Part shown: positions 1 through 58,293 of the stretch, one piece after another
Layout: every line of letters starts with the position of its first letter
Position numbering within the stretch: position 1 is the first letter of the stretch
Origin: an uncultured SAR86 cluster bacterium
Lineage (GTDB): Bacteria; Pseudomonadota; Gammaproteobacteria; Magnimaribacterales; Magnimaribacteraceae
DNA length: 58,293 nucleotides
Assembly: GCA_902630715.1 (NCBI GenBank)
Contig: CACOVO010000002.1
Location: 84,603 to 142,895 of the forward strand
Reading direction: 5' to 3'
The notes under the pieces: model-generated
Seen by the model: the letters and a program-made list of their open reading frames with translations, nothing else
Database searches by the model: none
What the model was told of the DNA's origin: nothing
Position numbers and translations under genes: made by a program

Positions 1-43
1 TAGCTTGGTGGAATCACGCAACAATGCTTGATGACGAATAATC

Positions 44-1450
44 TCAAGAATCTTCGTGATTAGCTGCTTTCTCTGAAAAATTTATAACTTGTTCAAAGGA
101 ATGCATTGCTTTAAGGACATCTAAATCTCTTCTTTGGCCTCCTATCACTTGAATAGAGGCAGGCAAACCTGAATCAAGAACAGAAATAGGGATGACTCCA
201 GCTGGATTCCTAGTCATGTTTATACCCATTGTGAAATCGACCCATGCCGCTGTTTCTTCACCATTGACAAAACCATCGCCTTCTATTTCCGGTGCTTGCC
301 CACAAGTGGCTGGAGTAATTATAAGCGGTGATTCTTCAAAAGATTTTTGCAATTGGTAACCAAGTCTATGACATTCATCAATGGAGGAGGCATAAGATGC
401 TCCATCCATAGTTTTACCCATTTCTATAAACATCCTCAAAAGCGGATCAATCTTTTCAAACTCTTCTGTATCTATAAGATGCTGTTGTCTTCTCGCACAA
501 GCAGAGGCCCAAAATACTAACCAAGAATCTACTGGATTTTTTTCCCAAATAGTATCTTTTTCAATTATCTTAACTCCAGCATCAGATAATAAATTTATAG
601 CTTTTTCACAATGAGATAAAACCTCTTTATCTACTGTAGAGAATCCCATGGTAGGTGACCAAATTGCTGATTCTGGAAGCTCTTCCCCAAGCTGATTAAA
701 CCAATCTATATTTTCTGACTCTAAGGAAAAAATATCAGTAGGATGTTGTCCCACAGTGGCATCCAGAGCCAAAGCACTATCTTTGGTTCTGTAGGCCATA
801 GGACCTTTCACGGTTAAAAGGCCTGATCCTGGTGGCGTATCGCCACCAATTGGAATTCTTCCTTGAGAAGTTTTGATTCCTGCGAGACCTCCCAAAGCTG
901 CAGGTATCCTTATAGAGCCACCGCCATCCGATCCTGTGCCTAATGGTATCATTCCTGCCGCTATTGCAGCGGAGGTCCCCCCAGAAGAACCTCCAGACGA
1001 GTATTTCAGATTCCATGGATTTTTTGTTGCTCCAAAAGGAATATTATCTGTCTTGCCCTTATGACCAAATTCTGGAGTATTAGTTTTTCCTAGTATCACA
1101 CATCCCTGATCTCTCATTCTTTTTACTAATATAGAGTCATTTTCTGCAGCCTCATCATTTACATGCAAAGATGAACCAAAAGTAGTAACAAAACCTTTTG
1201 CATCTTCTAGATCTTTGACGCCTATAGGAATACCTGCGAGTTTTCCAACTTCATCTCCTTTTTGGATTCTGGAATCAATATCTTTTGCTTGAGCTATGGC
1301 ATCCTCATGATTGACAGAACAAAATGCATTAATTTTTACGTCAAACTTATCAATGTTATCCAGGGCTGCTTGAGTTACTTCAAGTGCCGATACTTTTTTA
1401 GCTTTAATATCTTGCGAAAGGTCTTCCAGGGAATAATCTCTAAAATCCAT
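44..1450 (-). CDS. Amidase signature family hydrolase
   Basis: A 468-residue amidase-signature enzyme that hydrolyses a C-N amide bond; the substrate cannot be read from sequence. The Ser-cisSer-Lys triad is visible: Lys79 in GIPIGVKD, cis-Ser155 in the Gly/Ser-rich loop SSGGSSGGTSAA, and nucleophile Ser179 in GSDGGGSIRIPA, with the 24-residue Ser-Ser spacing usual for the family. There is no signal peptide, so it is cytosolic. The ATG has a GA-rich stretch (GGAGAGAAG) just upstream. The gene diverges from the acyl-CoA dehydrogenase at 1515 across 64 bp holding a perfect inverted repeat, so the two may be co-regulated. The C-terminal part resembles fatty amide or aryl amidase-like members more than GatA, and no gatB or gatC is nearby. 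Confidence 0.9.
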   Translation of the reverse strand: MDFRDYSLEDLSQDIKAKKVSALEVTQAALDNIDKFDVKINAFCSVNHEDAIAQAKDIDSRIQKGDEVGKLAGIPIGVKDLEDAKGFVTTFGSSLHVNDEAAENDSILVKRMRDQGCVILGKTNTPEFGHKGKTDNIPFGATKNPWNLKYSSGGSSGGTSAAIAAGMIPLGTGSDGGGSIRIPAALGGLAGIKTSQGRIPIGGDTPPGSGLLTVKGPMAYRTKDSALALDATVGQHPTDIFSLESENIDWFNQLGEELPESAIWSPTMGFSTVDKEVLSHCEKAINLLSDAGVKIIEKDTIWEKNPVDSWLVFWASACARRQQHLIDTEEFEKIDPLLRMFIEMGKTMDGASYASSIDECHRLGYQLQKSFEESPLIITPATCGQAPEIEGDGFVNGEETAAWVDFTMGINMTRNPAGVIPISVLDSGLPASIQVIGGQRRDLDVLKAMHSFEQVINFSEKAANHEDS

Positions 1451-1469
1451 AGTCTTCTCTCCAATAGTT

Positions 1470-1488
1470 AAAATGATGTTATCATTTT
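1470..1488. promoter_or_regulatory. Perfect inverted repeat, candidate operator
   Basis: AAAATGATGTTATCATTTT has 8-bp perfect arms around a GTT centre. It lies between the divergent amidase and acyl-CoA dehydrogenase starts, 26 bp before the latter's ATG. The size and symmetry suit a dimeric repressor. The following T run makes it terminator-like on the plus strand, but no plus-strand gene precedes it here, so an operator is the better reading. Confidence 0.4.
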
Positions 1489-1514
1489 TTTAAGAGTAAG
1501 ATTTTAAATTCAAC

Positions 1515-2732
1515 ATGAACTTTGAGCACAACGACAAAACTAAAGAATTAATAGATCTTGTTGGTAACTTTATTGTAGAAAAAATAAGACCTAGAGAAGA
1601 GGAATACTCTTTAGAGATGAAAGCATTTAGAGATGAGGGAAACCCCTGGCAAGTTCCAAAGGTTTTGAATGAACTGAAAAATGAAGCTAAGTCTCTTGGA
1701 TTGTGGAACTTTTCTTTAACAGGTGATTCAGGATACGGACTCAGTAACATTGAATTTGCACCCTTAGCTGAACTGATGGGTGTCGGATGGACATCCGAAG
1801 TTTTTAATTCTTCCGCTCCTGATGCGGGGAACATGGAAGTGTTAGATAAGTATGGTAGCTCTTATCAGAAGGATAGATGGTTAAAACCACTTTTAGATGG
1901 AGAAATTAGATCTGCCTTTGCTATGACAGAACCTAATGTAGCATCTTCAGATGCTACAAATATTTCTAGCTCAATCACCTTGGATGGTGATCATTATGTT
2001 TTGAATGGTGAAAAATGGTGGACTTCCGGTTATGGAAGGCCAGATTGTGAATTTATGATATTCATGGGTGTATCAAATCCTGATGCGCCAAAACATCAAA
2101 GACAATCTCAGATAATAGTTCCTAGGGACACTTCAGGCATTAGCTTAAAAAGAATGTTAACCGTTTATGGAGAAGATCATGCGCCAAATGGACATGCTCA
2201 TCTGGTATTTGAGAACGTAAGAGTCCCAAAAGAGAATATGATTCTTGGAGAGGGAAGGGGATTCGAAATAGCTCAGGGAAGACTAGGACCTGGCAGGATT
2301 CATCATTGCATGAAAATAATTGGGGCTGCCGAGTTAGCTCTTGAACTCTTATGTAAAAGAGCGTCTTCAAGAAAGGCCTTTGGTAAAACTATCGCCGAGC
2401 TGGGCGGAAATTATGATGTGATTGCCAAATGTCGTAACGAGATTGAAATGTGCAGGTTATTAACTTTGAAAGCTGCTTATATGATGGACAAAATTGGAAA
2501 CAAGAGTGCAAAAAGCGAAATCGCACAACCCAAAGTGGAAGTGCCTAGCATGGCTGTGAGGGTCATAGAGAGAGCAGTTCAAATACATGGGGGAGCAGGC
2601 GTCTCACAAGATACTCCTCTCGCGAGTCTCTACAGCTCAATCAGATATCTCAGGATAGGTGATGGCCCCGATGAGGTTCATTTAAGAACAATTGCCAAGG
2701 AGGAATTGAGCAGGTATGAAGATAAGGCCTGA
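1515..2732 (+). CDS. Acyl-CoA dehydrogenase, ACAD10/11-like
   Basis: A 405-residue FAD-dependent acyl-CoA dehydrogenase-fold protein. The middle domain has [15 protein letters not shown] (substrate/FAD loop), and the C-terminal domain has [17 protein letters not shown] and [10 protein letters not shown]. The last two are typical of the ACAD10/11 and bacterial LvaC branch rather than of classical beta-oxidation enzymes. In LvaC and ACAD10/11 systems this fold is known to act on 4-phosphorylated acyl-CoAs, removing phosphate to give an enoyl-CoA. That role is inferred here from branch resemblance only. An Asp occupies the place of the usual Glu before GT in the medium-chain enzymes. No kinase is adjacent, but an APH-type kinase of the expected kind lies at 13834. 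A plain branched-chain acyl-CoA dehydrogenase is the alternative. Confidence 0.85.
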
Positions 2733-2742
2733 GATTATACTT

Positions 2743-3126
2743 CTATAGCATCGAAGCTATTTTGCGGACAATATCGAGACTTATTTCTCTTGTTTTAATA
2801 TTGTATTTATTTTTTTTTATACCTGCATACATCATTTTGGTGTCGAAGAAATCCTCAACCATTGACTTTTTTAGAACGAAATAAATTTTTTCACCATTAG
2901 GATCTGCTTTATTTCCATAAACTCTTTCATTCTCTCCAATTTGTATCCATGTTTTTTCTAGACAATCTTCTGGATCGATAAAATTAGTTGAGTTTTTTGA
3001 GTTCCCTGTATTTGAAACTAGGTAAGCATAAAGCTTGGTATCTGAATTTTCATTTTTTTCTGAGTCACAAATACTAAGAGAAAATTTACTGCCTACCTCA
3101 AAAGTAAGTCCGCTATTAGCATTCAT
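2743..3126 (-). CDS. Hypothetical protein
   Basis: A 127-residue protein I do not recognise. It is polar, without signal peptide or membrane segment, has cysteines near residues 20 and 55, and a basic C-terminal third (KKNKYNIKTREISLDIVRKIASML). The middle (WIQIGENERVYGNKADPNGEKIYFVL) looks like a small beta-rich fold. It starts at an ATG about 130 bp before the TPP riboswitch on the other strand and ends 10 bp from the convergent acyl-CoA dehydrogenase. Codon use resembles the neighbours. It is long for a chance frame in AT-rich DNA and fills the gap neatly, so it is probably real. Confidence 0.6.
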   Translation of the reverse strand: MNANSGLTFEVGSKFSLSICDSEKNENSDTKLYAYLVSNTGNSKNSTNFIDPEDCLEKTWIQIGENERVYGNKADPNGEKIYFVLKKSMVEDFFDTKMMYAGIKKNKYNIKTREISLDIVRKIASML

Positions 3127-3252
3127 TTTTTACACTGCAATTTTGATAAGAGAAAAAAGTGGAACACATAATATATTTATTCAAAATAGAAAACTATATC
3201 GTTTTTTATCTCCTAAAGTTTTTTGTCTTAAAATTTGCTAAAATGAAGATTG

Positions 3253-3333
3253 ATGCAAAGGGGTGGCTTTAGTGCCTGAGATCTATGAAACCCTTTGAAC
3301 CTGATCCATACAATAATGGCGGAGGAATTGCAT
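3253..3333 (+). promoter_or_regulatory. TPP riboswitch (THI element)
   Basis: All conserved parts of the thiamine pyrophosphate aptamer are present: GGGGTG, CTGAGA at 3276-3281, ACCCTTTGAACCTGATC ending at 3306, and the GGCGGAGGAA 3' core. The closing stem P1 is ATGCAA (3253-3258) with TTGCAT (3328-3333). P2 pairs AAGGG with CCCTT. P3 (GGC/GCC) and the last arm (CCAT/ATGG) also form. The Shine-Dalgarno GGAGGAA (3321-3327) is part of the aptamer and P1 includes the first two bases of the receptor's ATG (3332-3334), so TPP binding should block translation directly. A TAAAAT at 3239-3244 may be the -10 box. Confidence 0.95.
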
Positions 3334-5428
3334 GAATACACAATCTATTAAATATCTTTTATTTTCTTTTAACCTAGTATTTTCTCAGTTTCTAATAGCT
3401 GAGCCCCTAGAGGAAATTATTGTTAAGGGCGACTGGAGGAGCGTTGAGGCATCCGAAAAAGCGTCTAGTCTATTAATTTTCGAAAACGATCTTATAGAAA
3501 AAAAACAATTTAAGCATTTCGAAGATCTGAGCTATGCAGTACCTAATCTAAATTTTGCTGCAAGTGATTCCCGGCCAAGATATTTTCAGATTAGAGGCAT
3601 CGGTGAAAGATCTGGATATGAAGGTACACCAAACTCTTCCGTTGGTTTTTTAATTGATGACATTGATTTCTCAGGACAGGGAGGAATAGCCTCCACCTTC
3701 GATTTAGAACAAATTGAGGTTTATAGAGGCCCGCAAGGATCTAGAATGGGAGCTAATTCTCTTGCTGGAATGATATATGTAAAAACTTCAGATCCTGAGG
3801 ATTTTTATGTCACCAAAATAGATGTCACTTTAGGTGATTACGGAAGAAAGGACATTGGAGCAGTAGTAAATATTCCTGTAAATGAATCTTTCAAATACAG
3901 AATCAGCTTAAAGAAGGAAGATTTTGATGGCTTCAGGAAGAATCTATATTTAAATAGGTCAGACACTTCAAGAAAAGATGAGGAGACAGTAAGATTCAAG
4001 ACTCAATGGGATATAAAAGATAACTCTTCACTTAATCTTGTTTATTTTAATCATGATTTTGATGACCCAGCCGATATATGGACAATAGACGGCTCCTTAA
4101 ATACCCTCTCTGATAGGCCCGGAATGGATTCACAAGATTCAGAAGCTCTTGGCTTACGTTTTGAGCATCAATTGTCCTTAGGAGAATTTCAACTTTTATA
4201 TTCAAAGACTGATACAGACATTGTCTTTAGCTATGATGCAGATTGGGGAAATGCCAATTCTCATAATCCTTATATATATGATTACTTCTCGGAAACACTG
4301 CGAAAAAGAGAAACAAATAATTTTGAATTAAGATTAATTTCCGATGATTTTCAGAGAAATGATAAATGGAATTGGATTGTAGGATTTTCGTCGTTTGAAA
4401 TCGATGAGAATAATGACAAGTTTGATGACGGAGCTTACGGAGATCCTTTTGACGGTTACGATACTTTTTACAGCAAATCTTTTTTTTCTAGCACCTACTC
4501 ATCAGAAAGTGATTCCGTCTTTGGGAACATAGAATATCTGCTGACCGAAAAAGCGAGACTTTCATTGGGTATAAGATGGGAGGATTGGGACGCAAATTAT
4601 TTTGATTCAAACAATGAGTTATTTAATCCTTCAAATAAAATGAATGGAGGCAAATTATCCTTTACAAATCAGTTGGACGAGGAAACTTCGTTTTACTTAA
4701 GTATTGCTAAGGGCTATAAGCAGGGAGGTTTCAATTTGGGAACAGGACTTAACGAGTCGACTTTTAGTGAAAGCATCAAATATGATCCAGAAACTCTTGT
4801 TAACTATGAATTTGGACTCGATAGGTTTTTTCCTTTAAGTAAAACAAATTTCGATTTAGTTTTGTTCTATTCAGACAGGCGCGACCAACAAGTGCTCATA
4901 TCTACACAAGTGGATCCTCAAGATCCTAATACATTTTTGTATTTGACTCGAAATGCGGCTGAGGGTGAAAATTATGGTGCTGAATTTAGCTTATCGACTC
5001 AATTCAGTGATAAATTAGATGTCTTTGCGGATATCGGCCTTTTAAAAACGAAAATCAAAAACTATTCTTCTAGGCCTGATCTCGAAGGTAGAGGGCAGGC
5101 GCATGCACCAAGTTTTAGTTTTTCCGCTGGTTTAAATTTGGAAATTTCTAATAATCTTGAATTGCTTTTGGATATAAATGGAAAAAATGATTTCTACTAC
5201 TCAGATTCTCATGATAATAAGTCTGATAGTTATGTATTAACAAATCTGAACTTTCTCTACAAACATAATGGCTTCACCTATAATTTTTGGGTAAGGAACT
5301 TATTTGATGAATATTACTCATTAAGGGGGTTTTACTTCGGAAATGAACCCCCTAATTTCGAAGACAAACTCTACGAAAGGCATGGGGATCCTAGAAATTT
5401 AGGACTCTCAATCCTGTATGAATTTTGA
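3332..5428 (+). CDS. TonB-dependent outer-membrane receptor, probable thiamine uptake
   Basis: A 698-residue TonB-dependent receptor that imports a ligand across the outer membrane using TonB/ExbBD energy. A signal peptide covers about residues 1-23 (cleavage after FLIA), followed by a TonB-box-like EEIIVKG. The plug has the RGIGERSGYEG and VYRGPQGSRMGANSLAGMI motifs (about residues 85-150). The rest is a beta-barrel ending in a terminal Phe (LSILYEF), as expected for BAM insertion. The TPP riboswitch immediately upstream and the PnuT-like permease overlapping its 3' end by 11 bp make thiamine or a thiamine derivative the likely ligand; that is inference from context. The start is fixed by the aptamer-embedded Shine-Dalgarno 4 bases before the ATG. 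Confidence 0.93.
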   Translation: MNTQSIKYLLFSFNLVFSQFLIAEPLEEIIVKGDWRSVEASEKASSLLIFENDLIEKKQFKHFEDLSYAVPNLNFAASDSRPRYFQIRGIGERSGYEGTPNSSVGFLIDDIDFSGQGGIASTFDLEQIEVYRGPQGSRMGANSLAGMIYVKTSDPEDFYVTKIDVTLGDYGRKDIGAVVNIPVNESFKYRISLKKEDFDGFRKNLYLNRSDTSRKDEETVRFKTQWDIKDNSSLNLVYFNHDFDDPADIWTIDGSLNTLSDRPGMDSQDSEALGLRFEHQLSLGEFQLLYSKTDTDIVFSYDADWGNANSHNPYIYDYFSETLRKRETNNFELRLISDDFQRNDKWNWIVGFSSFEIDENNDKFDDGAYGDPFDGYDTFYSKSFFSSTYSSESDSVFGNIEYLLTEKARLSLGIRWEDWDANYFDSNNELFNPSNKMNGGKLSFTNQLDEETSFYLSIAKGYKQGGFNLGTGLNESTFSESIKYDPETLVNYEFGLDRFFPLSKTNFDLVLFYSDRRDQQVLISTQVDPQDPNTFLYLTRNAAEGENYGAEFSLSTQFSDKLDVFADIGLLKTKIKNYSSRPDLEGRGQAHAPSFSFSAGLNLEISNNLELLLDINGKNDFYYSDSHDNKSDSYVLTNLNFLYKHNGFTYNFWVRNLFDEYYSLRGFYFGNEPPNFEDKLYERHGDPRNLGLSILYEF

Positions 5429-5996
5429 AAATCTATTTTTCTTTTTAGAAATAGGTGCTGTATTTCTTGCAGTAGCATATCTTTTATTAGCTGTAAGGAG
5501 GGATATTAGGTGCTGGATCGCTGGAATTATGAGCTCATCCATTTACTTTGTTCTTATGTTTACAGCAAATTTATATATGGAATCGATTCTCCAAATCTTC
5601 TATATATTTATGGGTGTTTATGGATTCAATCAGTGGAAGTCTGATATAGCCAATACTGAAGAGATTTCTATCACTACTTGGAACTTAAAGACACATCTAA
5701 TTGTTCTTGGCATTATATTAATCTCTTCATACTTTGCAGGCTACATCTTAGATACATACACAGATGCCAAATTACCATTTTTGGATTCTTTAACGACCTT
5801 TGGAGCTCTATTTGCAACTTACATGGTTGCCAAAAAAATTCTTGAAAATTGGATCTATTGGTTTTTGATAGACTCAGTATCAATTTATCTATTTATTGAA
5901 AGAGAACTTTACCTAACCTCAATATTATTTTGCCTTTACCTAGTAATAATTATATTTGGCTTTAGGTCCTGGTTGGCTGTCTTTAGAGCAGGTTAA
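5418..5996 (+). CDS. pnuT: PnuC-family permease, PnuT-type thiamine transporter
   Basis: A 192-residue inner-membrane protein of the PnuC/PnuT vitamin-transporter family, with about seven hydrophobic segments. Family marks include GVYGFNQWK (Asn/Trp substrate-pocket motif) and FGALFATYMVAKKILENWIYW followed by an Asp. PnuC members carry nicotinamide riboside by facilitated diffusion with phosphorylation trapping; PnuT members carry thiamine. Its start overlaps the receptor's stop by 11 bp, so it shares the TPP-riboswitch transcript and is probably translationally coupled. This supports thiamine as the substrate. I saw no thiamine kinase in the window, so trapping must be encoded elsewhere. 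Confidence 0.88.
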   Translation: MNFENLFFFLEIGAVFLAVAYLLLAVRRDIRCWIAGIMSSSIYFVLMFTANLYMESILQIFYIFMGVYGFNQWKSDIANTEEISITTWNLKTHLIVLGIILISSYFAGYILDTYTDAKLPFLDSLTTFGALFATYMVAKKILENWIYWFLIDSVSIYLFIERELYLTSILFCLYLVIIIFGFRSWLAVFRAG

Positions 5997-6075
5997 ATAA
6001 ACATCCAATAACTTTTTGTTTTACTGCTATATTCTGAAAATATGAGAGAATGGCAAAATAATTTCGGAGAAGAAA

Positions 6076-6555
6076 ATGGCTAAAGCTTTATATCCTGGAA
6101 CTTTTGATCCTATTACATTAGGTCATATAGATATAATCGAAAGGGCACTACATCTATTTGATGAAGTGACTATAGCCATTGCGACAAGCGCTTCAAAAAA
6201 GCCGATTTTCTCGCTCGAAGAAAGAATAGAACATGTCGAACAGATTTTTGAAGGTAATAAGAATGTTAAAGCCATAGGCTTTACAGGGTTAGTAGTTGAT
6301 TTGGCTAAAGAGCAAAACTCCAGCATCCTCATAAGAGGATTAAGAGCAGTGTCAGATTTTGAATACGAGTTTCAATTAGCCAATATGAATCGTGCCATGT
6401 CTCCTGACTTAGAAAGTGTATTTCTAACCCCAAAGGCTAAATTCTCGTTTTTATCTTCTACCTTAGTCAGAGAAATTGCTTCCATGGATGGAGAAATTGA
6501 CTCTTTTGTTGACCCAATTGTGAAGAAAGCGCTTCAGGATAAATTTAGAAACTAA
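6076..6555 (+). CDS. coaD: Phosphopantetheine adenylyltransferase
   Basis: Catalyses the penultimate step of coenzyme A synthesis, 4'-phosphopantetheine + ATP to dephospho-CoA + PPi, in the cytosol. The 159 residues match the usual length. Visible motifs are [11 protein letters not shown] (residues 7-17, nucleotidyltransferase T/HxGH), [20 protein letters not shown] and the C-terminal [11 protein letters not shown] signature. A Shine-Dalgarno GGAGAAG lies before the ATG. The gene's 3' end overlaps the convergent mutM by 11 bp. Given the many acyl-CoA enzymes in the window this is a fitting but routine housekeeping gene. Confidence 0.97.
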
Positions 6556-7363
6556 TTTGGCATTTTGGACAGAATGCACTAGCCCTCTGACCAATCCTTA
6601 AACTTTTGATTCTAGACGAACATTTGTAGCAAGTTTCTCCTTCTCGGCCGTAGACCATTAAACTTTGCTTAAAATATCCAGGCTCATTGTTGCCACTTAC
6701 AAAGTCTCTCAAGGTTGTCCCTCCTTTATCAATTGATTTTCTTAATAACTCAACTATTTTGTTTGCAAGCTCCTCATACTTATTTTTGGAGATTCTTCCT
6801 GCTCTTGAAGAAGGTCTAATCCCAGACGCAAACAAGGCCTCGCTGGCATAGATATTTCCCACACCAACAACCACATGAGAGTTCATTATGAAATTTTTGA
6901 TAGGAACTTTTTTTCCCCTCGATAAAGAAAATAAATATTGACCATTAAAATTATTTCCCAGAGGTTCAGGACCTAAATTTTTGAGCAAAAAATGGTCGCT
7001 TGGATTATTTGTCCAAAGAAAGCATCCAAACCTTCTTGGATCGCAGTATCTAAGAATGGTTCCATCTTCAAAACAAATATCTATGTGATCATGTTTTCTT
7101 AGATTTTGTTCTTCAGTAATACGAAGACTACCAGACATACCTAGATGAATAATTAGAAATTCGTTCGAGCTTTCCAATAAGAGATACTTTCCTCTTCGAG
7201 TAATATTATTAAAAGAATTTGATATCAATTTCTTTCTAATTAATTTCTCTGGTACAGGCCACCTTAATGAACTCTGCCTAACGATTATCGAGGATATTTT
7301 TAGGTTCAAAATATGAGGTTGAATTCCTCTAAGGGTAGTCTCTACTTCGGGTAGCTCAGGCAA
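6545..7363 (-). CDS. mutM: Formamidopyrimidine-DNA glycosylase
   Basis: Base-excision repair enzyme removing 8-oxoguanine and formamidopyrimidines, with AP lyase activity. The 272 residues include the N-terminal PELPEVE with nucleophile Pro2 and Glu3, catalytic Lys59 in TRRGKYLL, the HLGMSG strand, and a C-terminal zinc finger with Cys245, Cys248, Cys265 and Cys268. The start codon is TTG: mature MutM must begin with Pro2, and the TTG codes exactly the residue before it, so the start is secure although no Shine-Dalgarno is visible. A TATTTA sits 6 nt upstream, so the mRNA may be leaderless. It is convergent with and overlaps coaD. Confidence 0.97.
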
Positions 7364-7490
7364 AATTTATAAATAGTTGTTTAAAGTTTAAGGGAGTTTT
7401 AATTTAAACATTTATTTTAAATGCTAAAAATTTGTGTATAAAGTAGCACAATAAACTCATTTAAATTTTATTATTTCAGAGGAGATAGTT

Positions 7491-8438
7491 ATGAGTTCAA
7501 CGAAGCATCTGTTGCATCCTGAATTGCAGGTCATGGCCGAAGCGCCAATCATTACTGAAATTAATGATAATAATTTAAAGATTGTTAGAAAGACCCTGGA
7601 TGATCAAAGGCCACCTTTAGTGAATCCTGAATCTTACAAAATAAAAAGGGATGAGATCCTAATCTCTCAAGATGAAGGTCCAGATGTCCGTTGTCTGCTT
7701 TATGTGCCTGAAAATAAACAAGCATCTAAGCGAGCTGCTTATCTTCATATACACGGCGGTGGATATATTCTCGGTTCACCTGAGGGGTCAGATCTTCAAA
7801 ATTTAGTTACTGCATCTAAACTTGGGATTGTAATTATTTCTGTAGATTATCGTCTTGCACCAGAAAATCCCATTCCTGCTCCTTTGGATGATTGTTACGC
7901 CGCTCTAGCTTGGTTGCACGAAAACTCTGAGAGTCTATCTATTGACAAGTCTAGAATTGGCATCGGCGGAGAGAGTGCTGGCGGAGGTTTAGCAGCATCT
8001 TTAGCGATCAAAGCTAGAGACTTAGGTCAGTACAATATTTGTTATCAGTCTTTAACTTATCCAATGTTAGACGATACAACTGGGACAGATGAAAATCCAG
8101 GAGATCCACTTGTTGGTGAATTTGTTTGGACTAGAGAGTTTAATAAATATGCTTGGAATTGTTATCTTCAGGGCTCTAAAAGAGAGGCTCCTCAAGTGCC
8201 CAGTAGACTTGAAAAATTTGATGACTTACCTCCTTCATGGATGTTTACTGTTTCCCTAGATTTATTTAGAGATGAAAATATAAATTATGCGCATGAATTG
8301 ATGAGAGCAGGTGTCTCCTGTGACTTGGTTGTTTATCCGGGTGCGTGTCATGCATTTCAACAAATAGAAACCTCAGAACTTGCTATAAGGTACCAAGAAG
8401 ACTTTTTGAATGCTCTGAGGCGTGGCTTGAAAGTATAA
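7491..8438 (+). CDS. Alpha/beta hydrolase, hormone-sensitive-lipase family esterase
   Basis: A 315-residue cytosolic carboxylesterase of the HSL (bacterial family IV) type. The oxyanion-hole motif HGGG is at residues 88-91, the nucleophile is Ser162 in GGESAGGG, and Asp257 (SLDLFRD) with His287 (ACHAF) completes the triad. No signal peptide is present. The start has a strong Shine-Dalgarno (GAGGAG) 7 bp upstream. The 127-bp AT-rich gap to the divergent mutM presumably holds its promoter. The stop lies 10 bp from the convergent dehalogenase-like gene. The natural ester is unknown; short-chain acyl esters are usual for the family. Confidence 0.93.
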   Translation: MSSTKHLLHPELQVMAEAPIITEINDNNLKIVRKTLDDQRPPLVNPESYKIKRDEILISQDEGPDVRCLLYVPENKQASKRAAYLHIHGGGYILGSPEGSDLQNLVTASKLGIVIISVDYRLAPENPIPAPLDDCYAALAWLHENSESLSIDKSRIGIGGESAGGGLAASLAIKARDLGQYNICYQSLTYPMLDDTTGTDENPGDPLVGEFVWTREFNKYAWNCYLQGSKREAPQVPSRLEKFDDLPPSWMFTVSLDLFRDENINYAHELMRAGVSCDLVVYPGACHAFQQIETSELAIRYQEDFLNALRRGLKV

Positions 8439-8448
8439 AATTTATTTT

Positions 8449-9549
8449 TTAATTTTTGGATGCGACCAAATCTGAGACCGCTTTGCCTTGAATAAAATCT
8501 ACAATAATTTTAGCTAACTCTGGTCCAACTTCCTCTTGTACAAAGTGACCTGCTCCGCCTAGAGTTATGATACTTGGATTGGGAATTCTATTTACAAAAT
8601 CATCTTTCATTCTGATAGTTATTCTTTCTTCACCTCCAAAAGCAATCAAAAAGGGCTTTTCCCATTTTTCGAAGACATTTTTCCAATATTTTTCGTTTTC
8701 CTGGAGCTGTGTGGGAATTAGATAGGGCCAAACATGAGCTCCAGCTTTATATTTTCCAGAAGGAAAAGGAGCCTCATAAGCTTGTTTTTCGCCTTCAGAG
8801 AGTTTTAATCTGCCAAAGTTTTCTATTATGCCGACGATGTCCATATCTTCAGAATAGTAAGAATGTGCTATCCATTTAGTAAACATTGCAATGCCAGCGG
8901 AATCAGAAGGATTTTCTGCATTGAGAGCATCTTGCGCGGATATTTTAAGTTCTTCAAAAGTGATTGGGCCATTCCACCATACTGTTAGCTCCACTAGGCG
9001 TTGAGTAAACCATGCTCGAAGTCCCTCCGCAGCTGGCATACCCGTATTCGATACGACAACTTGAGAAAATCTTTCAGGCATTTCCGCGACTACCCTCAAA
9101 CCAATAAGTCCTCCCCAATCTTGAGCGAAATGCGTTGCATTCTTTAGGTCTAGCTCAGAGACAAGCTCCTTCATAACTTCAATATGATGTTCATAGCTAT
9201 AGTCAAATTTAGAAATGAATTTATCCGATTTACCAAAACCGACCATATCCGGGACAATAACTCTGTATCCTGAATCAGTAAATACAGGTATCATTTTTCT
9301 AAAGAGATAGCTCCAGGCTGGCTCTCCATGGAAGAGTATTATCGGCTCAGCATCTTTAGGTCCTTCATCTAAATAGTGAATTCTCAACCCGTCTATGGTC
9401 ATGTAGTTAGGTTTGAAAGGATAATCTTCAAGATTTTCGAATCTTTCATCTGGAGTCCTTATAACTCCATCTCTGAGTTCGCCAGTTGAGCTAAAAGAAC
9501 TGGTTATGATTAAAGAAAAGAATATTATTGTTCTTACGAATTTATCCAC
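8449..9549 (-). CDS. Haloalkane dehalogenase-like alpha/beta hydrolase, exported
   Basis: A 366-residue alpha/beta hydrolase with features of haloalkane dehalogenase subfamily I: RTPDERFENLEDYPF near the N terminus, HGEPAWSYLFRKM (residues 74-86, Glu76 as possible halide-binding neighbour), nucleophile Asp144 in QDWGGLIGL, and His335 in GGAGHF. An Asp nucleophile followed by Trp separates this group from Ser esterases. Unusually, the protein begins with a hydrophobic signal-like segment (about residues 1-22, VRTIIFFSLIITSSFSS), suggesting periplasmic export. The start is GTG. It follows tolC by 34 bp on the same strand and may be co-transcribed. The true substrate is uncertain, as some relatives are general hydrolases. 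Confidence 0.85.
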   Translation of the reverse strand: MDKFVRTIIFFSLIITSSFSSTGELRDGVIRTPDERFENLEDYPFKPNYMTIDGLRIHYLDEGPKDAEPIILFHGEPAWSYLFRKMIPVFTDSGYRVIVPDMVGFGKSDKFISKFDYSYEHHIEVMKELVSELDLKNATHFAQDWGGLIGLRVVAEMPERFSQVVVSNTGMPAAEGLRAWFTQRLVELTVWWNGPITFEELKISAQDALNAENPSDSAGIAMFTKWIAHSYYSEDMDIVGIIENFGRLKLSEGEKQAYEAPFPSGKYKAGAHVWPYLIPTQLQENEKYWKNVFEKWEKPFLIAFGGEERITIRMKDDFVNRIPNPSIITLGGAGHFVQEEVGPELAKIIVDFIQGKAVSDLVASKN

Positions 9550-9583
9550 TATCTTGCACTGTAACGATGTTTAGGATAACAAT

Positions 9584-10918
9584 TTAATCCATTTGATTAC
9601 TTATATTTATCAAATCTTCAGGACTTAAAGTTCCAACAGAAGCTTTGAGCCTCAACATTGAGATAATATATTCATATCTTGAACTAGCATAGTCTCTTTG
9701 AGCTTGGAATAACCTCTTTTGAGCATCAAGTAAATCTACTGTGTTCCTGGTTCCTACTTCATATCCAATCTGAGTAGCCTCCAAAGCCGATTCTGCTGAT
9801 GCTAGAGCTTGTTTTCGTGCCGTAACGTTAGCAACTTGGGTTTGAACACCAAAATGATTAGATCTAATGTCTCTAATTGTCGATCTCTCTGTAAAGATTG
9901 CCTGTTCTTTAGATCTGTCATAATTGGCATAAGCTTGTCTTCTAGCTGAGCTTATTGCACCACCGGCATAAAGTGGTAAATTGAATTGGATAGAATATTG
10001 TCTTGTATCTTGCTCAATACCGAATAAGGGATTTTGAATGAATCCGCCGAACTTTCCTTGTTTACTAGTACTATTAGATATTCTTCCAACCAGATCAATT
10101 TGAGGCAGATGATTGGAGGCTGCAGACCTTGCAGTTGCTTTAGCAGCATCTCTTTGAAGCTTGGCAGATTTCAATTGATAATTATTTTTCAAACCTAAAT
10201 TCACCCAACTCTCTCTATCTAAGGGATTTGGTAAAGATATTTCAAATTCATCAATTAAAGGAGATAACAATTTCAATTCTCTACCAACAATAGAAGTCAA
10301 AGATTCTTGTGCTGAATCAAGTTGAGCTTCTCTAGCAATTCTTGAAACAACAGTTAGATCGTATGCTGCTTGAGTTTCTTGAACCTCGGTAATTGCAGCA
10401 AGCCCTACGTCGAACCTTTTTTTAGCAAGGTCTTTTTGCCGACCAATAGCTTTTTCCTCTGCTCTGGCAGCATTTAAACTATCTATAGAATTCAGAACAT
10501 TGAAGTACGCTGATGCTACCCTGACCATTGTCTCTTGTTGCTGATATGCAAACTCGGCAGCCGCTGCTTCTGATAATGCATTACCTCTTTCAAATTGGAA
10601 CCATTTATCAAGTCTGAAAATGGGTTGATTTAAATTTGCTAGGTAGGCATAAGAGTTGTAGCCTTCAACGAAAGTTTCTTGAACTCTATATTCATTCCAA
10701 TTCGTGCCCCCAGAAATGCTTAGAGTAGGTAAAAGTCCAGCAATACCTTGTGCTTTATTTTCTTTTCCAGCTCTAAAAGTTGCCTCAGCTGCTCTCAATA
10801 ATGGATCATTCTTGAGAGCAAGCTCATATACATCAGCTAAATTTTCTGAGCTTATTGGCCTTGCTACTAGCAAGAAAAAAAGAAAGAAGAGGGAATAAAT
10901 TTTATACATAAAGCGCAT
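9584..10918 (-). CDS. tolC: TolC-family outer-membrane channel
   Basis: A 444-residue outer-membrane efflux channel subunit, the exit duct for type I secretion and RND/MFS efflux. An N-terminal signal peptide (cleavage near ARPISSE) is followed by LADVYELALKNDP, the standard first helix of the family. Two long coiled-coil repeats follow, each with the usual helix and strand order, and TRNTVDLLDAQKRLFQAQRDYA lies near the C terminus. The length matches mature TolC without the long acidic tail of the E. coli protein. A promoter-like TTGTTG-N16-TATAGT lies upstream on the minus strand. No efflux pump or adaptor gene is adjacent, as is common for tolC. Confidence 0.94.
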   Translation of the reverse strand: MRFMYKIYSLFFLFFLLVARPISSENLADVYELALKNDPLLRAAEATFRAGKENKAQGIAGLLPTLSISGGTNWNEYRVQETFVEGYNSYAYLANLNQPIFRLDKWFQFERGNALSEAAAAEFAYQQQETMVRVASAYFNVLNSIDSLNAARAEEKAIGRQKDLAKKRFDVGLAAITEVQETQAAYDLTVVSRIAREAQLDSAQESLTSIVGRELKLLSPLIDEFEISLPNPLDRESWVNLGLKNNYQLKSAKLQRDAAKATARSAASNHLPQIDLVGRISNSTSKQGKFGGFIQNPLFGIEQDTRQYSIQFNLPLYAGGAISSARRQAYANYDRSKEQAIFTERSTIRDIRSNHFGVQTQVANVTARKQALASAESALEATQIGYEVGTRNTVDLLDAQKRLFQAQRDYASSRYEYIISMLRLKASVGTLSPEDLINISNQMD

Positions 10919-10944
10919 AATCTAAAGGTTAGGTGTATTAGTCT

Positions 10945-10972
10945 ACTATAACACCTCTTAGATTCGCAACAA
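10945..10972 (-). promoter_or_regulatory. Probable tolC promoter with flanking inverted repeat
   Basis: On the minus strand a -35-like TTGTTG (10967-10972) and a -10-like TATAGT (10945-10950) are separated by 16 bp. Inverted-repeat arms AGGTGT (10931-10936) and ACACCT (10951-10956) bracket the -10 box, which would suit a repressor site. On the other strand TATAAT at 10988-10993 probably serves the divergent peroxiredoxin operon. Confidence 0.45.
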
Positions 10973-11016
10973 ATTTAATTCTTAGCCTATAATAGTAATT
11001 TTAAAGGGGAGATAAA

Positions 11017-11499
11017 ATGACAATACAAGTTGGGGACAAAGTACCTTCTATTAACTTATCAATTATGACTGATTCAGGCCCTAAGCCAGTTACTATCAAC
11101 GAGCTCTCTACAGACAAAAAGATAGTTTTGTTTGCAGTTCCAGGGGCATTTACCCCTACCTGCAGCGTCCAACATTTACCTGGGTTTCTTGAAAAAAACA
11201 AAGAACTAAAAGATAAAGGTGTAGATACTATAGCCTGTGTTTCAGTAAATGATCCCTTTGTTATGAAGGCTTGGGGTGAAGACAGAGGTGTGGGAGAAGA
11301 CGTCTTGATGCTATCTGATGGAAATGGAGAATTTACCTCCGCCATTGGACTAGAGATGGATGGAAGCGGATTTGGATTAGGGACGAGATCACAAAGATAT
11401 GCAATGATAATCGATGATGGTGTAGTTTCTGCTCTAAATGTTGAGCCTGGTCCTGGCTTGGACGTCAGTTCCGCAGAAGCAATTCTGGAGCTACTCTGA
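11017..11499 (+). CDS. Peroxiredoxin, Prx5/AhpE-like
   Basis: A 160-residue thiol peroxidase of the Prx5 group reducing H2O2 or organic hydroperoxides. The peroxidatic cysteine is Cys49 in PGAFTPTCS, and a second cysteine at about residue 74 (TIACVSVNDPF) is at the usual non-resolving position. The conserved YAMIIDDGVV strand and the C-terminal SSAEAILELL are present. A strong Shine-Dalgarno (AGGGGAG) precedes the ATG, and TATAAT at 10988-10993 is a good -10 box. It is the first gene of a run in which the P450 starts 2 bp after its stop, so it may protect against peroxide formed by P450 uncoupling (inference). Confidence 0.93.
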   Translation: MTIQVGDKVPSINLSIMTDSGPKPVTINELSTDKKIVLFAVPGAFTPTCSVQHLPGFLEKNKELKDKGVDTIACVSVNDPFVMKAWGEDRGVGEDVLMLSDGNGEFTSAIGLEMDGSGFGLGTRSQRYAMIIDDGVVSALNVEPGPGLDVSSAEAILELL

Positions 11500-11501
11500 T
11501 A

Positions 11502-12740
11502 ATGGCAAAACCAATTTACGATATTGGTCAAATTTGTGAGCTTGATAAATGGGAAACCTTCATAAATGGTCAGCCTTTTGAATTATTTAAGAGGTTAAGA
11601 GAAGAGGCGCCAATCTATTGGCATGAAGAAAGCCTTGATTACGAGCCTGGATTTTGGGCACTTACGAAACATGAAGACATTATCAAGGTATCCAAAGATC
11701 CGATGACTTTTTCATCTGCAGTTGGAGGCCATTTAATGACAATGGGAGATCCTGAAGTCGTAGATCCAAGTGCTGTAGCTGCTATTATTGGAAATATGAT
11801 CGGAATGGATCCCCCAGATCATCAAGTTTACCGAAAAATGGTTGCTCCGAGTTTCACTCCGAAGGCAATAAGAAATCTTGAGGAGGATATGAGGAAGAAA
11901 ATTCAAGAGCTTTTAGAGAATGTGGAAGGGAAAAGTGAATTTAATTTCGTTACCGAAATATCTGAGCAATTACCTTTATGGGTTCTTTGCGAAATGATGG
12001 GAATACCCGAATCTGATAGACCAAAAATAAGGGATTTAGTAAACAATCTTACCGATGCCTCAATTCAACAGGATCCTAACAATGCTTTTCAAATATGGGT
12101 AAATTATATGGAGCTTTTCAAAATGGGAAGAGACATGATTGAGGAAAGAAGAAAAAAACCAACTGAGGATTTAATGAGTGTAGTTGCTAATACACAAGTT
12201 GAAGGAGATGAGTTACCACCAGAACTTTTAGATGGTTTCTTTCTTTTGATGGTAATTGCAGGTAACGAAACGACAAGAAATACTCTAACTGGCGGACTTA
12301 TGGCGTTGACTGAAAATCCTGAAGAAAGAGAAAAGCTCCTCAAAGATCCTTCCTTAATCGCAAATGCTACCGACGAAATGCTTAGATGGGTGACATCAGT
12401 TATTTATTTTAGAAGAACTGCAACTCAAGATACTCAAATAAGAGGCCAGGATATAAAAGCTGGAGATAAGGTTGTTATGTGGTACGGCTCAGGAAATCGA
12501 GATGAAGAGGTATTTCCTGATGGGCATTTATTCAGGGTAGATAGAGAAAATGCACGTAAACATTTAGCTTTTGGTGCAGGCGAACATTTATGCCTTGGAA
12601 ATAGATTAGGCCATATGCAGATAAGAATATTATTTGAAGAACTTTTGGAACGTTATCCTAATATTCATTCGGTTTCAGACCCTATTAGAATTCCTTCTAA
12701 TTTTTTAGCAGGTATATCTGAATTGAAAGTGAGTATATAA
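11502..12740 (+). CDS. Cytochrome P450
   Basis: A 412-residue soluble bacterial P450 monooxygenase, needing ferredoxin and reductase partners that are not in the window. The heme-binding loop FGAGEHLCLGNRLG has the axial Cys364. The I-helix oxygen-activation motif is AGNETTRNTL and the K-helix ExxR is EMLRW. The PERF-like region reads NRDEEVFPDGHLFRVDR. The MIGMDPPDHQVYRKMVAPSFTP stretch near residue 105 is typical of the CYP125/CYP142/CYP124-like lipid and sterol hydroxylase sector, but the CYP family cannot be assigned by eye. It sits 2 bp after the peroxiredoxin and directly abuts the next gene, so the operon is tight. Hydroxylation of a lipid, terpenoid or acyl chain is the likely job. 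Confidence 0.95.
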   Translation: MAKPIYDIGQICELDKWETFINGQPFELFKRLREEAPIYWHEESLDYEPGFWALTKHEDIIKVSKDPMTFSSAVGGHLMTMGDPEVVDPSAVAAIIGNMIGMDPPDHQVYRKMVAPSFTPKAIRNLEEDMRKKIQELLENVEGKSEFNFVTEISEQLPLWVLCEMMGIPESDRPKIRDLVNNLTDASIQQDPNNAFQIWVNYMELFKMGRDMIEERRKKPTEDLMSVVANTQVEGDELPPELLDGFFLLMVIAGNETTRNTLTGGLMALTENPEEREKLLKDPSLIANATDEMLRWVTSVIYFRRTATQDTQIRGQDIKAGDKVVMWYGSGNRDEEVFPDGHLFRVDRENARKHLAFGAGEHLCLGNRLGHMQIRILFEELLERYPNIHSVSDPIRIPSNFLAGISELKVSI

Positions 12741-13829
12741 ATGATTACTAAAGGCGATGATTTTCCAATACATCAAACTTCTTCTCCTATTGCTGAGGTT
12801 GGCTCAGAAAGAAATTTTTATGACAGATATTTCTTTAATGGCTACAACGATGATGGAAGTATTTTTTTCGGAGCTGCATTTTGTGTCTATCCAAACTTGA
12901 ACGTCAAAGATGCTAGCTTTATCTTTGTTTCAGAGGGTATACAGCACAACTTTAGATATTCTGATGTTCTCGACTATGAACGGATGGAAACCTCAGTTGG
13001 CTCTTTCAAGATTGAAATCATAAAACCCCTTAAAGAAATAAGAATCACCCTAAATGATGAAGAAAAAGATATTAATGTTGATATTACTTTTTCAGGGAGA
13101 TTCGAACCCATGGAAGAACCGAGAATGACCTTAAGAAATGGACCTAGGATTTATATGGATTCAACTCGGATGACTCAACATGGTTATTGGACAGGTAATA
13201 TAAATTTTAAAAGTCACAATATAAATTTATCTGAAGAAAATTACTTGGGTACTCGCGATAGGTCATGGGGTATAAGACCTGTAGGAACCCAAGACACTCA
13301 AATTGTTCCTCCCTTAAAATTGCCTCAGTTTTATTGGTTATGGGCACCAGCAAATTTTGATGATGTTTCGTCTCATTTATATTTTGTTGACGATGAAGAG
13401 GGGAGAGCAACCCACAGCCATTGTGTGGAACAGAAAGACAATCAAAGCTCAATTCTGTCGAGCTTAAAAAAAGAAATACATTACTACGAAGGTACAAGAC
13501 GTATATCGAAGGCAAAATTTTCTGCCATGAAAAGAGATAAAACAGAGGTAGTTTGGTCTTTGAAGCCTAAATATCATATCTATATGTGCGGACTGGGTTA
13601 TATGCATCCTGAATGGGGACATGGAATGTATCATGGTGAACAAAAATCTTTTTACGACTCCTATGATCTGAGTGAAGATCCTCATGATCCACCATTTCTC
13701 CACATTCAAGCTATCTGCCACTTTGAAATGAAAGAAAATGACACAACCACAAAGGGTTTGGGCGTTTTAGAACAACTTTTGATAGGACCACACATCCCGA
13801 GCGGATTTGAAAGTTTATTGGATCGGTAA
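12741..13829 (+). CDS. Lipocalin-like (AttH/CrtC-type) protein of unknown function
   Basis: A 362-residue soluble protein whose start immediately follows the P450 stop. It looks like a two-part beta-rich fold. Recognisable pieces are TRMTQHGYWTGNI and LGTRDRSWGIRPVG (about residues 136-185), a motif I associate with AttH/CrtC lipocalin-like proteins and with mycobacterial DUF7064/DUF7065-type proteins near APH kinases. The assignment is from memory and tentative. The sequence is rich in Trp, Tyr and His in the second half (FYWLWAPANFDD; GYMHPEWGHGMYHGE), which could form a hydrophobic ligand pocket. No signal peptide is present. Its tight position between P450 and kinase suggests binding or isomerising their shared lipid-like substrate. 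Confidence 0.8.
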   Translation: MITKGDDFPIHQTSSPIAEVGSERNFYDRYFFNGYNDDGSIFFGAAFCVYPNLNVKDASFIFVSEGIQHNFRYSDVLDYERMETSVGSFKIEIIKPLKEIRITLNDEEKDINVDITFSGRFEPMEEPRMTLRNGPRIYMDSTRMTQHGYWTGNINFKSHNINLSEENYLGTRDRSWGIRPVGTQDTQIVPPLKLPQFYWLWAPANFDDVSSHLYFVDDEEGRATHSHCVEQKDNQSSILSSLKKEIHYYEGTRRISKAKFSAMKRDKTEVVWSLKPKYHIYMCGLGYMHPEWGHGMYHGEQKSFYDSYDLSEDPHDPPFLHIQAICHFEMKENDTTTKGLGVLEQLLIGPHIPSGFESLLDR

Positions 13830-13833
13830 GCAG

Positions 13834-14838
13834 ATGTCGCAGGAGCTATCTTCCTCATTTTTAGATTACTACACAGAATTTTCTGAAAGAGAATATTCTT
13901 TAATTTCCTTCGAAAGAGTTTTTGGTGGAGCAAGCAGAGAAACTTACAAAATACATGTTAAAGACAAATCTGAAAATGAAGAGAAGTTGATTCTGAGAAT
14001 TTCTCAAGATAGCTCGCTAATAGACACAGATCAGAAAACTGAATATTTGGCTTATTCTGCTTTTCAGGATTCAAAAGTGCCTGTTCCAGTCATGATTGAT
14101 ATGTCAGAAGAAGACAACAAATTAGGAGCTTCGTTCATGCTCATGAGGGAGCTTAAGGGAGAGGCAGCTACTCCTTTCACACCTGATGTATATTCTCCTC
14201 ATGAAGAGGAACTGGGTAATCAGTTTTGGTCCATTTTAGGGAATATTGCAAAGCATGAAATTAATGATGAAATTTTTGAAAACTTCTCGAAAGAAACAAA
14301 AAAACCTTTTTGGAAAAATGAGTTGGATAAGTGGAATAAAGTTATTCATGAGGACTCAATAGGAGTTGAACCAATTTTAGAAGCTGGAATAAGGTATTTA
14401 TATAAAAATCCTCCGAGAGAAAAAGACTTCGTATCAATGGTTCACGGAGATTATAGAAGTGGGAATTTCCTTTATTTAGATAATAAGATTACCGGCATTC
14501 TTGATTGGGAGATGGCTCATTTAGGAGATCCCTTAGAAGATTTAGGCTGGGCTTTGTCCCCCATATGGAGTTGGCAAGACAAAGATCGTCCTGCTTACTT
14601 GGTAAAACGAGAGGACGCACTCACAATATGGAAAGACAGTAGCGGTATAGAAATAAACGAAAGTGATTTGGAATGGTGGGAGTTATTTGCGGCTGTAAAA
14701 GGAATGGCGATTTGGATTTCTGCTGGGCATGAATTCAAATCAGGTAAAAACACTGATCCTATTAACTTATTCTCAGCTTGGATTCCTGGAGATATTCATT
14801 TAGAAATCATTTTAGATATTTTAGAAAAGAATATATGA
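13834..14838 (+). CDS. APH-family phosphotransferase (LvaA/ACAD10-kinase-like)
   Basis: A 334-residue kinase of the aminoglycoside phosphotransferase/choline kinase fold. The catalytic loop HGDYRSGN is at residues 204-211 (Asp206, Asn211) and the metal-binding DWE at 224-226. The N-terminal VFGGASRETYKI and LILRIS resemble the glycine loop and ATP-binding Lys/Arg strand. The HGDYRSGNFL...ILDWEMAHLGDP form belongs to the acyl-CoA-linked kinases (ACAD10/11 kinase domain, LvaA), not to antibiotic-resistance APHs. I chose the ATG 4 bp after the previous stop; a TTG 27 bp upstream would overlap the previous gene. The 3' end overlaps the next ORF by ATGA. The likely substrate is a hydroxylated acyl-CoA or related alcohol (inference). 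Confidence 0.88.
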   Translation: MSQELSSSFLDYYTEFSEREYSLISFERVFGGASRETYKIHVKDKSENEEKLILRISQDSSLIDTDQKTEYLAYSAFQDSKVPVPVMIDMSEEDNKLGASFMLMRELKGEAATPFTPDVYSPHEEELGNQFWSILGNIAKHEINDEIFENFSKETKKPFWKNELDKWNKVIHEDSIGVEPILEAGIRYLYKNPPREKDFVSMVHGDYRSGNFLYLDNKITGILDWEMAHLGDPLEDLGWALSPIWSWQDKDRPAYLVKREDALTIWKDSSGIEINESDLEWWELFAAVKGMAIWISAGHEFKSGKNTDPINLFSAWIPGDIHLEIILDILEKNI

Positions 14839-15272
14839 AACCAGATATAAACATAGCTCTTCTCAATGCAGCACAAGAAATAATAAATCGGTTTAGTCCT
14901 CTTATTGAAGACGAGTATGAGAGATCTCGTCTTGGATCTTGGGGCGCCTTGATTCTAATATCTGCAATGAAATTAAATGATGCCAGCTCATCTCTCAGGA
15001 AGGAAAATATGGATATAGTTGATTGGTTAAATAAATATTCAAATATTGATGAAAAAGATCTCGATACGCTTTCATCCTTTAATGGAAAGAGCCTAGACCA
15101 ATATGATGAGGACAATCAAAAACTAAGAGCTTTGTTAAATTCAGAAATAGAAAAATTAGAGATGCTTCATGATAAAGATTCGCTCAAGCAGAGTATTAAT
15201 TTGATGAGGTCTATGCATAAAAGAAGAAGTGTTAGTGACCTTATTGGTCTCTTACAACAATCTGAAAACTAG
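14835..15272 (+). CDS. Small helical protein, LvaB/DUF6285-like
   Basis: A 145-residue, mostly helical and acidic protein coupled to the kinase by an ATGA overlap (ATG 14835; a longer TTG start inside the kinase is less likely). The N-terminal half, INIALLNAAQEIINRF followed by a helix with ILISAMKLNDA, resembles the small partner of the 4-hydroxyacyl-CoA kinase LvaA, called LvaB (DUF6285). This is by memory and should be tested. In the lva system LvaB stimulates the kinase, so a partner role is a fair guess. The C-terminal half (EIEKLEMLHDKDSLKQSI) could form a short coiled coil and makes it longer than LvaB. It is the last gene of the operon. Confidence 0.72.
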   Translation: MKPDINIALLNAAQEIINRFSPLIEDEYERSRLGSWGALILISAMKLNDASSSLRKENMDIVDWLNKYSNIDEKDLDTLSSFNGKSLDQYDEDNQKLRALLNSEIEKLEMLHDKDSLKQSINLMRSMHKRRSVSDLIGLLQQSEN

Positions 15273-15495
15273 ATAATTGGACCTACTATTTCTATTTGGA
15301 ATAATGTTATTCAAAATCAAATAAGGATTTAATATTCACTCTTCTAGAAAAGAAAATCCTACGATTCCAATTCCATTTTCACCTCTGATTCCTCTCTTAA
15401 GCAACATAACATTTACTAACAAGAAATTGTTAACTTGTAATTTTTTAAATGCTAATTTTGTGAAATTTCTAGGTACTTGGGACATTTCCTGAAGG

Positions 15496-15501
15496 TATAA
15501 T
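15496..15501 (+). promoter_or_regulatory. parE: -10-like box before parE
   Basis: The 242-bp gap from 15273 to 15514 holds no gene or RNA I can support. A perfect TATAAT lies 13 nt before the parE ATG, which would leave only a short leader. No convincing -35 box is at 17 bp. An AT-rich hairpin TAACAA-GAAA-TTGTTA (15417-15432) lies further upstream and may only be chance. Confidence 0.35.
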
Positions 15502-15514
15502 AGATTTCTATTAA

Positions 15515-17401
15515 ATGGCTAGAGAATACACTGCAGAGTCAATTGAAGTCCTATCAGGACTTGATCCGGTCAAAAAGAGACCAGGAATGTACACGGAAAC
15601 CTCTCGCCCAAATCATTTAGCTCTTGAGGTTATAGATAATAGCATTGACGAAGCATTGGGTGGCTTCGCATCCGAAATTAACGTTTTTCTATTTAAAGAT
15701 GGTTCTTTAAGCGTTGAGGACGATGGAAGAGGAATGCCTGTTGACATTCATCCAGATGAAGGAATTCCTGCTGCAGAACTTATTTTTACTAGACTTCATG
15801 CTGGAGCCAAATTTTCCGATGAGGATTATAAGTTCTCTGGTGGTTTACATGGAGTTGGTGTCTCGGTAGTAAATGCCTTATCTTTATTTCTTGAAGCTGA
15901 AATCAAGAGAGATGGGAAAAAGTTTGGCATTAGATTTGAGGAAAGCGAAAAGATAGGAGAATTAAAGGAAATAGACAAAGTAGGAAAAAAGAATACAGGC
16001 ACAAAAGTAACCTTCCTTGCAGATCCTCAATATTTTGATAATTCTAAAATATCTGTTTCACAACTCACTGCAGCTTTGAAAGCTAAAGCAGTCTTATCTC
16101 CTGGTCTAAAAATTTCTTTTAAAGATGAAAATACGGGTTTTGAAGAAACTTGGTGTTTTGTAGATGGACTTGCCTCATATTTGTCTTCCTCTAACAAGGG
16201 AGGAGAAGTTGTACCATCAGAACCATTTGAAGGCGAACATATGTCCGAGGAAGGTGGTCTAACCTGGGCTCTTCAATGGGTTCAAGGAATAACAGATCCT
16301 ATCTCAGATAGTTATGTGAACCTTATACCTACCTCTCAAGGAGGAACACACGTCAATGGGACTAGGTCAGGACTCACTGAAGCATTGAAAGAATTCTGTG
16401 ATTTTAGAAATCTTGTTCCAAGGGGGGTAAAGTTAACTGCTGACGATGTTTGGCTTAACTGCAGCTCAATTATCTCTGCTAAAGTTAAAGATCCACAATT
16501 TACTGGGCAAACCAAAGAGAGACTTTCAACTAAAGAATTCACCAATATTTCTTCCCAGATCGTAAAAGACTCTTTCAGTTTATGGCTGAACCAGCATACT
16601 GAGGAAGGAGAAACCATAGCGGAGATCTGTATTGCTAATGCTCAAGCTCGGCAAAAAAGTAATAAAAAGGTGGATAGAAAGAAAATCCTTTCTGGTCCTG
16701 CTCTGCCTGGCAAGTTAACTGACTGTACAACAAATGATCCTGAGCTTGGCGAATTGTTCCTGGTTGAGGGTGAATCTGCTGGAGGGTCAGCCAAGAGAGC
16801 AAGGGATAGAAATTTCCAAGCCATACTTCCTCTGAAGGGTAAGATTATGAATACTTGGGAAGTAGATGTAAGCGAAGTTCTTGCTTCCCAAGAAGTAAAT
16901 AATATAGCCATTGCTCTGGGGGTAGAGCCGGGAAGCAATAATCTTGAAGGTCTAAGGTATGGAAAAGTTTGTATTTTGGCAGATGCAGATTCTGATGGAT
17001 TACACATAGCAACACTCTTGTGTGCTCTATTTCTTAAACACTTTAGACCTTTAGTTGAGGCCGGAAGAGTTTATATGTCCATGCCCCCTCTATACAGAGT
17101 AGATCAAGGAAAAGATGTCTATTATGCTCTTGATGATGAAGAGAAAGATAATTTAGTAAGTCAACTTCAGAAAAAAAATAAAAGAACAAAGATAGAAGTT
17201 CAAAGATTTAAAGGTTTAGGCGAAATGAATGCATCTCAACTTAGAGAAACTACTATGCTTCCAGGAGCAAGAAGATTAGTTCAACTTACTATAAAGAACG
17301 GTGATAAATCATCCCAGATAGTAGATATGCTTTTATCAAAAAAAAGATCTCAAGATAGAAAAGAGTGGCTGGAAGATAAAGGAAATTTAGCGAATGTCTG
17401 A
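15515..17401 (+). CDS. parE: DNA topoisomerase IV subunit B
   Basis: The ATPase subunit of topoisomerase IV, which decatenates daughter chromosomes with ParC. The 628 residues match E. coli ParE (630) and are far shorter than GyrB. The GHKL ATPase domain has [13 protein letters not shown] (catalytic Glu38), DDGRGMPV and [16 protein letters not shown]. The TOPRIM domain has [20 protein letters not shown] and [12 protein letters not shown]. The C-terminal [10 protein letters not shown] is present. No plausible Shine-Dalgarno precedes the ATG. It overlaps parC by 8 bp, so the two subunits are probably translationally coupled. Confidence 0.97.
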
Positions 17402-19640
17402 AAAACTTGAACAACAATCTCTAAGCCAATTTAGCGAAAAGGCTTATCTCGATTATTCAATGTACGTCATCTTGGATAGGGCTCTACCCCATATAGGAGA
17501 TGGATTGAAACCTGTGCAAAGAAGAATAATTTACGCTATGTCAGAGCTTGGTTTGAGTTCAGCGGCCAAATATAAGAAAAGTGCTAGAACAGTAGGTGAT
17601 GTAATAGGAAAATTTCATCCTCACGGAGATACTGCCGCTTATGAGGCAATGGTGTTGTTATCTCAATCTTTCTCTACGAGATATCCTCTCATAGATGGTC
17701 AAGGAAACTGGGGTTCTATTGATGATCCTAAGTCCTTTGCTGCAATGAGGTATACAGAATGTAGACTATCCCCCTATGCAAAAAGTCTTTTGGAGGAGCT
17801 TGGTCAAGGGACTGTAGACTGGAATAGTAATTTTGATGGAACTTTGCTTGAACCATCAGTGCTGCCTGCAAGATTACCTAATTTGATATTAAATGGCGCA
17901 ACCGGTATAGCTGTAGGCATGGCCACAGACATACCACCACATAACATCAATGAAGTTGTAAATGCATGTATAAAAATTCTTGATGAACCAAAAGTCACTG
18001 TTGAGGATTTGTATAAGATTATTCCAGGACCTGACTTTCCAACAAAAGCAGAAATTATATCTCCTGAAGAAGATCTAAGAGAAATCTACAAATCAGGACG
18101 AGGCTCTGTAAAAATGAGAGCCACCTATGAATTAGAAAATGGAGAGATTACCATTACTGCTTTACCTCATCAGACTTCTAGCTCAAAGATTCTTGAGCAG
18201 ATTGCTCTTCAAATGGAGGGAAAAAAACTTCCTATGATCATAGATCTTAGAGATGAGAGTGATGAAGAAAATCCTACTAGATTAATCTTGGTTCCAAAAT
18301 CAAATAGAGTAGATAAAGATGCAGTTATGAATCATCTGTTTGCTACAACTGATCTTGAAAAAAATTACAGGGTCAATATGAATCATATTGGGCTGAATGG
18401 AAAGCCTCAGACGCGTGATATTAAGTTAGTTTTGAAAGAATGGCTTACTTTTAGATCGCAGACTGTAACAAGAAGGCTTCAGCACAGATTGGACTGGGTC
18501 TTAGATAGATTACATATATTAGATGGTTTACTGATAATTTATCTAAATTTAGATGAAGTTATAAACATAATCCGAAATGAGGAGGAACCTAAAAAAGTTC
18601 TTCAGAAAAAGTTCAAATTAAGTGTAATTCAAGTAGATGCAATTTTAGAAATCAGATTAAGGCAACTAGCTAAGTTAGAAGAAATTAAAATAAAAGAAGA
18701 GAAAGGCAATTTAGACTCTGAAAGAAAGGATCTTGAAAAAATTCTAGGCTCAAAGGCTAGACTGAAAACACTTATAAAAAAAGAACTCAAAGATGATTTA
18801 GAAATCTATGGCGATGAGAGAAATAGCCCAATTGTTGCAAGAGAAGAAGCAAGTGCTTTTGATGAGACTGAGCTCATTTCTTCTGATCCAGTAACTATAG
18901 TTCTTTCTGAAAGAGGGTGGGTGCGCGCTGCCAAAGGCCATGATATAGATCCAGAATCTTTGAATTACAGAGAAGGAGATAGTTTTTTTACTTCTGCAAC
19001 TTCGAGAAACAACTTAAACGCGGTATTTTTTGATTCTAAAGGAAAGTCCTATACATTAGCTTGCCATTCATTACCCTCTGCAAGAGGTCAAGGCGAGCCT
19101 CTTTCAGGAAGATTAAATATAGATTCAGGTGAAAATTTTATGGGTGTTGTATCAGGTAACAGTGATGAAAAAATTGTTTTATCAACTTCTTCAGGATATG
19201 GCTTTATAGCATCTATAGGCGATTTACAAACCAAAAATAAGTCTGGGAAAGCAGCAATCAAGGTACAAGAAAACGCAAAAGTTCTGTTACCTGGTTTAAT
19301 CAAAGACGAGCAAGATGTTTTAGCTGCGATAACAAACCAAGGCAGAATGCTAGTCTTTCCTTACACAGAATTACCTCAACTTTCTAGAGGGAAAGGAAAC
19401 AAAATTATCGGAATACCGAAATCAAATTTTGAGTCTGGAGAAGAATTCTTGCAGGAAATAGCAGTTATAGGAAATGATAGAGAATTGAAATTGATCAGCG
19501 GAAAAAGGCATTTCACCATAAAGTTCAAGGACCTTGAAAACTTTTTTGGAGCAAGGGGACGAAGAGGGAATTTCTTACCCAAAGGATTTAGAAAAGTGGA
19601 TAGAGTTGAAGTAGTTTCCTCTGAAAGTAACAAATCCTAA
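17394..19640 (+). CDS. parC: DNA topoisomerase IV subunit A
   Basis: The DNA-cleaving subunit of topoisomerase IV. The 748 residues match E. coli ParC (752). The active-site Tyr120 in AMRYTECRL and the quinolone-determining region [15 protein letters not shown] align residue for residue with E. coli numbering. The position equal to E. coli Ser80 is Thr80, while Glu84 is kept. The winged-helix domain ([15 protein letters not shown]) is followed by the tower, coiled-coil gate and a degenerate beta-pinwheel C terminus (about 490-748) without a GyrA box. It starts inside the parE stop region (8-bp overlap). Confidence 0.97.
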
Positions 19641-19670
19641 TTAAGACTACTTATATAGACGGAGAGTAAA

Positions 19671-20132
19671 ATGAAAGAAAAATTTCCTTATTTAGGAAAC
19701 CAAGTAACTATTACTGAGGATATGTGTGATCTTAACGGTCATATGAATGTCATCTACTATGCCAAAATTTTTGAGGACGAATTTCCTTTTTATCAGTCCC
19801 TAGGATTTTATTCTGACCATTTTGAGAAGGGTTTTTCATTTTTTACACTTGAAATGAATGTAAGATATTTAAAGGAGATGAAGCAAGGTGAAATTGCTTA
19901 TCCTTGCTTCCGTTATTTCAAAATTAAACCTAAGTTAATTCATTATGGTGGAGTCTTACTCAATGAAACAGGAGAAGTCTCGTCATTTACTGAAAATGTC
20001 TTGGTCCATGTGGACATGAGCACCCGTAGATCTTGCGAAATGCCCGCTGAAACTATTGATCATTTAAATAAAATGTTAGAGGAGCATAACTCTACTGGTG
20101 AAGTAGAACTAGACTTGAGATTGAAGATTTAA
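19671..20132 (+). CDS. Hotdog-fold acyl-CoA thioesterase
   Basis: A 153-residue single-hotdog protein of the 4-hydroxybenzoyl-CoA thioesterase/YbgC class. The signature DLNGHMNVIYYAKIFED (residues 19-35) matches the D-x-x-G-H-x-N-x-x-Y motif with catalytic Asp19. Conserved strands follow (MNVRYLKEM), as does a C-terminal helix. The substrate is an acyl-CoA of unknown chain. The Shine-Dalgarno GGAGAG precedes the ATG. Its stop codon interlocks with that of the convergent aldo/keto reductase in a shared TTAA. It follows parC by 30 bp but has no functional link to it. Confidence 0.85.
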   Translation: MKEKFPYLGNQVTITEDMCDLNGHMNVIYYAKIFEDEFPFYQSLGFYSDHFEKGFSFFTLEMNVRYLKEMKQGEIAYPCFRYFKIKPKLIHYGGVLLNETGEVSSFTENVLVHVDMSTRRSCEMPAETIDHLNKMLEEHNSTGEVELDLRLKI

Positions 20133-21097
20133 ATTGAGTCCAGTTCTTTTTGAACTGCATCATTAATAAGAGGAACAACTTCAAGACTTTTGAGATTCTC
20201 CTCAAGTTGCTCTAATTTTGAAGCTCCTAAAATAACTGTTGAAACATTTTTGTTTAATAAACACCATGCTATCGCTAAATTAGACATGCTTATTTCAAGT
20301 TTTTTTGCTATTGGCACCAATTTACTAACCCTCTTCATCCTATTTTGACCTCGATCTGACTCAACCATAGACTTTTTAAGCCATTCATATCCACTTAAAG
20401 AAGCTCTCGATCCTTCGGGGATCCCGTCTAAGTACTTTCCGGTCAAAGCCCCAGAAGCCAAAGGCGACCAGATTGTAGTTCCTAGACCATATTCTTCATA
20501 TAAAGGCCCATATTCATTTTCAAACCTATCTCTATCGAGAAGATTATATTGAGGCTGTTCCATAGTAGGAGGAGTTAAATTATTTGAGAAAGCAAATTCA
20601 TATGCCTCAGTGATTTCTTCTGCGGTCCACTCCGATGTACCCCAATAAAGTACTTTTCCTTGAGCGACTAAATTATGCATTGCCCAAACGGTTTCACTTA
20701 TCGGCGTTTCTTTATCTGCTCTGTGACAGAAATACATATCAAGATAGTCGACTTGCAGACGTTCCATTGCTTGGTGACAAGCCTCAGTTATATGCTTTTT
20801 ACTGAGACCAATTTGAGTAGGCAATGGATTTTCATTCGAACCAAAAAAAACTTTCGATGAAACACAATATGAATCTCTAGATCTACCTAAACTCTTTAAA
20901 GCCTTTCCCATGACAATCTCGGACTGACCTCTTTCATAACCTTCTGCATTATCAAAAAAGTTTATGCCTGCATCGAGGCAAGTTCCGAACATTTTTTCTG
21001 CAAGTTGAGCATCAACTTGTTTATTGAAAGTTACCCATGAACCGAAGGATAATTCAGATACTTTCAAGCCAGATCTTCCTAAATTTCTATAATGCAT
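20129..21097 (-). CDS. Aldo/keto reductase
   Basis: A 322-residue NADPH-dependent carbonyl reductase of the AKR superfamily, near the AKR6/AKR14 (Kv-beta or YghZ-like) branch. The catalytic tetrad is complete: Asp49, Tyr54, Lys82 and His125. The entry strand GRSGLKVSELSFGSW and GVILGASKLEQLEENL-like cofactor end (here TVILGASKLEQLEENL) are typical. It starts 4 bp after the argD stop on the same strand, so both are probably one transcript. The substrate is unknown, with aldehydes or methylglyoxal-like compounds the usual ones in this branch. Confidence 0.92.
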   Translation of the reverse strand: MHYRNLGRSGLKVSELSFGSWVTFNKQVDAQLAEKMFGTCLDAGINFFDNAEGYERGQSEIVMGKALKSLGRSRDSYCVSSKVFFGSNENPLPTQIGLSKKHITEACHQAMERLQVDYLDMYFCHRADKETPISETVWAMHNLVAQGKVLYWGTSEWTAEEITEAYEFAFSNNLTPPTMEQPQYNLLDRDRFENEYGPLYEEYGLGTTIWSPLASGALTGKYLDGIPEGSRASLSGYEWLKKSMVESDRGQNRMKRVSKLVPIAKKLEISMSNLAIAWCLLNKNVSTVILGASKLEQLEENLKSLEVVPLINDAVQKELDSI

Positions 21098-21101
21098 ATT
21101 T

Positions 21102-22298
21102 TTACCCCATTAATATTTTTTTCATGAGAGCTACGCCTTTTTCAATATCCTCATTTGGGATATTCAGAGCTGGCGCTAATCTCAAACAGCTTGAACCAGC
21201 TGAAACCATTATCAAGCCCTCGGAATAGGCTTGATCAAGAACATCATTTGCGTTTTTGTCTACCAGATCACATCCTATCCACAAGCCCGATGAACGAATA
21301 TCAGAAAAAATGCCTTTTGTTTTCAGTTCTGAAAGAAGTTCAATAAATAGTTTTTCTTTTTCAAGAACGTTTTTAAGAAAATTAGAATCACTTACAATTC
21401 TTATTACCTCGTTTGCAACGGCACAAGCAATGGGATTGCCACCAAAAGTTGAACCATGGGTTCCTGGTTGCATGCACTCTCCAATATTTTTTGTTGTTAA
21501 AGTTGCACCAATAGGTATTCCGCCCCCTAGACCTTTAGCTGAAGTAACAATATCAGGCTCAATATCATAATTCATATATCCGTAAATAACTCCCATACGG
21601 CCAACTCCACTTTGAACTTCGTCAATTATCAGAAGCACGCCTTTTTTTTGTGTCATCTCTCTGAGTTCTGCCATAAAATCCTTGCTCGCTTCATATACAC
21701 CTGCTTCACCTTGAACGGGCTCAACTATTACAGCAGCGGTTTGATCTGAAATAAGTTCTTTTAATTTCGAAATATCATTAAATTCACCTTGCTTTATACC
21801 CGGCATGAGGGGTTCAAATCCGCTTCTATGCATTTCTGAATTTCCAAGAGATATATTTAAGATTGATCGACCGTGGAATGAGTTTTTAAAAGAAACTATC
21901 TCATTCCTTGGATTATTTCTTGAGGAGTGATATTTCCTTGCTATTTTAATTGCAGCCTCATTCGCTTCTGATCCTGAGTTACTGAAGAAAACATTTTCAG
22001 CAAAGGTAAGATCAGTCATTTTTTTTGCCAGTTCAATGGCAGGTTGATTAGTTAGGTAATTACTAATGTGCCAGAATTTTTTTGATTGCTCGTTTAATGC
22101 ACTTACCAGCGTAGGATTAGAATGACCTAGAGAATTTACTGCAATTCCCCCTCCAAAATCTATATATTCTTTGTTATCCTTGTCCCATAATCTTGAACCT
22201 AAAGCCCTGTCAGGGATGAAATCGGCAGGAGAATAGTTAGGTAGCATGACGCTATCATAAATATTTCTTAATTCACTTTTATTGCTGTCTTTTTTCAT
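21102..22298 (-). CDS. argD: Acetylornithine/succinylornithine aminotransferase
   Basis: A 398-residue class III PLP aminotransferase. Schiff-base Lys255 in TSAKGLGGGIPIG has the same number as in E. coli ArgD. Other marks are FFSNSGSEANEAAIKIAR (phosphate-binding), FHGRS, IVEPVQGEAGV and LLIIDEVQSGVGR, ending with THGSTFGGNPIACAVA. It should convert N-acetylglutamate semialdehyde to N-acetylornithine in arginine synthesis and may also serve lysine or succinylornithine. ArgD and AstC cannot be separated by eye. It is followed at 4 bp by the aldo/keto reductase and diverges from the DUF2244 gene. Confidence 0.9.
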   Translation of the reverse strand: MKKDSNKSELRNIYDSVMLPNYSPADFIPDRALGSRLWDKDNKEYIDFGGGIAVNSLGHSNPTLVSALNEQSKKFWHISNYLTNQPAIELAKKMTDLTFAENVFFSNSGSEANEAAIKIARKYHSSRNNPRNEIVSFKNSFHGRSILNISLGNSEMHRSGFEPLMPGIKQGEFNDISKLKELISDQTAAVIVEPVQGEAGVYEASKDFMAELREMTQKKGVLLIIDEVQSGVGRMGVIYGYMNYDIEPDIVTSAKGLGGGIPIGATLTTKNIGECMQPGTHGSTFGGNPIACAVANEVIRIVSDSNFLKNVLEKEKLFIELLSELKTKGIFSDIRSSGLWIGCDLVDKNANDVLDQAYSEGLIMVSAGSSCLRLAPALNIPNEDIEKGVALMKKILMG

Positions 22299-22344
22299 TG
22301 CAGAAATTTTTGGGCGAGAACTATATTATAGATACCCTTTTTGT

Positions 22345-22827
22345 ATGGTCAAAATAGAAACTAACATAGAAGATAATATACATCGTATTTTGCTTCGACC
22401 TAATCAGTCCAGTGACTGGAAAACCAGCCTTTTATTTATTTTAATAATTGCCTTTACTTGCTTAACTATTGGAATTGGCTTTGCTCTGGCAGGCGCTACA
22501 ATGATTCTTCCATTCGCAGGTTTAGAGATAATATTTGTTGCTATTTGCGTTTATTTGGTTATGAAAAATACCTACAAGCAAGAAGTTATAACTCTCACAA
22601 AAGATAAGCTTAAGATTGAAAAAGGAGAAGGAAAGGCTGACGAGGTATGGGAATACTTTCGCATGTGGTCATTTGTTTCTGTAGAGAGACCTGAACATCC
22701 TTGGTATCCTGCGCACATTATTGTTTCATCAAAAGGCGAAAGGGTTCCTATAGGAGACTTTTTAACAGAGGACGAAAAGGACGAGCTCGTGACAAACTTA
22801 GAAAGGATAATACTCGAATTAAAGTAA
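22345..22827 (+). CDS. DUF2244 membrane protein
   Basis: A 160-residue inner-membrane protein with two hydrophobic helices (about residues 26-48 and 52-72). The family signature is clear: LLRPNQSSDWKTSLL before the first helix and the GATMILPFAGLEI linker between them. The cytosolic C-terminal part is a PH-like small domain (VWEYFRMWSFVSVERPEHPWYPAHI). Function is unknown; relatives in proteobacteria often neighbour cytochrome oxidase genes, which is not so here. I chose the ATG at 22345; a TTG 63 bp upstream would run into argD. A TTGCAG-N17-TATATT pair (22299-22327) is a possible promoter. Its stop abuts that of the convergent dehydrogenase. Confidence 0.85.
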   Translation: MVKIETNIEDNIHRILLRPNQSSDWKTSLLFILIIAFTCLTIGIGFALAGATMILPFAGLEIIFVAICVYLVMKNTYKQEVITLTKDKLKIEKGEGKADEVWEYFRMWSFVSVERPEHPWYPAHIIVSSKGERVPIGDFLTEDEKDELVTNLERIILELK

Positions 22828-23991
22828 TTATTTTCTTTGGTTAAATCTTTTTCCCACCATGGCAGACGCAATATTTATTTTCTGAATGTCTATTGTTCCA
22901 CCTGCAATGCCCCATCCCCAAACATCTCGGTATTTCCTCTCCATTCCATACTCCTTATTGAAGCCGTAACCGCCCATTAACTGCATAGCCGAGGCTACCA
23001 CTTCTCTTGCTGTTTCATTTGAGAAGCATTTACCAACACTAGATTCGAAGATGCTAGGAAATCCTTCCTGTGCATTATGAGCTGCACGATGGATGAGTAA
23101 TCTTGACGCTTCAACTTTCATTGCCATTTCTGCTAATTTCATTTGGACTGCTTGGAATTCAACAATCTGTTTACCAAATTGCTCCCTTTCTTGTACATAT
23201 TCTATGGCATTCTCTAATGCGCCCGATGCTTGACCTAAGCACATAATTGCATTTCCGCACCTTTCAAGATCAAAGGCTTCCATAAGTTTTTTGAAACCTC
23301 CATTTGCTTCTACTATCACGTTCTCTGGAGGAATCTCAACATTATCAAAATAGATGTCCGCAGACGGTATGCCATTCCAACCCATTAATTTTTCTTGTTG
23401 ACCGAAACTTACTCCGTCAGAATCCTTTTCAACATAGACTGCACCAATACCATTAGCGCCTGGGTCGTCTGACATTCTGCAATAAACAACGTATCCATCG
23501 GAGTGTCCTCCCCCAGAACACCACCTTTTATTACCATTTAGTAACATTTTGTTATCTTCTAGCACTGCCTTAGTTGTTAAATCTGTCAAAGCTGAGCCCG
23601 CATTTGGTTCGGACATCGATACAGCAACAACTATATTTCCATTGCAGACTTCAGGAATTACTTTTTGTTTGAGCTCTTCAGTTGCAAAGTGTTCAATAGC
23701 CTTTACAGGTCCGACACAACTTTCAAATATAGGAAAAGCTACAGCAGAAGAAATTTTTGCAAATTCTTCCATAACTAGTAATGCATCTAGATTTGATAAA
23801 CCTAAGCCTCCATATTCTTCTGATACATTGATACCCAAAAAACCCATCTCCGCATACTTTTTTAGCCACTCTTTTGATAGAGGTTCGCTGCTTTTTTCCA
23901 TTGAGTCAGCCACAGCTACCATTTCATTTTGGGCGAAGTTCCTAGCGGTCTCCTGCAGCTCTTTCTGCTGATTTGACAGTTTAAAGTCCAT
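22828..23991 (-). CDS. Acyl-CoA dehydrogenase, IVD-like active site
   Basis: A 387-residue FAD-linked acyl-CoA dehydrogenase with all three domains: VAVSMSEPNAGSALTDL, the ERCGNAIMCLGQASGALENAI helices, and AMQLMGGYGFNKEYGMERKYRDV. The usual catalytic Glu just before GT in the last helix is Gly here (AGGTIDIQ). A Glu in FDLERCGN sits where isovaleryl-CoA dehydrogenase has its base, so the enzyme is probably active on a branched acyl-CoA. It follows the CoA transferase by 10 bp on the same strand, suggesting that a CoA thioester is made and then oxidised. The exact substrate is unknown. Confidence 0.92.
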   Translation of the reverse strand: MDFKLSNQQKELQETARNFAQNEMVAVADSMEKSSEPLSKEWLKKYAEMGFLGINVSEEYGGLGLSNLDALLVMEEFAKISSAVAFPIFESCVGPVKAIEHFATEELKQKVIPEVCNGNIVVAVSMSEPNAGSALTDLTTKAVLEDNKMLLNGNKRWCSGGGHSDGYVVYCRMSDDPGANGIGAVYVEKDSDGVSFGQQEKLMGWNGIPSADIYFDNVEIPPENVIVEANGGFKKLMEAFDLERCGNAIMCLGQASGALENAIEYVQEREQFGKQIVEFQAVQMKLAEMAMKVEASRLLIHRAAHNAQEGFPSIFESSVGKCFSNETAREVVASAMQLMGGYGFNKEYGMERKYRDVWGWGIAGGTIDIQKINIASAMVGKRFNQRK

Positions 23992-24001
23992 TTTTAATCT
24001 C

Positions 24002-25186
24002 CTAAATAATTCTCTCTTCTTTTAATTTTTCAATTTCCTCAAGACTATAACCTAGTCCACTTAATATTTCTTGATTATGCTCACCAAGCTCTGGCGATCT
24101 TTTAACTATTTTGCCTGGATTTTGCGATAACTCTACTGCAGGCCCAACAACAGAGTATTCTTTCTCCATAGTTGGATACTTCATTTTAATAAAAGAACCT
24201 TTCTCAAGGATGTGTTCTTCATTAAGTGTCTCCTCTGCCTTGAGTACCTCACCAACAGGTATTCTAGATTTCTCAAGTTCTTCAATAGCCTGTTTTGAAG
24301 TTCTTTCTGCACACCACAGAGACATTCTTTCGCTAATTAAATGTCCGTTATCTCCTCTACTAATGTCATCTTTAAATCTTTCATCTGTGAGCCAACTTTC
24401 TTCATTCATCAGATTAGCCCATCTCTCAAAAAGAGGTTTTCCCACCGTTTGTACAAGTATCCAACCATCTTTAGTTTGGAAAGTATCTGAAGGTCCGGAA
24501 GTCTGAGCCCTATTCATAGAAGCAATTCTGTTTACATTGAGTATCTCTTGTTCAATTAATAGGCTATTCGTCGTTGTGAGTGCAGTTTGAAGCAATGAAG
24601 TTTGAACTCTTTGGCCTTTGCCTGTTTTTTGTTTTTCAATATAAGCCAGTAAAGTTCCAAATGCTGCTAGCGACGCACTGCAAAAGTCTACGTAAGGTGC
24701 GTAAGCTTTAGTAGGTTGATCAGGATCTCCTGTCATATCCATGGCTCCTGACATTGCTTGTGCTACTCCATCAAATCCAACTCTATCGGCATAGGGTCCC
24801 GTAGTTCCGAATGCGGTATTGGAAGTAAGAATTATTCCTTCATTGATCAATTTCAACTTATCGTAGTCAAGACCCATCGATTTTAGTGTTTGCTCAGGAA
24901 GGTTAGCGATAACTATGTCAGCTTTTTCCACAAGTTTCTTGACTATCTCCTTACCTTTATCCTTGGTTGGATTAAGGGTAAGTCCTAATTTATTTCGGTT
25001 AAGTTGCAAAAACATCGCTCCTTGACCGTCTTTGCTGACAGGAGTTACATACCTGTCCTCGCTACCATCAACTCTTTCAACTCTAATAACCTCTGCTCCA
25101 TAATCTGCTAATAAAGCACCACAAAATGGTCCTGCGATATACCTACCAAAATCTAAAACTTTCACACCTTCTAAAATTCCACTCAT
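24002..25186 (-). CDS. Class III (CaiB/BaiF) CoA transferase
   Basis: A 394-residue family III CoA transferase moving CoA between carboxylic acids. The N terminus GVKVLDFGRYIAGPFCGALLADYGAEVIRVE is the family hallmark. The catalytic Asp167 (APYVDFCSAS), which forms an acyl anhydride, lies close to Asp169 of formyl-CoA transferase. The small domain and interlocking C-terminal tail (SPELGEHNQEILSGLGYS) are intact. It is the first gene of a two-gene unit with the acyl-CoA dehydrogenase and diverges from the thioesterase at 25258. The acid could be carnitine-like, a dicarboxylate or a branched acid. Confidence 0.93.
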   Translation of the reverse strand: MSGILEGVKVLDFGRYIAGPFCGALLADYGAEVIRVERVDGSEDRYVTPVSKDGQGAMFLQLNRNKLGLTLNPTKDKGKEIVKKLVEKADIVIANLPEQTLKSMGLDYDKLKLINEGIILTSNTAFGTTGPYADRVGFDGVAQAMSGAMDMTGDPDQPTKAYAPYVDFCSASLAAFGTLLAYIEKQKTGKGQRVQTSLLQTALTTTNSLLIEQEILNVNRIASMNRAQTSGPSDTFQTKDGWILVQTVGKPLFERWANLMNEESWLTDERFKDDISRGDNGHLISERMSLWCAERTSKQAIEELEKSRIPVGEVLKAEETLNEEHILEKGSFIKMKYPTMEKEYSVVGPAVELSQNPGKIVKRSPELGEHNQEILSGLGYSLEEIEKLKEERII

Positions 25187-25245
25187 AAGATTTATTTCCT
25201 AAATATTTAAACTTCGATATGTTTATTATTTTTGTTTCCTGAGAT

Positions 25246-25251
25246 TATAAT
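25246..25251 (+). promoter_or_regulatory. -10 box six bases before a start codon
   Basis: A perfect TATAAT ends 6 nt before the ATG of the thioesterase at 25258. Transcription would begin at or next to the start codon, so the mRNA would be leaderless. No Shine-Dalgarno is present. The same layout occurs before mpl and ilvD. Confidence 0.5.
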
Positions 25252-25257
25252 CATGGT

Positions 25258-25665
25258 ATGACAGATCAAGAAATACCAGAAGGCTTTAAAGAGTTAAAAA
25301 TCCCACAACCACACATAGAAAACATGGGTCCGGGTTATTACAAAAAAGAAAATGATGAATTATTTATGATCTTTTTCGCCAAAAAGGAAAATAGTAATTT
25401 TTATGAGTCAGTGCACGGAGGAGCGCTAATGGCTTTAGCTGATTTTTGTCTCACTTCTTCCATGATGAAAGACAGGAATAGTCTTGTTACAACTGTAAGT
25501 TTTCATACTGAGTTCTTGGCTCCTGCTCCCTTAGACAGCATGTTATTGATCAGGTGTAAACCAAAAAAAATTGGCAAGTCCTTAGGTTTTTCTGAGGGGG
25601 ATATTACTGTAGATGGGAAAACGATAATAACTTTTGGAGGAGTAGGTAAAATACTTAAAACATAA
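25258..25665 (+). CDS. PaaI-type hotdog thioesterase
   Basis: A 135-residue hotdog-fold thioesterase of the PaaI/YdiI type. The signature YESVHGGALMALADFCL (about residues 49-65) includes the HGG motif and helix Asp. The strand TTVSFHTEFLAPAP matches the usual substrate-side strand. It should hydrolyse an acyl- or aryl-CoA in the cytosol. The stop and the next gene's start overlap as TAATG, so it is translationally coupled to the reductase-like protein at 25665. It has no Shine-Dalgarno and a -10 box 6 nt upstream. Confidence 0.85.
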   Translation: MTDQEIPEGFKELKIPQPHIENMGPGYYKKENDELFMIFFAKKENSNFYESVHGGALMALADFCLTSSMMKDRNSLVTTVSFHTEFLAPAPLDSMLLIRCKPKKIGKSLGFSEGDITVDGKTIITFGGVGKILKT

Positions 25666-26843
25666 TGGGCGAAAAATACGAAATAGTACTTTATGGGGCT
25701 ACCGGATTTACCGGGAAGATTTGTTGTAAATATCTGAGGGATAATTATTCCGATTTGAGCTGGGCAATGTCTGGAAGAAATAAAGAAAAGTTGGAAAATA
25801 TAAAATCGGAATATGACCTCGATTGTGATGTGATCGTTGCAGATGGTGGTGACTTAGATGCTCTTAGGGCATTAACTGCTCAAACTAAGGTTGTATTGTC
25901 CACAGCAGGTCCTTTTGCAAGATATGGTTCTTTATTAGTTCAGGCTTGTGTAGAAAATGGTACGCACTACACGGATATCACTGGAGAAAATCACTGGGTT
26001 AGGGGCCTTATTGACAAACATCATAACGAAGCAGCTTCAAAAGGTATTAGGATTATACCGTCTTGCGGTTACGATTCAGTCCCATCCGATATTGGATCGT
26101 TCTTTACTATATCGCAATTCAATAAACCCGTTTCAAGAGTCGATGTATATCAGGAGGCCCAAGGCGGAGCTTCTGGCGGTACAACTGAGACAATTTTTAC
26201 TATGGATGGACTGAGTAAGGAAATGAGAGACCCTTTTGTTTTGAACCCCGAAGATAGTGTTACTAAGGAACAGAGAGAGAAATCAAAAGATGGTTTTGTT
26301 ATTAAACAAGTAGAAGGTTTAAAGGGATGGTCTGGGGTTGGCATGATGGCTGTTGCAAACACCAGAGTTGTTAGAAGATCTGCAGCTTTAATGGCTCAAA
26401 ATCAGCAACCCTATGGAAATAACTTCACCTTTGGAGAACATGGTTTATTTTCTACAAAGAGAATGGCAAGGCTAGCATCCTATGCATCAATTTTGGCATT
26501 TTTAGTAATTGGCACACCTTTGAAACGTTTAGTGAGGCCTTTTCTCTTAAAGCCAGGCGAGGGACCTAGTCAAGAAACTCAAGATAAAGGTTGGTTCAGA
26601 GCTACTTTTGTTGCATTTTCGGAAGATAATGAAAGAAAAATTTGTTCCATGTACGGATCTGGAGATCCCGGCTATAAATCTACTGCAAAGATGGTCTGCG
26701 AATCAGCTCTTGCACTTGCAAGATCAGACGATTTACCAGGCGGAAATGAATACGGCGGAGTATTGACATCTGCGGTGGGACTAGGCGATGTTTTAGTCAA
26801 AAGGCTTGAAAATGCAGGGATTGAATTTAAGGTTCTTAGTTAG
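25665..26843 (+). CDS. Saccharopine dehydrogenase-like / trans-acting enoyl reductase-like protein
   Basis: A 392-residue NAD(P)-binding protein. The Rossmann loop GATGFTGKICCKYL starts at about residue 10, with the second-strand MSGRNKEKL. VVLSTAGPFARYG and YTDITGENHWVR are typical of the saccharopine-dehydrogenase-like (SCCPDH) family, which includes the mycobacterial trans-acting enoyl reductases. It is not a lysine-pathway enzyme by context. A hydrophobic stretch near residue 270 (ASYASILAFLVIGTPL) could attach it to membranes or lipid droplets. It is coupled to the upstream thioesterase by TAATG, which suggests reduction of a lipid or acyl intermediate. The 3' end overlaps the convergent pfp by 8 bp. 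Confidence 0.85.
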   Translation: MGEKYEIVLYGATGFTGKICCKYLRDNYSDLSWAMSGRNKEKLENIKSEYDLDCDVIVADGGDLDALRALTAQTKVVLSTAGPFARYGSLLVQACVENGTHYTDITGENHWVRGLIDKHHNEAASKGIRIIPSCGYDSVPSDIGSFFTISQFNKPVSRVDVYQEAQGGASGGTTETIFTMDGLSKEMRDPFVLNPEDSVTKEQREKSKDGFVIKQVEGLKGWSGVGMMAVANTRVVRRSAALMAQNQQPYGNNFTFGEHGLFSTKRMARLASYASILAFLVIGTPLKRLVRPFLLKPGEGPSQETQDKGWFRATFVAFSEDNERKICSMYGSGDPGYKSTAKMVCESALALARSDDLPGGNEYGGVLTSAVGLGDVLVKRLENAGIEFKVLS

Positions 26844-28104
26844 CTTTAAAGTTCTTAAGTTTTTTCTTTACAGACTTGTTTTTAAGAGAAGCTGTATGAA
26901 TTACCCCGTCTTTGAAAGGCGCCCATGCCTCTCCCTGTATTAGAGGATTTAGGTAATTCTTGCAGGATCGAGTTATACCGAAACCATCCTTAGAGATGAA
27001 TTTTTTTGGAATCTTTTTTTCAACATTTGCGACCTTAGATAATTCAACTTTGTCTATTCTCCACTTATAGGGCTTAGTTTTTTCTCTAACTATTACCGGC
27101 ATAATCGCGTTTTCTCCAGCGGTTGCATATTCGACTGCTGCTCTGCCAACGGCATATGCCTGTTCTACATCGACTTGAGAAGCAATATGTCTTGCAGATC
27201 TTTGCAAATAATCAGAAACAGCCCAATGATATTTATATTTCAATTTTTTATGAACTATTTCCGCTACCCTTGGCGCAACTCCACCAAGTTGTTTATGTCC
27301 AAAAGAATCAATGGTTCCAGCATCTGAAAGGAATTCTCCATTTTTATACTTAGTGCCCTCTGAAACAACTATCACGCAATATCCATCACTATTTACTGCT
27401 TCTTTAACTTTTTTGACAAATTTTCCTTCGTTAAAGGGTACTTCTGGAAGAAGAATTAAATGAGGTGCAGAATTTTCTTTGGATTGCGCCAATCCCGAAG
27501 AAGCAGCAATCCAACCAGCGTGTCTGCCCATGACTTCAAAGATAAAAACTTTTGTTGAGCTGTTTGACATACTTTTGACATCCAGTGCAGCTTCCTTGGT
27601 AGATGTGGCAATATATTTTGCAACCGAACCAAAACCAGGACAATTATCAGTGAAGGGTAAATCATTATCTATTGTTTTAGGTATGCCTATACAAGTTACT
27701 GGAAAGCCAGCAAGTTTGGTAAATTGAGCTATCTTATTAGTAGTATCTTGAGAGTCTCCACCTCCATTGTAAAAAAAATAACCAATATCATGGGCTCTAA
27801 ATACTTCTATAAGCCTCTCAAATTCTCTTATATTTTTTGAAGGATCTTTAAGCTTGTGTCTGCAGGAACCAAAGACTCCACCAGGAGTATGTGATAATTT
27901 TTTTAATTCTTTCAAATCTTCGAAAGATGTATCTATGATTTCTTCTTTTAAAATTCCTAGAATTCCATTGCGCCCTGCATAGAGTTTATTAATTTTTTTT
28001 GTTTTTTTCGATGCCTCTATCACGCCATAAGCAGTAGCATTAATAACCGATGTAACACCGCCTGATTGAGCATAAATAGCGTTTTTGGCTTTCATCTTTT
28101 GCAT
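26836..28104 (-). CDS. pfp: Pyrophosphate-type 6-phosphofructokinase
   Basis: A 422-residue phosphofructokinase. Two diagnostic sites point to pyrophosphate rather than ATP as phosphoryl donor: GGGDS at 114-118, with Asp117 where ATP enzymes have Gly, and PKTIDND at 142-148, with Lys143 where ATP enzymes have Gly. MGRHAGW (substrate binding) and an LGGVAPR-like site follow. A PPi enzyme works reversibly, so it may serve glycolysis and gluconeogenesis. The start could be the first ATG or the ATG three codons later. It diverges from mpl across 54 bp and overlaps the convergent reductase gene by 8 bp. No other glycolytic gene is near. Confidence 0.9.
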   Translation of the reverse strand: MQKMKAKNAIYAQSGGVTSVINATAYGVIEASKKTKKINKLYAGRNGILGILKEEIIDTSFEDLKELKKLSHTPGGVFGSCRHKLKDPSKNIREFERLIEVFRAHDIGYFFYNGGGDSQDTTNKIAQFTKLAGFPVTCIGIPKTIDNDLPFTDNCPGFGSVAKYIATSTKEAALDVKSMSNSSTKVFIFEVMGRHAGWIAASSGLAQSKENSAPHLILLPEVPFNEGKFVKKVKEAVNSDGYCVIVVSEGTKYKNGEFLSDAGTIDSFGHKQLGGVAPRVAEIVHKKLKYKYHWAVSDYLQRSARHIASQVDVEQAYAVGRAAVEYATAGENAIMPVIVREKTKPYKWRIDKVELSKVANVEKKIPKKFISKDGFGITRSCKNYLNPLIQGEAWAPFKDGVIHTASLKNKSVKKKLKNFKAN

Positions 28105-28146
28105 CTTACTTTAAAACAAATCTATCTTGTAATCATTCTTGAAAGC

Positions 28147-28152
28147 TATAAT
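28147..28152 (+). promoter_or_regulatory. mpl: -10 box six bases before the mpl start
   Basis: TATAAT ends 6 nt before the mpl ATG at 28159, with no Shine-Dalgarno between. This predicts a leaderless or near-leaderless transcript. A weak -35 candidate (TTGTAA, 28127-28132) has a spacer of only 14 bp. Confidence 0.5.
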
Positions 28153-28158
28153 GGAATT

Positions 28159-29514
28159 ATGTCTAAAAAAAAGGTCCATATACTTGGTATTTGCGGCACC
28201 TTTATGGGAGGACTTGCTCTTTTAGCAAAAGAAAAAGGTTTAGAAGTAACAGGGTGTGATACCAATTTCTATCCACCTATGTCTGATCATCTTCAGGATA
28301 TGGGTATAGAAATCATGGAGGGATTTGATATTTCCGACCTTCCTGAGGCAGATGAATTTGTCGTTGGAAATTCAATGTCTAGAGGGAATTCTGCAGTTGA
28401 ATATCTGCTATCTAATAGACTAAATATTATTTCAGGACCTGACTGGTTGTATAAGAATGTTTTAAAAGATAAACAAGTTATTGCAGTTTCAGGAACTCAT
28501 GGAAAAACAACTACCACAGCTATGATTTCTTGGATTTTACAAGATCAAGGGATTGATGTTGGATACTTGATCGCAGGAAAACCAAAAAACTTTCAAAAAT
28601 CTGCTAAATTTGGAAAAAGTAATATTTTCGTGGTTGAAGCCGACGAATACGATACAGCTTTTTTTGATAAGAGATCAAAATTTATACACTATCGTCCTGA
28701 GACACTAATTATAAATAACTTGGAGTTTGATCACGGAGACATATTTCCTGACATTACCTTTATCTACAGAGAGTTTCATCATCTGTTGAGATCATTATCG
28801 AGTGATGCAAAAATAATTTATCCATCTGATGACGAAAATATTAAGAAAGTGATTGAGATGGGATGTTGGAGTGATCTTATTACCTATGATCTTCAGGGAA
28901 AAGAGGCGAACAGCATAAATCTTAGTGAAGGACAAAAAGATTTAGTTTATAAATTGGGAGAAACACTAGGTGAATTAGATTGGGACTTTCTCGGTGAACA
29001 CAACGCTCGAAATGCAATGTCAGCAGTCTTAGCAGTACAGCAATATGGAATTTCTTTGGATGCATCTTTGAAATCTTTGATTACCTTTAAGGGTGTAGCA
29101 AAAAGGCAAGATACTCTATTGGATACAAATGAATTAATATTAATTGAGGATTTTGCGCATCATCCTACTGCAATCCGAAGCACTTTAAACGGTGTAAAAA
29201 AAAGATATCCACAAAGTCGTTTAATTGCAGCTATAGAACTAAGATCAAATACAATGAAATCGGGGCATCATGATAATAGTTTGACAGAGTCAGTAGTTGA
29301 TGCTGATATGGTTTTCTGGAGAAGCGAAGACGAACAACAAGCCAAGAAATTAACTACGGAAAATCCTTCTAAATTTTTTCAGATATCTGATGTGGACATT
29401 TTTGTAGAAGACTTCGAGGCTTTATCTAAGGAGGGAGATATTCTGTTAGTGATGTCAAATGGTGATTTCTCAGATTTATCAAATAAGGTTATAGAGAGAT
29501 TTATGAATGAGTGA
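28159..29514 (+). CDS. mpl: UDP-MurNAc:L-Ala-gamma-D-Glu-meso-DAP ligase
   Basis: Recycles cell-wall tripeptide by joining it to UDP-MurNAc with ATP, in the cytosol. The 451 residues match E. coli Mpl (457). The N-terminal ICGTFMGGLALLAKEKG motif distinguishes Mpl from MurC. The ATP loop is VSGTHGKTTTTAMI and the Mur-ligase middle motif is VVEADEYDTAFFDKRSKF, with NLEFDHGDIF. I chose the ATG at 28159: an upstream in-frame extension lies inside the divergent pfp and is not conserved in type. It overlaps the next gene by 8 bp. With mrdA, mltB and dacA further along, it shows that wall recycling is retained in this reduced genome. Confidence 0.95.
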   Translation: MSKKKVHILGICGTFMGGLALLAKEKGLEVTGCDTNFYPPMSDHLQDMGIEIMEGFDISDLPEADEFVVGNSMSRGNSAVEYLLSNRLNIISGPDWLYKNVLKDKQVIAVSGTHGKTTTTAMISWILQDQGIDVGYLIAGKPKNFQKSAKFGKSNIFVVEADEYDTAFFDKRSKFIHYRPETLIINNLEFDHGDIFPDITFIYREFHHLLRSLSSDAKIIYPSDDENIKKVIEMGCWSDLITYDLQGKEANSINLSEGQKDLVYKLGETLGELDWDFLGEHNARNAMSAVLAVQQYGISLDASLKSLITFKGVAKRQDTLLDTNELILIEDFAHHPTAIRSTLNGVKKRYPQSRLIAAIELRSNTMKSGHHDNSLTESVVDADMVFWRSEDEQQAKKLTTENPSKFFQISDVDIFVEDFEALSKEGDILLVMSNGDFSDLSNKVIERFMNE

Positions 29515-30103
29515 TAACTTTACTTCACCTTTATTCCCTCTATCAATCAATGTTCTTCCGGGAGCGCTTTTGCCTTTGCAAATATTCGAACCCAGATATA
29601 TTGACATGATAAAAAAATGCCTTGGTGATGCAGAGGGATTTTCTATTGTTCTCACTAAAGAGGAACCTTCATTGAGTAGAGAGGGGCCCATTTCTATTCA
29701 CGATATTGGAACTTATGTAGAGATAGTTGATTTCAATCAGCTCGATAACGGATTACTCGGTATTACCGTTAAAGGAAAATCTAAAGTAAACATCTTCGAA
29801 ACCTGGAGACAAGATGATGAACTCTTGCTTGGGAATATAGGAATTATTGATGAAGAAGATAATGACCTATCTAATGAGCCACAATACAAGGATTTGTGGA
29901 ACATGATTGAAGAAATTATCCGTCATCCAGAAATTAAAAAGCTAAACTTAGAAGTAGATTTTAATAGTTCCAAAAGCGTTTGTTACATATTGGCAAGTAT
30001 TTTGCCTTTGAGGTCTCAAGAAAAACAATCCATTCTTGAGTTAGATGGTAACAGTCAAAAGTTAGACTATCTGAAGGAAATTATAAAAAGATTAGGAGGC
30101 TGA
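29507..30103 (+). CDS. LON substrate-binding domain protein
   Basis: A 198-residue protein made only of a Lon N-terminal (LON/PUA-like) domain without ATPase or protease parts. The opening LFPLSINVLPGALLPLQIFEPRYIDMI is the family signature, followed by the beta barrel and a helical bundle. Such stand-alone LON proteins are common in gammaproteobacteria, with unknown function and presumed peptide or protein binding. Translation is coupled to mpl by an 8-bp overlap. Its stop codon touches that of the convergent carotenoid oxygenase gene inside a 14-bp palindrome. Confidence 0.9.
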   Translation: MSDNFTSPLFPLSINVLPGALLPLQIFEPRYIDMIKKCLGDAEGFSIVLTKEEPSLSREGPISIHDIGTYVEIVDFNQLDNGLLGITVKGKSKVNIFETWRQDDELLLGNIGIIDEEDNDLSNEPQYKDLWNMIEEIIRHPEIKKLNLEVDFNSSKSVCYILASILPLRSQEKQSILELDGNSQKLDYLKEIIKRLGG

Positions 30104-30110
30104 TCAGCCT
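30097..30110. repeat. Palindrome joining two stop codons
   Basis: AGGCTGATCAGCCT is a perfect 14-bp palindrome. It contains the stop codons of the two convergent genes back to back (TGA and, on the other strand, TGA). There is no loop or T run, so it is unlikely to work as a classical terminator; it may just reflect the joined ends. Confidence 0.6.
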
Positions 30111-31504
30111 TGGCGCCAATTACCATGGAAGCCATAAGGAATTCTATGCGGTAGCATAGCTTTTGCTAAAGGTCCGCTTGCAATATTTTCTGCATCAAAA
30201 ATCATCAAGTCTGAACGGTTTTCTCTTCCTAAGTAAGCTAAGGCAATTAAGAAACCTTCCCCTTCTTTGGAATCTTTATTTTTGGGAACAAAAATGGGTT
30301 CTCCAACGGCATCAAATTCAGATAAGGTAAAACTGTCTTTGTAGCCAGTATTGAAGTCATAATTTGCAATGGTATTGAAGCTCACTCCTTTTGGGGAATT
30401 ACCATTATTCGATGCGTAATATCCATACCGATACTCTGACATCGATTTTCTTTCATCTAACCTTGGGAATTCACCTATACTGTCATCTAGATACTGTTTT
30501 TTAATCGACCCTGAATTCGAGCTCAAATCTATTTCCCATCTATTTAATCTAGCCTCACCTTTCTTTAAATCAGGTCTCGAACCATCTAGATGGGGAAACA
30601 TAGGTGCTTCTTCAAATTGCATCATATCGGCTATGATTTTATCTCCTTTTTCGAACGCATTCATTGGATGAAAAACGTAACATGGATCGCTTTCTATCCA
30701 TCTTATATCCATCGAAGAACCATCCCTAGGCATAATTCCAATCTGACTTGGCCTATTGACATCCCAAGCTATCGGCGATTTGCCCTCAGCGATTAAGTTA
30801 AAATCAATAACAAGAGGGAATATTGGGAAAATTACATGTTTTGTAGTCACAACGAAGTCATGGACCATGCTTGAGTATGGCGTTTCAAATTCTTCGAATT
30901 TTGTCATTATGCCGGCTGAGTTAACGACAAAATAACTCATCTTATTAACACCAAAACCATAACTAAATCCGATCATATCTCCAGTCTCAGGATCGATTTT
31001 AGGATGAGCTGTCATTGCTGAGTTTAGTTTACCTTGGTAGTCCCATGAACCTTTGGATTTCAATGTAAGAGGATCAAGCTCGAAAGGTTTATGACCTTCT
31101 TCTAGAGCCAGAAGTTTGCCTGAATGAAAAACTATATTTGTATTTGCTGTTCCATCAGATATTTCAAAATCAAATTCTGGATCTACTTGCATGGGATTAA
31201 GAGCATTTATCAAGGATCTACCAGCCTTTCTTTCTTGTTTCCATTTTGATGTTTGAGCCCATCGATTAAGATAAGAAATTTTTCCATTTTCGAAATGAAA
31301 GGCATGTATCATTCCGTCTCCAGCGAACCAATGATAATCTCCATCCATAGGTGGAAATTGAGGGTCAGGACCGTTTCTATAATAACTTCCAAAAAGCTCT
31401 CTAGGCACTTCACCTTCAATAATCAAATCTTGAATGTCACATTCCATTCTCAAAGGGGCATAATTGCCCCGTAAGTTAGGATGATCTGGGTATATTTCTG
31501 TCAT
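30104..31504 (-). CDS. Carotenoid cleavage oxygenase family protein
   Basis: A 466-residue non-heme iron dioxygenase of the RPE65/CCD/lignostilbene dioxygenase family. The four iron-binding histidines are visible: His167 (TAHPKID), His215 (MVHDF), His279 (VFHPMNAF) and His460 (GFHGNW). The N-terminal LFGSYYRNGPDPQF and DGDYHWFAGDGMIHAF motifs are also standard. It cleaves a carotenoid, apocarotenoid or stilbene double bond, but the substrate cannot be read. It overlaps the upstream dedA-like gene by 4 bp (same strand). Marine relatives use such enzymes around retinal and proteorhodopsin or for lignin-like compounds; neither is proven here. Confidence 0.95.
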   Translation of the reverse strand: MTEIYPDHPNLRGNYAPLRMECDIQDLIIEGEVPRELFGSYYRNGPDPQFPPMDGDYHWFAGDGMIHAFHFENGKISYLNRWAQTSKWKQERKAGRSLINALNPMQVDPEFDFEISDGTANTNIVFHSGKLLALEEGHKPFELDPLTLKSKGSWDYQGKLNSAMTAHPKIDPETGDMIGFSYGFGVNKMSYFVVNSAGIMTKFEEFETPYSSMVHDFVVTTKHVIFPIFPLVIDFNLIAEGKSPIAWDVNRPSQIGIMPRDGSSMDIRWIESDPCYVFHPMNAFEKGDKIIADMMQFEEAPMFPHLDGSRPDLKKGEARLNRWEIDLSSNSGSIKKQYLDDSIGEFPRLDERKSMSEYRYGYYASNNGNSPKGVSFNTIANYDFNTGYKDSFTLSEFDAVGEPIFVPKNKDSKEGEGFLIALAYLGRENRSDLMIFDAENIASGPLAKAMLPHRIPYGFHGNWRQG

Positions 31505-32106
31505 AGTTTAGAAAATTTTTTACTAAGGTATCTTATTAGTAAAAATAAAACAACAAAGCCTATCCAAAACCATACGGAATAAATGGGATTATTATTCTCT
31601 GCCACAATAGCTTGCCCGGCATAGTATCCGGGTATTGTGTAAGCCAAAGCCCAAAGAAAACAAGAAATAATCTCTATTAAGACAAACTTTCTTCTGTCCA
31701 TACTAAGAGAACCTGCAATTATTGGTAATACTGGTCTAACTGGACCAATGAATTTACCTACAAACAGTCCAATCATTCCATAATTTTTGAAGAAAACTTG
31801 CCCTCTAGAGAGAAATTCAGGATACCGGCTTAGGGGCCATATTTTATTTAAAGAATTTCTTATACTGAAACCTATGAAGAAACTTGCTATATCAGAAATT
31901 AAACTTGAGACATATGCTAATAAAACAACTTCAAAAATAGTTAATGAAGTTGCAGCTAATCCTGAGATGATCGCCAACAAAACAACCCCTGGAACCAGTA
32001 TTCCTATCAATGCAAAAGATTCAATAAATGAAGCTCCAATTATTCCAAAAGCTATCCACTCAGGATTGTTTTCTAACCATACAATTATTTCAGTAAATTC
32101 GAACAT
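31501..32106 (-). CDS. DedA/SNARE-associated family membrane protein
   Basis: A 201-residue inner-membrane protein of the DedA (VTT domain) family, whose members scramble or flip undecaprenyl phosphate and phospholipids and support proton-motive force. Conserved parts are FGIIGASFIESFALIGILVPGVVLL (re-entrant helix with Glu), GKFIGPVRPVLPIIAGSLSM (with Arg) and the last two membrane helices. I chose the ATG at 32106: the longer reading starts at a TTG at 32148, only 2 bp from proA on the other strand, and adds a polar stretch not seen in the family. It overlaps the carotenoid oxygenase by 4 bp, so the two are translationally coupled. Confidence 0.9.
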   Translation of the reverse strand: MFEFTEIIVWLENNPEWIAFGIIGASFIESFALIGILVPGVVLLAIISGLAATSLTIFEVVLLAYVSSLISDIASFFIGFSIRNSLNKIWPLSRYPEFLSRGQVFFKNYGMIGLFVGKFIGPVRPVLPIIAGSLSMDRRKFVLIEIISCFLWALAYTIPGYYAGQAIVAENNNPIYSVWFWIGFVVLFLLIRYLSKKFSKL

Positions 32107-32150
32107 CTTAGGTCTTTGAAAGCTTCGATAGTTAGGTAGAATATTCAAGA

Positions 32151-33419
32151 ATGTCAGATAGTAAAGAACTAAATTCTTATATGAATAGATTGGGACAAGA
32201 GGCTAAAGAGGCTTCTATCGTCCTTTCTCAAGCTTCACTAGAGCAAAAAAATGAAGCTTTGAAATGTATTGCAGAAAAAATCGAATTATCCAGAGAAAAA
32301 ATACTCGAGGAAAATTTGAAGGACTTATCGATCGCAAAAGAAAAATCTATAGGCTCTGCTTTAATTGATAGACTTGAGCTCAACAACGACAGGATAGATT
32401 CGATGATTTCTGGTTTAAAAGTAGTTGCCGATCTGCCCGATCCAATTGGGGAAATTACCGACATGGGGCCAACTCCTTCTGGAATAGAAATTAGTAAGAT
32501 GAGAGTACCGCTCGGTGTTGTAGGGATAATATATGAATCAAGACCGAATGTTACTGCTGACGCAGCTGCACTCTGTCTTAAATCTGGGAATTCTTGTCTT
32601 TTAAGAGGAGGTTCTGAAGCAATTTTATCTAACAAGATTATATGGAATTGTCTTCAACAGGGACTTGAAAAGTCTGGGTTACCCAAACATTGCGTTCAGC
32701 TAGTAGAGACTACAGACAGAAAGGCTGTGAAGTCGCTGCTTCATTTAGATAAATACTTAGATGTTATTATTCCAAGAGGCGGAAAAGGGTTAGTTCAATT
32801 AATTACTGATGAATCTAAAGTACCGGTCATTAAACATCTTGATGGACTTTGTCACGTATATGTTGATGAAAGTGCTAATTTAAAAAAAGCAGAAGATATC
32901 TCTTTTAACGCTAAGACATACAGATATGGGATTTGTGGTGCAATGGAAACACTTTTGGTACACAAAAAAGTTGCTCAAGACCTTCTACCGAAACTTAATG
33001 ACAGATTAAATTCAGAAGGCGTTGAAACTAGAGGATGTGATAAGACAATTAAATATATTGATGTTCCGAGCGCAACCTCCGAGGACTGGTCAACAGAATA
33101 TCTCGCACCTATATTGTCTATAAAAATAGTAGACTCAATTGATGAAGCTATCGAACATATCGAGTTTTTTGGGTCTCATCATACAGATTCAATTGTTTCA
33201 GAAGACAACGAGAGTGTAGAACTTTTTTTTAAAAAGGTGGATTCAAGTTCTGTTATGCATAATCTCCCTACTTGCTGGGCAGATGGATTTGAATATGGAT
33301 TAGGAGCAGAAGTAGGTATATCAACTGATAAAATTCATGCCAGGGGACCGGTGGGGCTAGAAGGACTTACTTCCCAGAAGTTCATCGTCAAAGGTAAATC
33401 GAATCTAAGGGGAGTTTAA
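32151..33419 (+). CDS. proA: Gamma-glutamyl phosphate reductase
   Basis: Second enzyme of proline synthesis: reduces glutamyl-5-phosphate to glutamate semialdehyde with NADPH. The 422 residues have the ALDH-like fold with VGIIYESRPNVTADAAALCLKSGN, IPRGGKGLV and the catalytic-Cys loop RYGICGAMETLLVH. The C-terminal signature AEVGISTDKIHARGPVGLEGLT is complete. It is the first gene of a long run continuing into nadD, only 1 bp downstream. No proB is nearby. It diverges from the dedA-like gene, with about 44 bp between starts. Confidence 0.96.
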   Translation: MSDSKELNSYMNRLGQEAKEASIVLSQASLEQKNEALKCIAEKIELSREKILEENLKDLSIAKEKSIGSALIDRLELNNDRIDSMISGLKVVADLPDPIGEITDMGPTPSGIEISKMRVPLGVVGIIYESRPNVTADAAALCLKSGNSCLLRGGSEAILSNKIIWNCLQQGLEKSGLPKHCVQLVETTDRKAVKSLLHLDKYLDVIIPRGGKGLVQLITDESKVPVIKHLDGLCHVYVDESANLKKAEDISFNAKTYRYGICGAMETLLVHKKVAQDLLPKLNDRLNSEGVETRGCDKTIKYIDVPSATSEDWSTEYLAPILSIKIVDSIDEAIEHIEFFGSHHTDSIVSEDNESVELFFKKVDSSSVMHNLPTCWADGFEYGLGAEVGISTDKIHARGPVGLEGLTSQKFIVKGKSNLRGV

Positions 33420-33420
33420 A

Positions 33421-34062
33421 ATCGCCAAAAATAAAGTTATTGGTATCTTTGGTGGAACATTCGATCCCATTCACAAAGGGCATGTAAATATAATAGAAGA
33501 TCTTCTCGATAGAGTACCCATTGATGAGCTTTTACTTATTCCGAACGGTACCCCACCGCATAAGAAAAAACTAATCCCTGCTGAAATTAAGCTTGAAATG
33601 GTTCAACTTGCTATAGGTCATATAGATAAATTAAAGATTGATGACAGAGAAATCAGAAAAAATAGTCCTTCTTATTCTTACGAAACATTTAAGGAACTGA
33701 AGACGGAAAATCCAACAGCTGATTTAATTTGGATAATGGGCACAGACACATTTTCAAATATTGAAACATGGTTTAAATATGAAAAATTTCTCGACGAAGT
33801 AAATATTCTGTTACTCAAGAGACCAGGCTTCGAAGTGGATGAAAATTCATTTGTGAATGATCTTTTTAAATCTAAAAGAATAATGAAATTTTCTGATTTT
33901 TTTGGCTCGACTGGAAATATTTTTCTTTTGAATATCAACCCAATCGAAATAACTTCAACTGAAATCCGGAATTTGATAAGGAATGAAAAAAATGTAACAA
34001 AATTCTTGAACCCTGAAGTTCATGCAGTAATAAAGGAATACAAATTATATGAAAGCAAATGA
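33421..34062 (+). CDS. nadD: Nicotinate-nucleotide adenylyltransferase, apparent ATC start
   Basis: Adenylylates nicotinic acid mononucleotide in NAD synthesis. The catalytic N terminus KVIGIFGGTFDPIHKGHVN (residues 5-23, with HKGH at 18-21) and the C-terminal ITSTEIRNLI are intact, giving 213 residues, the same as E. coli NadD. No ATG, GTG or TTG exists in frame between the upstream stop (33406) and this motif; the first ATG is at 33598, which would remove the active site. The strong Shine-Dalgarno GGGGAG (33409-33414) is 6 nt before ATC at 33421, exactly where the start is expected. So either ATC is used, perhaps coupled to proA, or the base is an error or recent mutation. The 3' end overlaps rsfS by 4 bp. 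Confidence 0.9.
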   Translation: MAKNKVIGIFGGTFDPIHKGHVNIIEDLLDRVPIDELLLIPNGTPPHKKKLIPAEIKLEMVQLAIGHIDKLKIDDREIRKNSPSYSYETFKELKTENPTADLIWIMGTDTFSNIETWFKYEKFLDEVNILLLKRPGFEVDENSFVNDLFKSKRIMKFSDFFGSTGNIFLLNINPIEITSTEIRNLIRNEKNVTKFLNPEVHAVIKEYKLYESK

Positions 34063-34382
34063 ACCATAAATTGAAGAATAAAATTATTGAAAGTTTAGAG
34101 GACCTAAAAGCCGTGAATCCTGTTGTCATAGATGTAAAAAAAGTCAGCACTTTTACAGACTACATGGTGATCGCTTCAGGAACATCCAATAGGCATATAA
34201 CAGCAATAAGTGAAAAAGTGATAGAGAGTCTAAAAGAAAATAAAATTTCAGGAGTAAAGGTAGAAGGTCAATTGGGAGATGATTGGCTATTAGTAGACGC
34301 AGGCGATGTGATCGTTCACCTCATGTCTTCAGATGCAAGGGATTTTTATGATCTAGAAAGTTTATGGGATCCTGATCTTTAA
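34059..34382 (+). CDS. rsfS: Ribosomal silencing factor
   Basis: Binds ribosomal protein uL14 on the large subunit and blocks subunit joining during starvation. The 107 residues match the Iojap/RsfS family: VVIDVKKVSTFTDYMVIASGTSNRHI and GDDWLLVDAGDVIVHLMSSDARDFYDLE. The place after nadD and before rlmH is the standard gammaproteobacterial order. Overlaps are 4 bp with nadD and 1 bp (TAATG) with rlmH, so translation is probably coupled. Confidence 0.96.
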   Translation: MNHKLKNKIIESLEDLKAVNPVVIDVKKVSTFTDYMVIASGTSNRHITAISEKVIESLKENKISGVKVEGQLGDDWLLVDAGDVIVHLMSSDARDFYDLESLWDPDL

Positions 34383-34849
34383 TGAAGATTAATTTTATTT
34401 CTATCGAATCAAGTCGCCCTAGTTGGGCTCAAACCGCCTTTAACTCTTATGAAAAAAGATTCAATAAGTCTATACAAATCAATTGGTTAGGTATAAAACC
34501 GCCTGTTAGGGAAAGGAACTACCGGGTTGAAGATGTTGTCCAAAAAGAAGGCATATTATTAACCTCAAAGATAAAAAAAGATGACTTTGTGATTGTGCTA
34601 GATAAAGATGGAAAAAGTCTAACGACGGAAGAATTAAAAGTTAAGCTTGATCGGTGGCTTACGTTTTCAAAAGATATATCAATTATTATCGGAGGCCCTG
34701 ATGGTCTATGCCCCTCAGTTTTTAGCCAAGGTGATTATTGTTTATCATTATCAAAATTTACATTTCCTCACTCTATGGTTCCCGTTATTGCAATTGAGCA
34801 GGTTTATAGAGTGTGGTCCATTACTCAAAATCATCCCTATCACAAGTAA
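34382..34849 (+). CDS. rlmH: 23S rRNA (pseudouridine-1915-N3)-methyltransferase
   Basis: SPOUT-fold methyltransferase acting on pseudouridine 1915 of 23S rRNA in the assembled 70S ribosome. The 155 residues match the family length. The trefoil-knot SAM site is IIIGGPDGLCPSVF followed by LSLSKFTFPHSMVPVIAIEQVYR, and the C terminus NHPYHK is the invariant end. It sits between rsfS and mrdA, 6 bp before the latter. Confidence 0.97.
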   Translation: MKINFISIESSRPSWAQTAFNSYEKRFNKSIQINWLGIKPPVRERNYRVEDVVQKEGILLTSKIKKDDFVIVLDKDGKSLTTEELKVKLDRWLTFSKDISIIIGGPDGLCPSVFSQGDYCLSLSKFTFPHSMVPVIAIEQVYRVWSITQNHPYHK

Positions 34850-34855
34850 GAGACA

Positions 34856-36697
34856 ATGAGAACTTTACAAGATTTGAGAAGGGATGAAGAAGAATTGAGA
34901 ATCCTAAGAGGAAGATCTAGCTTTATTTCTTCCATGCTTTTCATTTTATTTATCATTGGACTATTCAAGATTTTTCAATTAACTATTCTTGATCGGGCTG
35001 ACTATGAAGTTGAGTCGGATAAAAATAGAATTATTACTCTTCCTATATTCCCATCTAGAGGCCTAATTAAGCTCTCTGATGGAACTATAGTCGCTGAAAA
35101 TATTGTTTCGCACGGAATATATATTGAGTCTAGATTGTTTGATAAAGTTCAGGATCAAATCCAAATTCTTTTTGAAGAAATTTTAAATGAGGAATTAAAT
35201 CTTAAAATAGCAACAAAGGATTTAAAGAAAGATTTAAAGATTTGGCTTGCCCAAGATTTAACGGAAAAAGAATTAGCTAAGTATGAGCTTTTTAAAAATC
35301 AGCTCCCCGATCTTAAGTTAGAAACAACCTTGAAGAGATATCTTCCTCACGGAAATCTTTTTTCCCATGTAATAGGCCACTTGGGAAAGATCGATCAACA
35401 GGAGAGACTTTTATTCTCAAAAAGTGAATATTCAAATAGCTCCCTTATTGGAAAAGTAGGTATTGAGAAAAAATATGAAAATTTTCTCAAAGGGTCCAGT
35501 GGAGTGAGCACTGTTGAGGTAGACGTTTATGGAAATAAAATTAGAGAAATTAACAGAATAATGCCTAATAGACCGTCTGATTTAGTGCTCACTTTAGACT
35601 TAGAATTACAAAAGATTTCAAAAGAAGAGTTATCAGGAAGAAGGGGCGCTGTCGTTGCACTAGAACCAAGTACAGGATATGTTAAAGCTTTGGTCAGTTC
35701 ACCTGACTACAATCCTAACCTTATTAATGGATCTGAAACAGGAAAATTGCTTTTAGATTTTCCTAAAGAAGATGCTCCTTTTTTCAATAGAGCAATATCC
35801 GGATCATATCCTCCAGCGTCTACTTTAAAACCCTTTATAGCATTGCTTGGTTTGGAAGAAGGGGTAATCAATACTAAAACTATCATAGAAGATATTGGAT
35901 TTTTTCAATTAAAAGAGGATGGTAGAAGATATAGAGGTTGGAAAGAGGATGGCCATGGAAAAGTAGATCTCAAGAAGGCAATCGTTGAATCGTCTGATGT
36001 CTATTTTTACGATCTTGCCTCAAAGCTAACCATAGATAGAATTTCTTCTTTCCTCTCTAAATTTGGGTTTGGAAGACTCAGCGGCATTGACCTGGTAAAC
36101 GAATCAGAAAGCATTTTACCTACAAGAAATTGGAAATTAGGAAACATTGGCGAAACTTGGTTCGTAGGAGACACTATAAATATAGGTATAGGTCAGGGTT
36201 ATATAACATCTACACCTCTTCAACTTGCGGCTTCTGTCTCGGCCATTGCGAACAAAGGTCCAATGTTTCAGCCGAAATTGGTCGCATATGTCGATGAATA
36301 CAAACAACATCCCGTGCTTATAAACAATGTAAAACTTGAAGATGAGAAACATTGGAAAATAATTGAAGATTCAATGATCTCAGTTATCCAATCTTGGAAT
36401 GGGACGGCCCATAACTTATATGATGAGAATGGCATCTTAATCGCTGGAAAAACAGGTACAGCTCAAATTAAAAGCCTCGTTGATCAGGAACTTAGTGTTA
36501 GAGAGGAGTATGAAGGTGTTAGACAAGACATTAAAAATAGAGACCACGCACTTTTTGCAAGCTACGGTCCAATTCCCAATCCAAACTTAGTGGTGGTTGT
36601 TATTGTTGAGAATGGCGAATCTGGCAGCACAGTCGCCGCACCAATAGCAAAAAAAATTATAGAGCGTCATCAAAGAAACATTAAAAATGAGCAATAG
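34856..36697 (+). CDS. mrdA: Penicillin-binding protein 2 (elongasome transpeptidase)
   Basis: Monofunctional peptidoglycan transpeptidase of the rod-shape elongasome. It has a cytosolic tail, one membrane anchor (about residues 23-45), a pedestal domain and a transpeptidase domain. The active-site motifs are Ser322-x-x-Lys325 (PPASTLKPF), the SSD triad near 379-381 and KTGT at 531-534. The 613 residues compare with 633 in E. coli. It overlaps mrdB by 11 bp, keeping the transpeptidase and its glycosyltransferase partner coupled. Rod shape is therefore likely. Confidence 0.97.
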   Translation: MRTLQDLRRDEEELRILRGRSSFISSMLFILFIIGLFKIFQLTILDRADYEVESDKNRIITLPIFPSRGLIKLSDGTIVAENIVSHGIYIESRLFDKVQDQIQILFEEILNEELNLKIATKDLKKDLKIWLAQDLTEKELAKYELFKNQLPDLKLETTLKRYLPHGNLFSHVIGHLGKIDQQERLLFSKSEYSNSSLIGKVGIEKKYENFLKGSSGVSTVEVDVYGNKIREINRIMPNRPSDLVLTLDLELQKISKEELSGRRGAVVALEPSTGYVKALVSSPDYNPNLINGSETGKLLLDFPKEDAPFFNRAISGSYPPASTLKPFIALLGLEEGVINTKTIIEDIGFFQLKEDGRRYRGWKEDGHGKVDLKKAIVESSDVYFYDLASKLTIDRISSFLSKFGFGRLSGIDLVNESESILPTRNWKLGNIGETWFVGDTINIGIGQGYITSTPLQLAASVSAIANKGPMFQPKLVAYVDEYKQHPVLINNVKLEDEKHWKIIEDSMISVIQSWNGTAHNLYDENGILIAGKTGTAQIKSLVDQELSVREEYEGVRQDIKNRDHALFASYGPIPNPNLVVVVIVENGESGSTVAAPIAKKIIERHQRNIKNEQ

Positions 36698-37811
36698 AAA
36701 TCCTCTCGATTACTCACTAAACAGACCGATTTCATCCGGGTCTAGCCCAATTGGATATATTCTGAAAGATATCCCGTTGTATTTAGGACTTGTATGCGTC
36801 CTTTCTTTTGGATTAATTATGCTCTACAGCTCAAGCGGCCAGTCATCATCCATGGTGATTCGCCAAACTGGTTATGTTTTTTTTGGTTTAGCTTTAATGA
36901 GTTTTGTATCTCACCTAAAACCTGACTCTTATAAAAATATTTTAATGCACTCCTATTGGTTAGGAATTTTACTTCTCATATATGTTTTATTTAATCCAGC
37001 TGAAGGATATTCCACTAGTAGATGGATAAATTTGGGTTTTTTCCAATTTCAACCCTCTGAAGTTATAAGACTTATCTTGCCCTTATCTCTTGCAGCTTAT
37101 TTGTGCAGAAAGGACTCTACAGTAAAAGTTCGTGATTGGTTTTTAACTCCATTAGCTGCGCTTTTGTGTTCATACTTAGTATTTAGGCAACCAGATTTAG
37201 GGACGTCCATAATTGTTTTAACATCTGGCTTGATACCGATATATTTAGCAGGTCTTCCCTTAAAAATAATTACTGCTTATTTTGGGTTGTTGGCTATTTC
37301 TCTACCTTTTGTATGGGCTAGTTTACTAGACTACCAAAAACAGAGAGTAATGACATACTTTGATAGTAATGTTGATCCATTAGCAGATGGATGGAATATA
37401 GCTCAGTCTAAGACTGCTATAGGATCGGGAGGAATATTTGGGAAAGGTTATTTAGAGGGCACACAAAGCCAATTGAATTTTATTCCTGAAAGCCATTCGG
37501 ATTTTATTTTCTCGGTGATAGGTGAAGAGCTTGGCTTGATAGGCATACTAGTATTGTTGAGTTTATATGGCTTTATCATTTGGCGCATTTTTAAGATAGG
37601 ATTTTCAGCACAATCTTCTTTTGAAAGACTTGCTTGCTGTTCGCTGGGATTTATTTTTCTTTTATTTATTTTAATTAATGTGTCTATGGTAATAGGTATA
37701 ATCCCTGTTGTGGGAGTGCCATTGCCTTTAATTAGCCAAGGCGGAACTTCTATCGTTGTGCATTTATTGGCTTTTGGAGTTATTCTGTCTGCTAAGAGAC
37801 CTCGACTATGA
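36687..37811 (+). CDS. mrdB: Rod-shape SEDS glycosyltransferase RodA
   Basis: Multispanning SEDS protein that polymerises glycan strands from lipid II with PBP2. The 374 residues match E. coli RodA (370), with about ten membrane helices. Family marks are RWINLGFFQFQPSEVIRL, FRQPDLGTS, NFIPESHSDFIFSVIGEELG and PLPLISQGGTSI. It overlaps mrdA by 11 bp and mltB by 4 bp. Confidence 0.97.
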   Translation: MSNRNPLDYSLNRPISSGSSPIGYILKDIPLYLGLVCVLSFGLIMLYSSSGQSSSMVIRQTGYVFFGLALMSFVSHLKPDSYKNILMHSYWLGILLLIYVLFNPAEGYSTSRWINLGFFQFQPSEVIRLILPLSLAAYLCRKDSTVKVRDWFLTPLAALLCSYLVFRQPDLGTSIIVLTSGLIPIYLAGLPLKIITAYFGLLAISLPFVWASLLDYQKQRVMTYFDSNVDPLADGWNIAQSKTAIGSGGIFGKGYLEGTQSQLNFIPESHSDFIFSVIGEELGLIGILVLLSLYGFIIWRIFKIGFSAQSSFERLACCSLGFIFLLFILINVSMVIGIIPVVGVPLPLISQGGTSIVVHLLAFGVILSAKRPRL

Positions 37812-38785
37812 TCTTACGAAAACCTTTTTATATTATCTTAATTTCTTTATTTGTTTCTCAAACAACTTATTCAGATTACTCAGTGAATTCTAAAACTATA
37901 GAGTTTATTGACTACATGAATAACAAATATGATTACGATAAATCATACCTTCAAAGCATATTTAAAAATGCAAGTTATCAAGAAAAAGTCGTCCGGATTA
38001 TGAATAGACAGCCTGAGGGAACAATGACTTGGGAAAGATATAAAGGAATAATGGTCAACGAATCTAGAATATCTGCAGGGGAAGAATTTATAGAAACTTA
38101 CGGATCAGACCTTTTAAGAGCAGAAAAAATATATGGAGTTCCAGCCGAAATCATTGCTTCAATAATCGGAATAGAGACAAGATACGGAAGGATTAAGGGA
38201 AGTACTAGGGTTATCGACTCTTTATCAACTTTGGCATTTGATTATCCTAGGAGGGAAAAATTTTTTAAAACGCAATTAGAAGAATTTCTGCTACTAAGTA
38301 GAGAGGAAAATTTTGATCCTGAGAAGATAGAGGGCTCCATAGCTGGCGCCATGGGATACGGACAGTTTATGCCTGATAGTTATCGAGACTATGCAGTAGA
38401 TTTTGATAATGACGGCATCAGAGACATCTTAAATAATCCAATCGATGCAATTGGTAGTGTAGCGAATTTTTTAAATAAAAAAGGTAAGTGGAAACCGAAT
38501 ATACCTATTGCAATAAAAGCAGTCGCTATGGGTGATATTGAAGATTTTAAGTCGTCCTTTAAACCATATATGACTGAAATAGAGCTTGATAATTACGGAT
38601 TAAAAGCTGGGGAGAAAATTCCAAATAATCTCAAATTTGTTCCAATTGCGCTTGAGTCAGATGCCAACACTGAGTATTGGTTAGGATTCGATAACTATCA
38701 ATCAATATCTCGATACAATCGTAGTAAACTTTATGTGATGGCTGTCTTTGAATTTAGCAATGCGCTTTCTCAATTTATAAAATGA
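37808..38785 (+). CDS. mltB: Membrane-bound lytic transglycosylase B-like protein
   Basis: A 325-residue murein-cleaving lytic transglycosylase. It has a signal peptide (about residues 1-22, without a lipobox cysteine, so periplasmic rather than lipid-anchored). The MltB-family active site is Glu123 in ASIIGIETRYGR. The GAMGYGQFMPDSYRDYAVDFDNDGIRDIL stretch combines the substrate loop and the EF-hand-like calcium site. It occupies the place of rlpA in the E. coli mrd cluster. It overlaps mrdB and dacA by 4 bp each. Confidence 0.94.
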   Translation: MILRKPFYIILISLFVSQTTYSDYSVNSKTIEFIDYMNNKYDYDKSYLQSIFKNASYQEKVVRIMNRQPEGTMTWERYKGIMVNESRISAGEEFIETYGSDLLRAEKIYGVPAEIIASIIGIETRYGRIKGSTRVIDSLSTLAFDYPRREKFFKTQLEEFLLLSREENFDPEKIEGSIAGAMGYGQFMPDSYRDYAVDFDNDGIRDILNNPIDAIGSVANFLNKKGKWKPNIPIAIKAVAMGDIEDFKSSFKPYMTEIELDNYGLKAGEKIPNNLKFVPIALESDANTEYWLGFDNYQSISRYNRSKLYVMAVFEFSNALSQFIK

Positions 38786-39954
38786 AAATACAAAGTAAAA
38801 ATATATTAATTTCAGTAGTTCTTTTAGTGGCGTTTGCGATGCCCAATTTTTTGTTAACAGAGGAAAGCTTTATTCCAAAACCACCTTCCCTTAATGCATC
38901 GAATTACATTTTAATTGACTCTACTTCGGGTAGGATTCTAGCCGAAAAAAATGCAGATGAGAGGATTGAGCCAGCAAGCATAACAAAGATTATGACTGGT
39001 TATGTTGCAGCCGACCAAATAGCAAAGGGGTTTGTAAGTTTAGAGGATCAAGTACTAATCAGCGAAAACTGCTGGAGAAAGGGTGGCTCTAAAATGTTTA
39101 TAAGGGAAGGAACGCGGGTTTCACTTTCAGACCTTATCAAAGGAATGGTAATTCAATCTGGGAATGACGCAAGTTGCGCTATTGCTGAGCATGTCGCAAT
39201 ATCTGAGGAGGGATTCATAGATCTGATGCAGTTATATGTTGATGAGTTAGGTTTGAATAATACTCAATTTATGAACGTAACTGGGTGGCCTGATCCTGAT
39301 CACTATTCATCAGCACGAGACCTTGCGAAACTTACTAAGAACCTTATTGATAAATTTCCTGAACATTATTCTTTATATAAAGAAAGATATTTTACTTTTA
39401 ATGAGATAAAACAGAGAAATAGAAATAGTTTATTGTGGCAAGATGAGTCCATTGATGGAGTCAAAACTGGACATACAGAAAGTGCTGGTTATTGTCTTGT
39501 TTCCTCTGGAGTAAGAAATGATACAAGACTAATTGCTGTCACACTTAAAAGTTCATCTGAAAAATCAAGATTAACCGATAATAGAAGATTATTGGATTAT
39601 GGCTTTAGATATTTCAGAACAAAAAAGGTCCTAGAATCGAATGTTTCCCTCCTGGTAGAACAAGTTTGGGGTGGCGAAACCGAATCTGTGAGCCTCTCAT
39701 CAGCGCAGGACTTTTACTTGACCCTCTCTCCAAGGGATTTTCCAAGAGTCGAGCCTGAAGTAAAACTAAATGATTATTTGCAAGCACCCATCGCAAAAGG
39801 TCAAGTTGTCGGTCAAGTTGATCTTATTCTCGATGGAGACACAATAGCTTCTGTTGAAGTTGTAGCCATGGAGGAAGTACAAGCTTTGGGATTCTTCGGC
39901 ACTGTTTGGTCAAATATAAAGCTTCTTACTCACCAGTTCTTGATGGAAGAATAA
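38782..39954 (+). CDS. dacA: D-alanyl-D-alanine carboxypeptidase (PBP5/6 type)
   Basis: Trims the terminal D-Ala from pentapeptide stems in the periplasm. The 390 residues include a signal peptide (about 1-27) and the active-site motifs Ser66-x-x-Lys69 (ASITKIM), SGN at 126-128 and KTG at 228-230. A C-terminal beta domain follows, with an amphipathic end (FFGTVWSNIKLLTHQFL) that anchors the protein to the inner membrane. It overlaps mltB by 4 bp. The next gene, a D-amino-acid transaminase, begins 8 bp after its stop, which fits handling of the released D-Ala. Confidence 0.96.
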   Translation: MKIQSKNILISVVLLVAFAMPNFLLTEESFIPKPPSLNASNYILIDSTSGRILAEKNADERIEPASITKIMTGYVAADQIAKGFVSLEDQVLISENCWRKGGSKMFIREGTRVSLSDLIKGMVIQSGNDASCAIAEHVAISEEGFIDLMQLYVDELGLNNTQFMNVTGWPDPDHYSSARDLAKLTKNLIDKFPEHYSLYKERYFTFNEIKQRNRNSLLWQDESIDGVKTGHTESAGYCLVSSGVRNDTRLIAVTLKSSSEKSRLTDNRRLLDYGFRYFRTKKVLESNVSLLVEQVWGGETESVSLSSAQDFYLTLSPRDFPRVEPEVKLNDYLQAPIAKGQVVGQVDLILDGDTIASVEVVAMEEVQALGFFGTVWSNIKLLTHQFLMEE

Positions 39955-39962
39955 TAGATCTA

Positions 39963-40802
39963 ATGTGGGTTTATTTGAATGGGGACATCTTAAAATCTGA
40001 GGAGGCAAGGATTTCACCATTAGACAGGAGCTTCACGTTCGGGGACGGAGTATACGAGGTAATTCCATCCTATGATAATAATTTATTTCTCTTTGAGAAG
40101 CATTTGGCTAGGCTTTATTCGTCACTAGAGAAGACCTTTATAAAAGCTCCCAGTGATTTGATAGACTTAAAAAAAATATTGAGCGAACTTCACATAAAAA
40201 ATAAGCACAAAAATCAATTTTTTTATGTCCAAATTTCTAGAGGTATTCAGGAATTTAGGTCCCACGAGTCAAGTTCTGACGTAACACCCTCATTATTTAT
40301 AACTTCACAAAAGTTAAAAAAAAATCCATACAGAAATAATCCAAATAAAGCTGGCTTAAAGATACGGTTAGAAGAAGACGTTAGGTGGCAGAGGTGTGAC
40401 ATCAAAACCACCGCATTGATTGGAAATATATTATCGATGCATGACCCATCACTTGCTAAAGTAGACGAAATATTTCTGCATAAGAATGGAATGATCAACG
40501 AAGGATCGAGATCAAATATATTTTTCGTAAAAGATAACAAAGTTTTTACACCCCCATTGAGTCAGAAAATACTCCCAGGCATTACCCGAGACTTCGTAAT
40601 TGACTTACTTAGAAGATATAAAATTGAAATATCTGAGGAAGAAATACCATTAGATTTTATTTATGATACGGATGAAATCTGGGTAACAAGTTCAACTAAA
40701 GAGATACAGCCAGTCAGTCAGATAGATGATTATGTGATGCCAGTAAAAAAAACAGGTAAGGTTATTTGGAAGCAATTATTGGAAGCCTATCATCATATTT
40801 AA
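39963..40802 (+). CDS. dat: D-amino-acid transaminase
   Basis: A 279-residue class IV PLP aminotransferase (fold IV). The catalytic Lys lies in WQRCDIKTTALIGNILS, a form typical of D-alanine transaminases (RCDIK) rather than IlvE. The N terminus VYLNGDILKSEEARISPLDRSFTFGDGVYEVI is the family opening, and NEGSRSNIFFV and LPGITRDFVIDLL follow. It interconverts D-Ala and D-Glu with their keto acids, so it could recycle D-Ala released by DacA. I used the ATG at 39963, after the dacA stop; a longer frame would overlap dacA. Its stop interlocks with that of holA in a TTAA. Confidence 0.92.
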   Translation: MWVYLNGDILKSEEARISPLDRSFTFGDGVYEVIPSYDNNLFLFEKHLARLYSSLEKTFIKAPSDLIDLKKILSELHIKNKHKNQFFYVQISRGIQEFRSHESSSDVTPSLFITSQKLKKNPYRNNPNKAGLKIRLEEDVRWQRCDIKTTALIGNILSMHDPSLAKVDEIFLHKNGMINEGSRSNIFFVKDNKVFTPPLSQKILPGITRDFVIDLLRRYKIEISEEEIPLDFIYDTDEIWVTSSTKEIQPVSQIDDYVMPVKKTGKVIWKQLLEAYHHI

Positions 40803-41770
40803 AACTTTACCGCCAATTCACGAATAGATTGCCAGGGGCTTTTGTCTGATAACCCTTTAATAGATGAATCAATTTCAGCAATATCTTTCAGACCACTCTT
40901 TATCTTTCTAATCGAAATCTCATTAGCTCTTTTTGACAGAAGATCTTGGTAATATTTAGGCCCATAAATGCTCTTTGTATTTCCTTCTTCAACAACTTTG
41001 TAAAGGTTATATATCTCTCTTGATAGAGCCCATAGCAAAAGTGGAGGCTGAACACCTTCAGCTCTCAAGCTTTCAATTATTTTTATTGTTTTTTTCTTGT
41101 CACCGTTCAAAAAAACATTTGAGAGATCAAATATTCCAAATTTAGATCCATCCGCAATGGATTTTTTTAAATCCTCGATTGAAATTTTCTGATTTGGAAA
41201 CAGAAGTGATAATTTCATCAATTCTTGGATTGCACCATTCAAATTACCTTCATTTTTTTCGCAAATTAACCGAATCGCCTGACTATCAATATTGAGATTC
41301 AGACTTGAAGCTTTATATTCAACCCATCCAACCATAGAATTTTTATTGAGTACAGGCTCAACTACCATTACACCATTTTCCTCCAGAGCCTTTGCCCAAG
41401 CGCTATTAAGTTGTTTTTTTTCTAAACCCTCCCCAGTCACAATCAGAAGCTTATTTGAATCGGGATTAACACAATACTCCTTTAGAGCTTTTGACCCTTT
41501 ATTGCCGGGCCCGACTCCTAGCAATTTAATCTCGATAATTTTTTTTGATCCAAACAAATCAAAGTTTTCGTTCTTTGACTCAAGAAAAGACCAATCAACA
41601 TCTTTCGTTACGACATAAGTCTCCTTTTCTGTAAATCCATCAAATTTTGCCTTATGAATAATTTGATCTGCTAGATCTATAAGTTGAATAGCCTCATCAG
41701 CAAAAAGTGAATAAATTGCACTTAGATCTTTATTTAAATCTTCAATTACTTGAGTTTTATTTCGTTGCAC
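40799..41770 (-). CDS. holA: DNA polymerase III subunit delta
   Basis: Delta subunit of the clamp loader, which opens the beta sliding clamp. A 323-residue protein (E. coli 343) of low overall conservation. Recognisable pieces are LSAIYSLFADEAIQLIDLADQI at the N terminus, LLIVTGEGLEKKQLNSAW in the AAA-like domain and LLLWALSREI in the collar domain. The start is GTG and overlaps lptE by 14 bp. The leuS-lptE-holA order, conserved in gammaproteobacteria, supports the call. In E. coli nadD follows holA; here it does not. Confidence 0.9.
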   Translation of the reverse strand: MQRNKTQVIEDLNKDLSAIYSLFADEAIQLIDLADQIIHKAKFDGFTEKETYVVTKDVDWSFLESKNENFDLFGSKKIIEIKLLGVGPGNKGSKALKEYCVNPDSNKLLIVTGEGLEKKQLNSAWAKALEENGVMVVEPVLNKNSMVGWVEYKASSLNLNIDSQAIRLICEKNEGNLNGAIQELMKLSLLFPNQKISIEDLKKSIADGSKFGIFDLSNVFLNGDKKKTIKIIESLRAEGVQPPLLLWALSREIYNLYKVVEEGNTKSIYGPKYYQDLLSKRANEISIRKIKSGLKDIAEIDSSIKGLSDKSPWQSIRELAVKF

Positions 41771-42254
41771 TGAATCTACTAGATAAAATGAATTCTATGT
41801 TTTTCAACCCTTTAGAAATAAACATTTGTTTAGCCATATTAACTTCATTGTTGAAAGATAAAAGATCAGATTGATTGAAATCAATAAAAGTTGAATCTTG
41901 GTAGTCGTGTGAAGATATATTTTTTTTATTTTTAATGATCTTATATTCCAAATTGTAATCAAGTCTAACTTGAGTTGTTCTTGCTCCGTAACCTATTGAA
42001 CCTACAAATTGTTCAAGAGAATGGTTAACAATTTTTAATGTAATATCTGACTGCGAATCAGTCGAAATCAGTCGATTATTTTCTGAAAGAAGTAAATCCT
42101 CCAATAATTCATTCATTTCAGAACTGCTCGCGTCCAGTTGAATTGTCTGATCAGAAAGTAATCTTGAATTCGTTCTTAGCTCATATCCGCAGGAGTATGT
42201 TAAGAGAGATATCAAAAAAATTTGAATACCATCTCTAGCTTTTAAAATTTTCAT
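41757..42254 (-). CDS. lptE: LPS-assembly lipoprotein LptE
   Basis: A 165-residue outer-membrane lipoprotein that plugs the LptD barrel and helps insert lipopolysaccharide. It has a signal sequence ending in LLTYSC, with Cys22 as the lipidation site (an imperfect lipobox), and then GYELR, the typical LptE start of the mature protein. The rest is poorly conserved, so the call leans on its place between leuS and holA. Overlaps are 4 bp with leuS and 14 bp with holA. Confidence 0.85.
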   Translation of the reverse strand: MKILKARDGIQIFLISLLTYSCGYELRTNSRLLSDQTIQLDASSSEMNELLEDLLLSENNRLISTDSQSDITLKIVNHSLEQFVGSIGYGARTTQVRLDYNLEYKIIKNKKNISSHDYQDSTFIDFNQSDLLSFNNEVNMAKQMFISKGLKNIEFILSSRFSATK

Positions 42255-44701
42255 ACAACAATATTTATGACTTTGCCTGTAATATATATGACCTTCTTAA
42301 TCTCTTGTCCTGCAATATATTTATTCACTTTCTCATCTTCAACGGCTAAAGATTGAATCATTTCTTCAGGCGAATCTTTTTCAACCTCTATTTCAGATCT
42401 CAATTTTCCATTTACTTGGATTGCAATTTTAAAAGTATCATCTGTTAGCAAAGATTTCTCAATGATAGGCCAAGCTTTGTCTGCGATACATTCTTCAGGA
42501 TATAACTTCCACCATAGATATTGACATAAGTGCGGAGTAATTGGATTTAGCATGAGTAGAATGGATTCAACAGCCTCGTTTGCAACAACCCTCTCTTGAT
42601 TTGAAGCACTTGATTCAAGAAATTCTCTGGGAATGCTATTTGAAAGTTCCATAATGGCTGCTATGGCAGTATTGAAACTATGTCTTCTTAAATAGTCATC
42701 TTTTACTTTTGCTAAGGTTTTATGAACTTTTGATCTAAGTTCTCTCAGGCCACCCTCTGTTTCTGTTACATTATTTTTCTGGGGGATTCCAGATTCAATG
42801 TGTTGATTTATTAGCCTCCATATTCTATTTATAAATCTATGAGCACCTTGAACACCCTGATCAGACCACTCAAGTGATTGCTCAGGTGGTGCAGCGAACA
42901 AGACAAACAGTCTCACGGTATCAGCGCCATATTTTTTAATCAAATCTTCTGGATCTACTGTATTTCCTTTTGATTTTGACATTTTAGATCCATCCTTTAA
43001 GACCATGCCTTGGCAAAGTAGATTTGTAAAAGGTTCATCTCCATCTACGAGACCAAGATCTCTCATACATCTGTAGAAAAACCTCGAGTAAAGAAGATGA
43101 AGAACAGCATGTTCTATACCGCCAATATATTGATCAACCGGCAGCCAGTAATTAGCTCTGTCATCGAGCATGGATTTATTGCTATCAAAACTTGCAAATC
43201 TTGCGTAATACCAAGAGGATTCAAAAAAGGTATCAAAGGTATCTGTTTCTCTAGTGAGTTTTACTCCCTTCTGATCCACATTCAAGAACTCAGGCATTCT
43301 CTTAAGCGGTGAGCTAACGCCTTCAAACTTAACATTTGAAGGAAGCTTAACTGGTAAATCATCAGCATGAAAAGTGTTCTCTCCATCAGTAAGTATTGGT
43401 ATGGGGGCTCCCCAATACCTTTGTCTAGAAACACCCCAATCTCTTAATCTATAGACGGTCTCTCTATAGCCGCAATTTAAATCTTTGGCCTTCTTTTCAA
43501 TTTCCTTAAAAGCCTCATCAAAATTTAATCCATCAAATTCTCCAGAGTTGATAAGTTCATCTTTTTCGGTCAATGCTTCTAGCATTTTTTTCTCATCGCC
43601 TTTACTATTTTTTATCACCGGTAATATTGGCAGATCATATTTAGTTGCAAACTCAAAATCCCTTTGGTCATGAGCAGGTACTGCCATCAAGGCACCGGAA
43701 CCATAATCACTCAGAACGAAGTTAGCTATCCAAATCGGTATCTGTTCATTTGTAAATGGATGAATGGCATATAAGTCCGTAAATATCCCTTCCTTTTCTT
43801 GTTTAGCAAAATCCTCCTCAGATTGTTTTAAACTTTTTTGCTTTTCAATAAAGTTTTTTATATCTTTTCTGTCCTCTGAAACTTCTTTAGCCAAAACATG
43901 AGAAGCAGAAATTGCAATGAAAGACACTCCCATTATTGTATCTGGTCTTGTAGTAAAGACTTGAATTTCAGATTCCTTTGATTTGACTTTAAAGCTAAAG
44001 TTCATGCCTTCAGATTTCCCTATCCAGTTTTTTTGCTGAATTTTTACTTGTTCAGGCCAACCTGAAAGCTTGTCAGTTCCATCAAGAAGCTCCTCCGCAT
44101 AGTCGGTAATTTTTAAAAACCACTGTTTCAATCTTTTTCTTTCAATTTCAGCACCGGAACGCCAACCTCTTCCGTCTATAACTTGTTCATTTGCTAAAAC
44201 TGTTTGATCTACTGGATCCCAATTGACATCTGCCTCTTCCTGATATGCTAATCCCTTATCTAGTAATTGAAGAAAGAACCATTGCTCCCATTTATAATAA
44301 CTTGCGTCTGAGGTTGCAAATTCCCTTTCCCAATCGTAGGCGAAACCTAGCCTGGTAAGTTGTTTTTTCATGCTTTCTATATTTTCAAGAGTCCAAGCAG
44401 ACGGTTGAACCTTATTATTAATGGCAGCATTTTCAGCTGGAAGTCCGAAAGCATCCCATCCCATAGGCTGCAGAACATTTTTTCCTAGCATTCTTTGGAA
44501 TCTGCTTATTGCATCTCCGATAGAGTAGTTTCTTACATGACCCATATGGATAGAACCACTTGGATAGGGGAACATACTTAAACAAAAGTATTTTTCTTTG
44601 CTAGTATCTTCCGTAACTGAGAAAGTTTTTTCAGCTTCCCAATAACTTTGAACCTGCTCCTCTATATCTCCCGGTTCATAAGGAAGATCTTTTTCAGGCA
44701 T
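42251..44701 (-). CDS. leuS: Leucyl-tRNA synthetase
   Basis: Class I aminoacyl-tRNA synthetase charging tRNA-Leu. The 816 residues (E. coli 860) include the HMGH form of the HIGH motif at 52-55, the CP1 editing domain with FTTRPDTIMGVSF and MAVPAHDQRDFEFA, and KMSKSKGNTVDPEDLI near residue 572. A C-terminal tRNA-binding domain is present. It starts 2 bp after the accC stop and overlaps lptE by 4 bp, putting it in the middle of the aroQ-accB-accC-leuS-lptE-holA run. Confidence 0.98.
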   Translation of the reverse strand: MPEKDLPYEPGDIEEQVQSYWEAEKTFSVTEDTSKEKYFCLSMFPYPSGSIHMGHVRNYSIGDAISRFQRMLGKNVLQPMGWDAFGLPAENAAINNKVQPSAWTLENIESMKKQLTRLGFAYDWEREFATSDASYYKWEQWFFLQLLDKGLAYQEEADVNWDPVDQTVLANEQVIDGRGWRSGAEIERKRLKQWFLKITDYAEELLDGTDKLSGWPEQVKIQQKNWIGKSEGMNFSFKVKSKESEIQVFTTRPDTIMGVSFIAISASHVLAKEVSEDRKDIKNFIEKQKSLKQSEEDFAKQEKEGIFTDLYAIHPFTNEQIPIWIANFVLSDYGSGALMAVPAHDQRDFEFATKYDLPILPVIKNSKGDEKKMLEALTEKDELINSGEFDGLNFDEAFKEIEKKAKDLNCGYRETVYRLRDWGVSRQRYWGAPIPILTDGENTFHADDLPVKLPSNVKFEGVSSPLKRMPEFLNVDQKGVKLTRETDTFDTFFESSWYYARFASFDSNKSMLDDRANYWLPVDQYIGGIEHAVLHLLYSRFFYRCMRDLGLVDGDEPFTNLLCQGMVLKDGSKMSKSKGNTVDPEDLIKKYGADTVRLFVLFAAPPEQSLEWSDQGVQGAHRFINRIWRLINQHIESGIPQKNNVTETEGGLRELRSKVHKTLAKVKDDYLRRHSFNTAIAAIMELSNSIPREFLESSASNQERVVANEAVESILLMLNPITPHLCQYLWWKLYPEECIADKAWPIIEKSLLTDDTFKIAIQVNGKLRSEIEVEKDSPEEMIQSLAVEDEKVNKYIAGQEIKKVIYITGKVINIVV

Positions 44702-44703
44702 TT

Positions 44704-46038
44704 TTATTTATCCTTATTAAGATTTTCTAAGTAATTTATGTTGAACGTCCCATTAATGAAATTAGGATCATTTATTAATTTTCTATGCATATCTAGGTTA
44801 GTATCAATACCTAGTACATACATTTCTTCCAGAGCTCTTTCCAATCTTGCTCTCGCATCTTCACGATCGTTTGCTCTACAAATCACTTTAGCAATTAAAG
44901 AGTCGTAATGAGGAGGTACCACATAGTCTTTATACAGGTGGGAGTCCATGCGTACTCCGATACCACCCGGAGCATGATACTCTAAAACTTTGCCGGGAGA
45001 AGGTAAGAAAGTTTCGGAATTCTCGGCATTAATTCTGCATTCTATTGCATGACCTTTCAGCACAATATCTTCTTGTTTAATTTTAAGCTCCTCATCTCTT
45101 GCTATCCTTAATTGGAGTTTGACTAAATCAACTCCTGTGACACTTTCTGTGACAGGGTGCTCCACTTGAATCCTTGTATTCATTTCTATGAAATAAAAAT
45201 TATCATTTTCATATAAAAATTCGAAAGTTCCCGCACTTACATAATCTAGTTGTCGACATGACTCAACGCATTTAGCGAAGATCTCCTGTCTTTTTTCTTC
45301 TTTAATGCCTGTAGCAGGTGCCTCTTCTATAACCTTTTGATGCCTTCGTTGAAGAGAACAGTCTCTATCCCCTAGATGTAGGAAATTTCCATGTCTATCA
45401 GCTATCACTTGAACTTCAATATGCCTTGGACTCTCAAGAAACTTCTCTAAATAAACTGTTGAATCCCCAAATGCAGCTGCAGATTCTTGCTTTGTTAATT
45501 CAATTGCGTTATCTAACTCATCAGGTGTATAAACAATTTTCATTCCTCTGCCACCACCACCAGAAGCGGCTTTTATTATAACTGGATAGCCAATTTTCTC
45601 CGCTTCTTGATGAACATTTTCATCGATAGGCCCAGAAGATCCTGGAACAATAGGCAAACCTGATTTGAGGGCAAATTCTTTTGCAGAAACTTTATTGCCC
45701 ATCATTCTTATCACCGATGCTGGAGGACCAACAAAGTCAAAACCACTTTTTTCAACTTTCTCTGCAAAGTCAGGATTCTCCGATAGAAATCCATATCCAG
45801 GATGCACGCCATCTGCTCCTGATAATTCCATGGCACTTATTATTGCAGGTATATTCAGGTAACTTTGACTTGAGTCTGCTGGACCTATGCATATAGATTC
45901 ATCTGCCATTTTTACATGCATCAAATCTTTGTCAGCTTCAGAATAAGCAGCAACAGTTGGAATTTTTAGCTCCTTAGCAGCTCTAAGTATTCTTAGAGCG
46001 ATCTCACCTCTGTTAGCAATTAAAAGTTTATTAATCAT
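44704..46038 (-). CDS. accC: Acetyl-CoA carboxylase, biotin carboxylase subunit
   Basis: ATP-grasp enzyme carboxylating the biotin on AccB, first step of fatty-acid synthesis. The 444 residues match E. coli AccC (449). Visible motifs are [16 protein letters not shown] at the N terminus, the glycine-rich ATP lid [44 protein letters not shown] and [16 protein letters not shown]. Its start overlaps the accB stop as TAATG. No accA or accD is in the window. Confidence 0.98.
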
Positions 46039-46481
46039 TACTTAGAGAGTTCAAAGAGTGATTGTCCATATTCCACTGGTTCAGCATTTTCAACATTGAC
46101 AGATAGCACTGTTCCCGAAAATTCAGCCTTGATCTCATTCATCATTTTCATAGCTTCTACTATACAAACTACATCTCCTTCCGAAACAAAATCACCCACT
46201 GAGACGAACGGTTTAGCTCCTGGCGAGGCCGATGCATAGAATGTTCCGACCATAGGAGAGTTTATAGAGTTACTTTCCTTTACAGGTTCTGGCACCTCAT
46301 GTTTCTCTTCAACTTCTTTACTCACCTCCTGCGGGACTATAATTGATTGAGGTTGTAAATTTGTTGAACCTCTATGACTTTTTACTAACCTAACAGACTC
46401 TTCTCCTTCTTGTATTTCTATTTCCTCTAAATTAGAGCTTTCAAGCATTTCAATTAATTTTTTGACTTTTCTTATATCCAT
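46038..46481 (-). CDS. accB: Biotin carboxyl carrier protein of acetyl-CoA carboxylase
   Basis: A 147-residue biotin carrier. The C-terminal biotinyl domain has the biotinylated Lys112 in VEAMKMMNE. The N-terminal 35 residues ([22 protein letters not shown]) are the BCCP dimerisation part, joined by a linker of about 35 residues rich in Glu, Pro and Val instead of the longer Ala/Pro linker of E. coli. A good Shine-Dalgarno (GGAGAG) lies before the ATG. It is followed by accC with a 1-bp overlap and preceded by aroQ at 16 bp. Confidence 0.98.
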
Positions 46482-46497
46482 TTTCTCTCCTAAATAT

Positions 46498-46935
46498 TCA
46501 GTTAAATTTATCTATGGCCTTCAGTAATGCAAGCTCATAACCTTTTACACCAAGTCCCGATATGACACCTTCAGCAATGTCTGAAAGGAAGGACTTCTTT
46601 CTAAAATCTTCTCTTGCATAGATATTCGAGATATGAACTTCTATGAAAGGTATGTTTACTCCAGATAAAGCGTCTCTCAAGGCAATACTGCTGTGAGTCA
46701 AGGCACCTGGATTTATAATGATGCACTTAACGTCTAACTCTTTGGCGGTATGAATTTTGTCCACTAATTCGTGTTCTGCATTGCTCTGATAACTTATCAA
46801 TTCGCATTCTTCTAGCTTTGTCAGCTCGATAAGTTTTTTTTCTATGTCTTCAAGTGTGTTAGAGCCATAAATTTCGGGTTCTCTTTTCCCTAAAAGATTT
46901 AGGTTAGGACCATTTAGCAGCATAAATTTAGTCAT
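46498..46935 (-). CDS. aroQ: Type II 3-dehydroquinate dehydratase
   Basis: Third step of the shikimate pathway, dehydroquinate to dehydroshikimate. The 145 residues match the type II family: [19 protein letters not shown] at the N terminus (with the catalytic Tyr and lid Arg), [17 protein letters not shown] and PFIEVHISN. It heads the aroQ-accB-accC group, a classical order. A TAATAT box 6 nt before the ATG and the lack of a Shine-Dalgarno suggest a leaderless or very short-leader transcript. Confidence 0.97.
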
Positions 46936-46941
46936 TCGCGT

Positions 46942-46947
46942 ATATTA
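46942..46947 (-). promoter_or_regulatory. aroQ: Possible -10 box before aroQ
   Basis: On the minus strand TAATAT ends 6 nt before the aroQ ATG, with TTTAAA 17 bp further upstream as a weak -35. Arms GACGAAT (46959-46965) and ATTCGTC (46989-46995) form an inverted repeat overlapping that -35 region. Weak by itself; noted because the 6-nt spacing recurs in the window. Confidence 0.35.
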
Positions 46948-47002
46948 CAGTGGTTTTCGACGAATTTAAATTAGAATCTTGAAGTCTTATTCGTCAAATC
47001 TG

Positions 47003-47473
47003 TTATGTTTTATTCAGATTTTTCATGTAAAGCTCTTTAGTTATTACTGGATAACAAAATCCCTTTTCGTTACAACCTTGATATGAAACTTCTATTTTAT
47101 TTTCTTCGTCTTCTATTTTCAGTTCCTTACTTACAGAATTAAAATAGACCTCTACATCTCCAAAATAAATATCATTTATCTTCTTTGGCTTACCTATGGT
47201 CCTTACTTCACTAAATTCGTAATTATTAGCAGATATTTTAAATTTATCTTTATAAAGAAAGCAGTTTTCTTTCATGACCCATGTAAGTATGATGCGATTT
47301 TCACTTAGCTTATAAGCATTAAATATGAATGATTCATCAGCGGGTAACACCTCCTTTTGGTTAAGGTCTTTAAAGAAAGATTGTGCTGAACTTAATAACA
47401 CTGGCATTACAAGTATTAAGATTAAATTTGTAAATTTTTTAAAAATTTTCAGCTTACAGATTCTCTTATTCAT
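47003..47473 (-). CDS. Stand-alone DsbD N-terminal (alpha) domain-like periplasmic protein
   Basis: A 156-residue protein resembling only the N-terminal immunoglobulin-like domain of thiol:disulfide interchange protein DsbD, which passes electrons to periplasmic thiol partners. A signal peptide is followed by a beta-rich domain with the redox motif YQGCNEKGFCYP (Cys134 and Cys140), as in nDsbD. The membrane beta domain and the C-terminal thioredoxin domain are absent, and no frame downstream continues them. I chose the ATG at 47473, which gives a clean signal peptide (KRICKLKIFKKF then a hydrophobic core); an ATG at 47512 is possible. The 5' end is antisense to the PCuAC gene. It could receive electrons from a CcdA/ScsB-type protein elsewhere. 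Confidence 0.8.
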   Translation of the reverse strand: MNKRICKLKIFKKFTNLILILVMPVLLSSAQSFFKDLNQKEVLPADESFIFNAYKLSENRIILTWVMKENCFLYKDKFKISANNYEFSEVRTIGKPKKINDIYFGDVEVYFNSVSKELKIEDEENKIEVSYQGCNEKGFCYPVITKELYMKNLNKT

Positions 47474-47861
47474 TTCATTAGGCTGTTCGGATTTTGAGGA
47501 AAATAAAATCATTATAAAGGATGCTTATTTATATGTACCCTTGAAGGGATCAAATATGACAAGCGGATACATGAGTATTAGAAATAATACCGATGCTGTG
47601 CTGCAAGTAAGCGGTATTGATTGTTCTCCTATAAGAGCTGAAGTACATGAAACAAAAATGACTTTGGAAGGAACAATGAAAATGGAAAAAATTGTATCAT
47701 TTTTCTTGAATCCTGGTACAAGCACTATTTTTACTCCTGGAGGCAAACATGTAATGCTTTGGGGGTTAGATGGTTATGAAGAGAAACAATTGAATTGTAA
47801 CTTTTTAATCTCAAACCAAGCGCCCATAAAATTCGCTTTCTCAATTAAATATCGTGGATAA
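47325..47861 (+). CDS. PCuAC-family copper chaperone, probable lipoprotein
   Basis: A periplasmic copper-binding protein of the PCuAC (DUF461) family, which delivers Cu(I) to cytochrome oxidase CuA. The family pattern is visible: SGYMSIRNNTD, then VHETKM, GTMKMEKI and PGGKHVMLWGL (the His/Met copper ligands). The sequence before it, from about residue 30, reads as a signal (KFVNFLKIFSLQILLFISLGC) ending in a Cys. No ATG, GTG or TTG is near this signal; the only in-frame ATG is at 47325, giving a 29-residue polar extension and a long antisense overlap with the DsbD-alpha-like gene. A non-canonical start (ATT around 47410) is possible. The stop overlaps the GTG of the ABC ATPase by 8 bp. Confidence 0.82.
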   Translation: MNDSSAGNTSFWLRSLKKDCAELNNTGITSIKIKFVNFLKIFSLQILLFISLGCSDFEENKIIIKDAYLYVPLKGSNMTSGYMSIRNNTDAVLQVSGIDCSPIRAEVHETKMTLEGTMKMEKIVSFFLNPGTSTIFTPGGKHVMLWGLDGYEEKQLNCNFLISNQAPIKFAFSIKYRG

Positions 47862-49446
47862 GATTCTTGAAATAAATAAATTGTCTATTGAGTTCGAATC
47901 AAAAGACTCTTTATTCAGAGCCGTCGATAATATTTCTTTTAATATTGAAAAAGGAAAAACATTATCTTTAGTGGGTGAGTCGGGGTCGGGAAAATCCGTC
48001 ACGGCGTTGTCCGTTTTACAGCTTTTACCGGAAAGCACTGCCAGATTTGTTGACGGGTCATCAATCAAATTTGAAAATGATGAAATTCTAGGCAGCTCTA
48101 AGGCATTCTTAAAATCCATAAGAGGCAACCGGATTTCAATGATATTCCAGGAGCCGATGACATCTTTGAATCCCTACCACAAGGTCGGAGATCAAATAGA
48201 CGAGTCTTTAATCATCCATAAAAACCTTACGAAATCTGAAGCAAGGGCTAAGACATTAAGTTTGCTAATGAAAGTCAAAATTCCTGAACCAGAAAAAAAA
48301 GTAGATTCATACCCTCACCAACTTTCTGGAGGACAAAGGCAAAGGATAATGATTGCAATGGCGCTAGCTAATGAGCCTGACCTTCTTATTGCAGATGAAC
48401 CTACAACCGCACTTGACGTAACTGTTGAAAAGGCTTTGTTGGAGTTGTTGTCTGATCTACAAAAAGAATTTGGTATGTCTATATTGTTTATCACGCATGA
48501 TTTGAATATCGTTAAAAGGTTCTCAGATGAAGTTTGCGTTATGAAAGAGGGACAAATAGTGGAGTCAGGTGAAGTAGACGACTTATTCTCCGATCCCCAG
48601 CATCCTTATACTATTAAATTGCTTAACTCTATACCTCCAAGAAAAGAATCCTTTAATTTAGAAAAGGAAATACTCTTAGATGGGAGGGATGTGGATATAA
48701 ATTATTCAGTTAAAAAAAATATTTTTGGTCGAACCAGAGAATTTTTGAATGCAGTTAAAAAAGCTAACATCAAAATTTATAAGGGAACAACAACTGGCCT
48801 TGTAGGAGAGTCTGGTTCAGGCAAGTCTTCATTAGCTAGAGCACTGCTCGGAATTGAAAATTCTAATGGCTCAGTCATATTCGATGAAAAAGAAATTTTA
48901 AAACTTAATTCAAATGAAAATCGGAAATTTAAAAAAGATTTTCAAATAGTTTTTCAGGATCCTTTTGGTTCTTTATCGCCAAGAATGACTATCGGTGAAA
49001 TTATTGGAGAAGGGTTGAAGGTTCACGAACCAAATTTAAATAATCATAAAAGATTTGAAAAAATTACAAATGCTTTAAACGATGTAGAATTAGATTCTTC
49101 TTATTTTTCTAGATTTCCACACGAGCTATCCGGTGGTCAAAGACAAAGGGTGGCTATTGCCAGAGCAATTATTTTAGAACCTAAGCTAATTTTACTGGAC
49201 GAGCCTACTTCTGCTTTGGACGTATCTATCCAAATGCAGATTTTAAATCTATTAAAAGATTTACAGTCTAGACTGGGATTAGCATATTTGTGCATCAGTC
49301 ATGATTTAAAAGTGATTAGATTTTTATCAGATTATGTCTATGTAATGAAAAACGGAGAAATAGTTGAATCTGGGATATCGGAAGCTTTATTTGAGACTCC
49401 TGAGCACCCCTATACAAGGGAATTGTTAGAAGCTTCTCTTTCTTAA
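47854..49446 (+). CDS. yejF: Tandem-ATPase ABC protein, YejF/Opp-DppDF-like
   Basis: A 530-residue fusion of two ABC ATPase domains, as in YejF (529), which powers uptake of peptides such as microcin C. Walker A GESGSGKS occurs at 41-48 and again near 318-326, each followed by a LSGGQRQR signature and a Walker B ([26 protein letters not shown]). The oligopeptide-type C-terminal motif PHPYT-like occurs twice ([22 protein letters not shown]). The start is GTG, overlapping the PCuAC gene by 8 bp. The usual binding protein and permeases (yejA, yejB, yejE) are not adjacent, so partners must lie elsewhere or differ. Confidence 0.88.
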
Positions 49447-49471
49447 TTTATCTGATAATGCATTTCTAATT

Positions 49472-49477
49472 TATAAT
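49472..49477 (+). promoter_or_regulatory. ilvD: -10 box six bases before the ilvD start
   Basis: A perfect TATAAT ends 6 nt before the ilvD ATG, with no Shine-Dalgarno between, predicting a leaderless mRNA. No good -35 box is seen. The gap from the yejF stop is only 37 bp. Confidence 0.5.
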
Positions 49478-49483
49478 TCGTCA

Positions 49484-51157
49484 ATGTCGAAAAACAAAAG
49501 GAAATACTCTTCTCAGATAGTTGATGGTGTGGAACAGGCACCATCTAGGGCTATGCTACGGGCGGTTGGTTTTGAGACAGAGGATTTTGACAAGCCACAA
49601 GTAGGGATTGCATCCACTTGGAGCATGGTTACGCCTTGCAATATGCATATAAATAAATTGGCTGAGTCTGCTGCTGAAGGAGCTGACTCAGTAGATTCAA
49701 AGGCTGTAATCTTTAACACAATCACAGTTTCTGATGGTATATCTATGGGTACAAAAGGAATGAGATATTCACTTGTATCAAGAGAAGTAATTGCAGATTC
49801 AATAGAAACGGTCGTCGGCGGTCAAGGCTTCGATGGTTTAGTGACAATTGGCGGATGTGATAAAAATATGCCAGCATGCGTAATGGCTATGGCCAGACTG
49901 AATAGACCTTCAATTTTTGTTTATGGAGGAAGCATAAAACCTGGTTCAAATAGAACTGATGTAGTGTCAGTTTTTGAAGCTGTTGGAAAACATTCAGAGG
50001 GACTCATATCGGATATAGAACTCACAGAGATTGAATCCTCTGCCATTCCAGGCCCTGGCTCATGTGGAGGCATGTATACGGCAAATACAATGGCTTCAGC
50101 TATCGAGGCACTTGGAATGAGTTTACCCAACAGCTCTGCTCAAGAGGCAGAATCACAAAGCAAGATTAATGATTCATTCAGCGCGGGAGAGGCAATGATG
50201 CATCTCATAACTAATGATATAAAGCCAAGAGATATAATGACAAAAGGTGCTTTTGAAAATGCCATTGCAGTTGTAATTGCATTAGGAGGCTCAACTAATG
50301 CAGTTTTGCATTTATTGGCCATTGCTCACGAAGCAAAGGTAGACTTATCTCTAGATGATTTTGAGAGAATTGGTAAAAGGACACCGGTATTGGCCGATCT
50401 TAGGCCTAGTGGAAATTATTTAATGTCAGAACTCATCGACATTGGCGGCATAGTTCCTCTGATGAAGCAAATGCTTGAAAAGGATTTAATTGATGGTTCT
50501 CAAATGACCGTAACCGGCAAAACTCTTGAAGAAAATTTAAGTGGATACGATCACTATCCAAAAGGTCAGCAAATTGTTAACAAAGTCGATCAGCCTATCA
50601 AAGCAGACAGTCACCTAAGAATCCTTTATGGAAACTTAGCTCCTCAAGGTGCGGTTGCAAAAATATCTGGTAAAGAGGGACTGAAATTTGAAGGTAAGGC
50701 AAAAGTTTATAATTCGGAGGAGTCTGCAATGCAGGGCATCCTCGCAAGCGATATTCAAGAAGGAGACGTCTTAGTTATAAGATACGAAGGTCCAAGGGGT
50801 GCGCCGGGAATGAGAGAAATGTTAAGTCCAACCTCTGCCATCATGGGAAAAGGCTTGGGTGACAAAGTTGCTTTTTTAACTGATGGAAGATTTTCTGGTG
50901 GAACACATGGTTTTGTTGTGGGCCATATAACCCCTGAAGCATTTGATGGGGGCCCTATAGCCCTTGTAAGAGATGGAGATCTGATCTCAATAAATGCTGA
51001 GACTAATCAAATTAATTTAAATCTGACAGAAGAAGAAATTTTAAAAAGAAAAGAATCTTGGGTAAGCCCTGTTAAAGAGGAGGAAGGTGGAGTTTTAGAC
51101 AAGTATAGATCTCTGGTTGCCTCAGCATCAAAAGGTGCGGTCACTACAAAAAAATAA
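49484..51157 (+). CDS. ilvD: Dihydroxy-acid dehydratase
   Basis: Dehydrates 2,3-dihydroxy acids to 2-keto acids in valine, leucine and isoleucine synthesis. The 557 residues and cluster cysteines Cys52 (TPCNMHI), Cys125 ([12 protein letters not shown]) and Cys194 ([12 protein letters not shown]) fit the shorter form seen in cyanobacteria, mycobacteria and plants, which carries an oxygen-tolerant [2Fe-2S] cluster, rather than the longer oxygen-sensitive E. coli type (616). That would suit an aerobic surface-ocean cell (inference). The C-terminal [20 protein letters not shown] is intact. No other ilv gene is adjacent. Confidence 0.97.
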
Positions 51158-51248
51158 TTTCAATGTAAGTTGAAAATTTTAGAAATTACCTCAATAATGG
51201 TTTAAAAATGATCCATCAAGTTTTCTATTTCAATTCCAAGGAGTCAAT

Positions 51249-51569
51249 ATGAATGTTGTCACATTAACAGATGATAATTTTGATTCAGAGGTGAACGCAT
51301 CTGATAAGCCAGTTTTAGTAGATTATTGGGCGACATGGTGTGGTCCGTGCAAGATGGTTGGGCCCATCGTAGAAGAGATAGCGATAGAGTTTTCTGACAA
51401 AATCAAAGTTGGAAAACTAGACGTAGATGCGAATCAAACTTCTGCTGCTCAACAAAATGTGATGAGTATTCCTACACTAGCAATATTTAAGGATGGCGAG
51501 TTAGTTGCACAGCAGGTTGGAGCATTAAGCAAAACACAACTTACCGAATTCATTGAATCTAATCTTTAG
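51249..51569 (+). CDS. trxA: Thioredoxin 1
   Basis: A 106-residue cytosolic thioredoxin, the general disulfide reductant. The active site is WCGPC (Cys31, Cys34), with the buried Asp (LVDYWA) and the cis-Pro in MSIPTLAIF. The Shine-Dalgarno AAGGAG lies 6 nt before the ATG. It is followed after 91 bp by rho, the standard gammaproteobacterial order. The 91-bp gap before it (51158-51248) must carry its promoter, but I cannot assign one. Confidence 0.97.
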   Translation: MNVVTLTDDNFDSEVNASDKPVLVDYWATWCGPCKMVGPIVEEIAIEFSDKIKVGKLDVDANQTSAAQQNVMSIPTLAIFKDGELVAQQVGALSKTQLTEFIESNL

Positions 51570-51584
51570 AAATTACTAGACTCT

Positions 51585-51628
51585 CTAACCTAACAAGGTT
51601 AGTATGAACTTACCAAAGCTTCTTTGGT
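51585..51628 (+). promoter_or_regulatory. rho: Two hairpins in the rho leader
   Basis: Between trxA and rho are two compact inverted repeats: CTAACC-N6-GGTTAG (51585-51602) and ACCAAAG-CTT-CTTTGGT (51612-51628). Neither is followed by a T run, so they are not simple terminators. rho leaders in E. coli mediate autogenous control; a similar role here is possible but unproved. Confidence 0.4.
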
Positions 51629-51660
51629 GAACCCCATATTTCAAGCATCATTTTATACTT

Positions 51661-52920
51661 ATGCAGTTAACAGAATTAAAAAAAATGCCAGTTGAACAAC
51701 TTATTGAACTGGGAGAGGAATGCGGTATTGAAAACGCTTCACGCGCAAAAAGACAAGACATAGTATTTGGAATCTTAAAAAGCAAAGCCAAAAGCGGAGA
51801 AGATATAGAAGGAGAAGGCGTTTTGGAAATACTTCAAGATGGCTTTGGTTTCTTAAGGTCCCCTGATTCTTCCTATTTAGCTGGTCCCGACGATATTTAC
51901 GTTTCTCCCAGCCAGATAAGAAGATTCGGATTGAGAACAGGTGACACAATCAAAGGAAAAATACGCTCTCCTAAAGATGGAGAAAGATACTTTGCTATCT
52001 TAAAGATTGAGCAAATAAACTTCGAGGAACCAGACAAAACAAAAAATAAACCATCTTTTGAGAATCTCACTCCTTTATTTCCCGATGAGAGAATGCTTTT
52101 TGAACTAGGCACTGGCAGCACAGAGGATCTTTCCTCCAGAGTTATTGATCTGACGGCTCCAACTGGAAAAGGACAGAGATCGCTTATAGTGTCTCCTCCT
52201 AAAGCTGGAAAAACTCTCTTACTTCAAAGCATTGCTCATTCCATAGAGAGGAATAATCCTGAATGTAAAATTATGGTTCTATTAGTTGATGAAAGACCTG
52301 AAGAAGTTACAGAGATGAAACGATCTGTTAAAGGTGAGGTTATTGCAAGTACTTTTGACGAGGCTCCCAATAGGCATGTACAAGTAGCCGAAATGGCAAT
52401 CAATAAGGCACGCAGACTGGTCGAACATAAACATGACGTAGTGATATTGCTCGATTCAATAACGAGGCTAGCAAGAGCTTATAATTCAACGCAGGCAGCA
52501 TCAGGTAAAATTCTTACCGGTGGTGTTGATGCAAATGCATTACAAAAACCAAAAAGATTCTTTGGTGCAGCTAGAAATATTGAAGGAGGTGGTAGTTTGT
52601 CCATTATTGCTACTGCTTTGATTGATACCGGCTCCCGTATGGACGAGGTTATATTTGAGGAGTTCAAAGGAACTGGTAACTCAGAAATTAATTTAGACCG
52701 AAAAATTGCTGAAAAAAGAGTATTTCCTGCTATCAATGTAAGGAAAACAGGTACCAGAAGAGAAGATCTCTTAACTTCAGATCTCGAGTTAAGAAACATA
52801 ACTGTACTTAGAAAATTGCTTAATGAAATGGATGACACCGCAGCTATGGAATGGATGCTTGATAAGTTAAAAGACTACAAGACGAATGCTGAGTTTTTTG
52901 AGTCAATGAAAAGAAAATAG
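51661..52920 (+). CDS. rho: Transcription termination factor Rho
   Basis: Hexameric RNA helicase that ends transcription. The 419 residues equal the E. coli length. The N-terminal helical domain ([22 protein letters not shown]), the OSP-like RNA-binding domain with [23 protein letters not shown], Walker A PPKAGKT (179-185), the Q-loop region ([14 protein letters not shown]) and the R-loop [21 protein letters not shown] are all intact. With nine convergent gene pairs spaced by 53 bp or less in this window, Rho is likely to carry much of the termination load. No Shine-Dalgarno is visible. Confidence 0.98.
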
Positions 52921-52925
52921 GATTT

Positions 52926-52945
52926 TAGTTCTGTTCAGAATTTTT
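52926..52945 (+). terminator. Weak terminator-like hairpin after rho
   Basis: TTCT-GTTC-AGAA (52929-52940), extendable by a G-T and an A-T pair, is followed by TTTTT. The stem is short and A/T-rich, so its strength is doubtful. It lies in the 53 bp between the rho and rsmD stops. Confidence 0.3.
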
Positions 52946-52973
52946 AAAATAAATAAGATTAAAGAACGATAAT

Positions 52974-53537
52974 TTAGCCTTCAAATAAATAATATTTTGT
53001 CTCCCCGCCTTCTGAAGCCTTACTTTTTACCAATGATGTTTCAAGGTTTTGAATATTAAGTTCTTTTTCGCACTCCAAATACACAAAGCCTTGCTCGACT
53101 AACAAATCATATTCATTGATCATGTCGAATGATCTTTGGGATAAATTTTCTCTAAAAGGAGGATCTAAAAAAATAAGATCAAATTTTTCTTTTAAAATCC
53201 TAAAATCAAATGAGGTAGCGTTGGAATTAATAATTCTGCACTTATCTTGAATCTTTAGTTTTTTTAAAACCTCTTCAAGGTTTTGACATAAACGTTTTTG
53301 TCTCTCTATGAAGACAACTTTTTTTGCTCCCCTTGAAATCGCTTCTAGGCCTAGAGCTCCTGTCCCTGCAAACATATCAAGACAAGTCTTTTGGTCTAAG
53401 TCATTTAAAAGCCAATTAAATAACGTTTCTTTTGTCTTACTCTCAGTAGGTCTCAGAGCTTTGGTGGGTTTAAAATATATTTTAGTACCTTTAAAATCAC
53501 CAGCAATAATATTTGTTGATGCTTGTCTTTTAGCCAT
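52974..53537 (-). CDS. rsmD: 16S rRNA m2G966 methyltransferase
   Basis: Methylates N2 of guanine 966 in 16S rRNA. The 187 residues fit the RsmD family: IIAGDFKGTKI at the N terminus, RPTESKTKETLFNWL (the RPT...KE motif), SAM site DMFAGTGALGLEA at 54-66 and catalytic DPPF at 125-128. It is convergent with rho and divergent from the flavin reductase gene across a 63-bp region holding a perfect inverted repeat. ftsY or coaD often neighbour rsmD elsewhere; here coaD is far away. Confidence 0.94.
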   Translation of the reverse strand: MAKRQASTNIIAGDFKGTKIYFKPTKALRPTESKTKETLFNWLLNDLDQKTCLDMFAGTGALGLEAISRGAKKVVFIERQKRLCQNLEEVLKKLKIQDKCRIINSNATSFDFRILKEKFDLIFLDPPFRENLSQRSFDMINEYDLLVEQGFVYLECEKELNIQNLETSLVKSKASEGGETKYYLFEG

Positions 53538-53553
53538 ATGGACAATATTATGC

Positions 53554-53569
53554 CCTGTGTAATCACAGG
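53554..53569. promoter_or_regulatory. Perfect inverted repeat between divergent genes
   Basis: CCTGTG-TAAT-CACAGG is a 16-bp perfect inverted repeat in the 63 bp between rsmD and the flavin reductase gene. A TATATAAA at about 53575-53582 lies beside it on the plus side and CATAAT on the minus side. It looks like a repressor operator covering both promoters. The TGTG/CACA arms recall CRP sites, but the spacer is too short. Confidence 0.45.
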
Positions 53570-53600
53570 TAACTATATAAAGCCTGTAAATTTCTTCTAA

Positions 53601-54077
53601 ATGGATAATCTAGAGTTAAAAAAAAGCTTTTTAACCTCCATGAGAGGTATTACTTCAACCGTATGTGTCATTTCTGCCAAGATGAATGATGTAAGGCATG
53701 CGATGACCGCTACGTCTGCGATATCTATATCAATCGATCCGCCTACAATGCTTGTTTCTGTGAATAAGGAGGCCTCGATTCACTCCTTAATGAATAAGAA
53801 TAGCTTTTTTTGCATAAATGTCCTCTCTGAGAGTCAACAGGATTTGGCTGAAGTATGTAGTAACAGCGAGGAAGGGGAATCAAGATTTTCAAACAATTCA
53901 TGGAAGATTAAAGAAAGCTTCATCTACAACGAACAATCAATGTCTAATTTGTTTTGCCAATGTACTGAAACTATGGATCAGAGCACGCACACTATATTTA
54001 TAGGAACGGTATTAGACGTAAACAACAATCCTAATCAAAAACCTCTACTTTATGGAAGTGGAAAATATCAAAACTAA
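53601..54077 (+). CDS. Flavin reductase-like FMN-binding protein
   Basis: A 158-residue flavin reductase-domain protein (HpaC/RutF class). Typical parts are FLTSMRGITSTVCVIS, AMTATSAISISIDPPTMLVSVNKEASIHSLM (flavin phosphate-binding) and FFCINVLSESQQDLA, ending with PLLYGSGKY. Such proteins give reduced FMN to a partner monooxygenase or bind flavin/heme themselves. No partner oxygenase is adjacent. It is followed at 1 bp by the DUF4399 gene. An operator-like repeat lies just upstream. Confidence 0.88.
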   Translation: MDNLELKKSFLTSMRGITSTVCVISAKMNDVRHAMTATSAISISIDPPTMLVSVNKEASIHSLMNKNSFFCINVLSESQQDLAEVCSNSEEGESRFSNNSWKIKESFIYNEQSMSNLFCQCTETMDQSTHTIFIGTVLDVNNNPNQKPLLYGSGKYQN

Positions 54078-54078
54078 T

Positions 54079-54471
54079 ATGAAATTTTTTATTATTATTC
54101 TCAATTTATCGATATCTTTAATCTTATCTTCCTCGCAAAAAGTCTATTTTATTAATTTGAAGGATGGTGATAAGACCACTTCACCTGTATTCGTCCAATT
54201 TGGCCTTTCAGGAAAAGGAGTTGCACCGGCAGGTATAAATATGCCAAACACCGGACATCATCATCTTTTAATCAATGTTGATGAAATCGACCTTTCAAAA
54301 CCCATTCCTTCATCAAATAAACATATTCATTTTGGCGGCGGCCAAACAGAAGCTTTTATCAACCTCCCTGCTGGCGAGCATTCATTACAGCTTCTCTTAG
54401 GAGATATGGCACATAGACCTCATGCAACTCCGGTAATTTCTGAAAAAATAAAAATCACTGTAACTAAGTAA
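54079..54471 (+). CDS. DUF4399 periplasmic protein
   Basis: A 130-residue exported protein of the DUF4399 family. A signal peptide of about 20 residues (KFFIIILNLSISLILSSSQ) is followed by the conserved SPVFVQFGLSGKGVAPAG and NTGHHHLLINVDEID. The three-His run and a later HIHFGGGQTEA and MAHRPH suggest metal binding. Function is unknown. I used the ATG just after the upstream stop; an ATG 27 bp earlier would lie inside the flavin reductase. The next gene starts directly after its stop (0 bp gap). Confidence 0.88.
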   Translation: MKFFIIILNLSISLILSSSQKVYFINLKDGDKTTSPVFVQFGLSGKGVAPAGINMPNTGHHHLLINVDEIDLSKPIPSSNKHIHFGGGQTEAFINLPAGEHSLQLLLGDMAHRPHATPVISEKIKITVTK

Positions 54472-56754
54472 ATGCCCAAAGCTTTGTTTTCGGGAATATT
54501 CCTGATGATTTTGTTTTCATCAAGAGGCTTTTCTGAAATAAAAATTGACGGTGTTTTAGATGAGCTGGAGTGGGAAAATGCAAGAATAATAGAAACTTTC
54601 TATGAAGTTTTCCCTTATTCCTTAAGGCAGATAACAGAATTTAAAACACAAGTTCTAATACTCGAAACTAAAGATGGAATTTACTTTGGCTTTAAAAACT
54701 TTCAGCCAAATGAAACCATGCGAGTCATGAATCACCTACGTGATCAGGAAAGATCGGTATCAGATAAGAATGGAATTGTTATAGATTTCAATGGTGACGG
54801 AGTTGAAGGATACAATTTCTTCGTTTCTTCTAGCGGATCGATAGGTGATGGCACTGTTAGGGACGAAAAGGAAAGAAATTGGGATTGGGATGCAGATTGG
54901 AAATCAGCAGCTACCGTAGGAAAAGATGTATGGTATTCGGAGTCTTTCATACCTTGGACTGTTGCATCAATGAAGTCGCAGGCAGGAGAGGTAAGAAAAA
55001 TAAAGATGGCTTTCTACAGAATGCTTATGGGAGTCGGAAGAGGGTTTGCAACAATCAAGGGCAGCCCTTATGAAAATCTTTATTTATCGGTTTTTAACGA
55101 GTATGAATTTAAAAATTACTCTGGGTCGAAACTAGACTTTTTCCCTTACACAACAATTAATGAAGATATGGCGGAGTCAGACTTTTTGACTAAGGCCGGT
55201 GCTGAAATTTTTTGGAAGATTGATTCAAGTAAGCAAGTAAACTTAACATTGAATCCAGATTTTGGTCAGGTAGAAAGTGATCAGGTTGTTGTAAATTTTT
55301 CTGCATTTGAAACTTTTTATTCAGACAAAAGACCATTTTTTGCAGAGAACAATAATATGTTTGATGTAAGTGACTACATGCACAGGGTAATAAATACCCG
55401 AAGAATTGGTGGAAGACCTGACTATGATTGCAGTCAATATGATGAAATTCTTAAGGATAAATGTAATCTCAGTAAAGCAGAGACAAGTGAAATAGATTTT
55501 GCTCTCAAATATACTCAAAAAGATGAGGTGGACTTTGGATTTCTAATGGCCTCTGAAAGAGATGAAAAATTTTCAAAAGGAAGAGACTTTTACGCACTTA
55601 GATTTAACACTGTTTTCAAAAATCTCAAATATGGTTATTTAAGTACCTATGTTGATAAACCGGTTTTTGACGATTCGGCAATGGTTAATTCACTTGACTT
55701 TGATTATAAGCCTTCAAGTTACCATAGATTAACGGGAAATCTTTTGCATTCTGATACAAAAGGTGAGGAAGGTTTCGGCTTAACACTTGGTTATGGATTT
55801 GATCCTGATAAGAATTTTCATTCTGGAATGGGTATTAATTTCTTTGACGATAGGCTGGATTTGAATGATATGGGATATTTGATTCTGAATGATAGATTCA
55901 TGTTCAATGGAAGAACTCAATTCAAACGAACTGACTTTGACTCTGGATCAACTCTTAGATCACGCTTATTTGAGATCGGATATGGATCAAAATTTAATAG
56001 CGATTCTCGAAGAGAATCTTCAAATTTTGCATTAAAACTTGAAAATAACTTCACAAATCTATCTGAATTAAAAACCGAGATTTTTTATAGAAGTTCAGGA
56101 AAGAATACAAGAATCACAAGAGGTTCTGAACTTGCTCCCTACATAAATATGCCCAAGGGAGTAGGCGGATATATTGATTTTACAGGACCTAGGACACCTT
56201 TTTATTTTTACAGCTTGAGATATGAAAGAGGAAGAGGTAGCGAACACTCTCCTGAAATAGGGTGGGGAACTAAGTCTCGAGGTTTTTTAAAGTTAATGCC
56301 CAATGATAATCTTTCTTTTAGCTTCATGTACCAATATGAAAATGAAAATGATTGGTTAAATTGGTTTGATGAAAATTTGCTCGCTTCTTTCAAACGCAAG
56401 CAAAGAACAAGTATTGTAGAAATGGAATGGTTTTATAAAAACGATCACGAACTTAGAATAAAGGCCCAAATGGTTGCTTTTACTGGAAGAGATCCTGTGC
56501 CTTATTTAGGGGATAAAAAAGGAAAATTGAATCCAGCAAGCATAGACATTCCTCCTATTACAATAAGTGAGTTAGCGTTTCAAATAAGATATAGATATGA
56601 AATTATGCCACTTTCTTATTTGTACCTTGTATATTCCAAAGGTGGCAGAGTCTCTATGCAAGACGATGAGGATAATGTTTTTAATTTATATAGACGACCA
56701 TGGAATAGCCCCGAAAAAGAAAATTTCACTTTGAAACTCAGATATAGATTTTAA
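54472..56754 (+). CDS. DUF5916 / CBM9-like outer-membrane protein, copy 1
   Basis: A 760-residue exported protein. After a signal peptide (about residues 1-22) comes a CBM9-like domain, IKIDGVLDELEWENA, DGIYFGF, GIVIDFNGDGVEGYNFF and WDWDADWKSA (about 23-200). Then follows the DUF5916 part with NLTLNPDFGQVESDQVVVNFSAFETFYSDKRPFF and a beta-barrel ending in the terminal Phe LKLRYRF. The barrel end and aromatic-rich strands suggest an outer-membrane protein. Function is unknown; related proteins occur beside TonB receptors and polysaccharide genes in marine bacteria. Its stop is directly in frame with the next paralogue 42 bp later. Confidence 0.88.
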   Translation: MPKALFSGIFLMILFSSRGFSEIKIDGVLDELEWENARIIETFYEVFPYSLRQITEFKTQVLILETKDGIYFGFKNFQPNETMRVMNHLRDQERSVSDKNGIVIDFNGDGVEGYNFFVSSSGSIGDGTVRDEKERNWDWDADWKSAATVGKDVWYSESFIPWTVASMKSQAGEVRKIKMAFYRMLMGVGRGFATIKGSPYENLYLSVFNEYEFKNYSGSKLDFFPYTTINEDMAESDFLTKAGAEIFWKIDSSKQVNLTLNPDFGQVESDQVVVNFSAFETFYSDKRPFFAENNNMFDVSDYMHRVINTRRIGGRPDYDCSQYDEILKDKCNLSKAETSEIDFALKYTQKDEVDFGFLMASERDEKFSKGRDFYALRFNTVFKNLKYGYLSTYVDKPVFDDSAMVNSLDFDYKPSSYHRLTGNLLHSDTKGEEGFGLTLGYGFDPDKNFHSGMGINFFDDRLDLNDMGYLILNDRFMFNGRTQFKRTDFDSGSTLRSRLFEIGYGSKFNSDSRRESSNFALKLENNFTNLSELKTEIFYRSSGKNTRITRGSELAPYINMPKGVGGYIDFTGPRTPFYFYSLRYERGRGSEHSPEIGWGTKSRGFLKLMPNDNLSFSFMYQYENENDWLNWFDENLLASFKRKQRTSIVEMEWFYKNDHELRIKAQMVAFTGRDPVPYLGDKKGKLNPASIDIPPITISELAFQIRYRYEIMPLSYLYLVYSKGGRVSMQDDEDNVFNLYRRPWNSPEKENFTLKLRYRF

Positions 56755-56796
56755 AAGATCTACCATTTAAAATGCCTGATCTATCAGGGAAATATC

Positions 56797-58293
56797 TTGC
56801 AAAGGAAGCTTCTTCTTAATTCAATCTTAGTGCTTGGGATTTTATCCCTCCCTGCTTCAGCCATTGAGATAAATATTGATGGAAAATTAGATGAAGAAGA
56901 GTGGGCAAATGCAAGACAAATAACAAAATACTATGAAACCATGCCATTTACTCTGGCTGAGCCTTCTCATTCTCAAAAAGTTTTAATTTTAGAGGATGAA
57001 AAAGGCATTTATTTTGGTTTTATAAACATTCAAAAAAACGAAACTATTAGGAAACAAAAACATCAGAGAGATGAAGAAATGGCTAATGCCGATATGGTAG
57101 GAGTATCACTTGATTTTGATGGTGACGGACTTTTGTCCTACGGATTTACTATATCTGCCGGAGGCTCGATAAATGATAACGTAGTTCGTAATGAAAATGA
57201 GATGGATTACGACTGGGATGCAGATTGGAAACATGGTGCACATATAGAAGGAGATGCTTGGTATGCAGAAATGTTCATACCTTGGACCATCGCTCCGATG
57301 AAAGCCCAAACAGGTACAAAAAGAAAAATTAAATATTCTTTTTATCGATGGCTTAGAGGAGAATTTATAGTTTATACAACAACCAAAGGAAATCCTCGGA
57401 CTGAGAAGTTTCTTTCACTTTTCGATGAAATTGAATTCAATAATTATGACGTCTCAAAAATAGATTTCTTTCCATATTTGAACGTCACAGATGACAGAGT
57501 ATTAGGAGAAGAGGATACTAAACTTGGCGCTGAAATTTTTTGGAAAATTGACGCGGGAAAGCAACTCAATATCGCATTAAATCCTGATTTTGGACAAGTG
57601 GAGAGCGACGAATTAGTCGTTAATTTTAACTCCAGTGAAACTTTTTATTCCGATAAAAGACCTTTTTTTTCAGAAAACCATTCATTATTTGATGTAAAAG
57701 GTTATGAATTCTTTTATGTAATTAACACAAGAAGAATCGGAGCCGCTCCTGACTATGACTGCTCGTCTTATTCTGAAGCATTACAATCAAGGTGTGAATC
57801 TTCAAAAGTTGGAATCAGTGACATAGATTATGCTATTAGATACACACAACAAAATGAATCTTATGACTTGGGATTCCTAAGTGCCTCCGAGTCTGATGAA
57901 GAATTTAGCCAAGGAAGAGATTTTTACTCACTAAGGCTAAGGAAAGCTGAAGAAAAATTTTCAATAGGATATCTAGGAACTTTTACCGATAGACCTGTTT
58001 TAGACAGAGATGCAACAGTGCATGCAATGGACCTAATTTATAGACCATCAGATAAACTGAGGTTTGATACCATACTTATAAACTCACAGGTCAATCAGTT
58101 AAACAGAGATATAGATGCTGGCAATGCATTTAGGTTCAGATTGACTGCATCACCTAATAAGAATAGGTATCACGATATCGGGATATTTTATTTTGATGAA
58201 AACCTTGATATCACTGATATGGGTTACCAAATGGAAAACAACTGGCTTTTCGTCGGAGCCCAGAATGGATTGAAGTACACAGATTTCAGTGAC
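56797..58293 (+). CDS. DUF5916 / CBM9-like outer-membrane protein, copy 2, 3' end outside the window
   Basis: A partial gene (499 codons seen) and close paralogue of the preceding protein. The start is TTG, giving a clean signal peptide of about 22 residues (QRKLLLNSILVLGILSLPASA), with CAGGGA a few bases upstream. The same landmarks follow in the same order: EINIDGKLDEEEWANA, KGIYFGF, VSLDFDGDGLLSYGF, YDWDADWKHGA and NPDFGQVESDELVVNFN, then SDKRPFFSENHSLFDV. The cysteine pair in DYDCSSYSEALQSRCES also matches copy 1 (DYDCSQYDEILKDKCNL). It is in the same frame as copy 1 with no stop after the copy-1 TAA, so readthrough would fuse them. Confidence 0.88.
   Translation, partial: MQRKLLLNSILVLGILSLPASAIEINIDGKLDEEEWANARQITKYYETMPFTLAEPSHSQKVLILEDEKGIYFGFINIQKNETIRKQKHQRDEEMANADMVGVSLDFDGDGLLSYGFTISAGGSINDNVVRNENEMDYDWDADWKHGAHIEGDAWYAEMFIPWTIAPMKAQTGTKRKIKYSFYRWLRGEFIVYTTTKGNPRTEKFLSLFDEIEFNNYDVSKIDFFPYLNVTDDRVLGEEDTKLGAEIFWKIDAGKQLNIALNPDFGQVESDELVVNFNSSETFYSDKRPFFSENHSLFDVKGYEFFYVINTRRIGAAPDYDCSSYSEALQSRCESSKVGISDIDYAIRYTQQNESYDLGFLSASESDEEFSQGRDFYSLRLRKAEEKFSIGYLGTFTDRPVLDRDATVHAMDLIYRPSDKLRFDTILINSQVNQLNRDIDAGNAFRFRLTASPNKNRYHDIGIFYFDENLDITDMGYQMENNWLFVGAQNGLKYTDFSD

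Follow-up and report, generated by a model that had tools for sequence, protein, structure and literature searches.

The 25-hydroxysteroid kinase/25-phosphosteroid lyase cascade of Sterolibacterium denitrificans turns an alcohol into an alkene by way of its phosphate: 25-HSK phosphorylates the tertiary C25 alcohol and the lyase then forms the double bond, as laid out in the parts of two papers available to us (PMC8449060, PMC11061730). In the literature found, this route for dehydrating a hindered alcohol has so far been described for anaerobic sterol degradation. Phosphorylation by an APH kinase followed by phosphate elimination is also described for lva and ACAD11-type systems, in the accessible text of PMC11342911 and PMC12440821. 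Our literature search returned no paper combining AttH, phosphotransferase and cytochrome P450.

Here we analyze an operon from SAR86, an abundant surface-ocean lineage, that joins a P450 gene to a kinase and a homologue of the 25-phosphosteroid lyase. It lies in a window (the whole stretch of DNA analyzed) of 58,293 nucleotides and comprises the following genes.

11017..11499, + strand: peroxiredoxin, Redoxin family, first gene of five (ORF of 160 aa)
11502..12740, + strand: cytochrome P450, Pfam p450 (ORF of 412 aa)
12741..13829, + strand: Rv3169-family protein (NF053593), proposed phosphate lyase (ORF of 362 aa)
13834..14838, + strand: APH-fold small-molecule kinase, proposed lipid-alcohol kinase (334 aa from ATG)
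14835..15272, + strand: small all-helical protein of no named family, putative kinase partner (145 aa from ATG)

A conserved operon

Recomputing the coordinates reproduced exactly the spacings of +2, 0, +4 and -4 bp given in a preliminary description of this DNA, the small gene overlapping the kinase gene by 4 bp. In gene order, the Pfam families over cut-off were Redoxin (7.1e-40), p450 (7.9e-30), none, APH (3.9e-28) and none. The gene order, which that description had expected to find in relatives, is indeed conserved: 27 of 29 SAR86-family loci have the complete set of five with order and strand unchanged, and at the other two the contig stops within the kinase (L055) or the P450 (L061). 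Wherever both genes of a pair are present, and with start codons chosen by script, intergenic spacings across these loci range from -11 to +17 bp. The peroxiredoxin gene lies directly 5' of the P450 gene in 28 of the 29, that is, in all whose contig reaches there, and its role is probably protective or incidental. At the genome level, the lyase gene is present in 32/35 and the small gene in 27/28 members of the family. This five-gene arrangement is more than chance. On the other hand, the small gene is split in two pieces at one of the 27 complete loci (L054, genome G008), and none of the five genes encodes a redox partner or a downstream oxidation enzyme; both observations count against the reading that we favor below.

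The lyase homologue, the kinase and the P450

The product of 12741-13829 scores 351.9 bits against NF053593 (curated cut-off 150). Its only significant solved relatives are 25-phosphosteroid lyases (PDB 9fzn, 9g2i and 9g4c; 4.6e-43, and 2.3e-68 with a profile), entries that carry this enzyme name and whose source we infer to be S. denitrificans. Identity to the solved lyase is 32% over 331 columns, and D173, within an RDRSWG motif, aligns with D176, the residue replaced in the deposited D176N variant 9g4c. The best lyase of 97 of 99 loci keeps this motif; the exceptions are an ambiguous residue within it (locus L173) and a divergent lyase without it (locus L134). SAR86-type lyases form a single clade (support 100/100, 22+17 rows), and the window lyase is distant from the solved one in the tree; given this distance and an identity of only 32%, the substrate or even the reaction could differ. 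By homology, the Rv3169-family protein is nonetheless likely the eliminating enzyme beside the kinase, rather than the 'lipocalin-like' holder of a lipid proposed earlier.

The kinase carries HGDYRSGN and DWE, and its catalytic residues are intact, with H204, G205, D206, N211 and D224 invariant in 14/14 aligned SAR86-family sequences. It falls in a clade (support 99/99) whose members carry the small partner gene: this gene adjoins 49 of the 51 kinases inside the clade and 0 of 32 outside, the other two contigs ending inside the kinase, so the earlier proposal that the two genes belong together holds. The tree leaves aside the L213 kinase, which is too short, and the 16 loci lacking a detected kinase. 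SAR86-type kinases fall in two clades and their lyases in one, a pattern that fits a constant task for which the kinase can be exchanged. In the PDB search, the kinase matched 3ats, which we take to be Rv3168, and 9fsg, which may or may not be 25-HSK.

The small protein (14835-15272) gave no Pfam match and no NCBIfam match above cut-off. Its family is conserved in SAR86, Alphaproteobacteria, Pseudomonadales and Desulfobacteria, and the AlphaFold model (pLDDT 85.5) consists of five helices. Judged by its gene pairing, it would represent a new family of small partner proteins for one APH kinase clade. A search of plasmids with the Parvibaculum copy of the small partner gave no match. By eye, a 'helix, P, helix' look is common to the small proteins, DUF6285 and the small neighbors of plasmid kinases, an impression with no measured support.

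The best PDB match of the P450 is 8vxi, a construct named CYP125MRCA (334 bits), followed by CYP153 (262 bits), CYP126 (261) and CYP124 (245); entries 8b2p and 5li6 score 262 and 261 bits. Other CYP125 chains reach 224-237 bits, below CYP153, CYP126 and CYP124, and all of these are best solved matches rather than a family assignment by tree. The P450s of the other SAR86-family operons are 71-92% identical to that of the window. Enzymes of the CYP125/CYP124 type usually place the hydroxyl on terminal methyls, and such products need no dehydration; this habit counts against a dehydration route. We know of no CYP125, CYP153, CYP126 or CYP124 P450 that works with a kinase.

Outside the operon's family, the lyase also keeps company with kinases. 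In 78 other loci, APH genes have a density of 0.17 per kb within 2.5 kb of the lyase versus 0.0014 further out, a contrast somewhat inflated because some of these very neighbors went into the kinase profile; the small-gene contrast is to be read likewise, its profile having been trained partly on the same loci. Of the 78 loci, 62 have a kinase gene no more than 2.5 kb from the lyase; in the remaining 16 none was detected there (for L212, because the contig ends). P450 genes are found within that distance in 8/78 loci, with none detected there in 70 and two further out; at L127 the P450 is 3.4 kb distant and forms part of a long stop-to-stop frame. The loci without a nearby kinase or P450 count against our preferred reading. 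The P450s near such lyases are of several kinds, across SAR86, alphaproteobacteria, Halieaceae and a Rhodococcus plasmid. CYP108-like enzymes occur at four Parvibaculum loci, one Rhodobiaceae locus and in two alphaproteobacteria; the one at L203 scores 462 bits to P450terp and the others are 57-96% identical to it. The Halieaceae P450 is 39.7% identical to that of the window. On the Rhodococcus plasmid, the row reads AMP-binding protein, P450, thiolase/OB-fold fusion, lyase, kinase, 177-aa gene and aldehyde dehydrogenase.

From these homologies, we propose, with a probability of about 0.6, that the operon uses ATP to dehydrate a hindered alcohol carried by a hydrophobic molecule of isoprenoid type, and that this dehydration is coupled to a P450. 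The alcohol, most likely tertiary, would be phosphorylated by the APH kinase together with its dedicated small partner, whose part in the step is suggested by the pairing of the genes. The Rv3169-family protein would then eliminate the phosphate to leave an alkene, with D173 as a key residue. The P450 may install the hydroxyl first, an order that we slightly favor, or may later hydroxylate the methyl that the new double bond has rendered allylic. If so, one SAR86 family has an ATP-spending route from hindered alcohol to alkene among its core genes, and lyase-kinase pairs elsewhere, including Rv3168-Rv3169, acquire a testable function.

Other readings of the locus

The strongest competitor, which we consider unlikely but worth weighing, leaves the kinase-lyase chemistry unchanged and assigns it to biosynthesis or the tailoring of membrane lipids instead of degradation; an unsaturated isoprenoid is one conceivable product. 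In its favor, the unit is core to the SAR86 family, the operon directly precedes genes that we identified by eye as ParE and ParC, and the other scanned neighbors in the window contain no degradation gene set. Furthermore, KshA_C was found in only 2/28 family genomes (10/101 across the order); the operon's own genome, 64% complete, and G030, 95% complete, yielded no match. As a marker, KshA_C reports on ring breakdown and says nothing of side-chain use, and its scarcity means that sterol-ring breakdown is not linked to the operon; under our preferred reading, sterane-ring breakdown would not be a requirement. Relatives at two loci nevertheless sit with degradative-looking genes: an AMP-binding protein, a thiolase/ChsH2-like fusion, an aldehyde dehydrogenase and an ACAD at L228, and ChsH2-like and thiolase-like genes at L128. 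HsaD was discarded as a sterol marker, since its model behaved as one for alpha/beta hydrolases in general, with matches in 100/101 genomes of which none exceeded the cut-off. A testosterone/cholate pathway is reported for 3/3 SAR86 drafts in the available part of PMC4810484; our KshA counts do not show it as general in the order.

Improbable, in our view, is a non-enzymatic Rv3169-family protein that would bind the P450 product as a lipid carrier or a chaperone. The Rv3169-type fold family is lipocalin/AttH-like and this branch has no known activity, which would suit a carrier. However, the aspartate changed in 9g4c and the near-universal motif around it argue for catalysis, as does the pairing of the gene with kinases of several clades.

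We give still less credence to the scheme of the preliminary description, modeled on lva, in which the kinase and an LvaB-like protein phosphorylate a hydroxyacyl-CoA, the ACAD11-like product of 1515-2732 eliminates the phosphate and the lipocalin-like protein holds the lipid. LvaA works with LvaB, a DUF6285 protein. The product of 1515-2732 does resemble ACAD11 (395 bits) and has GDGPDEVH close to its C-terminus; it is 37% identical to the ACAD of an Lva-like set in the same genome, and the kinase domain of ACAD11 is matched by the profile of the operon kinase (6.5e-14). The ACAD11-like gene, however, lies 8.3 kb upstream of the operon, with genes between, some on the opposite strand, and we saw no tie between the two. 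Since a lyase homologue adjoins the kinase within the operon, where no ACAD-type eliminating enzyme is found, this gene is unnecessary. Moreover, the Lva-like set is a separate ACAD-APH-DUF6285 set on another contig, and its kinase, a single long-branch row, falls outside the 51-row clade of the operon kinase. The LvaB identity of the small protein likewise fails at the sequence level, an outcome that the preliminary description had itself named as refuting: Pfam gave no DUF6285 at E<=1, nor for four relatives at E<=10, and hhalign comparisons of the small family with DUF6285 (41 against 27 sequences, then again with an iterated set) gave a probability of 0.8-1.1%. Three small neighbors of plasmid kinases, tried as bridges, did not support a link either, the highest probability of the series being 4.9%, between the small family and these three neighbors. 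Thus, the hydroxylate-phosphorylate-eliminate sequence survives as the best reading and its Lva framing does not.

Least credible is a detoxification unit, with a toxic compound as the common target of the P450 and a phosphotransferase of antibiotic type. In its favor are the 3ats match and weak NCBIfam matches of the kinase to APH(3') (36.9 bits, cut-off 205) and Mph (26.8 bits, cut-off 500). Against it, these NCBIfam scores lie far below their cut-offs, a lyase adjoins the kinase and the unit is conserved in small marine genomes.

Comparison with known systems

The dehydration that we favor shares with the lva operon and ACAD10/ACAD11 an APH-type kinase whose phosphorylation precedes phosphate elimination, as far as the available text of PMC11342911 and PMC12440821 describes it. 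It differs in that the eliminating enzyme would be an Rv3169-family protein instead of an ACAD, and in that the lva substrates are hydroxyacyl-CoAs. With Rv3168-Rv3169 it shares an operon pairing the namesake gene of NF053593 with its neighbor Rv3168; in the part of PMC5340868 available, neither a P450 nor a small partner is named in that operon. Rv3168 itself is an APH-type protein.

The likeness to the S. denitrificans cascade is closest for the lyase, with its 32% identity and the same aspartate in RDRSWG; both systems would combine an ATP-dependent kinase with a phosphate lyase (PMC8449060). According to the available text of the same source, hydroxylation there is performed by oxygen-independent molybdenum hydroxylases, whereas a P450 is found here; 25-HSK is described as monomeric, whereas the window kinase gene has a small partner gene; and no lyase candidate is noted near the kinase gene, whereas kinase, lyase and small partner form one operon in SAR86. 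We tentatively suggest, as a possibility short of even odds, that the operon is an aerobic equivalent of the cascade acting on sterol side chains in anaerobes, in which a P450 replaces the molybdenum hydroxylase and makes a tertiary alcohol, a two-subunit kinase with a new obligate partner provides the phosphorylation and an Rv3169-family lyase the elimination to an alkene. Such a module would have come together repeatedly, with P450s that differ, in SAR86, Parvibaculum-type alphaproteobacteria, Halieaceae and Rhodococcus. If this is true, many aerobes would break branched isoprenoid chains by a dehydration that ATP drives.

The operon, its conservation and its lyase homologue

We consider it fairly probable (roughly 0.6), judging from sequence, that the kinase and the lyase homologue of the operon carry out a dehydration via phosphorylation and elimination. 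The preliminary description had proposed a hydroxylate-phosphorylate-eliminate route, of which the chemistry stands as far as sequence tells, but the list of parts does not. The five ORFs and their spacings were confirmed exactly:

11017-11499 (+), peroxiredoxin (Redoxin, confirmed with Pfam)
11502-12740 (+), P450 (P450, confirmed with Pfam)
12741-13829 (+), lyase homologue of the Rv3169 family
13834-14838 (+), APH kinase (APH, confirmed with Pfam)
14835-15272 (+), small helical protein

The source assembly comprises 1.26 Mb and is 64% complete; among named genomes, the closest copies of its lyase gene (80% identity) come from SAR86 cluster bacteria, on which grounds the host is assigned to the SAR86-type gammaproteobacteria. 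As for neighbourhood conservation, the gene order is kept: it is complete in 27 of 29 SAR86-family loci, the other two being cut by contig ends, with spacings ranging from -11 to +17 bp. At the genome level, the lyase is present in 32/35 family genomes, the small gene in 27/28 versus 0/73 other genomes of the order, and the operon-type P450 (at least 71% identity, full length) in 26/28. Of the two genomes outside this last count, G028 lacks the small gene and gave a P450 match of 261 residues at 92%; G015 has no P450 match and a lyase match starting at base 1 of its contig. The small gene is split in two pieces in one genome (G008, locus L054). Nothing about the substrate can be read from the neighbouring genes that were scanned in the window, among them an amidase, an NMN transporter, a TonB receptor and Fpg. 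A haloalkane-dehalogenase family protein is encoded at 8449-9549 (-) (325.7 bits against an NCBIfam cut-off of 265), with an N-terminal extension that looks by eye like a signal peptide.

The product of 12741-13829, previously taken for a lipocalin-like lipid holder, reaches no Pfam cut-off and belongs instead to NCBIfam Rv3169_fam (351.9 bits, cut-off 150). In the PDB it matches just two sequences at E<=1, both of them named 25-phosphosteroid lyase (4.6e-43, or 2.3e-68 with a 15-row profile), and it is 32% identical to the solved enzyme over 331 columns. Across the aligned stretch, the 9g4c variant differs from the other deposited sequence by D176N within RDRSWG; D176 corresponds to D173 of the window lyase. 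This motif is found in the best lyase of 97/99 loci, the exceptions being an ambiguous residue in L173 and a divergent member without the motif in L134. A weak second Rv3169-family homologue (about 17-30 bits, below the cut-off), perhaps an AttH-type relative, occurs in 21/28 family genomes, at C1:129768-130070 in the window's own genome and at like places in the others.

The kinase and its probable small partner

Of 574 confirmed lyase matches in named genomes, the analysis used the best 80, 21 of them from the SAR86 family itself, and 19 further loci were added from other genomes. In all, 78 loci do not belong to the family of the operon; they are mutually related and partly trained the profiles, so that counts and densities do not represent independent events. 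Among these 78, an APH kinase lies within 2.5 kb of the lyase in 62, the small gene in 29 and a P450 in 8, with densities per kb near the lyase versus further out of 0.17 versus 0.0014, 0.078 versus 0, and 0.022 versus 0.003, respectively. No kinase was detected within 2.5 kb in 16/78 loci, among them L212, which is cut by a contig end.

The kinase tree, with 84 sequences, has a clade of 51 members (99/99) that includes every one of the 49 kinases accompanied by the small gene; in the two members lacking it (L153, L174) the contig ends within the kinase. The small gene accompanies 0/32 grouped kinases outside this clade. Given this distribution and the 4-bp overlap of the small gene with the kinase stop in the window, L203 and L181, there is good evidence that the small protein is a dedicated partner of the 51-kinase clade. 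Its sequences matched no named family, and its AlphaFold model (five helices, pLDDT 85.5) returned generic structural matches only.

The operon-family lyases (22 rows) form one clade (100/100) with those of 17 other SAR86-type loci (L157-L173, labelled mostly SAR86, with one PS1 and one OCS116). The latter combine a lyase of the operon's clade with kinases of a different clade (16 kinases; none detected in L172) and no small partner. Since the lyase clade is kept while the kinase clades differ, this suggests that the lyase depends on having some kinase and that one kinase can take the place of another.

Lyases are also carried by Desulfobacteraceae/Desulfobacteria loci (L174, L182, L188, L214); in L174 and L214 the accompanying kinase belongs to the operon's clade. 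As these bacteria are presumably anaerobes, the kinase and lyase together probably do not depend on oxygen. Lyase-kinase pairs are plasmid-borne in Rhodococcus (L228, L229, L230); those of L229 and L230 lie close to PEP-utilising/PPDK-like and tyrosine-phosphatase genes. On a Variovorax SRS16 plasmid (L231, 5417-9602), a kinase, a 180-aa gene, the lyase, a kinase and a 156-aa gene stand in a row, so that two kinases surround one lyase and a small unnamed gene follows each.

The P450s and the possible substrate

That the P450 itself produces the alcohol is a bolder reading, which we think possible but less likely than not. The best match of the window P450 is the construct CYP125MRCA (334 bits), followed by CYP153 (262), CYP126 (261) and CYP124 (245), with other CYP125 chains at 224-237 bits. 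Halieaceae L189 lacks the small gene and has a kinase from another clade; the gene directly before its lyase encodes a P450 with 39.7% identity to that of the window. A different P450 lies upstream of the lyase in Parvibaculum (L181, L203, L204, L205) and Rhodobiaceae L212; that of L203, the one of its group tested, has P450terp (CYP108) as best solved match (462 bits). Alphaproteobacterial L128 and L131 carry relatives of the L203 type (57 and 61%) beside the kinase and small gene, with a divergent lyase. Because the substrate of P450terp, alpha-terpineol, is already a tertiary alcohol, this group would fit an order in which the alcohol does not come from the P450.

Rhodococcus plasmid L228 has the order AMP-binding protein, P450 (27% identical to the window P450), thiolase/OB-fold fusion, lyase (39% identical to 25-phosphosteroid lyase), phosphotransferase, 177-aa gene (no match to the small family) and aldehyde dehydrogenase, and ChsH2-like and thiolase-like genes come next in L128. 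In both cases the context points to breakdown of a side chain through CoA esters. The marker for steroid-ring breakdown, KshA_C, was detected in 2/28 operon-family genomes and 10/101 genomes of the order, and was not found in G030 (single contig, 95% complete), which carries the whole operon. Steroid-ring degradation is thus no condition for the operon; the substrate is not necessarily a steroid, and may be a sterol side chain alone.

Comparison with the Lva and 25-hydroxysteroid systems

The small protein had been proposed to be LvaB-like; by Pfam and by profile-profile comparison (27 DUF6285 sequences) it is not DUF6285, a family found in 48/101 genomes of the order. The window's own genome has a separate Lva-like set on another contig (first line below), and the window itself has an ACAD11-like gene (second line):

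L062, contig C4, 6560-9120, ACAD, APH kinase and DUF6285 (kinase and DUF6285 genes overlapping by 1 bp)
Window, 1515-2732, ACAD11-like acyl-CoA dehydrogenase (395 bits against ACAD11, 418.6 against 4hr3)

The latter, suggested as the LvaC-like finishing enzyme, was assigned to the right family, but the operon has its own candidate eliminating enzyme. It carries GDGPDEVH near the C-terminus and is 37% identical to the ACAD of the Lva-like set; the scanned ORFs show no kinase gene adjacent to it.

In S. denitrificans, the tertiary alcohol at C25 is phosphorylated by 25-hydroxysteroid kinase; elimination of the phosphate by a lyase then leaves an alkene (PMC8449060, PMC11061730). The kinase is described as monomeric, in an account that places no lyase candidate near its gene (PMC8449060); the lyase structures are later than that work. 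The window lyase scores over the Rv3169_fam cut-off and keeps the Asp of RDRSWG, as expected of a 25-phosphosteroid lyase. Compared on the lyase side, the operon appears to work like this kinase-lyase cascade, relative to which the P450 coupling, the partner family and the marine lineage are new.
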